A stretch of 55,551 nt of DNA, taken from Gammaproteobacteria bacterium. GTDB lineage: Bacteria; Pseudomonadota; Gammaproteobacteria; GCA-001735895. Below the pieces are notes generated by a model that saw nothing but the letters and a program-made list of their open reading frames with translations, had not been told where the DNA came from and did not search any database. The position numbers were made by a program, and so were the translations under genes. Below, piece after piece: positions 1 to 55,551 of this stretch. Each line of letters begins with the position of its first letter. Position 1 is the stretch's first letter. The stretch is taken from contig JAUVCH010000012.1 of assembly GCA_030595795.1 (NCBI GenBank), positions 1-55,551 of the forward strand, given 5' to 3'.

Positions 1-1089
1 GTTGCCAATGGTCCGGCCTGGCATGATCGATTTCCGGGTATGGAGTTCTCCGATATCGATCCCGATGTCTTTGCCCCTAAGGAGAGCGTAGCGGACTATT
101 TTGTCGATTACGCAGAAAAAATCGGCGCCCCTATCCGCTGCGGCGTGGAGGTCAAAGAAGTGAAGAGGAATATCGGCCGCCCCGGCTTCCGTATCGAAAC
201 CTCAGACGGGGTGATCGAAGCCAACAGTGTGATTGCCGCCACCGGGCCTTTCCAGCGCCCTGTTATTCCGTCCGTGGTGCCTGAAGATGCCAGTATTTTG
301 CAAATCCATTCCAATGCCTACCGAAATCCCGAACAGTTGCCTGAAGGTGGAGTGCTGGTGGTAGGAGCCGGGTCTTCAGGCGCGCAGATATCGGATGAAC
401 TCCTGCGTTCAGGAAAATCCGTTTATCTCTCACTCGGCCAGCACGACCTGCCGCCGCGAAGCTATCGTGGGCGCGACTTCGTCTGGTGGCTAGGAGTCCT
501 CGGCAAGTGGGAAGCCACCGCCCTCGAACCCGGCACCGAACATATCCCCATCGCCGTGAGCGGTGCCCGTGGCGGACATACGGTTGACTTCCGACAGCTT
601 GCCGCCGAAGGGATGACGCTTGTTGGCAGGACAGAATCGTTCAAAACAGGCGTACTGTCCTTCTCGACCGATCTCGCAGCAAATATTGCGCAAGGCAATG
701 CGAATACCCGGTCAGTGCTTGACGAAGCCGATGCTTATGTCGCCCGCAATGGTCTCGACTTTCCGCTGGAACCTGAAGCCCGCGATGTCGGGCCGGATCC
801 TCAGTGTGTGACCGATCCCATTCTTGAGTTGAATCTGGCGGAGGCCGGAATAACCTCGATCATCTGGGCGACCGGTTTTGCCCTTGATTTTAGCTGGTTG
901 AAGGTTGACGCATTCGACGAAGCAGGCAATCCGATGCATCAGCGTGGTGTATCGACAGAGCCCGGGATCTATTTCCTCGGATTACCATGGCTGTCACGAC
1001 GAGGGTCTTCCTTCATCTGGGGCGTCTGGCACGACGCTAAATATTTGGCGGATCAGATTTCTATACAGCGCCAGTATCTGGCTTATTAG
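1..1089 (+). CDS. Flavin-containing monooxygenase-like NAD(P)/FAD oxidoreductase, 5' truncated by window edge
   Basis: The frame is open from base 1 without a start (first residues VANGPAWHDRFPG), so the gene begins outside the window and the N-terminal FAD-binding GxGxxG is missing. The visible part keeps the second dinucleotide-binding motif VVGAGSSG (bases 358-381), the site that binds NADPH in this family, and the late ATGF motif (IIWATGFALDF) typical of flavin-containing and Baeyer-Villiger-like monooxygenases. By family it would oxygenate a small nucleophilic or carbonyl substrate in the cytoplasm; the substrate cannot be read from the sequence. A class II aldolase gene follows about 100 bp downstream in the same direction and may share a catabolic role. 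Confidence 0.85.
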   Translation, partial: VANGPAWHDRFPGMEFSDIDPDVFAPKESVADYFVDYAEKIGAPIRCGVEVKEVKRNIGRPGFRIETSDGVIEANSVIAATGPFQRPVIPSVVPEDASILQIHSNAYRNPEQLPEGGVLVVGAGSSGAQISDELLRSGKSVYLSLGQHDLPPRSYRGRDFVWWLGVLGKWEATALEPGTEHIPIAVSGARGGHTVDFRQLAAEGMTLVGRTESFKTGVLSFSTDLAANIAQGNANTRSVLDEADAYVARNGLDFPLEPEARDVGPDPQCVTDPILELNLAEAGITSIIWATGFALDFSWLKVDAFDEAGNPMHQRGVSTEPGIYFLGLPWLSRRGSSFIWGVWHDAKYLADQISIQRQYLAY

Positions 1090-1189
1090 CCAACCTTGAA
1101 GCACACAACACCAAAGCCTGGACTATACGTCTGGCACCACATATGATCACCAACGGTAATTACCAGAAGGTTTGAATGAGGATCATGAA

Positions 1190-1942
1190 GTGACGTTGAA
1201 CAATATATCAGAAGCCGAATGGCAAGCCCGCCAGGATCTCGCCGCCTGTTACCGATTGTTTGTAAAATACGGCTGGACCGATTTAATTTTTACGCATTTG
1301 AGTGCACGCGTGCCAGGTCACGACGACCAGTATCTGATTAATCCCTACGGCCTGCTATTTCACGAAATCACCGCGTCGAGTTTGATCAAGGTTGATTTCG
1401 ATGGCAATGTCATCTCTGGTGATTATCCCTATAACAACGCCGGTCACGCGATACACTCGAGTGTGTTAAAAGCGCGCCCGAATATTAACGTTGCGCTGCA
1501 TAGCCACACTCGGGCGGGCATGGCTGTTTCCTGCCTGGAAGGAGGTCTGCTGCCGTTGTCACAGCAGGCGGGTGAAGTCATCGAACTGGTCTGCTACCAC
1601 GAGTACGGCGTCGCCAATGAAAGCAATCCACAGGAATGCCAGAAACTCGGTGAAGACCTGGCCGACAAATCATTGATGATCATGCACAACCACGGCTTGC
1701 TTTCGGTTGGCAGGACCGTAGGGGAAGCCTTTTATTATCTATACACGCTAGAGAACGCCTGCAAGGTTCAGGTCGATGTCATGGCTTCGGGTGCAAAAAT
1801 AAAGCTACCCGATCCAGACGTTTTTCACGAACTCGCGACGCACACCTTGCCCAGTGCCGAAGGCCCTGGTGATTACGTTACTCGTAGCTGGGATGCTTTG
1901 ATTCGAATGCTGGACAAGCAGGAACCCGATTACAAAGATTAG
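1190..1942 (+). CDS. Class II aldolase/adducin family protein
   Basis: About 250 residues, the usual length for this zinc-dependent aldolase/epimerase family. Zinc-ligand motifs are visible: the HSH of ALHSHTRAG and the HNH of MIMHNHGLL. The frame opens at a TTG at 1172, but GTG 1190 has a GAGG ribosome site (1178-1181) eight bases upstream, so I prefer 1190. Family members cleave or isomerise sugar phosphates or related hydroxy-ketones; the substrate here is unknown. The Glu/Tyr residues that separate fuculose-phosphate aldolases from other subgroups were not resolved. Confidence 0.85.
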   Translation: MTLNNISEAEWQARQDLAACYRLFVKYGWTDLIFTHLSARVPGHDDQYLINPYGLLFHEITASSLIKVDFDGNVISGDYPYNNAGHAIHSSVLKARPNINVALHSHTRAGMAVSCLEGGLLPLSQQAGEVIELVCYHEYGVANESNPQECQKLGEDLADKSLMIMHNHGLLSVGRTVGEAFYYLYTLENACKVQVDVMASGAKIKLPDPDVFHELATHTLPSAEGPGDYVTRSWDALIRMLDKQEPDYKD

Positions 1943-1967
1943 AAGCAATGACTAAAATCCGGGGCTG

Positions 1968-1998
1968 ACTTGACATGTCAAGTTTTGTCAATCATAGT
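1968..1998 (+). promoter_or_regulatory. Promoter with overlapping 16-bp perfect palindrome before the RHH/Doc pair
   Basis: ACTTGACATGTCAAGT (1968-1983) is a perfect palindrome. It contains a consensus -35 TTGACA (1970-1975), followed at 17 bp by CATAGT (1993-1998), a 4/6 match to a -10. A ribbon-helix-helix antitoxin bound here would cover the -35, which is the usual autorepression layout of toxin-antitoxin operons. The repression itself is inferred. Confidence 0.55.
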
Positions 1999-2217
1999 GA
2001 CCCAATGCAAAATATAAAAATCAGTTCAAAAGTTGATGAAGCAGTTTGGAAGGAACTTAAGTTGCTGGCTAATGAGCAGCATCAGAACGTATCCGGGCTT
2101 CTAACCGAAGCCATTCGTGAATACATCAAACGTAAACGTGTCCGGCCAGCGGTTCCCAAACACCTGGAAGACTCAATGGCACAGAATGACGAGTTGGGGA
2201 AATTGCTTGCCCAGTAG
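1975..2217 (+). CDS. Ribbon-helix-helix (CopG-like) antitoxin
   Basis: Small basic protein whose core (KISSKVDEAVWKELKLLANE, then NVSGLLTEAIREYIKRK) has the beta-strand plus two-helix pattern of ribbon-helix-helix DNA-binding proteins. The C-terminal 25 residues would be the toxin-binding tail. The start is ambiguous: ATG 1975 lies inside the palindrome with a weak GGGG ten bases upstream; ATG 2005 begins exactly at the RHH strand but has no Shine-Dalgarno and, if the promoter above is right, would give a nearly leaderless mRNA. The 3' end overlaps the Doc toxin start. It should neutralise the downstream toxin and repress the operon. Confidence 0.75.
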   Translation: MSSFVNHSDPMQNIKISSKVDEAVWKELKLLANEQHQNVSGLLTEAIREYIKRKRVRPAVPKHLEDSMAQNDELGKLLAQ

Positions 2218-2593
2218 TTCAGTACAATTTTTAAGCCGTGATGAATTGCTCGGAATTCACACAACACTGATTGAACAGTTTGGAGGGCCTTCTGGCATAC
2301 GTGATATGGGCCTTCTAGAAAGCGCACTATTTAGGCCACAAACAGGCTACTACAATGACCTTGCAGAAATGGGCGCAGCCCTGTTCGAGTCCCTGATTTT
2401 GAATCATCCTTTTATAGACAGTAATAAGCGCATCGCTTTTTTCGGTACAGATGTGTTTTTTCGTTTGAACGGATATAAGATGGAAGTTGTAGCATTCGAG
2501 GCGCACTCTTTTTTAATTGGCCTGCTCGATAACAGAGAATGCAATTACGATAACCTGTTGCCGTGGATCAAGCGGTCAATTGTGAAGCTATAA
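2207..2593 (+). CDS. Doc/Fic-family toxin (death-on-curing type)
   Basis: About 128 residues, the usual length of Doc toxins. The active-site loop HPFIDSNKRIA fits HxFxDxNKR, with catalytic His and the Doc-type Lys in place of the AMPylator Gly. The opening, FLSRDELLGIHTTLIEQFGG followed by IRDMGLLESAL, is characteristic of Doc. Doc enzymes phosphorylate EF-Tu and stop translation. The frame is open from 2117, but residues before PSSSVQF overlap the antitoxin and do not look like the family. TTG 2207 with GGGG at 2196-2199 is the best start and overlaps the antitoxin stop by 11 bp, consistent with coupling. Confidence 0.85.
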   Translation: MPSSSVQFLSRDELLGIHTTLIEQFGGPSGIRDMGLLESALFRPQTGYYNDLAEMGAALFESLILNHPFIDSNKRIAFFGTDVFFRLNGYKMEVVAFEAHSFLIGLLDNRECNYDNLLPWIKRSIVKL

Positions 2594-2608
2594 GCTATTA
2601 TTAGCTTC
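2584..2608 (+). terminator. Weak hairpin at the end of the Doc gene
   Basis: Arms GAAGCTA (2584-2590) and TAGCTTC (2602-2608) with an 11-nt loop span the stop codon. There is no clear T-run, so it may only stabilise the 3' end. The rest of 2609-2838 shows no gene I can support. Confidence 0.25.
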
Positions 2609-2838
2609 GCATTCGGGTTATAAGACACTCGTATTGGGGAATTCCGGCAAAGTCACTATTTCGACCATTATTCATCCGCTTCACCACCGATACTTCACCT
2701 GTAACTATGGCAATGTTGAGCTGCCTATGGATCGGTCGTTTGGGTCGTTTAATGATGGGGTAGTGCTGAGACTAAAAGGTTTTTTAAGAGCGGCCGTTAA
2801 TCGAAATAGTTATACGGTTCCTTTGCGGTCGTTGCCGG

Positions 2839-4230
2839 TTATCGCCAATTGCTTCGCCAATTGGCAAATTGTGAAGGACGGATACGATATCTGGCCATAT
2901 TTCCTTCATGCATATTCAGAAGTTCGGTTTCTGTTGCTTCTATAAATCGAGCCTGATCTTTATGATCTATTTCGTTGACGGCATATTCTTTTATTAGCAG
3001 GGTTGCGGCTTTTTTATCCATACAGTTTCTAACAACTTCATTGATCAAGTTGGCAATATTATCGCGATATCGAAGTCGGAACTTGTCTGGCTCCCCCATA
3101 GACTGACGCACTGCAGAATAGCGAGCACAAGAACGCTCGTAAGCCCAAACAAAAACGTCGCATAGTAATTCAGTACGGTTGAGTTCATAAATGCCAAGCA
3201 ATCCATCTATGTATTCTCGTTCAGGTACATCGACAAATGAAAGTGGGCTGAGGTTTTCACAAATCAGCGGTATATTTGCAGCCAATCGTGACGTGCGTTT
3301 GTTTACATCATCAAAGGGTTGGAGGTAAGGCAATTGCACCATAACAAAAAATGCTTGCTCGAAGGGGTCTTGAATTGCACCAGCTTTACGCAATACTTCT
3401 TCAAAACATGCTTTGATCAACGAGCCACCTTCCAATGGGTAAAAAACACTGCCGCTTATGCCAACTGGTTGCTCTCTCAATCGTCCACAGGCTGCTAGAT
3501 CAGGAAGTAAATTATCAGAGAGCAATGCATGAAGGTTACACAAAGTGTAGCTGTTAAAACCTATCTCTGATGCAGATTTTACCAGCAATTCTATAGCAGC
3601 CTTATGATTAAGAATCATTTGTGTTTCAAAGGCATCTTTTCCCTCAGCAGCTTCACCAATTGCTAATAATCTCTCGGTTTCCAACAAAGAATAGGTATTA
3701 CCTTCGAGTCGGCTTGAGTTCCAGGTCAGGTCTATTAATAGCCTGTTATAAATTTGTAAGGCGTAGGTCCCTGCAGGCAGGGTATCTGTTCGTACACCGC
3801 CGATCTCCCTCAGGTGTTGACGCGTTTGTTCCGAAAGATAAAACGTTTGATTAGGTTTATACGCACCTACAAAGTCCCGTTGGTATCCAACGGGCATTCG
3901 CTCTGACACGGGCAGCTGTACCGCCTGTCTTATCCGTGCACCTTCTAGCGAGACAGGAATAATATTAATTGGAAATAAAGTTTCTTTCTCATAGATCGTT
4001 CCAACCTGAACAACATTAGACGATGCTATTTTGTATCGAGTCGCACGGCCACTGCCTTCTACTACCAATTGACCTCGATCGACTAATAATGCCAGCCGAC
4101 GTTGCAAGGTTCGACGATTTAATGCCTGCGACAGAGCATTACTAATATCTTCGATCAAGGCACCCGTAGAAAAATTGCCGATGGCCCGCTTGATGGTATC
4201 GAGTTCTGAATCTGGAATCCGTTTAGGCAT
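2839..4230 (-). CDS. Fic-family protein with N-terminal winged-helix region; active-site His replaced by Gln
   Basis: 463 residues. The first 70 or so look like a winged-helix DNA-binding region (TLQRRLALLVDRGQLVVEG). Residues 172-177 (SSRLEG) match the inhibitory-helix motif [S/T]xxxE[G/N]. The Fic core follows; the loop at 304-312 reads QPFDDVNKR where active Fic enzymes have HPFxxGNGR, so the catalytic His is Gln and the third Gly is Lys. I recall this QPFxDVNKR form in many homologues, so it is probably a natural subfamily and not decay. It may act as a DNA-binding regulator or use other chemistry. It sits tail to tail with the Doc toxin and starts right next to a two-palindrome operator. 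Confidence 0.85.
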   Translation of the reverse strand: MPKRIPDSELDTIKRAIGNFSTGALIEDISNALSQALNRRTLQRRLALLVDRGQLVVEGSGRATRYKIASSNVVQVGTIYEKETLFPINIIPVSLEGARIRQAVQLPVSERMPVGYQRDFVGAYKPNQTFYLSEQTRQHLREIGGVRTDTLPAGTYALQIYNRLLIDLTWNSSRLEGNTYSLLETERLLAIGEAAEGKDAFETQMILNHKAAIELLVKSASEIGFNSYTLCNLHALLSDNLLPDLAACGRLREQPVGISGSVFYPLEGGSLIKACFEEVLRKAGAIQDPFEQAFFVMVQLPYLQPFDDVNKRTSRLAANIPLICENLSPLSFVDVPEREYIDGLLGIYELNRTELLCDVFVWAYERSCARYSAVRQSMGEPDKFRLRYRDNIANLINEVVRNCMDKKAATLLIKEYAVNEIDHKDQARFIEATETELLNMHEGNMARYRIRPSQFANWRSNWR

Positions 4231-4303
4231 CGTTTATGTGTCGCAATAATATATATCACGACATATAAACGTATTTTTCTGTCGCGATCAAGGTTTCGCG
4301 ACA
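4231..4303. promoter_or_regulatory. Double palindromic operator upstream of the Fic gene
   Basis: Palindrome A has arms CGTTTATGTGTCG (4231-4243) and CGACATATAAACG (4259-4271), which match at 12 of 13 positions. Palindrome B has arms TGTCGCGA (4280-4287) and TCGCGACA (4296-4303). Both carry TGTCG...CGACA half-sites spanning 25 and 24 bp, with centres about 40 bp apart (four helical turns). Palindrome A abuts the Fic start codon. Autoregulation by the Fic protein's winged-helix domain is inferred. Confidence 0.6.
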
Positions 4304-4472
4304 AATAATGCGTATTTTTCGTACCTCGTTACAGTTTCCCAATAAATCTGAGAGGAAATTCTGAAGTCCAGCCCATAAGACACACCCCGCAGAAGAAGCT
4401 TGATAGATCACATCGACAAGCATAGTATCGAAACGAAAATTATCTGGTTCCTCCAAAAACATCTATGTAACT

Positions 4473-5108
4473 ATGAATAATGACGAAGCAAACAGCCAAT
4501 TCAAAAACCTGCAAAACGAACTCATCAAATTCTTAAACAATCGTGCCGAAGCCTTCCCCGCTCAGGCCGAGCCGATCAACACCATAATAAACGAACTCAA
4601 TTCAGCATCATTACCCGACTTTCTGCCAGAACCTCTACGCCTGCCCGGTTGCCGTCATCTCCCCGCCGCGCTCGAAATGGCCCAGGGCGGGCCGATGTCA
4701 GAACTGGCAAATGTATTTGCCGCATTCGAACCCTGTATGCGATGGATACGCACCGAGCATTACCGGGAAAAGCTTGGCGATGAGTATATGGATAATTACT
4801 GCTACACCAACGTACTGGGTTACGATGCTCTGATTTCCCACGATCGTGTCATCGCCACATTTTTCATCATTGGTTCTGGCCGTCACTACCCGCGTCACCA
4901 CCACGAGGCCGAGGAAATATATTTTCCTTTTGGTGGTGACACGTTATGGAGTCAGGACGACAAACCAGCAACGCTTCGCCCGGCGGCAGAACCGATTCAT
5001 AACACGCCCTGGTTGCCGCACGAGATAACCACACAAACCACGCCTTTGTTTACCTTTTGTGTTTGGATTTCACCTGGGCCGATACAGTTGGCGCAGTTGG
5101 TTGAATGA
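4473..5108 (+). CDS. Cupin protein of the DMSP-lyase (DddL/DddQ/DddW-like) type
   Basis: 211 residues with an alpha-helical N-terminal half and a C-terminal single cupin. Cupin motif 1 is visible as YPRHHHEAEEIYFPFGG (metal-ligand His, His, Glu and a following Tyr); motif 2 contains PHEITTQTTPLF with the last His ligand. The order and spacing resemble the DMSP_lyase family, which cleaves dimethylsulfoniopropionate to acrylate and dimethyl sulfide. No DMSP transporter or acrylate gene is adjacent, so substrate assignment is tentative and another cupin activity is possible. No good Shine-Dalgarno precedes ATG 4473. Confidence 0.6.
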   Translation: MNNDEANSQFKNLQNELIKFLNNRAEAFPAQAEPINTIINELNSASLPDFLPEPLRLPGCRHLPAALEMAQGGPMSELANVFAAFEPCMRWIRTEHYREKLGDEYMDNYCYTNVLGYDALISHDRVIATFFIIGSGRHYPRHHHEAEEIYFPFGGDTLWSQDDKPATLRPAAEPIHNTPWLPHEITTQTTPLFTFCVWISPGPIQLAQLVE

Positions 5109-5195
5109 GGGCTTAATCAGAATGGTGCGTAAAACGCATATATGGTCTCCTCCCCGTTTGCAAGACAAAGTGATTTAAAGAAAGGAACAAGTTAG

Positions 5196-5384
5196 CTACC
5201 GTATATCCGGCCTGTTGGTGCGCATTTTTTTGCGCTGGCCTCGATGATGTAGTCGCACGGTGTGCCCCCAGTTAATGGCACTGCTTGTGCCAGCATTGTC
5301 TGAAACTAATCTGGACATATAAACCGCGTGAAATAGTCCGAATAGCATTCCGACCGTTGTCCCAATCATGAGAAAATCATTCAT
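5196..5384 (-). CDS. Small putative membrane protein
   Basis: 62 residues with one N-terminal hydrophobic stretch (FLMIGTTVGMLFGLFHAVYM) and a short basic tail. ATG 5384 has a strong AAAGGA ribosome site eight bases upstream, which is the main support for translation. The N-terminus reminds me of short two-helix membrane proteins of gammaproteobacteria, but the second helix is missing here, so the gene may be truncated. Function unknown. Confidence 0.45.
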   Translation of the reverse strand: MNDFLMIGTTVGMLFGLFHAVYMSRLVSDNAGTSSAINWGHTVRLHHRGQRKKMRTNRPDIR

Positions 5385-5467
5385 AGCATTGTTCCTTTCA
5401 TCTTTGCTTGCCCGCTCTGAATTTACTCCTTACTGATAGTCTTGCATCGTTATTTCCAATAATAATA

Positions 5468-6388
5468 TTAGTCATCGAGTTCCACCCAGTAGGGTCTATG
5501 ATCGGATCCCACTGCTTTGGTATCGACCCAGCAGCGGTTTACCTTCGATGAGAGTCCGCTGCTAATAAAACAGTAATCAAGGCGCAGTGGATGCCCGGGT
5601 AATCGATCGGGCGGGTCCGGCCACCACGATTCAGGATGACCTTTTGTTTCGCGCGCCACACTCCAGCTATCAACTAGAACATCACTGTGTACACCGTGCC
5701 CGTAAATCGGATCGGGTTCACCGACAAATCGGGTGTATTCGCTACTTTCTTTGGTACTATTAAAGTCACCCATGAATATGGTATGAACCGGATTCGGTAG
5801 CGGTGGTTCACCATTGTTCCAGTCCAGCTCATCTATATGTGCCGCTTCCTCTGGATCACTGTGATTGCCGGCTGCCATAATTACGCGGCCACAATTTTCA
5901 AAAATCCGATTCATCTCGAAAAGATGATCGATCTGTAGCAGACGTTCGCGTGGCGAGAGTGGAGAAAGATGAAGTGAATAAACCCGCATTGGACCAGAAG
6001 TCGTATCAATAACACATTCGAGAGCACCGGTAGCCATGCTTATCAGTTCGCTGGCAGGTAGTTGAGGAAGCACCAGGGATCTGGCAGAAAGAACTGGCCA
6101 TCGCGAAAGTAACATGGGACCAAACTGTCGGCGGCGATTTAGCACCGCGCCTTCTTCACTAGTTGTGCTCGCATCAACGTTAAATGCGGGACAATACGCC
6201 CAATAGTACCCTGCTAGCAACTCACCAAGCAGCTTTGGTTGATCGACCATACCACTGCGGCGCCAGTATCGCTCGACTTCTTGCAGTCCGATAATGTCAG
6301 CACCACCGATTTCCCTGGCGATTCGCTCCAGATCGCAGCATTGATCAAGCCCCAATCCAAAACGGATGTTATAGGTGACAATTTTCAT
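5468..6388 (-). CDS. Endonuclease/exonuclease/phosphatase family protein
   Basis: 306 residues with the EEP fold landmarks in order: YNIRFG at the N-terminus, LQEVERYW (catalytic Glu), GDFNSTKESSEY (Asp/Asn) and a C-terminal SDHRPYWVEL (Asp-His pair). These are the metal-dependent phosphodiesterase residues shared by exonuclease III, DNase I and phosphoinositide phosphatases. No signal peptide is evident, so a cytoplasmic enzyme is likely. Substrate unknown. It is monocistronic and its 288-bp upstream gap is shared with the divergent hydrolase gene. Confidence 0.85.
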   Translation of the reverse strand: MKIVTYNIRFGLGLDQCCDLERIAREIGGADIIGLQEVERYWRRSGMVDQPKLLGELLAGYYWAYCPAFNVDASTTSEEGAVLNRRRQFGPMLLSRWPVLSARSLVLPQLPASELISMATGALECVIDTTSGPMRVYSLHLSPLSPRERLLQIDHLFEMNRIFENCGRVIMAAGNHSDPEEAAHIDELDWNNGEPPLPNPVHTIFMGDFNSTKESSEYTRFVGEPDPIYGHGVHSDVLVDSWSVARETKGHPESWWPDPPDRLPGHPLRLDYCFISSGLSSKVNRCWVDTKAVGSDHRPYWVELDD

Positions 6389-6676
6389 AATTTACTAACT
6401 CGTCTGCAACTGGTCTTAATTTACGATATTTAGGCTGCCTGCCGAGAGACTAACGACAAATTAGGCAGGTATAAGGATCCATTTGAGTTAAATATTACTG
6501 GCCGAATTTTATTACCAATTTAATCATTCTACCGAGCGCCACGGGATACTAACAAGTTAACTTTTCTAGTCAAGAAAACGTCCGAAATTCTTGCCATTTA
6601 TTTTCTTGATGTCCCATCATAAGTACTGCGATACTATCCAGGTACTGTCATTTGAAATTTCAGGCCAGGGTAATAT

Positions 6677-7546
6677 ATGTTTGACGGCTTTGATCAAAAA
6701 CTCATCGATCTCGGTGATGCTAAAATTAATTTAAAAACAGGTGGCAGCGGCTCTGCTCTTTTACTCCTGCATGGCTTCCCGCAATCGCATGTTCACTGGC
6801 ACCTGGTCGCTCCGATACTCGCAGCGGAATTTACCCTGGTGATACCCGATTTACGTGGCTATGGCGACAGCATCGGTCCAAAACCCGATCCTGAACACCA
6901 CAATTATTGCAAACGTACGATGGCTAATGACATGGTCACGGTAATGGAACAATTGGGTTTTAACGAGTTTCGCCTGGCCGGACACGATAGAGGTGCGCGT
7001 GTTGCCTATCGACTCACATTGGATCATCCAGAACGGGTTACACATTTAGCCAGTATCGACGTGGTACCGACTATAGATGTTTGGGAAGCGATGGATTGGA
7101 GTGCATCTATAAGCGCTTTTCACTGGCCTTTTCTGGCACAACCCGCACCCGTACCGGAAAAAATGATTGGCGCTGACCCGGAGTTTTTCCTGCACCATTT
7201 GCTCGAACGTTGGGTAGGTGACGGTAAACCTCTGTCCAAATCTGCGGTGGCAGAATACTGCAGACACATCCATAAGGCATCAGTGATCGAAGCCATGGTC
7301 GAAGATTATCGTGCTGGGGCGACGATTGATCTAATGCATGACCAGCAGGACAGAGACGCTAAGAGGAAAATCACCTGCCCGGTGTTCGTTCCCTGGGGCA
7401 AACAATATATGGCTAAATCCCTACTGCCTGTCTGGCAACGCTGGGCCGATAACGTGACTGAGTTACAACTCGATTGCGGGCATTTTATTGCCGAGGAAGA
7501 ACCTGAAATTTGTGCGGAAGCGCTTATTGAATTCTTTAGCCGATAG
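6677..7546 (+). CDS. Alpha/beta hydrolase, haloacetate dehalogenase-like
   Basis: 289 residues. The nucleophile elbow is GHDRGAR, with Asp where most esterases have Ser; this is the signature of haloacetate/fluoroacetate dehalogenases. Other landmarks are the oxyanion motif LLHGFPQSHVHW, the DLRGYGDS block, a Trp in the cap region (FHWPF) and the catalytic His in DCGHFIAEEEP. By family it would replace a halogen on a short 2-haloacid by hydrolysis; epoxide hydrolases share much of the pattern and cannot be excluded. A GNAT gene follows 45 bp later. Confidence 0.8.
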   Translation: MFDGFDQKLIDLGDAKINLKTGGSGSALLLLHGFPQSHVHWHLVAPILAAEFTLVIPDLRGYGDSIGPKPDPEHHNYCKRTMANDMVTVMEQLGFNEFRLAGHDRGARVAYRLTLDHPERVTHLASIDVVPTIDVWEAMDWSASISAFHWPFLAQPAPVPEKMIGADPEFFLHHLLERWVGDGKPLSKSAVAEYCRHIHKASVIEAMVEDYRAGATIDLMHDQQDRDAKRKITCPVFVPWGKQYMAKSLLPVWQRWADNVTELQLDCGHFIAEEEPEICAEALIEFFSR

Positions 7547-7591
7547 GCCTGAGTAGATATCAAATGAAACCAGGAAACATCTGATCAAGTC

Positions 7592-8068
7592 ATGAACAAG
7601 GACTTTACCATACGAACCGCAACTCCCGCCGACTATGACGCTGTCGGAGCACTGACCTGGGATCTGTTATACGAACTGTCTCCTGAGTGGACTGCCGAAC
7701 ATAGTAAAGAATCTTTTGTCGAGACATCAAACTCACTTTTATCTGAAGGGAATAATTTCTGGGCACTAGTCGCGGAGTCTAACGATGAAATTATTGCCAC
7801 ACTAAATATTAACCAATGCGCCGCCATCTATGCCGGTGGTGTATTTGGGGAGATAACCGAGTTATACATCAAACCAGAATTCAGGTCACAAGGTATTGGT
7901 GTCCGGCTTATCGAGTCAGCAAAGGAATTTAGTTCTGATAAGGGATGGTCAATTCTCGAAGTTGGCGCGCCTTCGCCAGAAGAGTGGCAAAGGACAATTG
8001 ATTTTTATATAAAGAATGGGTTTAGCATGATAGGGCCTCGTTTGGAGATTAGCATCTCTGATTCCTGA
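7592..8068 (+). CDS. GNAT-family N-acetyltransferase
   Basis: 158 residues, a complete GNAT domain. The N-terminus IRTATPADYDAVGAL is typical, and the acetyl-CoA pyrophosphate loop is visible in PEFRSQGIGVRLIESA (Q/RxxGxG/A). The substrate, which could be a small molecule or a protein, is not deducible. It follows the dehalogenase-like gene in the same direction and may be cotranscribed. Confidence 0.85.
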   Translation: MNKDFTIRTATPADYDAVGALTWDLLYELSPEWTAEHSKESFVETSNSLLSEGNNFWALVAESNDEIIATLNINQCAAIYAGGVFGEITELYIKPEFRSQGIGVRLIESAKEFSSDKGWSILEVGAPSPEEWQRTIDFYIKNGFSMIGPRLEISISDS

Positions 8069-8106
8069 TTTTCTTCAGTTAGCTGTATTAGCTCTGATCG
8101 TAATAA

Positions 8107-8267
8107 TTACCTGTCCATTTATCGGATGCACAAACGACCACTAACCCAAATAGCAACGTAATTCGCAGGCCTTTACGGTCAAACATGACACCGGATATCG
8201 GCGCAATAATAGCCATGATCACCAGGGCTATAGCAGCGACATTTGAAGTATAGGCGCGTGACCAACC
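8107..8267 (-). pseudogene. Remnant of an MFS transporter
   Basis: Read on the minus strand, this stretch encodes GWSRAYTSNVAAIALVIMAI and then APISGVMFDRKGLRITLLFG, which matches the TM1-TM3 region of many major facilitator transporters, including the loop-2 motif GxxxDRxGxR. The frame has a stop just upstream of GWSRA and no start, and it dissolves after about 50 codons, so only a fragment is left. It was missed by simple ORF calling because no start codon survives. Confidence 0.6.
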
Positions 8268-8279
8268 AAGTTACGAACG

Positions 8280-8307
8280 AATGCGGCGAACTTTTATCCG
8301 CCGCATT
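8280..8307. terminator. Strong GC-rich hairpin between the MFS remnant and the PA2779-type gene
   Basis: Arms AATGCGGCG (8280-8288) and CGCCGCATT (8299-8307) form a perfect 9-bp stem with a 10-nt loop. No long T-run follows on either strand, so intrinsic termination is only moderately supported. It lies downstream of the minus-strand gene ending at 8358 and could be its terminator. Confidence 0.4.
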
Positions 8308-8357
8308 GATGTGACACCTAACGAATACCGACAGCGATTTGGTCAATAATTAAATTT

Positions 8358-8687
8358 CTACGCCAACAAAATAATCAATAAAATAACCAGTAATAAATCA
8401 ATCGTACTGACGCCGGCGCCAGCTGGTAAATCGGTAATTTTCCCGTTGAGAGTAGCTATTTCCTCATGCGTCATCTGATTTACTCTGGCGAGTGCCGCCT
8501 CATGATCGACCCCTAATTCGATGAGCTGCTGCTGCACTTCCTCTCGTTCGAGAAGGGTTATCAGTTCAACACGCTCTGACTGCAGGAGCAACTCAGGAGT
8601 CTCCACCATCGCAGCCTGTAAAGGCATTTGAACCATAAGAGAGAACAACAAACTTAACCAGATTACAGGTTTGCTAAAAAACGACAT
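8358..8687 (-). CDS. PA2779-family small exported/membrane protein
   Basis: 109 residues from ATG 8687, which has GGAG six bases upstream; the longer frame to 8753 lacks such a site. An N-terminal hydrophobic signal-like segment is followed by a charged helix (LITLLEREEVQQQLIELGVD), a second helix with the repeated pattern VNQMTHEEIATL, and a C-terminal hydrophobic stretch STIDLLLVILLIILLA. This matches the PA2779 family as I know it. Family members usually neighbour a PA2778-type cysteine peptidase, and none is seen here. Function unknown. Confidence 0.75.
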   Translation of the reverse strand: MSFFSKPVIWLSLLFSLMVQMPLQAAMVETPELLLQSERVELITLLEREEVQQQLIELGVDHEAALARVNQMTHEEIATLNGKITDLPAGAGVSTIDLLLVILLIILLA

Positions 8688-8791
8688 CGCTAGCTCCAAT
8701 TTTCGGTATATAAATTTAATCAAAAGACTAATGGACAATGCGATCAGGATCAAGTGCTAACTAACGAGAAAAAGTTCCTAATATAAATACC

Positions 8792-10291
8792 CTATTGAGT
8801 TAACTGAGGTATCGTCGAAGTAAATGGCTCTGGCTCAGGTTCAGACTTCGGCTGCAAATCTGGAAATGGCTCTTTTTTCGAAGACAGATTCAGTTTAACC
8901 GTTTCTACGAAGTCTTCAGAAGCGGACGTACTCTTTTCCTCCGCACTTTCCTTCTTTGGCGCAGCCATATTCAATTTGACGGTTTCCATAAAATCATTAG
9001 CCGCACTGGAGGGAAGAGCCGAATCAACCGCCGCTACCGATCTGGACTTTTGCTGAATTGGTTCTCCCAGTTGGATATCAACAGCTGGTTTGGGTACAGG
9101 TTCCTTAATCCCGTCTTCCGGTGGATTGGGATCCAACTCAGGAATTAATTCTGCATTAGGTACCGGGAACGGAGCATCCACAGGTTCAGGTTTTACATTT
9201 AATGAAGTCAGTGTCTTTGGGGCTTCAACGGCGGCCTTTACCGGTGCCGGCGATGGACTGGAATTTTTCTCCATCGCTGGTTTTGCAGCGGCGGCTTTGA
9301 TAGCTCTTTTAACCGTTTTCTGCTCCAGCTTTTGCGCAGGTTTATGCACGGGTTTTTCAGCCACCTTCGCAACTGTCTTAGTTACTCTTTCAGTTACGAC
9401 AGGTGTCTCTGTTCCCGGATTAACCGCCTTGCCAACGTGAAGATCTATAACAGGCGGCGGCATACGATTCAGATAACCATCAAGTGCTGGTTTCAGGCCA
9501 TAGGCGTCCGTGGTTACGCGTAATCTTCTGCTCAGTGTATGCAAAAGTTGCAGTACTATTAATCGAACCGGCGCTGCATCAAACCCGACCCCCATCAGGG
9601 AGCTATTGCTCATGGAGAACGGCGCTGAATTTCTCCAGGCGAAACAACCCTGCGTCGCAATGACTGCAGGCAGGGATTTCAAATCGACTGGCTTATTATT
9701 TTCATGACGATCCTGTATCCAGGCACTTAATGTATCGACCATCATGTTGGTGCTGGCCTTATACCCGCTAAATCCATAAATGAATGAAAGCGGTCGTCCG
9801 ATCAAACTAAATCGTGCCGTACGTATTGGATCAGGGTGAACGTATTGTTTATTTTCGTTTAATGATAATTGATTACGTGCGGCCAGAGCAGTTATGACTT
9901 TGGGATCTATTTGGGGATTTAAGTCTGCCAGCGAAGCACATCGATCGAGCGTTTCGAAAAAAGATTTCTTCACTAATTTCGCGGCTACTTCGATGGTCGC
10001 AATGACGCTTTCGTAAAGATAAATATCACGGCTACCGGGTAAGTCCAATCGAGGAAAATCCTTACGATAAATTATTATATCAATTTTCCCAGACATCTTT
10101 CCGCTGGCATCCATGATTTGGCCAGAACCAATGCCATAGATCTCAGGGAGAAAACGTTCGAGAACTGCACGAATAAATGCAGTTCGAGCAGCATCACCTT
10201 CCAGTTCATATTTAGTCAGACTACCGAGGGGGTCGGATTCCGATTTCAAATATTTCGATATGATTTGCGACCAGTCATCGAAGTTGTTCAT
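8792..10291 (-). CDS. Unknown protein: DUF6602-like N-terminal domain plus long disordered Pro/Lys/Glu tail
   Basis: 499 residues from ATG 10291 (GGAG 11 bases upstream); the GTG at 10312 is an alternative. The N-terminal 230 or so residues contain YELEGDAARTAFIRAVLERF, then LPEIYGIGSGQIMDASG and SGKIDIIIYRKDFPRL. That pattern, an Asp-rich strand after a GxGxI motif, resembles the DUF6602 domain, whose fold is related to restriction-nuclease-like proteins. From about residue 275 the chain is low complexity and rich in Pro, Lys, Glu and Ala, with two near-identical copies of DF[MV]ETVKLN[ML] near the end. No signal peptide. The function and the role of the tail are unknown. Confidence 0.75.
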   Translation of the reverse strand: MNNFDDWSQIISKYLKSESDPLGSLTKYELEGDAARTAFIRAVLERFLPEIYGIGSGQIMDASGKMSGKIDIIIYRKDFPRLDLPGSRDIYLYESVIATIEVAAKLVKKSFFETLDRCASLADLNPQIDPKVITALAARNQLSLNENKQYVHPDPIRTARFSLIGRPLSFIYGFSGYKASTNMMVDTLSAWIQDRHENNKPVDLKSLPAVIATQGCFAWRNSAPFSMSNSSLMGVGFDAAPVRLIVLQLLHTLSRRLRVTTDAYGLKPALDGYLNRMPPPVIDLHVGKAVNPGTETPVVTERVTKTVAKVAEKPVHKPAQKLEQKTVKRAIKAAAAKPAMEKNSSPSPAPVKAAVEAPKTLTSLNVKPEPVDAPFPVPNAELIPELDPNPPEDGIKEPVPKPAVDIQLGEPIQQKSRSVAAVDSALPSSAANDFMETVKLNMAAPKKESAEEKSTSASEDFVETVKLNLSSKKEPFPDLQPKSEPEPEPFTSTIPQLTQ

Positions 10292-10584
10292 AGTATTAAC
10301 TACTCCTGCCACTGTTATCGTGGATGTTAATTAACAGACTTTCATCCTGGTTAGCCCGCTGCACACATAAATTTATGGCAGTAATTTAACGAATAAAAGG
10401 GATTTTTCCTGTCCCTACAACTGAAATATACTACTAAGTTTACACTATTAAAGCACATGGAGTAAAAAATGAGAATTATCTAACAATGCCCGAAACCTGC
10501 TCTGTGCAACAATTATTTATTTCGTAATTCTTTTTCTCCATCAATAGGTTATCATATAGCTAGTAACTTCGAGACAAAACTAGT

Positions 10585-12228
10585 GTGCATCTAATAGACC
10601 CCGATCAAACCGATTTCGATGCCATCTACAACAATTTCCAGTGGAATATACCCACCAAATTAAACATCGCCTACCAGGTCTGCGAACGACATCAAAGCAA
10701 TCACGATAGAATTGCAATTTACTATGAGAACGCGAACGGTGATTGCGCGAATTATAATTTCGGTCAACTAAAAACACTTTCCGATCAATTTGCGAATGCA
10801 CTTTCAGCCCAGGGCATTAAGCGCGGTGATCGCATTGCTATCGTACTCTCTCAACGAATTGAAACCGTAATTGCACATCTGGCCATCTACAAGCTCGGTG
10901 CAATTGCATTACCACTGGCTATATTATTCGGACCAGAAGCACTCGAATACCGACTGCGTGACAGTGGCGCGCGAATCGCCATCACTGACTCCAACAAGTA
11001 CCAAACTGTGCATGACCTGGAGTCATCGTTAGATGAGTTAGAACTGGTTATCGGTTGTCATTGTGGAGAATCCAGCGCAGAATTTTGGCATCTTCTCAAA
11101 CAGGGCGATGCTGACTTTGAAATGGTACAAACCAACGCAGATGACGCAGCCTGCCTGATTTATACTTCAGGTACTACCGGCCCACCCAAAGGTGCTTTGG
11201 TGGCACATCGGGCGGTGATCGGTAATTTCACCGGCTTCGAAATGTCGCAGAATTTTTTCCCTAAAGAGAACGACCTGTTCTGGACGCCAGCCGACTGGGC
11301 CTGGACCGGAGGCTTATGGGATGGGCTATTGCCGAGCCTCAATTATGGCGTTCCCATTCTGGCTTACGAGGGCAGTGGATTCGTTCCTGAACGCGCCTTT
11401 AAATTGCTCGAAAAATATCAGGTAACGAATGCTTTCATCCCACCTACCGCTTTAAAAATGCTGCGCTCCGTAGAAAACATTAAAGAAAAATATTCTTTAC
11501 GTTTAAGAGCAGTTATGAGTGCTGGCGAACAGGTCGGCGAAGAACTCATCCATTGGGGACGTGAGACCCTGGGTATCACCATTAATGAAATGTGGGGGCA
11601 AACTGAGTTCAATTACCTGGTCGGTAATTGTTCCGCAATCATGGAACCAAAACCGGGTTCAATGGGCAAACCCTACCCAGGTCATCGAGTCGATATTATC
11701 GATGATGATGGAAAAATTCTCGCCGATGGTGAAAACGGCGAACTTGCAGCCTGGTGCGACGACCCCGTCATGTTCCTGGGATACTGGAACAATGAAGCAG
11801 CAACCGAGAGTAAAAAAACCGGCAACTGGTTTCGCACCGGCGATGTCGGTTACCGCGACGAGGATGGTTTCCTCTGGTTCGTCGGACGCAAAGACGACGT
11901 CATTAGTAGCGCAGGTTATCGAATTGGCCCTGGTGAAATCGAAGATTCTTTACTAGGTCATCCAGCCGTATTACAGGCGGCGGTAATCGGCAAACCTGAT
12001 GCCCTGCGCGGACAAATCGTCAAAGCTTTCGTCGTACTCGCAAGTCATCAACAGGCCAGTGATGAACTGGCAAAGGAAATCCAGCAATCCGTACGCGAAA
12101 GACTCTCCGCACACGAATACCCAAGAGAAATAGCATTCGTCGATTCACTCCCCATGACCACGACCGGCAAGGTGCGCCGCATGGAATTACGCCAACGGGA
12201 AATCGATAACGCTAAACTGGCGGATTGA
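10585..12228 (+). CDS. AMP-dependent acyl-CoA synthetase
   Basis: 547 residues with the full adenylate-forming series: P-loop YTSGTTGPPKGAL, A5 NEMWGQTE, A7 FRTGDVG, A8 GYRIGPGEIE and the catalytic-Lys motif TTTGKVRR near the C-terminus. It activates a carboxylate to the acyl-AMP and then the CoA thioester. Length and architecture fit the acetyl/medium-chain acyl-CoA synthetase group; chain length is not readable. The start is GTG 10585 with no strong ribosome site. The 3' end overlaps the convergent LldD-type gene by 17 bp. Confidence 0.9.
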   Translation: MHLIDPDQTDFDAIYNNFQWNIPTKLNIAYQVCERHQSNHDRIAIYYENANGDCANYNFGQLKTLSDQFANALSAQGIKRGDRIAIVLSQRIETVIAHLAIYKLGAIALPLAILFGPEALEYRLRDSGARIAITDSNKYQTVHDLESSLDELELVIGCHCGESSAEFWHLLKQGDADFEMVQTNADDAACLIYTSGTTGPPKGALVAHRAVIGNFTGFEMSQNFFPKENDLFWTPADWAWTGGLWDGLLPSLNYGVPILAYEGSGFVPERAFKLLEKYQVTNAFIPPTALKMLRSVENIKEKYSLRLRAVMSAGEQVGEELIHWGRETLGITINEMWGQTEFNYLVGNCSAIMEPKPGSMGKPYPGHRVDIIDDDGKILADGENGELAAWCDDPVMFLGYWNNEAATESKKTGNWFRTGDVGYRDEDGFLWFVGRKDDVISSAGYRIGPGEIEDSLLGHPAVLQAAVIGKPDALRGQIVKAFVVLASHQQASDELAKEIQQSVRERLSAHEYPREIAFVDSLPMTTTGKVRRMELRQREIDNAKLAD

Positions 12229-13357
12229 GTAAGTTATGACGACCCAAATTAGTCAGCAACCTTTCGCCACATAACGCCATGGTAGTATCGAGTTCACGAC
12301 GAATAATATCGAGCGCCTGACTGACACCAGCCTCGCCACTCGCCCCCAGGCCATAAATAAACGCCCGGCCGATGTAGGTACTTTTCGCTCCGAGACATAT
12401 CGCCTTTAGAACATCCTGGCCGGAACGAATACCACCATCGAAGTGCACTTCGATGTCATTACCAACGGCATCGACGATTGCTGGCAGTGCGCTAATCGAA
12501 CTTTGCGCACCGTCGAGTTGACGCCCACCATGATTAGAAACAATAATTGCGTCGGCACCGGTCTTCGCCGCCATCTTCGCATCTTCAACATCGAGTATAC
12601 CCTTGATAATTAACTTACCTCCCCAGCGCTGCTTGATCCACTCGATATCATCCCAGGATAATTTAGGGTCAAACTGTTCGGCGGTCCACGATGATAATGA
12701 AGACAGATCACCAACCCCTTTAACATGGCCGATAATATTTCGAAAACCATGGCGACGCGTGGTTAACATATTCATACACCAACGTGGGCGACTTAGCACC
12801 TGCAATGCACTATTAATCGAAAATTTTGGCGGCGCGCTAAGGCCATTGCGTAGATCTTTATGCCGTTGCCCAAGAATCTGCAAATCAAGCGTCAGCATTA
12901 AAGCACTGCAACCTGCTGCTTTCGCACGGTCGATTAATCGGCCAATAAAATCACGATCCTTCATCACATAAAGCTGAAACCAGAATGGTTTAGTGGTGTG
13001 CTCCGCAACATCTTCTATCGAACAAATACTCATAGTCGAGAGCGTAAAAGGCACGCCAAATTTTTCAGCCGCTTTGGCCGCCTTGATTTCGCCATCGGCA
13101 TGTTGCATACCGGTTAGGCCGACTGGCGCGAGCGCTACCGGCATCGACACTTTCTGGCCGATCATTTCGGTTTCCAGGGAACGATTCGTGATATCGACTG
13201 CAACACGCTGACGCAGCTTTATATTACCAAAATCAGACTGATTCTCCCGGTAGGTGGTTTCGCTCCACGAACCTGAATCGGCATATTCGTAAAACATACG
13301 CGGGACACGACTACGGGCAAGTTTTTGTAAATCAGCGATTTCGCAAATAGTCGGCAT
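12212..13357 (-). CDS. lldD: FMN-dependent alpha-hydroxy-acid dehydrogenase (L-lactate dehydrogenase type)
   Basis: 381 residues, the LldD length. It follows E. coli LldD closely by eye: PRMFYEYADSGSWSE at the start, SMPVALAPVGLTGMQ, the FMN/substrate block FTLSTMSICSIEDV, WFQLYVMKDR, and the catalytic His/Arg motif SNHGGRQLDGA. It oxidises an L-2-hydroxy acid, most likely L-lactate, to the keto acid at the inner membrane face and passes electrons to quinone. Related glycolate and mandelate enzymes share these motifs, so the substrate is probable only. No LldP permease or LldR is adjacent. Confidence 0.85.
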   Translation of the reverse strand: MPTICEIADLQKLARSRVPRMFYEYADSGSWSETTYRENQSDFGNIKLRQRVAVDITNRSLETEMIGQKVSMPVALAPVGLTGMQHADGEIKAAKAAEKFGVPFTLSTMSICSIEDVAEHTTKPFWFQLYVMKDRDFIGRLIDRAKAAGCSALMLTLDLQILGQRHKDLRNGLSAPPKFSINSALQVLSRPRWCMNMLTTRRHGFRNIIGHVKGVGDLSSLSSWTAEQFDPKLSWDDIEWIKQRWGGKLIIKGILDVEDAKMAAKTGADAIIVSNHGGRQLDGAQSSISALPAIVDAVGNDIEVHFDGGIRSGQDVLKAICLGAKSTYIGRAFIYGLGASGEAGVSQALDIIRRELDTTMALCGERLLTNLGRHNLLNPPV

Positions 13358-13367
13358 TGAAAAACTC

Positions 13368-13389
13368 TACTGTATGATGAATTACAGTA
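13368..13389. promoter_or_regulatory. Inverted repeat in the divergent lldD/ABC promoter region
   Basis: TACTGTA (13368-13374) and TACAGTA (13383-13389) are perfect 7-bp arms separated by 8 bp, located 11 bp upstream of the lldD start and 41 bp before the ABC operon. It has the size of a dimeric repressor site; the regulator is not known. Confidence 0.4.
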
Positions 13390-13429
13390 TTATAGCGTTT
13401 GCTGAAATCAAAATCTCGCTAGTCGATCC

Positions 13430-14098
13430 ATGCTTTCGATTCAAAACCTAAATAAATCATTCAAACAGGCCGAAGGTGATGTTGTCGTATTCAGCGGTCT
13501 CAATTTCGAAATGGCAACAGGCACATCGGTAGCATTGCTCGGCGAAAGTGGCAGCGGTAAGAGCACCTTACTGCATTTAATCGCAGGGCTGGATCAGGTC
13601 GATAGTGGAGAAATCAAAATCGACCAATCTTCGATAACATCGATGTCAGAAGCCGCACTGGCAGAAATGCGACGCCATCAGGTCAGTCTGGTGTTCCAGC
13701 AGTTTCATCTGATTTCGACACTGGATATTATCGATAATATTCGCTTTCAGGCAGCTTTGTGCCAACGCTTCGACAGTGATTACGAAGCCCTGTTAATCGA
13801 TCGGCTCGGATTGGGGAAACAGTTAAAGAAATTTCCTCATCAACTTTCGCGTGGCCAACAACAACGGGTAGCCATCGCCAGGTCGCTGCTCCACAAGCCT
13901 GCGCTGGTACTCGCCGACGAACCAACCGGTAACCTCGACGAGCAGTCCAGCCTTGAGGTGATGGCACTATTCAGCGCTCTGGTGAAAAATGCTGGTAGCA
14001 GCCTGCTTATGGTGACTCACAGTCGAGAGATGGCGAGTTATCTCGACCGCTCAGTTTTATTGCATAGCGGCAAGCTTGGCGAGATCGGTGCAGCCTAG
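13430..14098 (+). CDS. ABC transporter ATP-binding protein (LolD/MacB/AttE type)
   Basis: 222 residues, the size of LolD-like ATPases that power FtsX-type permeases and do not drive ordinary import. Walker A is GESGSGKST, Q-loop VFQQFHLI, Walker B ALVLADEPTGNLD and the H-loop VTHSREMA. The signature reads LSRGQQQR where LSGGQ is usual, a Gly to Arg change worth noting. First gene of a three-gene operon: the permease overlaps it and a lipocalin-like protein follows. The system probably moves a lipid or lipoprotein-like substrate or remodels the envelope. Confidence 0.9.
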   Translation: MLSIQNLNKSFKQAEGDVVVFSGLNFEMATGTSVALLGESGSGKSTLLHLIAGLDQVDSGEIKIDQSSITSMSEAALAEMRRHQVSLVFQQFHLISTLDIIDNIRFQAALCQRFDSDYEALLIDRLGLGKQLKKFPHQLSRGQQQRVAIARSLLHKPALVLADEPTGNLDEQSSLEVMALFSALVKNAGSSLLMVTHSREMASYLDRSVLLHSGKLGEIGAA

Positions 14099-16586
14099 CT
14101 CTGTCCTAGTTCTCAAAGCTGTTTTCAGCCATTACTGGCGGCATGGCTGGCAAACCCTGTTCCTCCTCGTTGGCCTGATCGCTGGTGTCGGTTTATGGAG
14201 CGCAGTACAAATTATCAACCAGCAGGCTCGCCTGAGTTATGAACAGGCCGACTCATTACTAGGAGTCCAGGCCAGCTACTGGATTCATAGCCGCACCGGT
14301 AAAGCCATCGAAGTCGACGACTATATTCACTTGCGCCGTGCCGGCTTTCGTCAAATATTCCCTGTCGTAGAAGCCGAAGTCAGCACCCAGCAAGGTCAAC
14401 CGATTAGCATCATCGCTACCGATTTATTTGCTCTGCCGAATAACTTACTGGATAGTGGAGAAGGTGACACGGCTTCCGACTGGCTCAGTTTTGTGCAACC
14501 CCCTTATCGAGCCTGGGTTCCCAGACAACTGGCGGAAGAACTTGAGCTACAGCCAGAAGATCAATTGTTACTGCGCGATGGACGACGATTCCCTCCGGCA
14601 CTGATAAAAAGTCACAGTCAGCAGGGACGACAGGTGTTAATGGATATAGCCGCCGCATTCGCATTATTAAATCGAGAAACCTTCAGCTACCTGGTAGTCG
14701 GGAATATCGAAGCCGATCAATTATCTCAGCTGGAAAGCTTATTACCAGATCGGCTTGAGCTGATAGAAAATCAACAGCATCTCGATTTGCAGGAGTTAAC
14801 TCAGAGCTTACACACGCATCTAAGCGCGATGAGTTTGTTGTCCTTCGCAGTCGGGTTATTTATCGTTTTTAATGCCGTGAGATTCTCGCTCTGGTATCGC
14901 CGCCCCACCTTTATGAATCTGCGTTTAATGGGCGCTAGCAGTTCTTTACTATTGAGTGCAGTATTAATAGAGACACTATTATGGAGCTTCGTCGGCGCAG
15001 GCGCTGGCATTGTCGTCGGCCTGCAAATCGGCAAGGTATTATTACCTGGACTCGGTGCTAGCCTGCATAGCCTTTACGACGCCACGGTCGATACGCAACT
15101 GATCTGGCAATTCGATACCCTGCTCAAGGCCTGGGGCATCACGTTGCTGGGATTACTCTGGGCGCTCACCTGGCCTTTGTACCAACAGCTCAAACGCAAT
15201 AGCCTTCCCGCCAACCTGATAAGCCGGGCAAGCCTCGATGAACGCCAATCCAGGCATTATCTGGCGCTGAGTTCATTGGCTTTGATAGGGGTTTCGATAT
15301 TTCTCTATCCGCGTATCGACGACGCGATAAGCGGTTTCTTATTACTGGGTTTGTTACTATTCGGAGCAGCCTGGCTTCTGCCCACCCTGCTCGCCTTCAC
15401 GCTACGGCTCGTTTCACACCTGACCGCAGACCGCCAACTCATCGCGCGCTGGCTAATCGGTGATGGCTGGGCGCAACTCCCCGCCTTACGTACGGCGATG
15501 ATGGCATTACTACTGGCAATGACGGCAAACCTCGGTGTCGGCACACTGGTAGATAGTTTCCGCAGCGCTTTCGTCGGCTGGCTCGAAGTTCGCCAAAGCG
15601 CTGATATTTATTTGCGGTCATCAAAAATCGATTATGACCGGTTGCTCGATCCGCAAGATTCGTCTACCTGGTTAGCCGATAGCCATCGACGAATCGGTGT
15701 TACCAGTCGCTGGCAAGGTCGACAGACATTGATCCGTGGCGTCGATACCGGCGCACCTGATAGTCTGAAGTTGCCATTGGCCCAGTGGTCTGGAATAACT
15801 CCGGAGGCCACTTTAAAACAATGGCAATCTGAAGAGAATACCCTGCTCGCTAACGAACAGGTTCATTATCTTGCTGGTCTGCAACTGGGCGAAACAATTC
15901 AATTGCAGACAGATAAAGGCCTGATCGACTATCGCGTCATTGGTTTTTTTTATGATTATGGCAACCCCAACTTCCAGTTCTACCTGCCATACGACGAAGT
16001 AGTCAACTACTGGACACAATATCATTCTCGCGGCATTGCACTCTGGTTGAAAAAAAACGATGAAGCAACCCAGCTACTCGCCGAGAAGGCGATGCGCGAG
16101 GCGGGCGCTGAAACTGGAGACTGGATTTTGCAAAGCCAGGTCAGGAAACTATCGCTGAATATTTTCGAACGCACCTTCACGATTACCGCCGCGATGAATG
16201 CGCTCACGATGATTGTCGCCGCCATCGCATTACTGGCCTCCTTGCTGGCAATATTGCAGGAACGACTACCCCAATTCGCTCAGTGGCGAGCGCTCGGAGT
16301 TCGCTCTCGGGAACAGATGATGATCATCGCCTGCCCGATACTAATATTCGTGCTCGTCGCCTGGTTACTGGCGATTCCGTTGGGTGCCGTATTAAGCTGG
16401 ATATTAATTCATAAGCTCAACATCGTCAGTTTCGGCTGGAGCATGCCCATGCGCTGGGACATGCTACCGGCCATCCAGCTCGGCGGCGTTATTCTGTTAG
16501 TTGTCGCTGCCACCTTAATGCTCGCAAGCTGGCAACTCCGAAGACGAATGCCCAATGCGCTCGCCCAGCTTGGTGAACTGGCGTGA
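14076..16586 (+). CDS. FtsX-like ABC transporter permease (YbbP/AttF-AttG type)
   Basis: 836 residues. One N-terminal membrane segment (TLFLLVGLIAGVGLWSAVQI) is followed by a large periplasmic domain, a first FtsX block of helices (about residues 250-360), more helices near 400-490, a second periplasmic domain (about 500-690) and three C-terminal helices. This doubled FtsX layout matches YbbP-like permeases. The start is TTG 14076 or GTG 14088; both overlap the ATPase gene and neither has a good ribosome site. It ends in a 4-bp GTGA overlap with the lipocalin-like gene, indicating tight coupling. Confidence 0.88.
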   Translation: MARSVQPSSVLVLKAVFSHYWRHGWQTLFLLVGLIAGVGLWSAVQIINQQARLSYEQADSLLGVQASYWIHSRTGKAIEVDDYIHLRRAGFRQIFPVVEAEVSTQQGQPISIIATDLFALPNNLLDSGEGDTASDWLSFVQPPYRAWVPRQLAEELELQPEDQLLLRDGRRFPPALIKSHSQQGRQVLMDIAAAFALLNRETFSYLVVGNIEADQLSQLESLLPDRLELIENQQHLDLQELTQSLHTHLSAMSLLSFAVGLFIVFNAVRFSLWYRRPTFMNLRLMGASSSLLLSAVLIETLLWSFVGAGAGIVVGLQIGKVLLPGLGASLHSLYDATVDTQLIWQFDTLLKAWGITLLGLLWALTWPLYQQLKRNSLPANLISRASLDERQSRHYLALSSLALIGVSIFLYPRIDDAISGFLLLGLLLFGAAWLLPTLLAFTLRLVSHLTADRQLIARWLIGDGWAQLPALRTAMMALLLAMTANLGVGTLVDSFRSAFVGWLEVRQSADIYLRSSKIDYDRLLDPQDSSTWLADSHRRIGVTSRWQGRQTLIRGVDTGAPDSLKLPLAQWSGITPEATLKQWQSEENTLLANEQVHYLAGLQLGETIQLQTDKGLIDYRVIGFFYDYGNPNFQFYLPYDEVVNYWTQYHSRGIALWLKKNDEATQLLAEKAMREAGAETGDWILQSQVRKLSLNIFERTFTITAAMNALTMIVAAIALLASLLAILQERLPQFAQWRALGVRSREQMMIIACPILIFVLVAWLLAIPLGAVLSWILIHKLNIVSFGWSMPMRWDMLPAIQLGGVILLVVAATLMLASWQLRRRMPNALAQLGELA

Positions 16587-17653
16587 AGATACTATTAGTA
16601 TTTTTGTATCTGGTAGCCCCAATCGCCATCTCAGCAGATAGTTTCGAAATACTGCGTAACGACGTCGAAGGTTTTGCCAAAGTGGTACCCGGTAAACTAT
16701 TCGACTTTCCTGCCGATCACGGTCCGCATTTTGATTACCGAATCGAGTGGTGGTACCTGACAGCCAACCTGAAAGACCAACAGGGAAATCAATGGGGCAT
16801 TCAGTGGACGCTTTTTCGTAACGCATTGTCTGCCAAATCATCAGAATCTGGATGGTCGAGTAATCAACTGTGGATGGCTCACGCTGCCATTAGCGCACCC
16901 GATGGACACAGCTTCGAGCAACGCTTTGCGCGTGGCGGCATCGGTCAGGCGGGTGTGAATCTCGACAACCAGTTCGAAGCCTGGATCGACGATTGGGTTT
17001 GGCGATCTGACGGTAAATCGCTTTTCCCGGCACAACTAAAATTCCGTATTGCCGACAGGCAAGTTGATATGCGGTTGAGCAGCAATGCAGATTGGGTATT
17101 ACATGACGATAAAGGTTACAGTCAAAAATCTGAACAGGGGCAGGCCAGTTACTATTACAGCCAACCCAAAATTGAAATTGTCGGTACGATTAATGGACAG
17201 CCATTATCAGGCAGCGCCTGGCTGGACAGGGAATGGAGTTCACAACCACTGGCCCAGAATCAGCGCGGCTGGGACTGGTTTTCATTGCATTTGAGTGACG
17301 GTAATAAACTCATGCTGTATCGGTTACGGCACGAGGATGGCAATCACTGGTTGAGTGGTAGCTGGGTCGATGCTAATGGAAATTTAACGCCCCTAAGTAA
17401 TGATGACATTCGTTTATCGGAAAAAAATACTCGCTCAATAAAAATTGACGACGAAACAGAAATTACCCTGCCGCTCGACTGGCTAATTGAACTTCCAGAG
17501 ATGAATCGGCAATTTATTGTCAAACCACTTTATGACCAGCAATGGATGGAAACCAGCTTTCCTTATTGGGAGGGTGTGGTTCTGGTTGAGGATGAAAGTG
17601 GTATGCGAGTTGGTGAAGGGTATATGGAACTGACGGGGTATCAACCACCGTAG
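16583..17653 (+). CDS. Exported lipocalin-like/AttH (CrtC-fold) protein
   Basis: 356 residues with a signal peptide (MKILLVFLYLVAPIAISA). The hallmark FPADHGPHFDYRIEWWY is present, as is the later WLDREWSSQPL motif of the CrtC/AttH lipocalin-like family. Some homologues are carotenoid 1,2-hydratases, but the AttH branch goes with an ABC ATPase and FtsX permease exactly as here, so a periplasmic partner of the transporter is more likely than carotenoid synthesis; no crt genes are present. The GTG start overlaps the permease stop. Confidence 0.85.
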   Translation: MKILLVFLYLVAPIAISADSFEILRNDVEGFAKVVPGKLFDFPADHGPHFDYRIEWWYLTANLKDQQGNQWGIQWTLFRNALSAKSSESGWSSNQLWMAHAAISAPDGHSFEQRFARGGIGQAGVNLDNQFEAWIDDWVWRSDGKSLFPAQLKFRIADRQVDMRLSSNADWVLHDDKGYSQKSEQGQASYYYSQPKIEIVGTINGQPLSGSAWLDREWSSQPLAQNQRGWDWFSLHLSDGNKLMLYRLRHEDGNHWLSGSWVDANGNLTPLSNDDIRLSEKNTRSIKIDDETEITLPLDWLIELPEMNRQFIVKPLYDQQWMETSFPYWEGVVLVEDESGMRVGEGYMELTGYQPP

Positions 17654-17656
17654 GGG

Positions 17657-18691
17657 CTATTTCAATATCTTCCGCACCGGCGTCGGTAACCCATATTCGG
17701 CAAGCCGATTAAACTCCACAAATTCTATATTTTCATTGTCGGATATCTTTTTAGGTAAAGCCCTTAATTCTATTTCGGCCACCGATATATCCAGACTAAA
17801 ATGGGTGAACTGGTGTCTTATTAATTTTTCGCTGATCGACAAAGTAGGGTATTGGCACATTAAACATCTTTCCTGCCAATCTGCTATTTCATCGATATCA
17901 TCAACTTCCGGCAGGCTCCACAACCCACCCCAAATACCCGTGGGTGGGCGTCGATATAGCAACACGCTATCCTGATAACGATGCAAAAGCATCAGAGTAT
18001 GTTTGGTTGGTTTGAGTTTCCTCGGCTTCTTTTCTGGAAACCGATCCTGCGTCTGATGTAGAAAACTCAGGCAATTACTGGTCAAGGGACATTGATCGCA
18101 TTTGGGTTTTGACTTCAGGCATACAGTAGCACCCAAATCCATCACCGCCTGATTGTAATCGTCGGTTTTACTGTCTGGCGTATTGGTTTCGGCGAGTTGC
18201 CAAAGTTGTTTCATCGTCGTGGTCTGACCATACCAACCTGTTACCTGATAGCAGCGTGCGAGTACGCGTTTAACATTACCATCGAGAATTGGCCAACTCT
18301 GGTCGGAGGCAAAGGTAAGAATCGCACCCGCGGTGGAACGGCCGACACCGGGCAGGTTTAAAGTATCTTCCATCGAGGTCGGGAACTTGCCGTCGTGCTG
18401 ATCACGCATTATCTGCGCTGCACAGTGCAGGTTTCTGGCACGGGCGTAATAGCCCAATCCCTGCCAGAGCTGAAGCACTTCATCGATACTGGCATCGGCG
18501 AGACTTTGAATCGTCGGGAAGCGATTTAAAAAACGCTGGTAATAAGGAATAACCGCTGCGACCTGGGTCTGCTGCAACATTATTTCCGACAGCCAAACCC
18601 GATAAACCGATTTATCGTCCTGCCAGGGCAGATCGTGACGGCCATGTAATTCGAACCAACCGAGCAGCGATTCGGCAAAATCGTCTTGCAC
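17657..18691 (-). CDS. mutY: A/G-specific adenine glycosylase MutY
   Basis: 344 residues. Recognisable parts are WLSEIMLQQTQVAAVIPYY with the catalytic Glu, the helix-hairpin-helix NLPGVGRSTAGAIL with its following catalytic Asp region (ILDGNVKRVL), the [4Fe-4S] cluster cysteines (C-x6-C-x2-C-x5-C in CLKSKPKCDQCPLTSNC), and a C-terminal Nudix-like 8-oxoG recognition domain. It removes adenine mispaired with 8-oxoguanine. The start is GTG 18691, three bases after the asmA stop, so the two are cotranscribed, a common gammaproteobacterial order. Confidence 0.96.
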   Translation of the reverse strand: MQDDFAESLLGWFELHGRHDLPWQDDKSVYRVWLSEIMLQQTQVAAVIPYYQRFLNRFPTIQSLADASIDEVLQLWQGLGYYARARNLHCAAQIMRDQHDGKFPTSMEDTLNLPGVGRSTAGAILTFASDQSWPILDGNVKRVLARCYQVTGWYGQTTTMKQLWQLAETNTPDSKTDDYNQAVMDLGATVCLKSKPKCDQCPLTSNCLSFLHQTQDRFPEKKPRKLKPTKHTLMLLHRYQDSVLLYRRPPTGIWGGLWSLPEVDDIDEIADWQERCLMCQYPTLSISEKLIRHQFTHFSLDISVAEIELRALPKKISDNENIEFVEFNRLAEYGLPTPVRKILK

Positions 18692-18694
18692 AGG

Positions 18695-20692
18695 TTATTC
18701 GAACAGCTTCTTCAGCTTATCCTTAACCTTGTCTTTAGCCTTTTTCTTTGCGGCTGATTTTTTGGCTTCGAGCACGGCTTTCTGTTTTTCGATTTCCTTT
18801 TGTTTTGCAACTTCTAAGGCGGCTTTTTGTTTTGCAATTTGCGCCTCAAGTTTAGCTTTTTCTGCCGCAATTTGGGTCGCGCTTTGCGCCTTTAGCATTT
18901 CATCCAGTTGCACATCTATATCTGGATCAGTGAACGGCCCTTTTATCCGAACTGGAATCAATAGACCGCTGAGTTCATCCTGACTACCACCCTCCTGGCC
19001 ATCGAGTGTTTTTACCAGTTTGGTCTTCACCAGATAATCGACTGTCTCATTATTGAGATCGGCCTTGCCTTCACCACCGACGCGCAAGGCTGGTGCCTGC
19101 AAATCGAGATCGTCACTACTAAATACACCCTTCCTGATTTTCCCGGTGAGACTCAGCGCAGAAAAATCGGTTTTTTGTGCTTCCTCGTCAGGACCCGGTT
19201 GACCTTTCAGTTTGGCTTTGGCTTTATCGATCAAATATCGCAGGTTAAAACCTTTCAAAGCACCGTCGGTAAAGGTCAGGGACATACTGCCGTTACTATT
19301 TTTCTTTAACTGGCTGAGCCATTCTCCCTGAGTTGTGATGCTGACGCCCGCAGCCATACTACCGCTAATTTTATCTTCACCTGAAAAATCGGTAAGCAAC
19401 TTACCTACCTGAACATTTTTCAAATTCTTACTCACTTTATATTTCGGTGCCGTGCCTTTAGCATCGATCTGGATCGCAGCATCGAAACTTCCATCGTAAA
19501 GCAGCATTTTTAATGGCTTTAAATCGACCACGCCGTTGCTGGCAGTCATGCCAAGCTCAATTTTTTCCATCCACAGGTTTTGCAGTTTAAGTTTTGCGAT
19601 AGTCAGGCTGCCGTCAATTTTTAACGACCGTAATAATTCCATCGGCAGTTTAATTTCAACGTCCTCAGCACTACCGGTTTTTACCGGTTCGGGTTCTGCG
19701 ACCGCTTCCGCATTCGGGTCCGGTGGCGGTATACCCAGTAATTCATCGACATCGAGCGTATCAGCAATGAGCTTGAACGAGACCGAGGGCTGGCTGTAGT
19801 CGTGCACCTGGATCTGACCTCTTAATAACAGATTATTCAGGCCTAATTGCAGGCCCTCGATATCGATAGAGTTTTTATCTGGATCGAGTGTGAGTCGCTG
19901 ACTAGCCAAAGACACATTTAGCGGATCGAAGGGCATCAGACTACCACCTGTATCTACCTTGATCGACAAATCCGTCAACTGTAGTTTATTACTATCGAAT
20001 AAATACTGGACGCCAGAATCGAGGTTGAGTGCCGCGTCAATCTCGCTACCACTTTGCACCAGGATCTTCAGTTGCAGTGGGAAGGCAGCATCGGGAGTGA
20101 TACGACCCGTGCTTAGATCGAGATCGTTCACCCGGTACTCGACCCCCGCCTGGTCGTCTTTCCATAACAAACGCGCATTCTGGATATTCAATCCACCGAA
20201 AGCACCCTGTAATTTGATGGCTTCATGATCGCTTTTCTCGGTCGAAGGAGTTTCGCTCGAAGCTGTGCTTTCACCCGGTTTCACCAGATCGTCCCAATTG
20301 GTTACGCCCTTTGAATTCTTCAGCAAGTTAATTTCCAGATCGCGCAATAGCAACTGATTCACTTCGGGATTAAAAGCAACCAGCGAGGCGACATTGACGC
20401 TAATACTCACCTGGTTCACCTTCACCATCGGCTCACTGCCAAAACCTTGAGCATTGGATAAGCTCAGGGCACCGAGCTTCATACCGAGCGCGGGATAGAC
20501 AGTGAGACCAATATCACCATAAAACTGTAAGTCTCGACCTGTTTGCTCTCGTACCAGGTCGCGCAAATCCTGTTTATATTCATTGGCATCAAAAGTGGCG
20601 ACGAATATACCGGTGATAGAGACGATAAATACCACCAAAACCAGTAAAAGGTAGGCAAACAATTTAAAAATCTTTTTGAGGATTCCTGACAT
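18695..20692 (-). CDS. asmA: AsmA-family protein
   Basis: 665 residues with an N-terminal membrane anchor (LLLVLVVFIVSITGIFVATF), the AsmA N-terminal motif (GRDLQFYGDIGLTVYPALGM) and the C-terminal AsmA_2 domain (about residues 400-590) with the FTDGALKGFNL region. The last 60 residues are a highly charged Lys/Ala helix, probably a coiled coil. AsmA-like proteins are periplasmic, inner-membrane-anchored and implicated in lipid transport to the outer membrane. It lies directly upstream of mutY. Confidence 0.9.
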   Translation of the reverse strand: MSGILKKIFKLFAYLLLVLVVFIVSITGIFVATFDANEYKQDLRDLVREQTGRDLQFYGDIGLTVYPALGMKLGALSLSNAQGFGSEPMVKVNQVSISVNVASLVAFNPEVNQLLLRDLEINLLKNSKGVTNWDDLVKPGESTASSETPSTEKSDHEAIKLQGAFGGLNIQNARLLWKDDQAGVEYRVNDLDLSTGRITPDAAFPLQLKILVQSGSEIDAALNLDSGVQYLFDSNKLQLTDLSIKVDTGGSLMPFDPLNVSLASQRLTLDPDKNSIDIEGLQLGLNNLLLRGQIQVHDYSQPSVSFKLIADTLDVDELLGIPPPDPNAEAVAEPEPVKTGSAEDVEIKLPMELLRSLKIDGSLTIAKLKLQNLWMEKIELGMTASNGVVDLKPLKMLLYDGSFDAAIQIDAKGTAPKYKVSKNLKNVQVGKLLTDFSGEDKISGSMAAGVSITTQGEWLSQLKKNSNGSMSLTFTDGALKGFNLRYLIDKAKAKLKGQPGPDEEAQKTDFSALSLTGKIRKGVFSSDDLDLQAPALRVGGEGKADLNNETVDYLVKTKLVKTLDGQEGGSQDELSGLLIPVRIKGPFTDPDIDVQLDEMLKAQSATQIAAEKAKLEAQIAKQKAALEVAKQKEIEKQKAVLEAKKSAAKKKAKDKVKDKLKKLFE

Positions 20693-20752
20693 AATATTTA
20701 ATCCATATATAATGACCTGAATGTGTCACGAATCTGGAATTGAATCAAGAAG

Positions 20753-21805
20753 ATGAACGAAAAACTGATGGATTGGGTCGATGACCTGAAGGATCGATGG
20801 AATAAGCGCTCGTCACAGTCCGAGTCCTCTAACGGCTGGTTATCGCTACCGGTCATTATCATCATTCTCGTTATGGTAGCGACAGGAATTTACTGGAGCG
20901 ATGAGCCTGAAGCCTTTGATGTGGTCGAAGCAGCAAACCAGAAAGCGCCCGAAACTCGCGCCAAGATAACCACCGGCAGCTACACTACCAGCGCCGTTAT
21001 CACCGCGATGGAAACCCTGCTCAACAAGCGCGGCGGCTACCTGAGTAACGATGTATTGCCACCGTCTGTTTTTCTCGACAATATTCCCAACTGGGAATTC
21101 GGTGTACTCGTACAAGTGCGCGATTTAACCCGCTCGATGCGCAACGACTATAGCCGTTCGCAATCACAATCGACCGAAGACGTCGACCTCATCATCGCCG
21201 AGCCCCAGTTCAACTTCGATAGCGGTTCGTGGATTTTACCCGCGACCGAAAGCGAATATCAGGACGGCATCGATGCGCTCTACGCATACCTCGACCGACT
21301 TCAAAATCCGGCCAACCCGGAAGCCCAATTTTACGCCCGTGCCGATAACCTGAAAGACTGGCTCAACCAGGTCGAGAAGCGCCTTGGCAGCCTCTCGCAA
21401 CGCCTCAGCGCAAGCGTGGGTCAAACTCGCCTGAATACCGATCTGGCCGGCGATGCCGAAGCAGTGCAGTCCACCGAAACCAGTCAGCAAGTCGATGTCA
21501 AAACCCCCTGGAGTGAAATAGACGATGTTTTCTACGAAACCCGTGGGGCGGCCTGGGCACTGATACATTTTATGAAAGCCGCCGAGCTCGACTTCGAATC
21601 AGTACTGACGAAGAAAAATGCGTTAATCAGCCTGCGCCAGATCATCCGCGAACTCGAAGCCAGCCAGGAAACTCTGTGGAGCCCGGTGATTATGAACGGT
21701 AGCGGATTCGGTTTTTTTGCCAATCACTCGTTGGTGATGGCGTCGTATATATCGAGGGCGAATGCGGCGGTGATTGATTTAAGGAGTTTGTTGGAGCAGG
21801 GGTAG
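20753..21805 (+). CDS. DUF2333 family inner-membrane protein
   Basis: 350 residues with one N-terminal membrane helix (LPVIIIILVMVATGIYW) after a short charged cytoplasmic segment. The remainder would be periplasmic and mostly helical. The pattern LLNKRGGYLSNDVLPPSVFL and NWEFGVLVQVRDL matches DUF2333 as I know it. Function unknown. It is divergent from asmA across a 60-bp gap and convergent with the SDR gene, separated by only 6 bp. Confidence 0.85.
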   Translation: MNEKLMDWVDDLKDRWNKRSSQSESSNGWLSLPVIIIILVMVATGIYWSDEPEAFDVVEAANQKAPETRAKITTGSYTTSAVITAMETLLNKRGGYLSNDVLPPSVFLDNIPNWEFGVLVQVRDLTRSMRNDYSRSQSQSTEDVDLIIAEPQFNFDSGSWILPATESEYQDGIDALYAYLDRLQNPANPEAQFYARADNLKDWLNQVEKRLGSLSQRLSASVGQTRLNTDLAGDAEAVQSTETSQQVDVKTPWSEIDDVFYETRGAAWALIHFMKAAELDFESVLTKKNALISLRQIIRELEASQETLWSPVIMNGSGFGFFANHSLVMASYISRANAAVIDLRSLLEQG

Positions 21806-21811
21806 TAACAA

Positions 21812-22573
21812 CTACAACCGCAATCCCCCATCCAGCTCAATAATCCGGCCATTGATATAATCATTGCCCAGAATATAAGTCACAGTATCGGTTAGTTCGT
21901 CGAGCTGTCCGGTTCGACTCAACGGTATAGCACCAACAATACGGTCGTATGCTTCGGGCTTCATCGAGGCCACCATTTCGGTTTCAAACACGCCCGGTGC
22001 GATGCCTGCGCATCGAATTCCGTATCGTGCCAGTTCTCTCGCCCAGGTGACCGTGAGCGCAGCCACACCTGCCTTCGAGGCTGCATAGTTTGACTGCCCG
22101 GCATTACCCGCACGGCTGATGCTGGAGATATTAATAATGGCCCCCTTTGTGTCACTCTCGATCATTTTCGTTGCTGCTGCGCGGCCACAGAGAAATACCC
22201 CGGTTAAGTTCACATCGATAACCGATTGCCATTGCTCTAATGAGAGTCTATCGGTAACTACTCCATCCTTTGCTTTGACCAACAAGCCATCACGCAAAAT
22301 TCCAGCATTGTTGACCAGGCCGGCAATGCGGCCAAGATTGACTTCAATCGTCGAAAATAATTCGTCAACCTGCTGCTCGTCGGTGACATTGGCGATATAG
22401 GCTTTTACCACTGACCCGCCTTGCTGACATTCGCTAACCGCAGATTCGAGTGCTTCCGCATTAACATCGACTAACGCGACGCGAGCGCCGTCTGCTGCCA
22501 GCTTCAAACCGATGGCCTTACCTAAACCCTGCGCGCCACCTGTGACAACAACCGTACTGCCTTTAATCTTCAC
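21812..22573 (-). CDS. SDR-family oxidoreductase (3-oxoacyl-ACP reductase-like)
   Basis: 253 residues from GTG 22573, which has AGGAG seven bases upstream; the frame opens further out (22639) but that extension has no family similarity and overlaps the PhzF gene. Classical SDR features are VTGGAQGLGKA (cofactor), NNAGILRDG, the catalytic Ser in ISSIS and YAASKAG (Tyr, Lys). Probably reduces or oxidises a hydroxyacyl or hydroxy compound with NAD(P). It is divergent from phzF across a short shared promoter. Confidence 0.88.
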   Translation of the reverse strand: MKIKGSTVVVTGGAQGLGKAIGLKLAADGARVALVDVNAEALESAVSECQQGGSVVKAYIANVTDEQQVDELFSTIEVNLGRIAGLVNNAGILRDGLLVKAKDGVVTDRLSLEQWQSVIDVNLTGVFLCGRAAATKMIESDTKGAIINISSISRAGNAGQSNYAASKAGVAALTVTWARELARYGIRCAGIAPGVFETEMVASMKPEAYDRIVGAIPLSRTGQLDELTDTVTYILGNDYINGRIIELDGGLRL

Positions 22574-22623
22574 TACGAAACTCCTGAGAATCATAATTGA
22601 CCATTTTTTGTGAGAGGGATTAT

Positions 22624-23604
22624 ATGCTAAATTCGACATCCACAGCCAACAAAGCAGCTTCGTTTATGACCGGTATACCCTTTGCGCTTTACAATGCCTT
22701 TTCAGAAACCGGATTCGGTGGTAGCCCGGCGGGCATTATTCCAGAGGCCGCTACGATTGATATCGTCAGTCGTTATCGAATCGCTCGCGAAGTCGGCGCA
22801 CCGGCGACCAGTTTTGTTAGTTTAGTCAATGCTGACTCAATCGAGGTACAGTTCTTTTCAACGGTTGCCGAATTACCCATGTGCGGCCATGGAACTGTTT
22901 GCCTGATAACTCGAATGGTAGACCTGGGCGTCATTGATATTCCAGAAAATGGTTCCACTGAGCTTAACCTCAAACTGCCTTCCACCATGGCTCGTGTTGA
23001 AATCACTCGCCGCGTCGATAATAGACCACTGGTGATGCTTGAGGTCACACCGCCCTCGTTTCGAAAAGATGATTTTGACCTGGCCAAACTGTCAGAAATT
23101 CTCGGTATCAATGCAGACGATTATCGCAACGACCTGCCGCTGGAAACCGCCGTGGGGGATTTCATTCACCTCATCGTGCCACTCAAAAGTCTGGAAGCGA
23201 TGTCGCGAATAAAACCCGATTTCGATGCCATTGTTCGATTCTGCGATCAACATGACATTCAAACCATTGCAGTATTTTGCAGCGAAGTCGAGCAGGCAAC
23301 AAGTACACTGCACGTACGCGATTTCTGCCCGGCTGTCGGTGTTGCCGAGTCCGCCGCTGCTGGCACCACGAATGCCGCACTGAGCTGTTACCTGATCCGT
23401 CACGAACTTGTTAACAAAGACGACAACCAGCAAATCATCGTGCTGGCGGAACAGGGGTTAGAAATCAACCGACCCAGTTCGATACGAACTATTGCGAGCA
23501 TGGATAATAAAAATATAACGCGATTGCAGGTCGGTGGTGTCGCGACTAAAGTATTTGACGGGCAGCTTTATTTGCCGACACAATCAAGCTGCGTAGGAGA
23601 TTAG
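22624..23604 (+). CDS. PhzF-family isomerase/epimerase
   Basis: 326 residues from ATG 22624 with GAGAGG six bases upstream. PhzF landmarks are NAFSETGFGGSPAGII near the N-terminus, ELPMCGHGT and the C-terminal ESAAAGTTNAAL anion-binding motif. Fold relatives include diaminopimelate epimerase and phenazine-pathway PhzF; biochemical roles vary. It is followed 4 bp later by an M19 peptidase, suggesting a two-gene unit acting on an amino-acid-like compound. Confidence 0.88.
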   Translation: MLNSTSTANKAASFMTGIPFALYNAFSETGFGGSPAGIIPEAATIDIVSRYRIAREVGAPATSFVSLVNADSIEVQFFSTVAELPMCGHGTVCLITRMVDLGVIDIPENGSTELNLKLPSTMARVEITRRVDNRPLVMLEVTPPSFRKDDFDLAKLSEILGINADDYRNDLPLETAVGDFIHLIVPLKSLEAMSRIKPDFDAIVRFCDQHDIQTIAVFCSEVEQATSTLHVRDFCPAVGVAESAAAGTTNAALSCYLIRHELVNKDDNQQIIVLAEQGLEINRPSSIRTIASMDNKNITRLQVGGVATKVFDGQLYLPTQSSCVGD

Positions 23605-23608
23605 ATTT

Positions 23609-24607
23609 ATGTCGTTAAGCGCTACCGATATCTACAACGAAGCCCTGGTCTGGGATGCCCACGCCGGAGTTTTTCCGAGCCCACAGGTCGACTTAAATCT
23701 GTTAAAGGACTGGCACGAAAATGGCGTCAATTATGTCAGCATCAACGTCGGCTTCGATGTCATGGACTGGCAACAGACGCTGGCGACATTGGCAGCGTAT
23801 CGACACTGGATGTTAAAACAGCAGGATAAATTCAAACTCGTTGGCAGTATTTCCGATATAGAAGACGCAAGACAACAGGGCAAACTGGCGGTTAGCTTCG
23901 ATATCGAAGGCATGAATGCGCTAAATGGCGACATTCACATGCTTGGTGTTTATCACGTACTCGGCGTGCGCCAGATGCTGTTCGCCTACAATCTGAATAA
24001 CCATGCGGCGGGTGGTTGCCACGACGACGATATCGGACTCAGCCAGTTTGGACAGGAAATCGTCCACGAAATGAATCGGCTCGGCATCATAGTCGATTGC
24101 TCGCATGCGGCGTATCGAACCACCATTGATATTATGGCTGAATCATCTAAACCCGTGGTTTTTTCTCATTCCAATCCCACCGCTATTTGCGTTCATCAAC
24201 GCAATATTCGTGATGATCAAATCAAAGCCTGCGCAAAAACCGGCGGTGTGATAGGCGTTAACGGTATGGGCATTTTTCTTGGCGATAATAATTCAGATAA
24301 TGAGACGTTGATCAAACACATTGTTTATCTTAGTGATCTGGTAGGTGCCGAACACGTTGGCTTAGGATTCGATTATTCTCCGCCGACGGATCTTGACCTG
24401 AGTGCCATTTTGAGCAGTCGTCCTGATTTTTGGCCTGCCGGTCAGGCTTACGACACGCCACATATAACGCACGCGAGCCCCGCCCAATTACTCGGCTTAA
24501 CCGACAGCCTGCAACAACAAGGATTTCGAGACGATGAAATACGCGGCATCCTTGGTGAGAATTTTCATCGGGTGGCATCGCAAACCTGGACTCAGATCAA
24601 CAATTAA
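23609..24607 (+). CDS. Membrane-dipeptidase-like (peptidase M19) protein
   Basis: 332 residues with the M19 TIM-barrel pattern: FDIEGMNAL (metal-bridging Glu), DCSHAAYRT and FSHSNPTA (zinc His), and the late HVGLGFDY block. The N-terminal zinc site reads WDAHAG, so the Asp of the usual HxD pair is Gly; the mono- or dinuclear status of the metal site may differ. Family members hydrolyse dipeptides or cyclic amides. It ends in an 11-bp convergent overlap with the aminotransferase gene and is likely cotranscribed with phzF. Confidence 0.85.
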   Translation: MSLSATDIYNEALVWDAHAGVFPSPQVDLNLLKDWHENGVNYVSINVGFDVMDWQQTLATLAAYRHWMLKQQDKFKLVGSISDIEDARQQGKLAVSFDIEGMNALNGDIHMLGVYHVLGVRQMLFAYNLNNHAAGGCHDDDIGLSQFGQEIVHEMNRLGIIVDCSHAAYRTTIDIMAESSKPVVFSHSNPTAICVHQRNIRDDQIKACAKTGGVIGVNGMGIFLGDNNSDNETLIKHIVYLSDLVGAEHVGLGFDYSPPTDLDLSAILSSRPDFWPAGQAYDTPHITHASPAQLLGLTDSLQQQGFRDDEIRGILGENFHRVASQTWTQINN

Positions 24608-25946
24608 CCAGTTCAACAAATTCTCTAAACACCTCAACATGCCGATCAATGTCTTTGACCGTGGTTTCGGGTGATATAAGTGCAACATTATAAAAGATGG
24701 TCAGCATCAAACCTCGATTAAGGAAAAACAATCTGAATAGCCGTTCAAGTTCTCGGTTGCTGATCTGGGTTGCTTCAGTCGCGTTACGCGGTTGCTGTGG
24801 ATAGAAACGATATTCAATGCGAGCACCCAGCCGAGCAACACTCCAGGGTAATGCGAACGCCTTAATTATTGACTCTACTCCGCCAACAAGACCCTGCGCC
24901 CTTTCTGTCATTATCTGGAAGGCCTGGTCGGTCATCACCTGTTCGAGATTGGCGCGCATAGCCCGTGTGGAGAAGGCGTTGCCTGCTAGCGTCCCACCGA
25001 CTCCGGTAACAAATGAATCCTGATCTGCAGCCCAATTGCTGATACTTTTACCAACCTCTTCAGTGAAGCCGTAGACTGCAGACGGAATGCCACCCGACAA
25101 CGGTTTCCCAAGTGTGATGATATCGGGCTCTAGCGCCAGTTCCTGAGTCGCTCCACCGGGACCGGCACAAATGGTGTGAGTTTCGTCGACAATGAGCAAT
25201 GTTCCGTATTTTTTCGTCAGTTCTCGTACCGCTTTGTGAAACCCAGACTCGGGGAATACCAGTCCAATATTAGTCAACACCGGCTCACAAAGTAAGCAGG
25301 CTATGTTTTCCTCTGCCAGCAATACTTCTAGCGCTTTGAGATCATTAAACTCGACAATGCGCGTAGTTTGCGCTGGATCGACAGCAATCCCCATGTTAGT
25401 TGACAGCGGTTGCATGCCACCATCCTGCAAGCTCACCAGGGTTTCATCGAGGCTGCCGTGGTAGCAACCATTAAAGACCGCAATAAGCGTTCGATTAGTT
25501 ACAGCCCGCGCTACCTTGATGGCGAAACGGTTAGCGTCGGTGGCTGTCATCGCAAACTGCCAGTATGGAAGTTCAAACCGCCGCTGTAGTTCCTCTCCTA
25601 CCCAGACCGCATCTTCGGTGGGGAGCATATAAGAGTATCCCCGAGTCGCCTGTTCGATCACCGCATTTGCAACAGCCGGTGGAGAATGCCCAAACAATGC
25701 GCCGGTATCGCCGAGGCAGAAATCCACATAATCATGACCATCGACATCACGTACATGGGCGCCGCTGGCACAATCAATAAACAATGGGAAAGGACTCGCC
25801 CACTCGGTCATCCAGGGCATTGGCACGCCACCCGCCAGGGATTCTGTGGCGCGATCGAATAGTAATTTTGATCGTGGGTTTGCTGCGGCGAAATTCTGGA
25901 TTTCTGTTTCTAAAAGGCGAATGATTTTAGTTTGATCGATGATCAC
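24597..25946 (-). CDS. Class III (GSA-aminomutase-like) PLP aminotransferase
   Basis: 449 residues. The fold-type I class III pattern is clear: DVDGHDYVDFCLGDTGALFG at the N-terminus, FNGCYHGSLDE, the PLP-binding Asp in LLIVDETHT, and the Schiff-base Lys in TLGKPLSGGIPSAVYG. The resemblance is to glutamate-1-semialdehyde aminomutase-like transaminases, but sequence details do not support HemL itself. It would transfer an amino group from an amino acid to a keto acid or aldehyde. GTG 25946 starts 4 bp after moaC, so it may ride on the moaC transcript. Confidence 0.85.
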   Translation of the reverse strand: MIIDQTKIIRLLETEIQNFAAANPRSKLLFDRATESLAGGVPMPWMTEWASPFPLFIDCASGAHVRDVDGHDYVDFCLGDTGALFGHSPPAVANAVIEQATRGYSYMLPTEDAVWVGEELQRRFELPYWQFAMTATDANRFAIKVARAVTNRTLIAVFNGCYHGSLDETLVSLQDGGMQPLSTNMGIAVDPAQTTRIVEFNDLKALEVLLAEENIACLLCEPVLTNIGLVFPESGFHKAVRELTKKYGTLLIVDETHTICAGPGGATQELALEPDIITLGKPLSGGIPSAVYGFTEEVGKSISNWAADQDSFVTGVGGTLAGNAFSTRAMRANLEQVMTDQAFQIMTERAQGLVGGVESIIKAFALPWSVARLGARIEYRFYPQQPRNATEATQISNRELERLFRLFFLNRGLMLTIFYNVALISPETTVKDIDRHVEVFREFVELVNC

Positions 25947-25950
25947 GGAT

Positions 25951-26442
25951 TTAACGAGGATTCTGATTATCGGTTTTCCAGTGTCCGGATTTACCGCCGG
26001 ACTTTTCGATCAGGCGCAGCTCGCCAATCACCATACCGCGGTCAACTGCCTTACACATATCATAAATAGTCAGTAACGCAATCTGAGCACCGGTTAAGGC
26101 TTCCATCTCGACACCAGTCTGGCCTCGTGTTTCTGTAGCCACAGTACACTCGATGCTATTTCCGGTATCGTCAATTTCGAAGTCGACCGAAACATGCGTA
26201 AGTGCCAGGGGATGACATAACGGTATTAGATCGGCGGTGCGTTTGGTTGCCATAATTCCGGCAGTACGTGCGATGCCGAGTACATCGCCTTTTTTGTGTG
26301 TACCCTGTTTGACTAAATCCAGCGTCTCGGCCAACATGCTGATACGACCTTTAACTACAGCCCGTCGCGCGGTAATATCTTTCTCACCGATATCGACCAT
26401 ATGGGCTTCGCCGGATTCGTTGAAATGGGTCAATTTACTCAT
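25951..26442 (-). CDS. moaC: Cyclic pyranopterin monophosphate synthase MoaC
   Basis: 163 residues, typical length. Highly conserved MoaC segments are visible: [39 protein letters not shown] and [20 protein letters not shown]. It converts the 3',8-cyclo intermediate made by MoaA into cPMP in molybdenum cofactor biosynthesis. No other moa genes are in the window; the neighbours are cbpA upstream and an aminotransferase downstream. Confidence 0.96.
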
Positions 26443-26472
26443 AGCCTGGGCTGCCCTTGTTGAAAAATATAT

Positions 26473-27435
26473 TTAAAAAGAACGCGGATTGAAATCGAAT
26501 CGTTCCTGCATCTGCCGATAAAATTCTTCGTCGTCCTCGCTATGGGCTGGCGGAGTCTGGATCATAATTTCAACGAATTGATCGCCGTCCTCAGTCCCTG
26601 GCGCACCCTTTGCCCCTGGCATGCCCTTGCCTTTGAGTCGCATTTTTTGTCCTGATTGCATACCCGGCTTTATTTTCAGGTCGACCTTACTGGACAGCGT
26701 CGGCACCTGTAGCGTAGTACCCTGTGCTGCTTCCCAGGGGGTGATCGGCAGGCGTAATATCACGTCATTACCTTCGAGCTTAAAATACGGGTGCGGCAGA
26801 ACATTCATTTCCAGATAAAGATTGCCGGGCTGACCACCGCCGGGAGCTGGATGACCTTGCTTGCTGAGACGAATTTTCTGCCCTTGAGCCACGCCTTTGG
26901 GCAGATTGACTTTAAGTTTTTTCATCTCAACAGCACTATGGCTACCGCCAGACGGATTCTTTTGCGAAAACTGTATAGTCTTGGTGCCGCCGTGATAGGC
27001 TTCTTTGAGTGATATGTCTAGTTTCAGCTGCTGATCTTCACCATTAGGTTCTGGACGCGCCTGCCGAGTTCGACCACCAGCTTGCTGCTGGAAACCACCG
27101 CCATCACCACCAAAAATTGACTCGAAGAAGTCGCTGAAATCTCCACCGCTAAATCCACCACCACCGCCGCCGCTATAAGCAGCGCCGCGACCGGCACCCG
27201 AAAATTCGTGGCCATGCTTCCAGTCGGAACCAAAGCGATCATAAGCCTGGCGTTTTTCGGAATCTTTTAAAACTTCGTAAGCCTCGTTAACCTGCTTGAA
27301 CTTTTCTTCCGCCGAAGCTTCGCTATTGACATCAGGATGGTATTTCCTTGCCTGCTTACGGTAAGACTTTTTAATTTCGGCATCGTCAGCATCACGCGAG
27401 ACGCCAAGAATTTGATAATAATCCTGATATTTCAT
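26473..27435 (-). CDS. cbpA: DnaJ-class co-chaperone CbpA (curved DNA-binding protein)
   Basis: 320 residues: a J domain (residues 1-70, HPD motif in ARKYHPDVN), a Gly/Phe/Ser-rich linker (about 75-130) and the C-terminal substrate-binding domains, without the zinc-finger cysteines of DnaJ, so it is a class B J protein. It stimulates DnaK ATPase; E. coli CbpA also binds curved DNA. No CbpM modulator is adjacent. Confidence 0.92.
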
Positions 27436-27502
27436 GGGGAATAGTTAATGTTCAATCGACTGTTATTGTCACACTTCAAATATGAAGGCAAAGTGGCTAT
27501 TT

Positions 27503-28891
27503 TCAAGTATCTGAGCTGGTGTCATTCGATGACAGCGTTATCATTTCCAGATCCGCTTGCTCGACGAAAGCCTCGGGCATTTCTTTTTTAACCGCGACGC
27601 CCAGCTTCTCGAATTCAGCAACCCGCTTGACCAGATTGCCCTTACCCGATGCGAGCTGGTCGCGTGCTTTTTTATAGGTGTTTTGCGCTTTATCGAGCTG
27701 ATCGCCCAGGCTATCCATGCTTTCCAGAAACAGGCGTAGCTGGTTGTAAACTCCGCCAGCACTGGCGGCCAGTTTGGCCGTATGCTTATTCTGATCCTCA
27801 AAACGCCATAACTGTCGCACGATGTTGAGACTGGTCAGCAATGTAGTCGGCGTGGTGATTAGAATACGTTTATCGATAGCGGTCTGGAATAATTGTTCAT
27901 CCGCTTTTATCGCCTCGACAAATGCCGACTCTATCGGTACAAACATAAACACCATTTCTGGCGATTTGATACCCGGTAAATCAAAGTAGTTTTTATCAGA
28001 TAATTCACTCATGCGTTGACTGAATGCTGCGACATGCTCCTTAATGGCCAACGTACGTTCGGCCTCATCTTCAGCATTGACGAAGCGGGTGTAGGCGTTC
28101 AAAGACACCTTGGCATCGATTATCAGGTGTTTTTCTTCGGGTAGATATACAACTACATCCGGTCGACGCCGACCATCATCGGTATTAAAGCTCACTTCGC
28201 GTTTATAATCCTTCCCAGCGATCAATCCCGAACGATCGAGTACGTTTTCCAGAATTAACTCACCCCAATTACCCTGAGTTTTCTTTTCACCCTTGAGCGC
28301 GGTGGCAAGATTGTTTGCCTCTTCGGTCATTTGCCGATTAAGTTCATGCAATTGCTTAAGCTCAGTTTTGAGTTCGGCACGCTGCGTGAGATCCTTGCTA
28401 TGAATTTCCTCGACACGAGATTTGAAATCATTGACCTGCTGTCGAAACGGCTTTAGAAATAGATCGAGTCCCTCACGGCTTTGTTGACCGAACTGGCTCT
28501 GACTGGATTTGAGAATATCATTTGCCAAATTCTCAAATTCAACTTTTAACCGCTTACGACTTTCTTCAAATTGCTGCAATTTTTGCTCGCTTAGCTCCCT
28601 ATCTTTTTCCAGCTCCATCGCCAGTGACTGATTGGCCTTTTCCGAGTGATGCAAGGCTTGCTGAAGCTCCTGACTCCGCTCATCTAACTCAGCCAGACTA
28701 GACCTTGCTTCCTCGTGTTGGATTCTCAACTGACTGAGTGCCTGTTCACTTAGAGCAAGATTTTTTACCAGATCATTATTGCTCTCGGAGCTTTTTTGCA
28801 GCTTCGAAGAAAAATGCCACGTCACCAACAGGACAACAGCAATCGCCAATGCGGCAACAATAATCAATATCTGTTCTTGAGTTAATTCCAT
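27503..28891 (-). CDS. rmuC: DNA recombination protein RmuC
   Basis: 462 residues from ATG 28891. The frame stays open to 29047 but that part would lie inside batD and is not RmuC-like. An N-terminal membrane helix (ILIIVAALAIAVVLLVTW) is followed by a long coiled coil (about residues 40-190) and the RmuC nuclease-like core with KTQGNWGELILENVLDRSGL, RRRPDVVVYLPEEKHLIIDA and FMFVPIESAFVEA. RmuC limits inversions at short inverted repeats. Confidence 0.94.
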   Translation of the reverse strand: MELTQEQILIIVAALAIAVVLLVTWHFSSKLQKSSESNNDLVKNLALSEQALSQLRIQHEEARSSLAELDERSQELQQALHHSEKANQSLAMELEKDRELSEQKLQQFEESRKRLKVEFENLANDILKSSQSQFGQQSREGLDLFLKPFRQQVNDFKSRVEEIHSKDLTQRAELKTELKQLHELNRQMTEEANNLATALKGEKKTQGNWGELILENVLDRSGLIAGKDYKREVSFNTDDGRRRPDVVVYLPEEKHLIIDAKVSLNAYTRFVNAEDEAERTLAIKEHVAAFSQRMSELSDKNYFDLPGIKSPEMVFMFVPIESAFVEAIKADEQLFQTAIDKRILITTPTTLLTSLNIVRQLWRFEDQNKHTAKLAASAGGVYNQLRLFLESMDSLGDQLDKAQNTYKKARDQLASGKGNLVKRVAEFEKLGVAVKKEMPEAFVEQADLEMITLSSNDTSSDT

Positions 28892-28944
28892 AGCTCGGAG
28901 TTTATCCGAGTTCCCTATGAATCGTGAAAGATATTTCTGGCGAT

Positions 28945-30609
28945 TTAGGGATTTAGTGCCGACAACCGATTTTCGGACAAGTCTTGTAAAGGATTCGACT
29001 CTGCGGAAATATTTTGGCAGGTTTGCCACAGCGCTTCGCCCTTCCACTCAGCGGATTTTTGGCTATACAGGCTCTGGTTCAAAGCATCGATATGCAAATT
29101 TAACGGTTCACCATAATAATCGGCCAGTTGATTGATATGATCAAACTTCGTATTTAAGGCTTTCGCCAAACCTAACAGGGCTTCACGGGCAGCATGCGCA
29201 TCGTTGACCTCGCAGGCCTGCTTCAATTGTTTTCTGGCAGCGCGCAGCCCGAATACTTCAGTCGACTGCGGCGGCGATATCTCGCTGCTTTGTTCACTTT
29301 TGAACCACCATATTAAACCAGTGCCCAACCAGCCACAGGCCAGGAACAGACTCAACCAGACCCAGAACCGATTTGTCTGTTGAGTCGGTTCGGAGACAGG
29401 TGCGACTGCATCGATTTGACTGGATTCTGAATTAACCTCTGCCATTGGTTGGTTATCCACGACATTGCCAGCGACATTTATCGTACGCGATGGAATGCGC
29501 GCGACTTCTAGTTGTTGCGTGGTTACGTTCCACCAGGGAATGGCAATTTCGGGCAATGTATAGCGACCGCCCGCAGTAGGTATCAACGCGATTTTTTGTT
29601 GTAACTCGCCGATAATGCCTGTCTCGCTACGCTGGTCGCTGAGCACGGGCTGATCAGGATATTGCCTGATTCCAGCGACATCGGACTGGCTAAAGGTGGG
29701 TAATTGCGCAGCAGTTAACCCTTCGGCAACCAAAGTGAGGGTCCGTGTTATCGGCTCACCCGCAACCAGTTTAGTAAGATCTCCCTGCCAGAAATCATGG
29801 AGCCGCAGCTCTGTGGCCGGCAACCAGTGCTGGTCACTAAATGCCGGATCGATGCCGGTTACTTCGAGTACCAACTCTGGCGATTGGACACGTTTAATCT
29901 CTCCTCGGGTCTGAAACGGGTCGAATATTGAACTGGATTGTGGCGCCAGGCGGACTTCACCAAGCACCGGTTCGAGCCTGAATTGACCACTTTGCTGAGG
30001 GAATAATGCCAGTTTTTTCTCCAATACCAGGTAAGCCTGATCACCTAGCCTGGTCTGATATCGCTTAACGTCTCCAAGTGGTTCGATCACCACGTCCTTA
30101 TCATCGATCATCAGGTCACCAAACTGATAGGCTGTTATATTGGTGTTACTCATCAAGCGCATACTGATAATAACCTGTCCCTGAACAGGAATAGTTTCGC
30201 TATCAGCGGTCAATTCCAGAATCAAATCACTATTGGAATTCCCATTCGGCTGACTGGCTGCTTTTACCGATACCGAAAAGGGCTCGGTTTTATCATCACC
30301 AAAACGAATAGCAGGTACAATAAAATCTCCCACCTGCTTCGGTATGACCTGTAGCGTCCACTTGATACTGCGTTGGTAATCGCCATCAATGATGCTAATA
30401 CTATTATTCTGGCTGGTATTTAAAATCACGAAATGTGTTTGCAACGGTGAAAAATCCGGGTCGTCATCCGGCGATTCATCGGCTTCAAATATTAATTGAA
30501 AGGACTCGTTAACATGCACCGGGTTGCGGTCGATAGAGACCCCAATTGCGGCAATACTGCTTTGCGCAAAGATGAATAAAAGAAATAGATAATAGGGATG
30601 TCGCCTCAT
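28945..30609 (-). CDS. batD: BatD (oxygen-tolerance family) protein
   Basis: 554 residues with a signal peptide, an N-terminal Ig-like region (VSIDRNPVHVNESFQLIFEA), extended beta-rich segments and one membrane helix near residues 425-445 (WVWLSLFLACGWLGTGLIWW) before a helical cytoplasmic tail. This is the standard BatD layout. It ends the moxR-bat operon. Bat proteins are linked to stress or aerotolerance and envelope functions, but the molecular role is not settled. Confidence 0.9.
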   Translation of the reverse strand: MRRHPYYLFLLFIFAQSSIAAIGVSIDRNPVHVNESFQLIFEADESPDDDPDFSPLQTHFVILNTSQNNSISIIDGDYQRSIKWTLQVIPKQVGDFIVPAIRFGDDKTEPFSVSVKAASQPNGNSNSDLILELTADSETIPVQGQVIISMRLMSNTNITAYQFGDLMIDDKDVVIEPLGDVKRYQTRLGDQAYLVLEKKLALFPQQSGQFRLEPVLGEVRLAPQSSSIFDPFQTRGEIKRVQSPELVLEVTGIDPAFSDQHWLPATELRLHDFWQGDLTKLVAGEPITRTLTLVAEGLTAAQLPTFSQSDVAGIRQYPDQPVLSDQRSETGIIGELQQKIALIPTAGGRYTLPEIAIPWWNVTTQQLEVARIPSRTINVAGNVVDNQPMAEVNSESSQIDAVAPVSEPTQQTNRFWVWLSLFLACGWLGTGLIWWFKSEQSSEISPPQSTEVFGLRAARKQLKQACEVNDAHAAREALLGLAKALNTKFDHINQLADYYGEPLNLHIDALNQSLYSQKSAEWKGEALWQTCQNISAESNPLQDLSENRLSALNP

Positions 30610-30618
30610 CGCTTTAAT

Positions 30619-32382
30619 TTACCACTGATTTTGCGCTTTGCTTTGGTCGCCGCGCTGCCTGTATTGATAGAGAAATTTCCGGCGTAATAAGCCACCCGGA
30701 TCATCCGGAATCTTACGCAGCCACTGCTCGGCAGCCTGTTCGGACATTTGTTGCTCCATATTCGCCAGTTCTTCCGTCAGAGCTGATTGTTGTTGCTCGG
30801 ATCCACTGTCTTCGTCTTGCTCGGCTGACTGCTGCTCGCCTTCTTTTTGTTCATCCGACTGCTGCGATTCAGATTGCTCCGATGATGATTGCTGTTCAGC
30901 CTGATTTTGCTGATCATCCCCTCGCCGGGATGACTCCTCAGATTCCTGTTGCTGGTCTGGATCCTGATTCTGCTGATCGGATTGCTCACCCTGCTGTTGC
31001 TGCTGCTTTTGCATCCGATCTTCGATAAGTTTTTTATTATAAGCAGCATCTTCATGACCCGGATTCATTTCCAGAGCTTTACTATATGCCTCGATGGCTT
31101 CTTTATATTTTTCGAGTTTAGCCAGAGTATTACCTCTATTGTAATGCGCTCTTTCGCTGTTCAGCCCCTCCCAGTCCTTCAAAGATTGCTCATAGTCGCC
31201 AGCGCGAAAGGCCGACGTGGCTTTCCATTCGGGCCGATTAAACAATCCGCTTGCGGCTTCATACTCCTTCTGCTCGAAAGCTTCGATGCCGCGTTGATCC
31301 TGGTTCTTCCACAGATCATCCCATCCCAGAGCATTTGCCTCGGGCGGCATAGGCAACAGTAACAACGGTAAAACCAACAGCACACCACGCCGGAACAGCA
31401 TCGCAACCAGCGGCAATAACATCAGTACCAGCCAGGGGCCGAGCTCCCGCCAGACGTCGGCCTGCAAGTCGCTTTCTACCGCATCGTTTTCGAAGCGACT
31501 ACTCATCGAATTCAACAGACTATTGATATCGGTAGCATCTGCGCTGATTAGCTGGAGTCCGCCGCCTCCAGCCTCGGCAATTTTACGCAGGCTCTCCTGC
31601 CTTAAACGCGCGACAACGATAGCACCCTGCTGATCTTTAAGAAAACCACTATTGGCCACCGGAATCGGCCCGCCCTGTTCGGTACCAACACCCAGAACCG
31701 AAACTCGATATTGCGAGTTTTCCTGCATTAATACCTGCATGGCTGCTAATTCTCGGTCATCAAATCCATCACTCAGCAGCAAAATGTCACCTCTTGTTAT
31801 GCCAGCATTGTCAAATAACGCAAACGACTGGGTTAAAGCGTTAGCCGCATTGCTACCCTGCGAAGGCATGAGCCCGGTACTTAACGCTGGCAGCAAGGCA
31901 TTGATGGTCGCCGCATCTTCGGTAAGCGGGGTGACGACGAAGGCATCGGCGGCATAGGCGACCAATGCGGTTTGCCCCTCGTCGCGTAAATTTAAAATGT
32001 CTGCTATTTTGAGGCGCGCTCGCGTCAATCGACTGGGCCTGATATCGCCAGCATCCATCGAACGTGATAAATCCAGCGCGATGACTAACGCCGATTGCTG
32101 TCTAAAGATCGGCTGCGGCAGTTTATCCCAGACCGGTCCGGCGAGCGCTAGAATCGCGAGGCTAGCGGCTATGCCCAGAATCGACCATAAGCCACTGCTG
32201 CGACCCTTTCGATGATCACCTAACAGATGCGGTAACAGCTTCGCATCAACCACGCTTTGCCAGCTCCGACTGAGACGTCGGTGGTTAAAACCATGCCATA
32301 ACAGCGCCAGCAAAGGTAGCAATGCAAGCAGCCAAATCGGGCGTAAAAAATGGAATTGCTCGATCAAAGCTGCCATCTCCAT
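30619..32382 (-). CDS. BatB/BatC fusion: VWA domain plus TPR protein
   Basis: 587 residues. N-terminal helices flank a von Willebrand A domain with a MIDAS start DLSRSMDAGD and ILLLSDGFDD; after the membrane helices (about 310-340) comes a TPR region (AHYNRGNTLAKLEKYKEAIE) and a Gln/Glu/Ser/Asp-rich tail of about 100 residues. BatB and BatC are separate in some bacteria and fused here. The start overlaps batA by 19 bp. The low-complexity acidic tail is probably disordered. Confidence 0.92.
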   Translation of the reverse strand: MEMAALIEQFHFLRPIWLLALLPLLALLWHGFNHRRLSRSWQSVVDAKLLPHLLGDHRKGRSSGLWSILGIAASLAILALAGPVWDKLPQPIFRQQSALVIALDLSRSMDAGDIRPSRLTRARLKIADILNLRDEGQTALVAYAADAFVVTPLTEDAATINALLPALSTGLMPSQGSNAANALTQSFALFDNAGITRGDILLLSDGFDDRELAAMQVLMQENSQYRVSVLGVGTEQGGPIPVANSGFLKDQQGAIVVARLRQESLRKIAEAGGGGLQLISADATDINSLLNSMSSRFENDAVESDLQADVWRELGPWLVLMLLPLVAMLFRRGVLLVLPLLLLPMPPEANALGWDDLWKNQDQRGIEAFEQKEYEAASGLFNRPEWKATSAFRAGDYEQSLKDWEGLNSERAHYNRGNTLAKLEKYKEAIEAYSKALEMNPGHEDAAYNKKLIEDRMQKQQQQQGEQSDQQNQDPDQQQESEESSRRGDDQQNQAEQQSSSEQSESQQSDEQKEGEQQSAEQDEDSGSEQQQSALTEELANMEQQMSEQAAEQWLRKIPDDPGGLLRRKFLYQYRQRGDQSKAQNQW

Positions 32383-33353
32383 TGACTGGTGGCATAGCCA
32401 AGCAAAGAAAAAACCAGTGCAAATGCCAGCGGCCAGTAAAACAATGCATTAACTGGACGCAGGCTTTGCTGGTCACGGCCCAGCGGCTCCAATTGATCGA
32501 GCAGTTGGTATATCTGTTCCAGTTCTTCGGTGTCGCGGGCGCGAAAATATCTCCCACCAGTGGTATCTGCAATCGCGCGTAACGTCTTCTCATCGAGTTG
32601 TGAGGAAGGGTTGATTTTGCGCACACCAAACCAGGTTGTCTGAATCTGCTCGTCGGCACCAATACCGATGGTGTATATCTTCAATTTCCTCTGGGCCGCC
32701 AGCTGCGCCGCTTTCAATGGTGTCACTTCGCCTGCGGTATTGGCCCCGTCGGTTATCAGAATCAAAACCCTTGAGGTATCGGGACTTGAATCTAGCCGTT
32801 TCAGTGACAGGCCTATTGCATCGCCAATCGCGGTACGCTCCCCGGCCAGGCCGATTGCTGACTCCTGTAGCAACTGGTTTATGGTCTTGATATCGAAGGT
32901 CAAAGGCGTTTGCAGGTAGGCCTGACTGCCAAACAGAATCAGTCCCAACCTATCACCCTGGCGCTTTTCGATAAACTGGCTGGCGACGAATTTGGTGGCG
33001 GTTAGTCGATTCACTTCTCGACCCTTAATTTTAAAATCACCGATACGCATGCTGTCCGACAAATCCACCGCCAGCATCAGGTCACGGCCGCTGATATTAA
33101 TACTAATCAATTCACCCAGCCATTGCGGCCTGCTGCCGGCGATTACCAGCAAACACCAGATTAACGCGCAGAGTAGTTTGAACCAGAAGTTTCGATACGA
33201 ACTCAGACTGACTTCCTGCGAGAATCTAAAATCGTCGATAAAGGGCACTCGTAATGCAGACTCTCGTTGCTCGCTTTGCGCCGGGAAAAAATAATACACC
33301 AGCAGTGGTATCGGTAAAGCAAGTAAAACCCAGGGCCAGTCGAGCTCAAACAT
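32364..33353 (-). CDS. batA: BatA: membrane-anchored VWA protein
   Basis: 329 residues from ATG 33353 (MFELDWPWVLLALPIPLLVY); the frame opens earlier at 33419 but that part overlaps the DUF4381 gene. Two N-terminal membrane helices, a VWA domain with MIDAS DLSDSMRIGD and LILITDGANTAG, and a C-terminal helix (FYWPLAFALVFSLLGYAT). It overlaps the DUF4381 gene by 8 bp. VWA domains bind divalent metals and partner proteins; in this operon it is thought to work with MoxR. Confidence 0.92.
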   Translation of the reverse strand: MFELDWPWVLLALPIPLLVYYFFPAQSEQRESALRVPFIDDFRFSQEVSLSSYRNFWFKLLCALIWCLLVIAGSRPQWLGELISINISGRDLMLAVDLSDSMRIGDFKIKGREVNRLTATKFVASQFIEKRQGDRLGLILFGSQAYLQTPLTFDIKTINQLLQESAIGLAGERTAIGDAIGLSLKRLDSSPDTSRVLILITDGANTAGEVTPLKAAQLAAQRKLKIYTIGIGADEQIQTTWFGVRKINPSSQLDEKTLRAIADTTGGRYFRARDTEELEQIYQLLDQLEPLGRDQQSLRPVNALFYWPLAFALVFSLLGYATSQWRWQL

Positions 33354-33822
33354 GCTTCGAACGCCTCGGCAGCGCGTTAATCCAGCGTTCGCAGTTTTGT
33401 ATAAGGCTCTGGATATCAAAATCTGGATCGCGCTGATACTGACCCTGCGCCAATAGTGCCTCTTCTTCGTCGCTAAAACAGGATTCAGGGACTAGTTCAT
33501 TCAAATGCTCAATCCAGTTTTTACCGGATAAAGCAGCCGTGTCGAGGCGTCCCCGATAACTCATCAAAATACGCTTTAGCAGCGTGGAAAGCTCGCCTAC
33601 GAGCCTCCTTTTATCTTCTTTTTGATCAAAAGTTTTTGTTATTTTTTCAAATTCGGCAATTGATAACTTTTTCAGCGACTTATGTTTCATCCATCGCCAG
33701 AAATAAGGTAATCCGACAGCCAGTGCAATCAGCAATATTAGCAAAACCCACCAACCCACCGCCGGCGGCCACCACAGCGACATGTCTGGCAAATGGATAT
33801 CTTTGAGCGGCGTCTCGTTCAT
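33346..33822 (-). CDS. DUF4381 membrane protein of the Bat operon
   Basis: 158 residues. Begins LKDIHLPDMSLWWPPAVGWW, the hallmark of DUF4381, with one helix (WVLLILLIALAVGLPYFWRW) and a cytoplasmic helical domain. It overlaps DUF58 by an ATGA and batA by 8 bp, so it is translated as part of the operon. Role unknown beyond its constant company with MoxR/DUF58/Bat genes. Confidence 0.88.
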   Translation of the reverse strand: MNETPLKDIHLPDMSLWWPPAVGWWVLLILLIALAVGLPYFWRWMKHKSLKKLSIAEFEKITKTFDQKEDKRRLVGELSTLLKRILMSYRGRLDTAALSGKNWIEHLNELVPESCFSDEEEALLAQGQYQRDPDFDIQSLIQNCERWINALPRRSKHV

Positions 33823-34772
33823 CGTCGGTTTCGGATGCGTCGCAAACCGAGCGCCGTCTTTAAGGATTCGAGCATGTCGTCAGCAGTAGAAATATCGATT
33901 AGAAATAGCTGTAATTGATTACACAGCTGCTCAATCGACTGATAGTGATTGCTAAAACGCTGATGATATTGCTGTCGACTGGCGCGGTCGGCACTATCAA
34001 TAGCCAGTTCACTGACGCCATCGGTTAGTCGATATTGTCCGGCTGGGGGCAATTCCCTTTCCAGCGGATCGTGGGTAAACAGGAGTACCACATCGTTATG
34101 GCGAGCAAGTTGCGCGAGATGGATACGACAGGACTCGTTCAAGAATCGAAAGTCGCTAATCAAAACAATTAGACTACCGGGTCGGGCGACCTGACGTAAG
34201 CGATTCAACGCCTGCAATCCGGAATCAGGATTTTCGTCGGGTGGTTGCGGCGCTTCGTCCGACCAGGCGCTATGCGCGACCAGTTGCTGGATAAAATGCA
34301 GTGCAGCCGCCTTGCCCCCCTTCGGCCGTGATTCGATATGCTCATGCTCGGAGAAAATCAAACCGCCCAGACGATCACCGTGCTGCACGCTACTCCAGGC
34401 TAATAATGCGGCCAGTTTAGAAGCCAGCACCGATTTATAATAATTACGCGTACCGAAAAACATCGACTGTTGCAAATCGACCCAGAGTAAGACCGGACGC
34501 TCGCGTTCTTCGCGATATACTTTAGTATGCGTCTTGCCACTGCGCGCGGTGACTCGCCAGTCGATGGCGCGTATATCGTCACCCGGTTGATAAAGACGCG
34601 ACTCGTGAAACTCCATGCCACGACCGCGAAAAGCCGATAGATACCCACCAGCCTTATGCGCCTTAACCGAGTTCGATATCAGCGGAATACTGCTGGCCTC
34701 ACGATTTAACCCGATCAGACTAGATTGTCTGACTCGAACAATATCGTCGCCTGTTTCCAGTATTTCTTCCAT
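33819..34772 (-). CDS. DUF58 domain protein
   Basis: 317 residues. The DUF58 signature is plain: RGRGMEFHESRLYQPGDDIR followed by AIDWRVTARSGKTHTKVYREER, then a VWA-like half (VLLWVDLQQSMFFG, LIVLISDFRFL). It works with the MoxR ATPase in every family operon. It lies 21 bp downstream of moxR and overlaps DUF4381 by 4 bp. No membrane helix is seen. Confidence 0.92.
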   Translation of the reverse strand: MEEILETGDDIVRVRQSSLIGLNREASSIPLISNSVKAHKAGGYLSAFRGRGMEFHESRLYQPGDDIRAIDWRVTARSGKTHTKVYREERERPVLLWVDLQQSMFFGTRNYYKSVLASKLAALLAWSSVQHGDRLGGLIFSEHEHIESRPKGGKAAALHFIQQLVAHSAWSDEAPQPPDENPDSGLQALNRLRQVARPGSLIVLISDFRFLNESCRIHLAQLARHNDVVLLFTHDPLERELPPAGQYRLTDGVSELAIDSADRASRQQYHQRFSNHYQSIEQLCNQLQLFLIDISTADDMLESLKTALGLRRIRNRR

Positions 34773-34793
34773 TAGTAGTTAGGTTTCAGATGT

Positions 34794-35759
34794 TCAGGGT
34801 ACGGCAACGCGTGCAATTAATTCCTCGATACATCGATCCGGCGTAATACCGTCTGCCTCTGCCTCATAGCTTAGAATAATGCGATGTCGCAGCACGTCGG
34901 GAGCAATAATCTGGATATCTTCGGGCGTCACAAAATCGCGACCATCCAGCCAGGCGTAGGCGCGTGCGCAACGGTCAAGTGCCATACTCGCCCGCGGACT
35001 TGCGCCGTACTGAATCCAGCCAGCCAGATCATCGCCATACCTGGCGGCGTCGCGCGTGGCCATCACCAGTTCAACCAGGTAGGTTTCGAGGTTATCAGCC
35101 AGAAAGGTATCGAGTACCGCCTCGCGGGCCTCTACCAGTGTTTGTCGGCTTAAGCCGCCAGTTTCAGGCTCTTGGCCCTGCTGGCTGTTACGAGCTTCTT
35201 CGCGGGTTAAATGCAAAATCGCGCGCTCTTCTTCGGCATTCGGGTAATCGACTCGTACATGCATCAGGAATCGATCGAGCTGGGCTTCCGGCAGCGGATA
35301 GGTTCCCTCCTGTTCGATCGGGTTTTGCGTCGCCATCACCAGGAAAACTTCGGGCAGAGGATAAGTTACCGAGCCTACCGTAATCTGGCGTTCGGCCATC
35401 GCTTCGAGCAAAGCCGACTGCACCTTGGCAGGCGCTCGATTAATTTCATCCGCCAACACCAGGTTATGGAATAGAGGGCCTTGCTGGAAAGTAAAACTGC
35501 CATCCTGAGGGCGATAGATTTCTGTACCGGTGAGGTCTGCAGGTAACAGATCGGGGGTAAACTGAATTCGATGAAAGTCACCTTCGATACCCTCACCGAT
35601 GACTTTAATGGCCCGCGTCTTAGCGAGACCGGGCGCACCCTCGACGAGCAAATGACCATCGGCCAGAATCGCGATCAGCAAGCGATTGATGAGCGCCTGC
35701 TGACCGATTATTTTCTCACTGACAAACTGTTTTAACTGAAGAATTTCCTGCTGCGACAA
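34794..35759 (-). CDS. MoxR-family AAA+ ATPase
   Basis: 321 residues: Walker A GAPGLAKT, Walker B NLVLADEINRAPAKVQSALLEAM, sensor 1 MATQNPIEQEGTYPLPEAQLDRF, and a C-terminal lid with ASPRASMALDRCARAYAWLDGR. First gene of the moxR-DUF58-DUF4381-batA-batB/C-batD operon, all minus strand with tiny gaps or overlaps. MoxR ATPases act as chaperone-like partners of VWA proteins in maturation of enzyme complexes or stress response. Confidence 0.94.
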   Translation of the reverse strand: MSQQEILQLKQFVSEKIIGQQALINRLLIAILADGHLLVEGAPGLAKTRAIKVIGEGIEGDFHRIQFTPDLLPADLTGTEIYRPQDGSFTFQQGPLFHNLVLADEINRAPAKVQSALLEAMAERQITVGSVTYPLPEVFLVMATQNPIEQEGTYPLPEAQLDRFLMHVRVDYPNAEEERAILHLTREEARNSQQGQEPETGGLSRQTLVEAREAVLDTFLADNLETYLVELVMATRDAARYGDDLAGWIQYGASPRASMALDRCARAYAWLDGRDFVTPEDIQIIAPDVLRHRIILSYEAEADGITPDRCIEELIARVAVP

Positions 35760-35775
35760 AGATAACCTCGTTTAA

Positions 35776-36438
35776 TTAATTATTGCTGTTTGGTGGCATA
35801 TGACCGGTTTTCACCCAGATAACGGTTTCGTCCTGCACATACGGAAAATGCTCGCTGTTATGCGGACTGCGTATCCAGGTACCGGCAGGATAAATACCCC
35901 ATTCGTCCATGAAAGTTCCCGAAATCACAAAAATTTCTTCACCACCGAAATGTCGATGGGGTTGAAACCTGGCGTTCTTTGGCCATTTTACCAAAGCGAC
36001 ACTTTCGTGCACATGCTCGTGTAACGGCATTACCTGTAATTTCCCATGACCGGGTAGCCACTCATTGCCGTTGGTATCGATCCGTAAGGCTTGCGTATCC
36101 CCGGCATCAAACTGCTCGAGTTTAACAAAAATAACGCAACCTTCGCGGCTAAATGGCTTGTGACTCGACCCCGGTGGGTGGCGTAAATAAGACCCCGCAG
36201 GATAATCACCGTGCTCGTCAGAAAAAATACCTTCCAGCACCAGTATTTCCTCACCCATAGGATGGCTATGCGGTGAAAAATACGAATCAGGCTCGAAACG
36301 CACCACACTGGTAGTATGACCATGCTCGGCCGCCTCACGCGCCAATGGCTTACGCCACACACCAGCCATCGGACTGGCTAGCCATTCCTGCTGATTGGTG
36401 TCAACAACCACGGTCTCGTTAAAATTCATGTTTAACAT
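35776..36438 (-). CDS. ChrR-like double-cupin protein
   Basis: 220 residues made of two tandem cupins with the same pattern: SPHSHPMGEEILVLEGIFSD with PAGSYLRHPPGSSHKPF, then QPHRHFGGEEIFVISGTFMD with PAGTWIRSPHNSEHFPY. Each has the HxH...E and later His ligands of a metal-binding cupin. It resembles the C-terminal cupin of ChrR anti-sigma factors but has no zinc anti-sigma domain and no sigma factor next to it. Possibly a sensor of, or enzyme on, small oxidised molecules. It lies 16 bp upstream of moxR, so it may lead that operon. Confidence 0.8.
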   Translation of the reverse strand: MLNMNFNETVVVDTNQQEWLASPMAGVWRKPLAREAAEHGHTTSVVRFEPDSYFSPHSHPMGEEILVLEGIFSDEHGDYPAGSYLRHPPGSSHKPFSREGCVIFVKLEQFDAGDTQALRIDTNGNEWLPGHGKLQVMPLHEHVHESVALVKWPKNARFQPHRHFGGEEIFVISGTFMDEWGIYPAGTWIRSPHNSEHFPYVQDETVIWVKTGHMPPNSNN

Positions 36439-36555
36439 AATGCTTACTCAGGTGAGTTCTTAGGCAGGAATTCTGGTAGTAAAACCATAAAAACCTGCTG
36501 ATCGACTAATTTATGAATTTTGAGCTGTATTTCAACCCACAAAATTCACTTACCT

Positions 36556-37008
36556 CTATTTTATTTTGGGTCTTCTTAGCAACTTATCCAGTTGATCAGC
36601 GAAAGCCTTGCGATCACTCTGATTCAAGGCGGATGGACCGCCCGAGTCAATACCACTAGCGCGTAAGGATTCCATGAAATCTCGCATCGTCAGTCGGGCG
36701 CGGATATTGTCAGCCGTATAGGGTTCACCTCGAGGACTCAGGACTAGCGCGCCTTTTTCGATGGCATCTGACGCCAGCGGTATATCACTGGTAATCACCA
36801 GATCACCGGCATCTAACCTGCGCACAATTTCATTGTCGGCGGCATCGAAGCCTGACGCCACTTGAATCGATTTAATCCATTTCGACGGCGGAACCGAAAA
36901 AGCCTGATTAGCCACAAACGTAGTCATCACATTAGTGCGATTCGCAGCCTTGTAGAGTACATCGCGAATCACTACCGGACAGGCGTCGGCGTCAACCCAG
37001 ATTTTCAT
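36556..37008 (-). CDS. yaiI: YaiI/YqxD (UPF0178, DUF188) family protein
   Basis: 150 residues. Conserved blocks are [41 protein letters not shown] and [18 protein letters not shown]. The family has a PIN-like fold with conserved Asp residues, suggesting nuclease activity, but the function is unproven. A 59-codon open frame (37011-37190, minus strand) ends two bases before its start. Confidence 0.92.
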
Positions 37009-37316
37009 ATCTATAGATCCAGCTTACCTTGTAAGTAGCCACTGGAAATTTCACAGAATTCACCTTCTGGAATTTGTTGTTTTGCATAGATATTGGCTCT
37101 GGACAAATCCGAAGAAGTATCCATCTTGTAGATGACTCCTCTTTTTAATAATATTGTCGCGGTAGAACTTGGGAGTACTACTATTAGCATAACGAAACCA
37201 TAGCATAATTGAGTTACGTGCCCTTCAAATTCCCAGGTGGTGACCGTAGGGCGCGGGCGCTAAGGGCTTCGCCCTTTATCCACCGCTGTTACTCGGATTT
37301 AGATTTTAGTGTCGAG
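37009..37316. other. Gap between yaiI and the peptidase gene: possible small ORF and REP-like hairpin
   Basis: On the minus strand ATG 37190 opens a 59-codon frame ending with TAG at 37011, two bases before yaiI. It has a hydrophobic start (MLIVVLPSSTATILL) but no Shine-Dalgarno and no recognised family, so it is only a possibility. Around 37230-37291 the sequence has CCGTAGGG, a hairpin AAGGGC-TTC-GCCCTT and TATCCACCGC, a layout like dispersed REP-type palindromes of gammaproteobacteria or a weak terminator. It may mark the left edge of the accessory island. Confidence 0.3.
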
Positions 37317-38963
37317 TCAATACGCCTCAACACATTTTCCAAACTCATTAATCCCCGCACTTTGAATCACCTTAACCAAGTCAGTGATATTTTTTGAATA
37401 GGAAATGTGGCAATAAACAGGATGATTTCTATCACTATCAGTCGTATCGTATAAAACATCGAGCAAAGGTGTTGAATTGTCATGCGATATTCTTATAACA
37501 CCGATATGCAGGCTCATAGGGTTTATTTTTTCAGATAATGCCAATCTTACTCGAGATAAAACCTTCCGATTTGACCTTAATCTTTCATTAAGTTCATCAC
37601 CAAAATACGCCGCCAATTTAATGAACCTAGAAGAGACAATTAGCCCACTTACATTTAACCTGTATTTATCCCCTAAAAAATTGATTAATTTCGATAGCTC
37701 TGCCGCCTTTATTAAACCTGCTTTATTTAGTGTGTCTGGGCTAGTACGAATATTATTATGAGCCGCCACAATTAATTGTGTAGGTACAAACGACGGGTAA
37801 TCCGATGTTGGGCTCGAAGGGATCTCGGCTCCAGTCTTGGGTTTGGGCTCACTTGCGGAAAGAACTACAACTTCTTCGGTTTCTTCGGTTTCTTCGGTTT
37901 CTTCGGTTTCTTCGGTTTCTTCGGTTTCTTCGGTTTCTTCGGTTTCTTCGGTTTCTTCGGTTTCACTAGGTTCAATTTCTGCGGGCATCGTAGAAATTTT
38001 AAAGCGAACATTTGGCCCTAAGTTATCGTCATGAATATATAAATATTCTGTACCAGACTCGGCCATTCCAGGTTTATCTGAATTAGCACTTACTGGAGCG
38101 GACGATCTAAATCCGACCACGCATATCGCATGGCCTCCCACGGTGAGCAAGTTGCCAATAAGCAGAATCGGATATCCAGATCTTATAAATGAGGCGCAAG
38201 TACTCGAAAAACGTTCCCGACTAAATCCAAAGACATTATTCCCTTTTTTGACGTCTCCTTCAGTAATTAATGGCGCTAGCTCCTGTTCCTTAATAGCATC
38301 ACATATTTGCCATAGATTTAACCCCTGGGATGGGAAAACTCTTGATCCAAACGAATGGCTACTATGAGCCGATCGTGTAATTTCAGTCGTTGTAGGTATA
38401 GAGTGATGATCATCAAATGCAGAGGAATGTAGCATTGACCAAAGGCTGACTGTGGCACAGGCCGCAACACCAGTGTCCTGCTGTTGCCACGCGATTCCAT
38501 TTATTGTTAACTCGATACCTGCTATGTGAACATGATAATCTCGCGATGGGTCTTTTACTCGTGGCGTCTGAATATTTTCCTCTTCATACCAACATAACAC
38601 CGTCCTACCGAGTGGTGCCGACGAAATAGGCCTTAAAACAACAAACCCTAGATACGAATTTTGCATTATTTTAACGGATTTTGGACTACCCCCTGCCGCT
38701 CTCCTAAGTAATCCTCTATCAATCAACGTTGAGAAAAAATGTAACCTACGGCAGGTGTTTGGGTAGGGCTTAGAACTAACACTATAAAAGGCCGAGAACT
38801 CCGATAAGTAGTCTCTGTCAAAATACTGCGGTTCTTCGATGACGCTTTTAGCATATAAATCTGCCAAATAGAGTTGTAGATATCTAACTTGGCGTGTTTG
38901 ATCCGAAAGTTGTACTAACGGGTCATCGACACCGAATTTCGTTATTTTTATATTACATTTCAA
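37317..38963 (-). CDS. Papain-like cysteine peptidase with TEE-repeat linker, divergent from the Ub-like operon
   Basis: 548 residues, not assigned to a named family. Residues 155-180 carry WQQQDTGVAACATVSLW, where Gln162 would be the oxyanion residue and Cys169 the nucleophile; GGHAICVVGF gives His278, and YLYIHDDNLGP gives an Asp/Asn at 312-314. This Q-C-H-D/N order fits a papain/C39-like peptidase. Residues 1-130 form an alpha-helical N-terminal domain. Ten perfect TEE repeats (335-364) join the peptidase to a 180-residue C-terminal domain of unknown fold. No signal peptide. Downstream of an XRE regulator and a small gene in the same direction. In this context it could process or remove Ubl, or act as an effector; this is inference. 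Confidence 0.75.
   Translation of the reverse strand: MKCNIKITKFGVDDPLVQLSDQTRQVRYLQLYLADLYAKSVIEEPQYFDRDYLSEFSAFYSVSSKPYPNTCRRLHFFSTLIDRGLLRRAAGGSPKSVKIMQNSYLGFVVLRPISSAPLGRTVLCWYEEENIQTPRVKDPSRDYHVHIAGIELTINGIAWQQQDTGVAACATVSLWSMLHSSAFDDHHSIPTTTEITRSAHSSHSFGSRVFPSQGLNLWQICDAIKEQELAPLITEGDVKKGNNVFGFSRERFSSTCASFIRSGYPILLIGNLLTVGGHAICVVGFRSSAPVSANSDKPGMAESGTEYLYIHDDNLGPNVRFKISTMPAEIEPSETEETEETEETEETEETEETEETEETEETEEVVVLSASEPKPKTGAEIPSSPTSDYPSFVPTQLIVAAHNNIRTSPDTLNKAGLIKAAELSKLINFLGDKYRLNVSGLIVSSRFIKLAAYFGDELNERLRSNRKVLSRVRLALSEKINPMSLHIGVIRISHDNSTPLLDVLYDTTDSDRNHPVYCHISYSKNITDLVKVIQSAGINEFGKCVEAY
37872..37961 (-). repeat. In-frame 9-bp minisatellite, 10 perfect copies
   Basis: TTCTTCGGT is repeated ten times without a mismatch (plus-strand reading), encoding Thr-Glu-Glu ten times in the peptidase. 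Because the unit is 9 bp, slippage would change linker length without breaking the frame. Confidence 0.97.
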
Positions 38964-38998
38964 AACTTATATATGCTAAAAATACTAATCAGAAGCGA

Positions 38999-39205
38999 TC
39001 ACTTAACTAGCTTACTCATAGTTTCATTTGTGACTTGTGTTTCATACGCGCGTACGCGCTCGTTGAGGGCAGTTCTGTCAAATTGCTTTATTGCATCAAC
39101 TAATTCTTGACGTGTATCACTATCAATATTGACCTGATCCAGAACTGAAGACCAATCTGACTGAGGTATTGTCCATGGCGTATATTTTGTTTTTTTATCT
39201 CGCAT
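38999..39205 (-). CDS. Small hypothetical protein between the XRE regulator and the peptidase
   Basis: 68 residues from ATG 39205, with GGGAG seven bases upstream; the frame opens further out at 39247 without a site. It is charged and helical (DTRQELVDAIKQFDRTALNE) with no membrane segment and no family I recognise. Its position between the regulator and the cysteine peptidase, 35 bp before the latter, suggests an operon role such as an inhibitor or adaptor. Confidence 0.65.
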   Translation of the reverse strand: MRDKKTKYTPWTIPQSDWSSVLDQVNIDSDTRQELVDAIKQFDRTALNERVRAYETQVTNETMSKLVK

Positions 39206-39376
39206 AAATTCACTCCCGATTTGTATTTGGGCAAAAAAAAACATCAACTAAATCGATGCTTTAACTTATTTTTTGCGTGATTAATCATATTTTAGAGTAA
39301 CAAATATCCCTGAAAAGTCCTCGACAAGCACGGTAAACTTAATACATTTCAACGCTTTAGACAAGAAATCAATATA

Positions 39377-39751
39377 TTATTTTCTTTGCGTCCTTAAGAA
39401 AGCTATGTATTGCGCAACTAAACTCTCTTCGGATTCAGTTAAATCTGTGTTTTGTATCGCCATAGTTAACGATGACATAGGTTTTTCGGCAACGGTAGAA
39501 GCAATTACAGTTTCACTATTGATGCCAATCTCATCAGTTAAATAACCAGCCAATCTTAATAATTCCGAATAAGATACTTTATATAATTTACCTAATAATT
39601 CTAATTTTCGAGGAGATGGGTTAATCGCATTCCCTCTCTCTAACTGGGAAAGATATGCATTTGAAATACCTATTTTATTTTCCACATCGCGCAAACTAAA
39701 TCCTTTTAGCATTCTGAATTGCTTTAAATTATCACCAAGTTTGGAAGCCAT
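39377..39751 (-). CDS. XRE-family HTH regulator
   Basis: 124 residues. An N-terminal helix-turn-helix domain (LGDNLKQFRMLKGFSLRDVE, then KIGISNAYLSQLERG) is followed by a helical region ending SEESLVAQYIAFLRTQ. It reads away from the Ub-like operon, and the intergenic region holds two strong palindromes with the half-site GCTTGATA, so it most likely controls both arms. No ImmA/IrrE metallopeptidase domain is attached. Confidence 0.88.
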   Translation of the reverse strand: MASKLGDNLKQFRMLKGFSLRDVENKIGISNAYLSQLERGNAINPSPRKLELLGKLYKVSYSELLRLAGYLTDEIGINSETVIASTVAEKPMSSLTMAIQNTDLTESEESLVAQYIAFLRTQRK

Positions 39752-39795
39752 ATCACATTAATAACCGTTGATTTCAAAGGATTATGCATTTTTTT

Positions 39796-39840
39796 GCGTA
39801 CAATATCAAGCAACCTATTTTCTCGCTTGATATTATACGC
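39796..39840. promoter_or_regulatory. Operator O1: long inverted repeat between the XRE gene and the Ub-like operon
   Basis: Left arm GCGTACAATATCAAGC (39796-39811) and right arm GCTTGATATTATACGC (39825-39840) pair at 15 of 16 positions with a 13-bp spacer. It contains the half-sites TATCAAGC and GCTTGATA found again in O2. Confidence 0.7.
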
Positions 39841-39863
39841 GCCACATGCTTTAATTACTACGC

Positions 39864-39885
39864 AATGCTTGATATATCAAGCATT
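39864..39885. promoter_or_regulatory. Operator O2: 22-bp perfect palindrome upstream of the Ub-like operon
   Basis: The arm AATGCTTGATA (39864-39874) is followed directly by its exact complement (39875-39885). The GCTTGATA half-site recurs exactly 42 bp after the one in O1, four helical turns, so bound dimers would sit on the same face. Expected target of the XRE regulator. Confidence 0.75.
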
Positions 39886-39940
39886 GATCATTTGGATGAG
39901 AAATCATCTTTTTTTAATACATTTTATTAGGAATTTAATA

Positions 39941-40288
39941 ATGGATAGTAGATCAGAAATAATTGATGACAAAAATGCCGTGGTACAAGGTCAATTCTTG
40001 GATGAAATTGTGGATCTTGAAGAATATGCACAAAGAGGCGAAAGCCCTCCAAATTGTCGTGGCTACCGCATTCTCGTGAATGGAAAACATTTCATAGCGG
40101 AGGACTCGACTATCACTGGCAGAGAAGTGCTAATCCTTGCTGGTTTAGTACCACCAGAAACATACACATTAAGAGTAAAGAAAGCTGGCCAACGACCTGA
40201 AAAAGTAGAATTGGATGAGACTGTTGATTTACGCAGCCCAGGAATTGAGAAGTTCAAAGCTCTACCCAAGGATCAAACTGAGGGCTAA
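39941..40288 (+). CDS. Ubiquitin-like protein (multiubiquitin-type beta-grasp domain) with C-terminal Gly
   Basis: 115 residues from ATG 39941, which has AGGA eight bases upstream; the longer frame from 39794 would run through both operators and is rejected. Residues 1-40 are a charged extension; 42-109 (YRILVNGKHFIAEDSTITGR, then EVLILAGLVPPETYTLRVK) match the prokaryotic multiubiquitin domain as I know it, in a single copy. The chain ends QTEG, so a C-terminal glycine is already exposed and no processing is needed before adenylation. First gene of a four-gene operon with E2-, E1/JAB- and DUF6527-type proteins. Confidence 0.87.
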   Translation: MDSRSEIIDDKNAVVQGQFLDEIVDLEEYAQRGESPPNCRGYRILVNGKHFIAEDSTITGREVLILAGLVPPETYTLRVKKAGQRPEKVELDETVDLRSPGIEKFKALPKDQTEG

Positions 40289-40292
40289 TAAA

Positions 40293-40688
40293 GTGCGTAG
40301 AGAGTTTCAACTTTTAAAGGAAGATGCACAATTTCTTGAAGATTATGGCCTCCCTTGGGAGGCCGTTATCGATGGCTCTCAGTGGGTAATAATTCATGAT
40401 TTCCCAACACATGAAAGTTATAACGAACTTCAGGTAACTGCTGCTATCCGTCTCGAAACTGGCTATCCGATGACACAATTGGATATGGTTTATTTCTCTC
40501 CAGCGATAACCCGCGTGGATGGCCAGCCAATTGGTGCTACGCAGTGCTCTCAGCAAATTGATGGGAAACCCTATCAACGCTGGTCTCGACATAGAACCGC
40601 TCAAAACCCATGGATACCCGGCGAAGATAATCTGAGCTCTCATATAATATTAGTCGAAGAGTGGTTGGCTCGGGAGTTTTATCAATGA
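40293..40688 (+). CDS. E2-like (prokaryotic E2 family E) protein
   Basis: 131 residues from GTG 40293 with GAGGG eight bases upstream, only 4 bp after the Ubl stop; the frame opens at 40215 inside the Ubl gene. The pattern LDMVYFSPAI, then GKPYQRWSRHR and WIPGEDNLSSHI, matches prokaryotic E2 family E. There is no HPN motif. The only cysteine is Cys85 (ATQCSQQ), next to Ser86, in a loop between LDMVYFSP and WSRH. It should receive the Ubl from the E1 and pass it to a target. ATGA overlap with the E1/JAB gene. Confidence 0.82.
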   Translation: MRREFQLLKEDAQFLEDYGLPWEAVIDGSQWVIIHDFPTHESYNELQVTAAIRLETGYPMTQLDMVYFSPAITRVDGQPIGATQCSQQIDGKPYQRWSRHRTAQNPWIPGEDNLSSHIILVEEWLAREFYQ

Positions 40689-42112
40689 CTATTTGGAATG
40701 ATGATATTCCAGTCACATTGACAATGACCCAAACTCAACATCAGGTATTGGTGAAGCATTTGTTTCCAGGTGACGGCAAGGAATCTGCCGCTTTCGCAAT
40801 TTGTAATCGTCGAGCAGGAAACTTACGCCATCGCCTATTAGTGCATGAGATTCACGGAATTCCTTTCGAAATATGTACTGATCGTAGTCCGCATCGTGTC
40901 AGTTGGCCAACTGAGTATCTTGAACCCTGGCTAGAAATGGCAATAGAGCAAGATATGTCAATTATCAAAATCCATAGCCATCCGGGTGGCATGCTAAATT
41001 TCTCTGAAATAGATAATGAAAGTGATCGTCATTTTTTGCCCGCTGTCAGGGGATGGATCGAATCCGATACACCTCATGGCAGTGTGATTATGATACCTGA
41101 TGGCCAAATGCTAGGTCGCGTAATAAGAAATGATAATAGTTTTCTACCAATTTCTACGATATCGGTTATTGGTAGTAACCTTCAGTTTTGGCATCCAGAT
41201 AACGATAACTCCTTACCTGACTATACAGAATCCCATGCTCAAGCATTTGGAGCAGGAACCACAAAAATATTAGGACAGCTTTGGGCTGCGGTCATTGGCT
41301 GCTCAGGAACGGGTAGTATTTCTATAGAACAGTTACACCGTCTAGGCATTGGTACGCTCGTAATTGTTGATGATGATCGAGTTGAAGAAAGAAACTTAAA
41401 TCGAATATTAAATGCTACTCGTGAAGATGCAGAGAATCGCCTGTATAAAGCCGATGTCCTTGCTGAAGCAATCAGAAAATCAGGTTTGGATATTACTGTA
41501 ATACCCGTGACTAAAAACCTTTGGCACCCGGATACGGTACGCCTAGTTGCTCAATGTGATGTTCTATTCGGTTGTATGGATACGATCGACGGACGGTTTC
41601 TGCTAAATACACTGTCTAATTGTTACCTGCAACCATATTTTGATGTTGGTGTTCGACTCGATGCAATTCCAGATGGCACTGAGAAAGGTCGTATTAGAGA
41701 AGTCTGTGGCAGTGTCCACTATTTACAACCGGGAAAATCTAGTTTGATAAGTAGAGGCTTGTTTACAATGAAAGAGGTGGCTGCAGCAGGCCTAAAACGA
41801 CGCGATCCAGATGCCTATCAGCAACAAACAAAAGACGGATATATTCGTGGCATCAATGAACTACGCCCGGCGGTTATAAGCGTTAACATGTCCTTTGCCT
41901 CAAGGATGATTAATGATTTTCTATCCAGGATACATTGCTATCGGGAACAGTCAAACGATCAAATAGCATGGATTGAAGAAAGTCATAGCAGCTTAGAAAT
42001 ATTCGTAGAACCAGAAAGTGAACCATGCAAAATACTCAGCTTTCTAGTAGGTAAAGGAGACATAGTACCTCTTTTAAACCTCCCAGAATTATTTGAGGAG
42101 CAATTCAAATGA
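40685..42112 (+). CDS. JAB-E1 fusion: JAMM deubiquitinase-like domain plus ThiF/E1 adenylating domain
   Basis: 475 residues from ATG 40685 (GGGAG eight bases upstream). The N-terminal JAMM motif is intact: His97-x-His99-Pro100, Ser107, Asp110 in IKIHSHPGGMLNFSEID. The C-terminal E1/ThiF domain has the ATP-binding GCSGTGS (205-211), VDDDRVEERNLNR (229-240, including the Arg finger) and GCMDTIDGR. At 349-358 the sequence is PGKSSLISRG, where homologues I know have P-x-x-x-C-L-x-C-R-G, so Ser353 and Ser356 replace both cysteines. It should adenylate the Ubl C-terminus; the JAB domain should cleave conjugates. Ends in an ATGA overlap with the DUF6527-type gene. Confidence 0.9.
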   Translation: MTIWNDDIPVTLTMTQTQHQVLVKHLFPGDGKESAAFAICNRRAGNLRHRLLVHEIHGIPFEICTDRSPHRVSWPTEYLEPWLEMAIEQDMSIIKIHSHPGGMLNFSEIDNESDRHFLPAVRGWIESDTPHGSVIMIPDGQMLGRVIRNDNSFLPISTISVIGSNLQFWHPDNDNSLPDYTESHAQAFGAGTTKILGQLWAAVIGCSGTGSISIEQLHRLGIGTLVIVDDDRVEERNLNRILNATREDAENRLYKADVLAEAIRKSGLDITVIPVTKNLWHPDTVRLVAQCDVLFGCMDTIDGRFLLNTLSNCYLQPYFDVGVRLDAIPDGTEKGRIREVCGSVHYLQPGKSSLISRGLFTMKEVAAAGLKRRDPDAYQQQTKDGYIRGINELRPAVISVNMSFASRMINDFLSRIHCYREQSNDQIAWIEESHSSLEIFVEPESEPCKILSFLVGKGDIVPLLNLPELFEEQFK

Positions 42113-42444
42113 ATATATTCAAAATAGCTTTTAGCTGGTTTCTTTCTCTATTTACATCAACTTACCGGATGAAGTCAGTAGAGTCAGACTTGCCTACCAA
42201 ACTTAAAAGTAACACTCTTTACGTCGTGCATGAGGATGGATTTTTAGAGCACGCGGCTATGCTTTGCCCTTGTGGCTGTACAGAAATATTACAAATGAAC
42301 CTTATACCTGATGAAAGACCACTTTGGAAACTAACTAAACATGAAAACGGTACAGTTAGTCTTTATCCGTCAGTATGGCGAAAAAAAGGATGCAATTCAC
42401 ATTTTTGGCTTCGCAATAGTCATATTAAATGGTGTGATTTCTAA
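42109..42444 (+). CDS. DUF6527-type Cys/His protein of the Ub-like operon
   Basis: 111 residues. An N-terminal hydrophobic/aromatic helix (FKIAFSWFLSLF) precedes LYVVHEDGFLEHAAMLCPCG, with Cys53, Cys55 and Cys57, and a C-terminal GCNSHFWLRNSHIKWC with Cys95, His98, His105 and Cys109. These residues could form one or two zinc sites. This family regularly closes bacterial ubiquitination-like operons; an adaptor, E3-like or peptidase role is possible but unproven. Translation is coupled to the JAB-E1 gene. Confidence 0.78.
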   Translation: MNIFKIAFSWFLSLFTSTYRMKSVESDLPTKLKSNTLYVVHEDGFLEHAAMLCPCGCTEILQMNLIPDERPLWKLTKHENGTVSLYPSVWRKKGCNSHFWLRNSHIKWCDF

Positions 42445-42586
42445 GGGCACAATACCTAAGTTAGTCGATCCAGTCTTGTCTCAAGATTTACCTCTACTGT
42501 AAGCAACAGCCTTTGAGGGTTTAATTTTGAGTCACAACCAACTCTTTCCGGGCGAAAATAACTTGCCCTCATGATACGCTAAAACC

Positions 42587-42874
42587 ATGACCATCAATAA
42601 AACCACTCCCTGGTTCGTCTACATCATCGAAGCCGACGACCATTCACTCTATACCGGCATCAGTACCGACGTTGAACGTCGTTTTCAGGAGCATTTCGAT
42701 AAACCCGTCGGCGCGAAATATTTCAATGGCCGCAAGCCAGTCGAAGTAGTATACCAAGAGAGCGGACATAACCGCAGTACGGCGAGTAAACGAGAAAGTG
42801 AAATTAAAAAGCTGAGCCGACAGCAAAAACAGGGCTTAATCAGCGCTCAGCTCGCTAACCCCCAACAGGCTTAA
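42587..42874 (+). CDS. GIY-YIG nuclease family protein (YhbQ-like)
   Basis: 95 residues with the GIY-YIG pattern WFVYIIEADDHSLYTGISTD (VYI...YTG), the catalytic Arg in ERRFQEH and the Glu in SKRESEIKKLSR. Standalone YhbQ/YazA-like size. These small proteins are predicted structure-specific endonucleases. Its 3' end overlaps the convergent TetR gene by 39 bp. Probably core genome, marking the right edge of the Ub-like island. Confidence 0.92.
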   Translation: MTINKTTPWFVYIIEADDHSLYTGISTDVERRFQEHFDKPVGAKYFNGRKPVEVVYQESGHNRSTASKRESEIKKLSRQQKQGLISAQLANPQQA

Positions 42875-43459
42875 AATCTGATTTTGGGCTGCATTTAGAA
42901 TTCTGCGGCGCTCTTCTTCACTTTGAATGCTCTTGGCTATGGCAACTGCACCGACTAGTGATGCGAGAATAGCTCTGGATTTTTCCTCGATTATTTTTTG
43001 GTTAACGGCGAATGAGAGTTTGTTGAGCTTATTCAGTGCTGTAATGCGCTTTTCCAGTATTTTCAGAACCCCAAGATAGGATTTTTCATATAACTGCCTG
43101 ATTTCTATAGAATCGCTACCGATTTCATTAAATAGAATATTTTCGGGTGATGGGCTTGTTTGCTCGGACAGCGCACGTAGATTCAGCAAATTGTGGGCAA
43201 GTTGGGTTAAATGTCCTATCGAAAATGGTGCTTTGGCAAGCCGTCCTGAACTACTGCCATCGAGTGTCTGCAGAAAAGAGGCTTTATACAGGGCTTCTTT
43301 CGATTCGAAATGGGCGTAGAAAGCACCATGCGTCATCTTCGCCAACTTCATGACCTGATTAATAGACACCTTGTCAAAGCCAAACCGGCAAAACAGTTCG
43401 GTGGCCGACTGCAATATTCGCTCCTTCGATTTCAATTTGTGTTCAGCTGTATAAGGCAC
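42836..43459 (-). CDS. TetR/AcrR family transcriptional regulator
   Basis: 207 residues. N-terminal TetR HTH: RILQSATELFCRFGFDKVSI, NQVMKLAKMTHGAFYAHFES, then KEALYKASF. The C-terminal ligand domain is variable and gives no clue. It is divergent from a fabF gene across 115 bp containing a 16-bp inverted repeat, so it probably represses that gene and itself. Confidence 0.92.
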   Translation of the reverse strand: MPYTAEHKLKSKERILQSATELFCRFGFDKVSINQVMKLAKMTHGAFYAHFESKEALYKASFLQTLDGSSSGRLAKAPFSIGHLTQLAHNLLNLRALSEQTSPSPENILFNEIGSDSIEIRQLYEKSYLGVLKILEKRITALNKLNKLSFAVNQKIIEEKSRAILASLVGAVAIAKSIQSEEERRRILNAAQNQILSLLGVSELSAD

Positions 43460-43477
43460 TACGCCCCCAAATTTGAC

Positions 43478-43493
43478 TACTCTCTATAGAGTA
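43478..43493. promoter_or_regulatory. Candidate TetR operator
   Basis: Arms TACTCT (43478-43483) and AGAGTA (43488-43493) with a 4-bp centre lie between the tetR and fabF starts. Size and placement fit a TetR-family operator; binding is inferred. Confidence 0.45.
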
Positions 43494-43574
43494 TATATCT
43501 AAAAATTATCTTGATCATATTTTATACGCGATTAGTGTCTGTTACCGAATAATGTGCATTACATAAGGTTAGTT

Positions 43575-44840
43575 ATGAGAGCAAAAATTGTAGTCACCGG
43601 CATGGGCATGGTTAGCCCCCTGGGTTGCGGCGTTGATAAGGTATGGCAACGTCTCGTCGCCGGTGAAAGTGGCATAAAAACTATCACCCGCTTCGACATC
43701 AAAGAATTTCCAATAAAAATAGCGGGGCAGGTACCGAGCCATTTAGACGATGAATCTGCCGGCCTTGATCCCGAGACCATCGTCAGTCGTAAGGAGCGCC
43801 GGAAAATCGACCTCTTCACTCTGTACGCACTGGCGGCTGCCGAAGAGGCCCTTTCGCAGGCCAACTGGTTTCCCACTAGCGAGGACGATCAAAGGGCGAC
43901 ATCGACTATTATCGGCACTGGAATCGGCGGCTTCCCAGTCATCACCGAAGCACAGCGCACCCTCGAGCAAAAAGGCTTTAAACGACTATCTCCGTTTGTA
44001 GCGCCTGCCTTTCTCGCCAATCTGGCGGCCGGAAATCTGTCTATCCGATATGGTTTCAAAGGACCGCTCGGTTGCCCAGTAACCGCCTGCGCAGCTGGAA
44101 TCCAGGCGATTGGTGACGGAATGCGCATGATCCACAGCGGTGAAACCGAGGTCGCCCTGGTTGGTGGCACCGAGGCCTGTATCGACCCATTGGCACTGGC
44201 AAGTTTTCACGCGTTACACGCGCTTTCCACCAATAACGACAGCCCGACCGGTGCATCTCGGCCTTTCGATCAGGATCGAGACGGCTTCGTCATGGGTGAA
44301 GGTGCCGGTTTAATGGTTATCGAAACGCTAGAGCATGCACTTGCGCGCGGGGCAACGCCGCTTGCTACTTTAAGCGGATACGGCACCAGTGCCGATGCCT
44401 ATCATATTACCTCTGGCCCTGAAGATGGATCGGGTGGCGCAGCTGCAATCAAAACCGCGCTATCGAGAGCGGGGCTTGTTGCCGAAGATATCGACCATAT
44501 CAATGCACATGCTACTTCCACTCCAGTGGGTGATCAGGCGGAAGTGGCGGCGCTGAGAAATGTATTCTCAGACCGGCTGCCGAATATTCCAATCTCGGCT
44601 ACTAAATCGGCTACTGGGCATCTACTAGGCGCGGCAGGCGGTATCGAGAGCATTTTCTCTGTGATGGCGGTTTGTAAGAATACCCTGCCTCCTACTCTGA
44701 ATTTGGCAAATCCAGATCAGAATTTCTCAGACCTGAATCTTGTGCCGAACCAATCTCTCGAGCAGGAAACCCGACATGCCCTGTGCAATGGTCTCGGATT
44801 TGGTGGCGTGAATGCCAGTCTGATTGCCAGCAAGCTTTAA
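43575..44840 (+). CDS. fabF: Beta-ketoacyl-ACP synthase II (FabF-like)
   Basis: 421 residues from ATG 43575 (AAGG six bases upstream; ATG 43554 is less likely). KAS II motifs are VVTGMGMVSPLG, the nucleophile Cys in GCPVTACAAGIQAIGDG, His in NAHATSTPVGD, and His in KSATGHLLGAAG. It condenses malonyl-ACP with acyl-ACP in fatty acid elongation. It stands alone and not in an acpP-fabF operon, next to a TetR regulator, so it may be a second, regulated copy. Confidence 0.92.
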   Translation: MRAKIVVTGMGMVSPLGCGVDKVWQRLVAGESGIKTITRFDIKEFPIKIAGQVPSHLDDESAGLDPETIVSRKERRKIDLFTLYALAAAEEALSQANWFPTSEDDQRATSTIIGTGIGGFPVITEAQRTLEQKGFKRLSPFVAPAFLANLAAGNLSIRYGFKGPLGCPVTACAAGIQAIGDGMRMIHSGETEVALVGGTEACIDPLALASFHALHALSTNNDSPTGASRPFDQDRDGFVMGEGAGLMVIETLEHALARGATPLATLSGYGTSADAYHITSGPEDGSGGAAAIKTALSRAGLVAEDIDHINAHATSTPVGDQAEVAALRNVFSDRLPNIPISATKSATGHLLGAAGGIESIFSVMAVCKNTLPPTLNLANPDQNFSDLNLVPNQSLEQETRHALCNGLGFGGVNASLIASKL

Positions 44841-44847
44841 TCCGGTG

Positions 44848-45264
44848 CTATTTAATCTTCTCGGCGGTACGAAAATCAAGCCGATAGCGGAATATGGAGA
44901 GTTCTTCTTGTTGCGAACCATAGCTGGCATATTGATGGCTCCGCATTAAGTCTTCAAAAAGACCTTCATGGACAAAATGGAAACTGAGTTTTCCACGTTC
45001 GCTGATGAGAAAAGCCTTCTGATGATATACCCCATCCCCGCCGATTTCTAACGACGAAAGTGTCTCGTTATTTCGCATCGTTCTGAATAACAGGCCACCA
45101 TCTGTTGACGAAGCCGGTAATAGTTTGAGATATAAACTGGTACTCAATGTGGGATTCACAAACTTGTAAATAACGTCGGTTTCAACATTGGCCTCTTGCA
45201 GCGGGTCCACTGTGGCGCAGGCAGCTAACACAACGAGAATTCCAGCAAAAACTATATTTTTCAT
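44848..45264 (-). CDS. Putative lipoprotein, unknown function
   Basis: 138 residues from ATG 45264. The N-terminus MKNIVFAGILVVLAACATVD is a lipoprotein signal with lipobox LAAC, so Cys17 would be acylated. The mature part is beta-rich with no recognised family. The frame opens earlier at 45306 but that would bury the signal peptide. It ends 7 bp from the convergent fabF stop. Confidence 0.75.
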   Translation of the reverse strand: MKNIVFAGILVVLAACATVDPLQEANVETDVIYKFVNPTLSTSLYLKLLPASSTDGGLLFRTMRNNETLSSLEIGGDGVYHQKAFLISERGKLSFHFVHEGLFEDLMRSHQYASYGSQQEELSIFRYRLDFRTAEKIK

Positions 45265-45337
45265 CGACAGGTGGTCTCCAGTTAACAATGAATCCAATTG
45301 TGTCAAACATTCCCGTTACTGTCTAAGTGCTATAGGC

Positions 45338-46291
45338 CTATTTAGCCAGCCACCCAGATTGCACTATGTATAAAAAAGCGGTCACGGTTAACATCGAAAA
45401 TAAGGTAGAAATAACCACAGCACTCGACGCCCGTTCCTGCCAGACGCCGTATTGCTGGGCAATTACAAAAACATTGGTGGCAGACGGTAGTGCTGCCAGC
45501 AATACCGCACTATAAAGCCAGATCGGCTCGACGTCAGGAACCAGCCAGATCATTAAACCGTAAACCAGTAGTGGATGGATAACGAGCTTTACAGGCACCA
45601 GGTAACTCAATTCCACAGGCAGCCGTTTTAGTGGCCTAAGCGCCGCAGTCACACCCATGACAAATAAAGCACAGGGCCCTGCCGACCGCGCCAACAGCTC
45701 GAGAAACTGATCGAGCATAACCGGTGGCTGAAACTGGAATACCGATGCCGTAACACCAGCAATCGTGGCCAGAATGAACGGATGAGTAAATATTTTCTTA
45801 AGGATTTGCCCGACCAGCGCAATTCTATGGTGTTCGCCCTTTTCATCAATCGCCATTAACAGAGGCGCCAAAGTAAAGTGCATGGCATTTTCAAAACAGA
45901 AGATTAAAGCCACCGGTACACCGGCAGCGGGCCCAAAGGCCGCCAGGGCCAACGGCGGGCCCATATATCCGATATTCCCATAGGCGGCTGCAAGCCCCTG
46001 AATAGTAGCCTCCGGCAAGTTACCCCGCCCACGCCACAGGCCCAGAGACAGCCCCAGGCAAAAAATTATAAAAGTCGCCAATATCGAAACTACGATGAAA
46101 CCAACGTTGGCGAATTGCTCGACAGGCGTTGTTGACAATAACTGATAAAACAATGCAGGCAAGGCGATATAGACGATGAAAAAATTCATCCAGGCCAGGC
46201 CCTCGACAGGTATACGCGCCAGTTTTCCCGACAGATAACCGAGAAAAACCAGTCCGAAGAGAGGCAATACGAGATCAAATACTGCAAGCAT
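45338..46291 (-). CDS. AEC-family transporter
   Basis: 317 residues with about ten hydrophobic helices. AEC hallmarks are FFIVYIALPALFYQLLST in the first half, AAAYGNIGYMGPPLALAAFG (the unwound helix Asn) and LPSATNVFVIAQQYG near the end. Members export auxin-like or malonate/malate-type organic acids in the inner membrane; substrate unknown. It follows trhA by 17 bp, possibly cotranscribed. Confidence 0.9.
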   Translation of the reverse strand: MLAVFDLVLPLFGLVFLGYLSGKLARIPVEGLAWMNFFIVYIALPALFYQLLSTTPVEQFANVGFIVVSILATFIIFCLGLSLGLWRGRGNLPEATIQGLAAAYGNIGYMGPPLALAAFGPAAGVPVALIFCFENAMHFTLAPLLMAIDEKGEHHRIALVGQILKKIFTHPFILATIAGVTASVFQFQPPVMLDQFLELLARSAGPCALFVMGVTAALRPLKRLPVELSYLVPVKLVIHPLLVYGLMIWLVPDVEPIWLYSAVLLAALPSATNVFVIAQQYGVWQERASSAVVISTLFSMLTVTAFLYIVQSGWLAK

Positions 46292-46308
46292 AGGATTAAG
46301 ACATCAAG

Positions 46309-46938
46309 CTAACGAACATATCCGATAATCGATATGAAATGACTAATCGAACCAGCCAGCACAAAGAAATGCCAGATACCATGCGCGTGGTTCAGGCGCT
46401 TCATCTTGTCGAGAATATAAAATACCACACCCGTCACGTAAGCCAGACCGCCAATACTCAACCAGAAAAAGCCCGCCTCCGAAAGCACCAGCTTCAACGC
46501 ATCCAGGTCAATCCAGCAAGCAAAACCCATGGCGAGATAAACCACCATTTGTCCCACCTTCACCGCACGGCCTGACAAATAGAGTTCACTCAGAATACCT
46601 ATCACCGCGATCACCCAGACGGCTATCATAATTGCCCAGCCATTGCCTTCGCGTAGGCTCACAAGCATATACGGTGTATAAGTCCCCGCGATCAAAAGAT
46701 AAATTGAGACATGATCAAAAATCTGAAAAATACGTTTTAATTTCGGCGGACTAAAACTGTGATACAGGGTCGACATGGTATAGAGCAGTACCATGGTGAA
46801 ACCAAATACAGAAAAACTACTAATCAGCCATGGATCACGAGTTTGAATACTAATTGTGAGTAACGCACCGAGACCTACCAGCGCCAGCGCAGCACCGACA
46901 AGATGGCTAATGCTATTGAGTCTTTCGCCGTAATACAT
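46309..46938 (-). CDS. trhA: Hemolysin III/TrhA (PAQR superfamily) membrane protein
   Basis: 209 residues, seven predicted helices. Conserved PAQR features are ERLNSISHLVGAALALVG, STLYHSF (Ser/His), FDHVSIYLLIAGTYTPY (Asp) and HAHGIWHFFVLAGSISHF (zinc His). In E. coli TrhA affects membrane energetics; others are annotated hemolysin III without proof of toxicity. Confidence 0.92.
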   Translation of the reverse strand: MYYGERLNSISHLVGAALALVGLGALLTISIQTRDPWLISSFSVFGFTMVLLYTMSTLYHSFSPPKLKRIFQIFDHVSIYLLIAGTYTPYMLVSLREGNGWAIMIAVWVIAVIGILSELYLSGRAVKVGQMVVYLAMGFACWIDLDALKLVLSEAGFFWLSIGGLAYVTGVVFYILDKMKRLNHAHGIWHFFVLAGSISHFISIIGYVR

Positions 46939-47026
46939 TTTCTATATGAATTGAATCGAGCGGCGTAGTCTAACAGGAAGGTTAGCTCATTACCGACCTG
47001 CTTCCTTCATTTGTCGTATGCACTAA

Positions 47027-47584
47027 CTAATCGTCGTCATCCTCCTCAGGGTTGGTATGCGCGATCCCCTTATGGCACTCGATACAGGTTTCACCCTTTT
47101 CCATCGCCTCTTCCATTTTCTCCCGCGCGCGATGCTCCTGGTTTGCAAAATCCATGCTGCCATAGTCATGGCAATTGCGGCATTCTCGTGAATCATTAGC
47201 CTCCATCTCAGCCCAGACACGCTCGGCCATTTCCAGGCGATGCGCTTCAAACTTTTCCTTCGTATCAATAGTACCGAGCAATTTATGGTAAAGCTCTTTA
47301 GAGGCCTTAATTTTACGAATTAGTTTTGCGGTCCAGTCCTTTGGCACATGACAATCCGAACAAATAGCCCGCACACCCGATGGGTTTTTAAAGTGTACGG
47401 ACTCCTTATATTCAACGTAAACCGTATCTCGCATCTCGTGGCAGGAAATACAAAACTCTAGTGTATTGGTATATTCCATGGCGGTATTGAAACCACCCCA
47501 GAAGATGATGCCCGAGAAACCGCCAAGTACGAATATAATACTCCAGGCGGTGCGTTGGGTAGATCGGCGCAACCAGTTAAACAT
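47027..47584 (-). CDS. NapC/NirT-type tetraheme cytochrome c
   Basis: 185 residues with an N-terminal membrane anchor (TAWSIIFVLGGFSGIIFWGG) and four CxxCH heme sites: CISCH, CSDCH, CRNCH and CIECH. This is the standard quinol-oxidising NapC/NirT architecture, passing electrons from the menaquinol/ubiquinol pool to periplasmic partners. The adjacent diheme cytochrome is the likely partner; no terminal reductase is in the window. The C-terminus is very acidic (EEDDDD). Confidence 0.92.
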   Translation of the reverse strand: MFNWLRRSTQRTAWSIIFVLGGFSGIIFWGGFNTAMEYTNTLEFCISCHEMRDTVYVEYKESVHFKNPSGVRAICSDCHVPKDWTAKLIRKIKASKELYHKLLGTIDTKEKFEAHRLEMAERVWAEMEANDSRECRNCHDYGSMDFANQEHRAREKMEEAMEKGETCIECHKGIAHTNPEEDDDD

Positions 47585-47609
47585 CAGGAACCCCTCAGAG
47601 AAAAGTAAA

Positions 47610-47633
47610 ACGCCGACTATAATCAGTCGGCGT
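47610..47633 (-). terminator. Intrinsic terminator between the diheme cytochrome and napC-like genes
   Basis: ACGCCGACT and AGTCGGCGT form a perfect 9-bp stem with a 6-nt loop; on the minus strand the stem is followed by TTTTACTTTTC. It would stop or attenuate transcription before the NapC-like gene, making the upstream cytochrome more abundant. Confidence 0.75.
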
Positions 47634-47640
47634 CATTATC

Positions 47641-47668
47641 TTACTCGCTATTTCGTTACTCGCTATTT
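47641..47668. repeat. Tandem 15-bp duplication at the cytochrome gene stop codon
   Basis: TTACTCGCTATTT occurs at 47641 and again at 47656, a 15-bp step, and the second copy includes the stop codon of the diheme cytochrome gene (minus strand). Probably a simple replication slip. Confidence 0.8.
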
Positions 47669-48382
47669 TTTCTTTGGCAGGGTAACGGTATAAGCCAGGG
47701 TATCGATTACAATATCCATTGGCAGTGCGCGCAGAGCAGGCATGGCCTCATCGGGTTGACCATTCATGATCTTGTGCAAACCTTCCCAGGGATTACCGGA
47801 AACAACTTTTCCGAGAGACTTCTTCATGTCTTTTGGTTTCTCACCATTCTTACCGTGGCAACCGGCACAAAGCGTATTGTAATAGGCTGCGCCTTTGGCA
47901 ACATCACCATTCACAGACTTATCCGCATTGATATACTTTGTCATATCCACCTGACCTTTGGTAACGAACAAGGCAAGATCGGCAAGGTCAGTATCGGGAA
48001 TCATACCGAGCCCATGAGTAGCGTCTTTGGCAACAGCAATCACATCGGCTGGATCACCACCATCAAATTTGCGGATGCCGGGGATTCCTGTCTTGTATGA
48101 TCCTTTAGCATAGGCTCCGTCCGCTCCACGAAGATCCCAACCATGGCAGGCTTTGCAACGCCAGGTCGCATTGCCTTTCTTCTTGGTATTGGAAGAAGGC
48201 CATGCCTTATGGGTATCCTTGGGCTTATCGGCACCTATCACGGCAAACCACTTATCATAGAGTTGACCACCACGTGCGATAGCGGACTCTTCTTCAGCCT
48301 GTACCGGCGCAGTGACAGAAAATGCGACTAATCCAGCCGCGAGAACACCTACAAAAGTTTTTGTTAAATTATGCTTTTTCAT
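47663..48382 (-). CDS. Periplasmic diheme cytochrome c
   Basis: 239 residues from ATG 48382 with GGAG upstream; earlier frame to 48472 is not supported. Signal peptide MKKHNLTKTFVGVLAAGLVA ending near VQAEEE. Two heme sites, CKACH (first domain) and CAGCH (second), each followed by later Met candidates (GLGMIPD; EAMPAL). The first domain has the WRCKACHGWDLRGADG pattern. Likely accepts electrons from the NapC-like protein encoded next. The physiological partner is unknown. Confidence 0.88.
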   Translation of the reverse strand: MKKHNLTKTFVGVLAAGLVAFSVTAPVQAEEESAIARGGQLYDKWFAVIGADKPKDTHKAWPSSNTKKKGNATWRCKACHGWDLRGADGAYAKGSYKTGIPGIRKFDGGDPADVIAVAKDATHGLGMIPDTDLADLALFVTKGQVDMTKYINADKSVNGDVAKGAAYYNTLCAGCHGKNGEKPKDMKKSLGKVVSGNPWEGLHKIMNGQPDEAMPALRALPMDIVIDTLAYTVTLPKKK

Positions 48383-48526
48383 GTCAATCACTCCTTTTAC
48401 TTTAAAGTTCTTTATACCATTAAACCTATGACATAGGTATAACATTACAGGAGGACAACGCTCTTGACTCAAATCAAGTATTTAATATGCATTCATAATT
48501 TAGTAGGAAGTAATAGAGCGAAAAAC

Positions 48527-49921
48527 TTACAACGCCTTATACAAATGATCCAGGCTTTCCTTGGCATCACCAAACAGCATTCGAGTATTTTCCTTAACGA
48601 ATAACGGATTATCGACCCCGGCGTAGCCCGCCGCCATACCGCGTTTGAGCACGATCGTGATTTCGCCTTTCCAGACTTCTAGTACCGGCATACCGGCGAT
48701 CGGGCTGTTCTCGTCATCCAGTGCCGATGGGTTTACCGTATCGTTGGCACCTATAATAATAGATACGTCGATATTCGGAAAATCGTCATTCACTTCATCC
48801 ATTTCAAATACGATATCGTAAGGAACCTTCGCTTCGGCCAGTAGCACATTCATGTGTCCGGGCATTCGTCCCGCAACCGGATGAATACCAAAGCGAACGT
48901 TAACGCCCTTGTTAATTAGAGACTTCGCGATATCCGAAATAGCATGCTGTGCCTGCGCCATAGCCATGCCATAACCCGGCACTACCATCACTTCTTTGGC
49001 AGTTTTTAATAATTGTGCCGTCTCCGCAATATCGATGGTGGTCACATCACCCTCTTCGGCAAAAGACGAGGCACTCGAGGTGCCACTAGCCGTACCGAAG
49101 CCGCCTGCGATGACACTAATAAAATTACGGTTCATCGCGCGACACATGATGTAACTCAGAATTGCACCACTACTACCAACCAATGCACCGGTGACGATCA
49201 ACAAATCGTTCGATAGCATGAAGCCGGTTGCCGCTGCGGCCCAGCCGGAATAACTGTTCAGCATCGAGATAACGACAGGCATATCAGCCCCGCCGATAGC
49301 TGCCACCATATGTATACCGAACGCCAGAGTAATCAGAGTCATAATGATTAACATCATCTCGGCATCGCCGTGAGTCTCAGCGCCGACAAATTCGATACCG
49401 ACGACGATTACCCCGATAAGCATCGCCAGGTTCAACCAGTGGCGTGCCGGTAATAGCATCGGCTGACCACCGATCATGCCACTAAGTTTACCGTAGGCGA
49501 TGATTGAACCGGTGAAAGTCATCGCACCGATACCGACACCGATGTATATTTCGATTTCATGGATCGTCTTTTCGACGCCGACAAGCTGGATACTGGTATC
49601 GAGAAAATTTGCGTAACCGATTAACACCGCAGCCAGACCGACCAGGCTATGCAGTATTGCAACCAGTTCCGGCATTTGCATCATTTGTACACGACGCGAG
49701 AGTACGAATCCGAGCGCGCCACCACCAGCCATAACCACGATGAGCACATTATAATTTTTAGTGACGAACGCCGATATGGTGACCAGTACGGCTATGGTCA
49801 TGCCGATGATGCCGTAGAGGTTTCCACGGCGAGCCGATTCATTATTCTTCAAACCACCGAGTGCGAGGATAAATAATGCCGCGGCACCCAGGTACGAGAC
49901 CGATATTAAATTTTCAGACAC
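48527..49921 (-). CDS. pntB: NAD(P) transhydrogenase subunit beta PntB
   Basis: 464 residues: about nine N-terminal membrane helices, then the NADP-binding domain III with [40 protein letters not shown] and [19 protein letters not shown]. With PntA it couples hydride transfer between NADH and NADP to proton translocation. It starts 5 bp after pntA. Confidence 0.96.
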
Positions 49922-49926
49922 GCCGA

Positions 49927-51507
49927 CTACCCCTTAAACATTTGCAACATGCGTTGCGTAACTGAAAATCCACCGATAATGTTCACGCTGGTAATGAATA
50001 CCGCAATAATCGATAAATACATGATGATCGGGTTATCTGACGACAACTGAGTTATCGCTCCGAGCACGATAATACTACTGATTGCATTAGTGATGCTCAT
50101 CAATGGCGTATGCAGCGACGGCGACACGTTCCAGATCACCATATAACCAATAAAACAGGACAGAACAAAAACAGTAAAATGCGACATGAACGAGGCCGGG
50201 GCGACGAGACCGAGACCAAACAGAGCCAGACCGCAGATAAAAATGGGTAACCAGGCGCTCTTCGCCGCCAGCACTACTTTTGATGGTTTTTTAGGCTCGG
50301 ATTTTTGCGTTTCCACCTCAACTTCCTTGGTCTGCCCGCTATAAGAGGGCTGACGGGCAGAAACTTCTATTGGCGGCGGCGGCCAGGTAATTTCACCGCT
50401 GTTCACCACCGTGGCGCCCCGTACCACAACATTTTCGAAATCGACTTCGAGCTCACCATTTTTCTCGGGACACATTTCTTCGAGCAAGTTATAAATATTG
50501 GTTGCGTATAACTGGCTAGACTGAGCAGCCATACGACTCGGTAAATCGGTATAGCCAACGATATTGACGCCATGTTTTTTAACTACCTTGCCGGGTGCCG
50601 TGAGTTCGCAGTTACCACCCTGCTCCGCAGCAAGATCGACGATAACACCACCGTCGCGCATGCTTTTTACCATTGCTTCAGTGACCAGTTTCGGTGCAGG
50701 CCTGCCTGGAATCAGTGCAGTCGTAATAATGATATCAACTTCTTTGGCCTGCTCAGCGAACAGAGCCATTTCGGCTTCGATGAATTCTTTACTCATTACT
50801 TTGGCGTAACCACCTTCACCGCTACCATCTTCTTCGAACTCGAGTTCGAGAAATTCGGCATCCATACTCAGAATTTGATCCTTCACTTCGGGACGGGTAT
50901 CGAAGGCACGCACTATCGCACCGAGAGATTTAGCCGTACCAATAGCGGCCAGACCAGCAACCCCGGCACCAATTACCATGACCTTGGCAGGCGGCACTTT
51001 ACCCGCAGCAGTAATCTGGCCTGCGAAAAAACGACCAAACTGATTGGAAGCTTCGACAACCGCTCGATAGCCTGCAATATTTGCCATCGAACTCAGAGCA
51101 TCGAGCTTTTGCGCACGTGAGATACGTGGAATACTATCCATTGCCAGCGCTGTTGAACCGTGATCAGCCAACTGCTTGAGTAAAGGCTCGTTTTGAGCCG
51201 GCCAGATAAAACTAATAAGCCGACTACCGCGTTGCATTAATTCGATTTCATGCGTTTCGGTGTTCAGGTTTTTTTCTGGAGCACGAACCTTTATGATTAA
51301 GTCCGAAACCGCATAAGTCGATTGGGCGTTTTTGTTAATGCTGGCACCCGCATCAATATAAGACTTATCGGAGAAGTTAGCAGCTTCACCGGCACCAGCT
51401 TCGACAACCACTTCGAAACCTAATTTAATCAGTTTCTCGGCAACATCCGGTGTGGTCGCTACGCGCTTCTCGCCCGCATGTATTTCTTTTAATACACCAA
51501 TTTTCAT
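49927..51507 (-). CDS. pntA: NAD(P) transhydrogenase subunit alpha PntA
   Basis: 526 residues: an N-terminal NAD(H)-binding domain I ([20 protein letters not shown]; Rossmann motif [20 protein letters not shown]; catalytic-loop [15 protein letters not shown]), a Lys/Glu-rich linker and four C-terminal membrane helices. Thus it is the fused E. coli-type alpha subunit. Operon with pntB. The divergent pta gene shares its upstream region. Confidence 0.96.
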
Positions 51508-51637
51508 TTACCTAACCCAATAGATGTGGACAGGCCAGCCTGATCAGGCATGACGTCTGTGCAGTTAACGGTTAAAATTAACATTCTAATTATTTATGAG
51601 TGTTCCAAAAATGGCGTCGATAGAACATACCACATAC

Positions 51638-51657
51638 GGTATAGTATATTGTATACC
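51638..51657. promoter_or_regulatory. Inverted repeat in the pntA/pta divergent region
   Basis: GGTATA (51638-51643) and TATACC (51652-51657) flank an 8-bp AT-rich centre in a stretch with many TATA-like words. It could be an operator or part of the pta promoter. Support is positional only. Confidence 0.25.
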
Positions 51658-51717
51658 AGTCCCTTCCAAAATAGTCACCAAGAGCCTATTTTGCCCCAGA
51701 TATGAAGTCACGGAACA

Positions 51718-52707
51718 ATGAATAATTCTTTGCTTAGCATTAAAAAAAATAATATGCCACCGCGTAATATCGTTCTCGCGGAAGGGGGGGACATGCGAGT
51801 CATTGAGGCTGCCGTTCGTGCCACGGCCGATGAAATAGCTCGCTGCATTCTCGTTGGTAACCGTGATGCTATCGAATCTTCGGCCAAAAAAGCTGGTTTT
51901 AGTCTTGCCAAAATTAGCATCGAAGATCCTGAAACTTCCCCTCGGATTGAGCAATATGCAACTCTTCTACATCAGCTGAGAGCCAAAAAAGGAATGACCG
52001 AGGAGCAGGCTAGTCAGCTGGCCAAAGACCCGTTATATTTTGCCGACCTGATGTTACAGGCGGGTGACGCCGATGGCTCAATCGCGGGTGCTCAATACAC
52101 CACCGGTGATCGCGTGCGATCAGCGTTACAGATTATCGGTGTCACGCCCGGCTTTAAAACGGTATCGAGTTTCATGCTCATGGTATTCGATGCCGACCAC
52201 CACGAAATTAAACAGAGCATGATATTTTCTGACTGTGCTCTGGTGGTCAACCCAACTACAGAGCAGTTAGCAGAAATTGCAATCGCCTCAACCGAATCCG
52301 CGAAAAGAATGCTAGATGAGGAACCCCGTGTCGCAATGCTATCGTTTTCTACCAATGGTAGCGCGAACCACGAAATGGTCGATAAGGTGCGCGAGGCGAC
52401 TAATCTGGTAAAACAGGCTTTACCCGATCTCGCAATTGATGGTGAAGTTCAACTCGACGCGGCCATTGTGCCCTCGATATCGGGTCAAAAAATGCCCAAC
52501 TCCAGCATTAAAGGCAGGGCCAATGTGCTCATTTTTCCGGATTTAAACGCTGCTAATATTGGTTACAAACTGACCCAACGATTTGCTGGTGCAAAAGCTA
52601 CTGGGCCGATAATGCAGGGTTTAAATAAGCCAGCAAACGATCTCTCACGCGGTTGTTCAGCGGAGGATGTTTATAATTTAATCGGCTTGACTGCAATGCA
52701 GGTTTGA
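51718..52707 (+). CDS. pta: Phosphate acetyltransferase (short form) Pta
   Basis: 329 residues, the short Pta form without the regulatory N-terminal domains. Motifs: IVLAEGGDMRVIEAA, DADGSIAGAQYTTGDRVRSA, MLSFSTNGSANHEMVDKVRE and the C-terminal GPIMQGLNKPANDLSRGCS. It interconverts acetyl-CoA and acetyl phosphate. No ackA is adjacent. Its last 110 bp overlap the 3' end of the convergent mltF-like gene. Confidence 0.93.
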   Translation: MNNSLLSIKKNNMPPRNIVLAEGGDMRVIEAAVRATADEIARCILVGNRDAIESSAKKAGFSLAKISIEDPETSPRIEQYATLLHQLRAKKGMTEEQASQLAKDPLYFADLMLQAGDADGSIAGAQYTTGDRVRSALQIIGVTPGFKTVSSFMLMVFDADHHEIKQSMIFSDCALVVNPTTEQLAEIAIASTESAKRMLDEEPRVAMLSFSTNGSANHEMVDKVREATNLVKQALPDLAIDGEVQLDAAIVPSISGQKMPNSSIKGRANVLIFPDLNAANIGYKLTQRFAGAKATGPIMQGLNKPANDLSRGCSAEDVYNLIGLTAMQV

Positions 52708-54859
52708 AATCTGGCGACTGAAAACTTTGGCTAAGCAGTCTGCCACTCAATTCGACATAGGCCTCAAACCGCTGTTTTATATCGCGCACATAGTTGACGG
52801 GTTCCTTACCATTTACAAAACCATATCTGGCCTTTTGCGCGTATTTACTTTTCGACAGTAATAACATCGCGTTTTCGGTATGGTCGAACCAGCGATCGGG
52901 GTCGTGTCCGAGCTGTCTGGCTAGTCGCCTGGCATCGTGCACATGGCCGATCCCGGCATTGTAAGCCGCCAGAGAAAACCACAGACGTTCCGAGATGGGT
53001 AGCTCGACATCGAAGCGGGCGCGTAACCAGTCCATGTATTTAACGCCTCCCCGAATACTGTGGGCTGGATCTTCAAATTTATTGATACCCAGAGAACGCG
53101 CCGTACGAGGCATGAGTTGCATGAGCCCTCGAGCACCGGCAGGCGACCTGGCTTTGGGGTTGAAGCCACTTTCCTGAAACATTTGCGCTGCTATTAAACG
53201 CCAGTCGAAGCCGTATTGGTCAGCGTATTTTTTCACCAGATTATCAAAGGGAGAAATCCCGCTATTTAAGGTATCGACAACACGACCGTCTGCCAGTTTT
53301 GTAATCGACTTATTGCTTTCGAAATATTTCCGATAAACCACGTTGTAAAACTCACCTTTATAAATTCGCTTGATAAATTTATCGATGGTTTTCTTTAATT
53401 CAGAGTTTCTTGCGCGCATGGCAATGACATGCGGGATTTCCTCTGTCAGTACAAAACCTGATTTAACTTTTACCGAACGCGCCAGCTCGATATTGAGTAT
53501 ATGTTCATCAGCCATAGTGGCATCGAGTTTATTTTTGGCAACTTGCTGTATGAGCTGCTCGGTTTCAAATTGGTCGTCGGCTGCCAGCAATCCAAATTCA
53601 GCTCCCTGTTTTTGCTGACTGGATAGAGTTTTCCAGTAGCTGCTACTGCGCCGAACCGTGATGTGATGTTTTTTTAGATCGGATAATTGTGTAATCCGGC
53701 TGTCTTTCGGCACAACAATATGTTGCCTTGCATAATGGTATGGTTGCGAATACTTGATACCCAGGCTCTGCTGCTTTTCATCGGCCTGCAGAAAGCCCAT
53801 GGCGATATCGGCTTTGCCTTCAAGCAGCCAGGCAGAAAACTCTCGATGGCTCGGCGGCACGACCACTTCCAGCCGCAAATTGTGATAACGTGCGAACTCC
53901 CTGGCGAGTTCGTATTCAAAGCCCTGAAGCTCGCCACGATAGAGAAAATAAGAAGCTGCATTGTTTCGAAGTAAAACGCGAAGCAGCTTACGCTTCTTAA
54001 TCTGGTCGAAATCACCCGTATGAATAGTGCCACCCTTATCCGCCATGTGTTCGAGCTGTAAAAACCGATTAATCTCACTGACTAATCGTGGCGCGTTTTT
54101 ACGAACCCCCCAACCGATATTGCGCTGGCCGCTAAAATTAGCGGCCAGCTTTATGTCATTACGATAAGCCAAGAATATTTCCAGCAGGTTACTATCGAGT
54201 ATGGTGGCATCGATATCGCCCTTGATCAATAGATCGAGAATTTGTTCGCGTTTGACATGATCAGGGGCGGCTAGCAAATTAATCTGCGGATACTTTTTTT
54301 GCTTAAGCCATTGCAGTGCATGCCAGAAGGTTGAATCTCGATTCACCATGATGGTTTTACCATCGAGATCACGTACTCGGCTAATTCGCTTCTCGTCCTT
54401 GCGCACGACTATCTGTTCTTTGACATGATCGACCGGCACCGAAAAGCTGATTTTCTTGCGCCTTTGCTCGTTAATCGTCAGGTTATTAATAATGATATCG
54501 CCTCTACCAGATTCCAGTGCAGGAATAAGCTCGGCAAAATTTTTCACCAGGACTAGCTCAGGGGTTAACCCATGAGATTCAGCAAAGGCTTCGGCAATAC
54601 GCTGCTGCTCAGCCAGTGGTGAGCGACGACGAGGCAAATAGGTGACGCTGGTAAAGTCCTGGGGTACCAGAATGCGCAATTTACCCAGACGCAGGATATC
54701 GTCGAAATCGCCATTTAACGGCTGAGACTCCTCGAGTGTGCTGTAGGTGCGGCTAAAAAACGCATTAGCAGTGGGCGAATAAATGGAGAGGGATAGAGAA
54801 TAAACCACCACTGCAAACGCGCAATACCATGGAGATTGGCTTATTCCAAATACAGGCAT
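52598..54859 (-). CDS. MltF-like lytic transglycosylase with two SBP_bac_3 domains
   Basis: About 753 residues from ATG 54859 (GTG 54865 is an alternative). An N-terminal hydrophobic signal/anchor is followed by two tandem periplasmic solute-binding (SBP_bac_3) domains, one starting LGKLRILVPQD and the other RKLLRVLLRNN, then an SLT domain with the catalytic Glu in IAAQMFQESGFNPKARSPAG and ARGLMQLMPRTA. Typical MltF (about 480-520 aa) has one SBP domain, so this is an enlarged variant. It cleaves peptidoglycan glycan strands; the SBP domains may sense muropeptides. The C-terminal 37 codons overlap pta on the other strand. Confidence 0.9.
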   Translation of the reverse strand: MPVFGISQSPWYCAFAVVVYSLSLSIYSPTANAFFSRTYSTLEESQPLNGDFDDILRLGKLRILVPQDFTSVTYLPRRRSPLAEQQRIAEAFAESHGLTPELVLVKNFAELIPALESGRGDIIINNLTINEQRRKKISFSVPVDHVKEQIVVRKDEKRISRVRDLDGKTIMVNRDSTFWHALQWLKQKKYPQINLLAAPDHVKREQILDLLIKGDIDATILDSNLLEIFLAYRNDIKLAANFSGQRNIGWGVRKNAPRLVSEINRFLQLEHMADKGGTIHTGDFDQIKKRKLLRVLLRNNAASYFLYRGELQGFEYELAREFARYHNLRLEVVVPPSHREFSAWLLEGKADIAMGFLQADEKQQSLGIKYSQPYHYARQHIVVPKDSRITQLSDLKKHHITVRRSSSYWKTLSSQQKQGAEFGLLAADDQFETEQLIQQVAKNKLDATMADEHILNIELARSVKVKSGFVLTEEIPHVIAMRARNSELKKTIDKFIKRIYKGEFYNVVYRKYFESNKSITKLADGRVVDTLNSGISPFDNLVKKYADQYGFDWRLIAAQMFQESGFNPKARSPAGARGLMQLMPRTARSLGINKFEDPAHSIRGGVKYMDWLRARFDVELPISERLWFSLAAYNAGIGHVHDARRLARQLGHDPDRWFDHTENAMLLLSKSKYAQKARYGFVNGKEPVNYVRDIKQRFEAYVELSGRLLSQSFQSPDFKPALQSSRLNYKHPPLNNRVRDRLLAYLNPALSAQ

Positions 54860-54943
54860 AATCACCAGAACAGTTTAAATCGACCCCATACTAGCAAGAT
54901 TGGGCAGGAATACTCAAACCATAACTTAATCGGCTAAAACGAC

Positions 54944-54970
54944 AAACCCCGCAATAGCGGGGTTTGTTTT
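54944..54970. terminator. Bidirectional intrinsic terminator
   Basis: AAACCCCGC (54944-54952) pairs with GCGGGGTTT (54957-54965) over a 4-nt loop AATA. A T-rich tail follows on the plus strand and a TTTT run on the minus strand. It lies 34 bp after the OMP gene stop (minus strand) and separates it from mltF's upstream region. Confidence 0.85.
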
Positions 54971-54998
54971 ATTCTGGCTCAATTAAAATACTGATCGT

Positions 54999-55517
54999 TT
55001 AAAAAGAGGATACATAGCCAAAGCTAATCGCCGTTATATCGAAGTCTGGGTCAGTTATGTAATGCATAAACTCGAAGTTGAAGCCAGCAATGTTGAGTCC
55101 TATGCCAGCAGAAAGACTGCTTTGCTGAGCGCTTTGTCGACCAGAGATCGAGAATTCTTTTATTTCAGCTTCGGTGAATCCAAAAATTCCATATGCGGAG
55201 GCATCGCTACCCCAACCAACATGATAAAGACCATATATTCCCAGCACAGATTCGACGTTATATTCGAAAACGGAGCCGCTAACATTGTTGGTATCTTCCA
55301 GGCCATTCATGCCTAATCCAGCTCTCACTTCGATAGCCGCACCTTCATCTATATACCCGCCAAAACGCAATACCAGGGCGCCCGGTTTCACATCTAACGA
55401 ATCGTCTTCAAGGTTAAATTCGGAACCCTGGATACCCACATAAATTCGCTCCTCAGCGAGGACGCTGGTATTAGATAAGCCTAAAAGTAGAGCGAGATAT
55501 AAAATTTTCTTAAACAT
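54999..55517 (-). CDS. Outer-membrane beta-barrel (porin-like) protein
   Basis: 172 residues with a signal peptide (MFKKILYLALLLGLSNTSVLA) and an eight-strand barrel-like alternation (IYVGIQGSEF, ALVLRFGGYI, AIEVRAGLGM, ending ITAISFGYVSSF with a C-terminal Phe). This matches small OmpA-like/OprF-like beta-barrel families. Function unknown. AGAGG about ten bases before ATG 55517; the upstream promoter is at the window edge. Confidence 0.85.
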   Translation of the reverse strand: MFKKILYLALLLGLSNTSVLAEERIYVGIQGSEFNLEDDSLDVKPGALVLRFGGYIDEGAAIEVRAGLGMNGLEDTNNVSGSVFEYNVESVLGIYGLYHVGWGSDASAYGIFGFTEAEIKEFSISGRQSAQQSSLSAGIGLNIAGFNFEFMHYITDPDFDITAISFGYVSSF

Positions 55518-55551
55518 TGAAGTTTAACCTCTTAATTAGTATGAACCGGTG

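Follow-up and report, generated by a model that had tools for sequence, protein, structure and literature searches.

The window, meaning the whole stretch of 55,551 nucleotides of gammaproteobacterial DNA that we analysed, contains four adjacent genes on the forward strand. The first (39941..40288, +) encodes a BubA-like ubiquitin-like protein (Ubl) of 115 aa, in which an N-terminal tail is followed by one Multi_ubiq domain at residues 42-109 and the sequence ends in DQTEG, with a terminal Gly. The second (40293..40688, +) begins with a GTG start codon and encodes a BubB-like E2 of 131 aa, whose candidate acceptor residue, Ser98, lies in a QRWSRHR motif. The third (40685..42112, +) encodes a BubCD-like fusion of 475 aa, with a JAMM/JAB peptidase in the N-terminal part and an E1 ThiF domain in the C-terminal part. 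The last (42109..42444, +) encodes a DUF6527 protein of 111 aa, a predicted Ser-His peptidase. The initial annotation had described four tightly coupled genes, and this was borne out by the open reading frames, by the 4-bp gap between the Ubl and E2 genes, and by the ATGA overlaps read in the sequence at the E2/JAB-E1 and JAB-E1/DUF6527 junctions. All four family assignments made there also held in Pfam HMM searches, above the curated cut-offs: Multi_ubiq (PF14452, 3.2e-14) for the Ubl, Prok-E2_E (PF14462, 3.3e-39) for the E2, ThiF (PF00899, 1.5e-25) and Prok-JAB (PF14464, 7.7e-7) for the JAB-E1 protein, and PF20137 (2.2e-22) for the DUF6527 gene product. The JAMM and GCSGTGS motifs, which had been called intact, were found to be conserved across 78 aligned relatives, with E41, H105, H107, S115 and D118 of the JAMM site retained in 76-77 of them and each position of the E1 loop (213-219), except C214, retained in 77-78.

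Three further genes lie upstream on the reverse strand. The one closest to the operon (39377..39751, −) encodes an XRE-type HTH protein of 124 aa (Pfam HTH_3, 1.8e-11; PADLOC capH, 1.1e-10), which is a predicted repressor and belongs to a set of 26 proteins, itself included, at E ≤ 1e-10. It is followed by a small gene, p82 (38999..39247, −), whose conserved part begins at an in-frame ATG at 39205 (MRDKKTKYTPWTIP) and whose product is a predicted protease partner or inhibitor. The third gene (37317..38963, −) encodes a predicted papain-like cysteine protease of 548 aa with a TEE-repeat linker. The divergent promoter region contains an 18-bp palindrome (39866..39883; TGCTTGATATATCAAGCA), a predicted operator.

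The four forward genes had been named only as a ubiquitination-like operon. Their gene content agreed with this description, and the solved Citrobacter BubA, BubB and BubCD chains supplied the narrower name Bub (bacterial ubiquitination-like); the founding papers on Bub operons are those by Gong et al. (2025) and by Ye et al. (2026). In comparisons with PDB chains, the BubCD-like protein matched Citrobacter BubCD (9ea4) over residues 12-470 at E 4.4e-90, the E2 matched Citrobacter BubB (9eae) at 2.4e-26, and the Ubl matched a multi-ubiquitin protein (9d59) at 1.4e-14 and Citrobacter BubA (9ea8) at 7.4e-11. The Ubl also matched BilA (8u38) at 3.9e-6, more weakly than the Bub chains, and no Bil-named chain was among the PDB matches of the E2 or JAB-E1 protein at the thresholds used. 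With Citrobacter BubA, BubB and BubCD as the nearest solved chains that carry a Bub name, the operon in the window is, judged by sequence, a complete Bub operon and not a Bil (bacterial ISG15-like) operon. Bil reportedly follows the same logic of Ubl, E1, E2 and deconjugase, but the E2 and JAB-E1 protein of the window match Bub chains best, with BubB and BubCD ranking top. Papers on Bil present it in their titles as phage defence. The window operon has the Ubl, E2 and fused JAB-E1 families in common with Bub; its BubA has a single Ubl domain, whereas Citrobacter BubA reaches at least residue 229 (according to the name of 9ea8). A figure of 544 Bub operons is given in PMC13373217 (EMBO J 2026).

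We then compared the window with 80 of 175 confirmed loci, which gave a set of 81 E2 loci. Their genes ran in the order Ubl, E2, JAB-E1, DUF6527. In 76 loci, the DUF6527 gene directly followed the JAB-E1 gene, with an overlap or a gap of ≤7 bp by our start calls; the contigs of the remaining five stop 120-868 bp past the last operon gene found, and DUF6527 was thus present in 76 of the 76 loci with room for it. Since DUF6527 directly follows JAB-E1 in 76 of 81 loci and the other five contigs end early, chance is excluded as an explanation for this gene order. The C-terminal end of BubA was more variable: a C-terminal Gly was present in 51 of the 81 loci, and an extension of one or two residues in 11, while in 16, among them L043, BubA was naturally fused to the E2 (hand count; three tails were ambiguous). 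A first figure of 18 BubA-BubB fusions, obtained from ORF length, was lowered to 16 on inspection of the tails. In the fused and extended forms, the Gly would become exposed only after cleavage by a protease.

No conserved Cys was found in the E2; at no alignment column was Cys present in more than six of the 81 loci. Ser98, within QRWSRHR, was present in all 81, a count that is biased because one of the two scan patterns used to collect the loci itself included QRWSRHR. WSRH with the equivalent Ser was also present in all five E2s found without that pattern (L106 and L126-L129; family profile or tblastn), and at two other loci (L130 and L131) the local scans returned no E2 match. In the E1 half, Tyr394 was conserved in 77 of 78 aligned relatives, the remaining one having a gap, and its equivalent was present in all six further E1s whose tail was caught by the pattern, out of eight examined. 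This position is Phe in the PDB chain 9eav_A and Tyr in 9ea4_A, and the Phe therefore seems to have been introduced by the depositors. The founding work on Bub is said to describe ester instead of thioester intermediates, as well as a gene for a Ser-His dyad serine protease. The invariant Ser98 and near-invariant Tyr394, together with the lack of a conserved E2 Cys, are consistent with ester chemistry.

The initial annotation had listed the fourth product as a Cys/His-rich DUF6527-type protein. The family was correct (PF20137), but the protein may be a Ser-His peptidase, with S88 and H98 as candidate residues, and not just rich in Cys and His. C53, S88, C95 and H98 were all invariant in an alignment of 76 relatives. 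C53, C95 and H98, which are as invariant as S88, also allow a metal site. At eight further loci, the Pro-Ser...His pattern was present in seven and the strict CPCGC motif in four. An AlphaFold2 model built from 56 of the 76 sequences reached a pLDDT of 87.6; its best PDB match in Foldseek was weak (E 0.11), and sequence searches of the PDB gave no convincing solved relative (best E 0.75). We found no report in the open-licence literature that ties DUF6527 to ubiquitin-like proteins.

A block of ~5.56 kb (37009..42569, end approximate), inserted between yaiI and a GIY-YIG gene, carries the Bub operon together with the genes for the HTH protein, p82 and the protease. Two genomes of the same genus (G011 and G027) carry the empty site (L084 and L086): their yaiI and GIY-YIG matches are 59 and 79 bp apart, and nothing matching the window from 37009 to about 42569 was found between them (blastn, E ≤ 1e-5). 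As the operon and the three reverse-strand genes are absent together at both empty sites, we regard them as one block, and a single insertion event, although unproven, is the simplest reading. The empty sites upheld the insert that had been placed here by the initial annotation; its extent, however, is larger than had been claimed, and the list of inserted genes, correct for the four Bub genes, had overlooked those for the HTH protein, the small protein and the papain-like protease. Among 30 genomes of the same genus (62-100% complete), not one carried the E2, DUF6527 or protease family, and the block ends showed neither a direct repeat of ≥8 bp nor a tRNA. Co-residence in one block may reflect mere clustering of defence-like genes.

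The distribution is sporadic, with matches in 9 of 398 phylum genomes at E ≤ 0.001, six of them above the cut-off (own genome included), and 80 of 72,556 plasmid records carried E2 matches. Such operons had been noted as linked to phage defence. For Bub, this link is only suggestive and weaker than claimed: one review groups Bub with phage defence, and protection against phage by Bub is described as not demonstrated in PMC13373217 (EMBO J 2026). The same text leaves room for the operon to be a general stress-response protein modifier instead of an anti-phage system. We consider this unlikely, given that the sporadic occurrence among phylum genomes, the plasmid matches and a block adjoining a repressor-like control module all fit a mobile defence system, in line with the grouping made in that review.

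We next examined the three reverse-strand genes. The catalytic set of papain-like enzymes is Gln-Cys-His-Asp/Asn, and the protease carries this set: Q162, C169, H278, D312 and D313 were invariant in 31 aligned sequences, the window included, for which 26 of the 120 protein matches listed were used. Pfam gave no match above the cut-off for the protease, and no M78, WYL, STAS or kinase domain for either the protease or p82. The best PDB match of the protease model in Foldseek was weak (E 1.7e-3). Staphopain, which has also been solved with its inhibitor staphostatin, was among the best structural matches. The protease family was found in 21 of 398 phylum genomes and in 4 of 369 class genomes (own genome included in both).

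Protease neighbourhoods were then surveyed at 26 loci: three of four plasmid matches (H21 was left out), three class genomes other than that of the window, and 20 places in the phylum. Ubl or E1 genes lay beside the protease at two of them (L109 and L123) and the HTH gene at one, with several of the stretches ending at contig ends. Conversely, the protease occurred in only two of the 81 Bub loci, namely the window and L043, the latter without a window-type HTH gene. At one locus (L107), the protease lies near a caspase-family gene. One locus (L171) gave no protease ORF in the local scan, and a small same-strand ORF preceded the protease at 20 of 25 loci, a crude count that includes chance ORFs; the idea that a small ORF always precedes the protease was thereby ruled out. 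The small ORF at these 20 loci, together with the staphopain match and its staphostatin complex, would suit an inhibitor-protease pair of toxin-antitoxin-like character, in which p82 and the papain-like protease kill or stall infected cells and the HTH protein is an autorepressor. This appears quite improbable to us, as the small ORFs are poorly conserved and their count is inflated by chance ORFs. Alternatively, the papain-like protease could serve as a third deconjugase, cutting BubA from its targets. That explanation is highly unlikely, because matches of staphopain and C39 to the protease model score as well or better, and because 24 of the 26 protease loci have no Ubl gene nearby.

To place the HTH and protease genes in context, we scanned 150 of 154 proteins encoded upstream of Bub loci, which covered 75 loci (L080 and L081 were left out, and L031, L040 and L062 had no room). 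Pfam matches included Peptidase_M78 in 25 proteins, HTH_3 in 35, Sigma70_r2 in 12 and subtilase in five, the subtilases being confirmed singly. Counted by locus, the upstream slot held an HTH protein with an HExxH protein in 25 cases, an HExxH protein alone in seven, an HTH protein alone in 11 and neither in 32. CapW, CapH+CapP or CapK+CapS are named as frequent but non-defining neighbours of Bub in PMC13373217. The window has a capH-like HTH gene, but none of these three neighbour sets; its operon is flanked instead by the HTH, p82 and papain-like protease genes. The arrangement resembles CapH+CapP, an HTH repressor with an M78 peptidase, in that a divergent HTH gene and a peptidase gene stand beside Bub and in that the HTH protein matches PADLOC capH. 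It differs in the peptidase, which is predicted to be a papain-like cysteine protease instead of an M78 metallopeptidase, and in the small partner gene that accompanies it. In the window, the peptidase-plus-HTH slot is thus filled by a different protease class, and a control role is supported by analogy alone. In the open-licence literature (titles and the starts of abstracts), we found no report of a papain-like protease in a Bub control slot.

The same trio was present at another locus, L123, in a different bacterium. Compared with the window, its HTH protein matched at 1.6e-40, its p82-like gene at 1.2e-23 and its protease with 69% over 359 aa. There, the trio is transcribed away from a neighbouring Multi_ubiq / DUF6791-ThiF / DUF6527 operon, which shares the DUF6527 gene with the window but has a different E1 (DUF6791-ThiF) and no Prok-E2_E or JAB match. 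The divergent gap of L123 contains three one-mismatch copies of TGCTTGATATATCAAGCA. The palindrome had been defined on the window first and was then tested in L123, where four matches were found at ≤3 mismatches, the fourth being within the E1 gene; none of 200 shuffles reached four. In the window, the single match follows from how the palindrome was defined; of 100 shuffles, 29 likewise gave a match at ≤3 mismatches. The pattern GCTTGA-N4-TCAnGC was absent from the other 25 protease loci. A looser TTGA-N4-TCAA was seen at L168, within the protease gene of that locus.

Further loci of this kind probably exist. The nearest homologues of the HTH protein, the protease and the E2 all include proteins on contigs of 5827 and 6343 bases with the source label ncbi, and the HTH and protease lists also both contain contigs of 3043, 6539 and 22063 bases. 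As homologues of all three proteins occur on contigs of equal size (5827 and 6343), these contigs likely represent two further window-type loci. Equal sizes can be a coincidence, however: the E2 match P0026, whose source is different, likewise lies on a contig of 5827 bases.

The trio and near-copies of the palindrome beside a different Ubl operon at L123 suggest that the HTH protein, the small inhibitor and the papain-like protease form a portable switch for Ubl operons, with the same operator before Bub and DUF6791-ThiF operons and with the protease destroying the repressor, as a cysteine-protease counterpart of CapH+CapP. We put this forward tentatively and with low confidence; against it, the protease family often occurs where there are no Ubl genes, as at 24 of the 26 loci. 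That distribution, and the protease found once near a caspase-family gene, would also fit a chance association at an insertion hotspot, in which the HTH/p82/protease genes and the Bub operon are independent neighbours, with the HTH protein repressing its own genes only. We regard such independence as doubtful, since the same trio and palindrome near-copies recur divergent from the L123 operon, two further contigs are likely to hold the same combination by their equal sizes, and the empty sites point to one block.

The gene content and order, the absence of the block from two relatives and the trio shared with L123 were observed directly. We consider it moderately probable that the window encodes a complete Bub operon that conjugates BubA, likely via esters, with the JAB and DUF6527 proteins deconjugating it and the repressor and papain-like protease acting as a likely switch. 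Going by its family, BubCD would use its E1 half to adenylate BubA at the C-terminal Gly, and BubA would then pass via the E1 (candidate residue Tyr394) to Ser98 of BubB and on to a target protein. The JAMM half and DUF6527 (candidate residues Ser88/His98) are predicted to deconjugate BubA and, in relatives, to mature BubA-BubB fusions. Because the palindrome is common to the window and L123, the HTH protein is predicted to bind TGCTTGATATATCAAGCA, within the promoter region common to both transcription units, and to repress the two. By analogy with CapH+CapP, some signal would then lead the papain-like protease to eliminate the repressor, with p82 as the likely inhibitor or substrate of the protease.

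Of the bacterial systems related to eukaryotic ubiquitination, Bub is one of the latest to have been described, and its role is unsettled according to PMC13373217. The locus described here connects a Bub operon with a candidate trigger, namely a module of protease and repressor whose predicted operator can be read in the sequence. It also yields clear predictions: BubB Ser98 and BubCD Tyr394 would be the ester-forming residues, and Ser88 and His98 would be the active residues of DUF6527. If the module has indeed been swapped between two types of Ubl operon, control and conjugation would evolve as separate plug-in parts.

The predicted papain-like cysteine protease gene (37317-38963, minus strand) contains a perfect 9-bp tandem repeat of 10.3 copies at 37872-37964, which is translated into a (TEE)n linker. 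A long EEA-rich linker was found at a roughly equivalent position in the protease homologue of L123, a locus in which an HTH / p82-like / protease trio lies beside a Multi_ubiq / DUF6791-ThiF / DUF6527 operon. Judging from these two sequences, the length of the protease linker may vary rapidly. On the side facing yaiI, the protease gene is separated from yaiI by ~300 bp inside the block (37011-37316), which contain only short ORFs without a family assignment, including one of 59 aa (37011-37190, minus strand). This stretch is possibly a remnant.

Distant homologues of the protease were also observed on two plasmids. On a Mesorhizobium plasmid (L109, NZ_CP080527.1), the homologue adjoins a different operon of Ubl, E2-like and JAB-E1-like genes, and on a Hymenobacter plasmid (L107, NZ_CP094674.1), it adjoins a caspase-family gene.

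Other genes were found upstream of Bub operons elsewhere. A subtilase (Peptidase_S8) gene lies immediately upstream of the operon in L034, L035, L036, L044 and L048, adjoined by an HTH gene in three of these five loci; subtilase is thus a third protease class in the Bub operon neighbourhood. In the Cyclobacteriaceae locus L043, the HTH position near the protease homologue is occupied by a 186-aa protein (7036-7593), which looks sigma-like by eye and gave no match in a Pfam scan. Sigma70_r2 was matched by 12 of the 150 upstream proteins scanned with Pfam, all from Bub loci other than L043.

Within the operon itself, Ubl and E2 are encoded by a single continuous ORF in 16 of the 81 Bub loci (L043, L057, L037, L044 and 12 others), and these fused ORFs carry a Gly-ended motif, mostly DQTEG, at the junction. 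DUF6527 was present in Caulobacter vibrioides, one of 14 control genomes in which a Prok-E2_E search returned no matches, indicating that the DUF6527 family occurs outside Bub as well.
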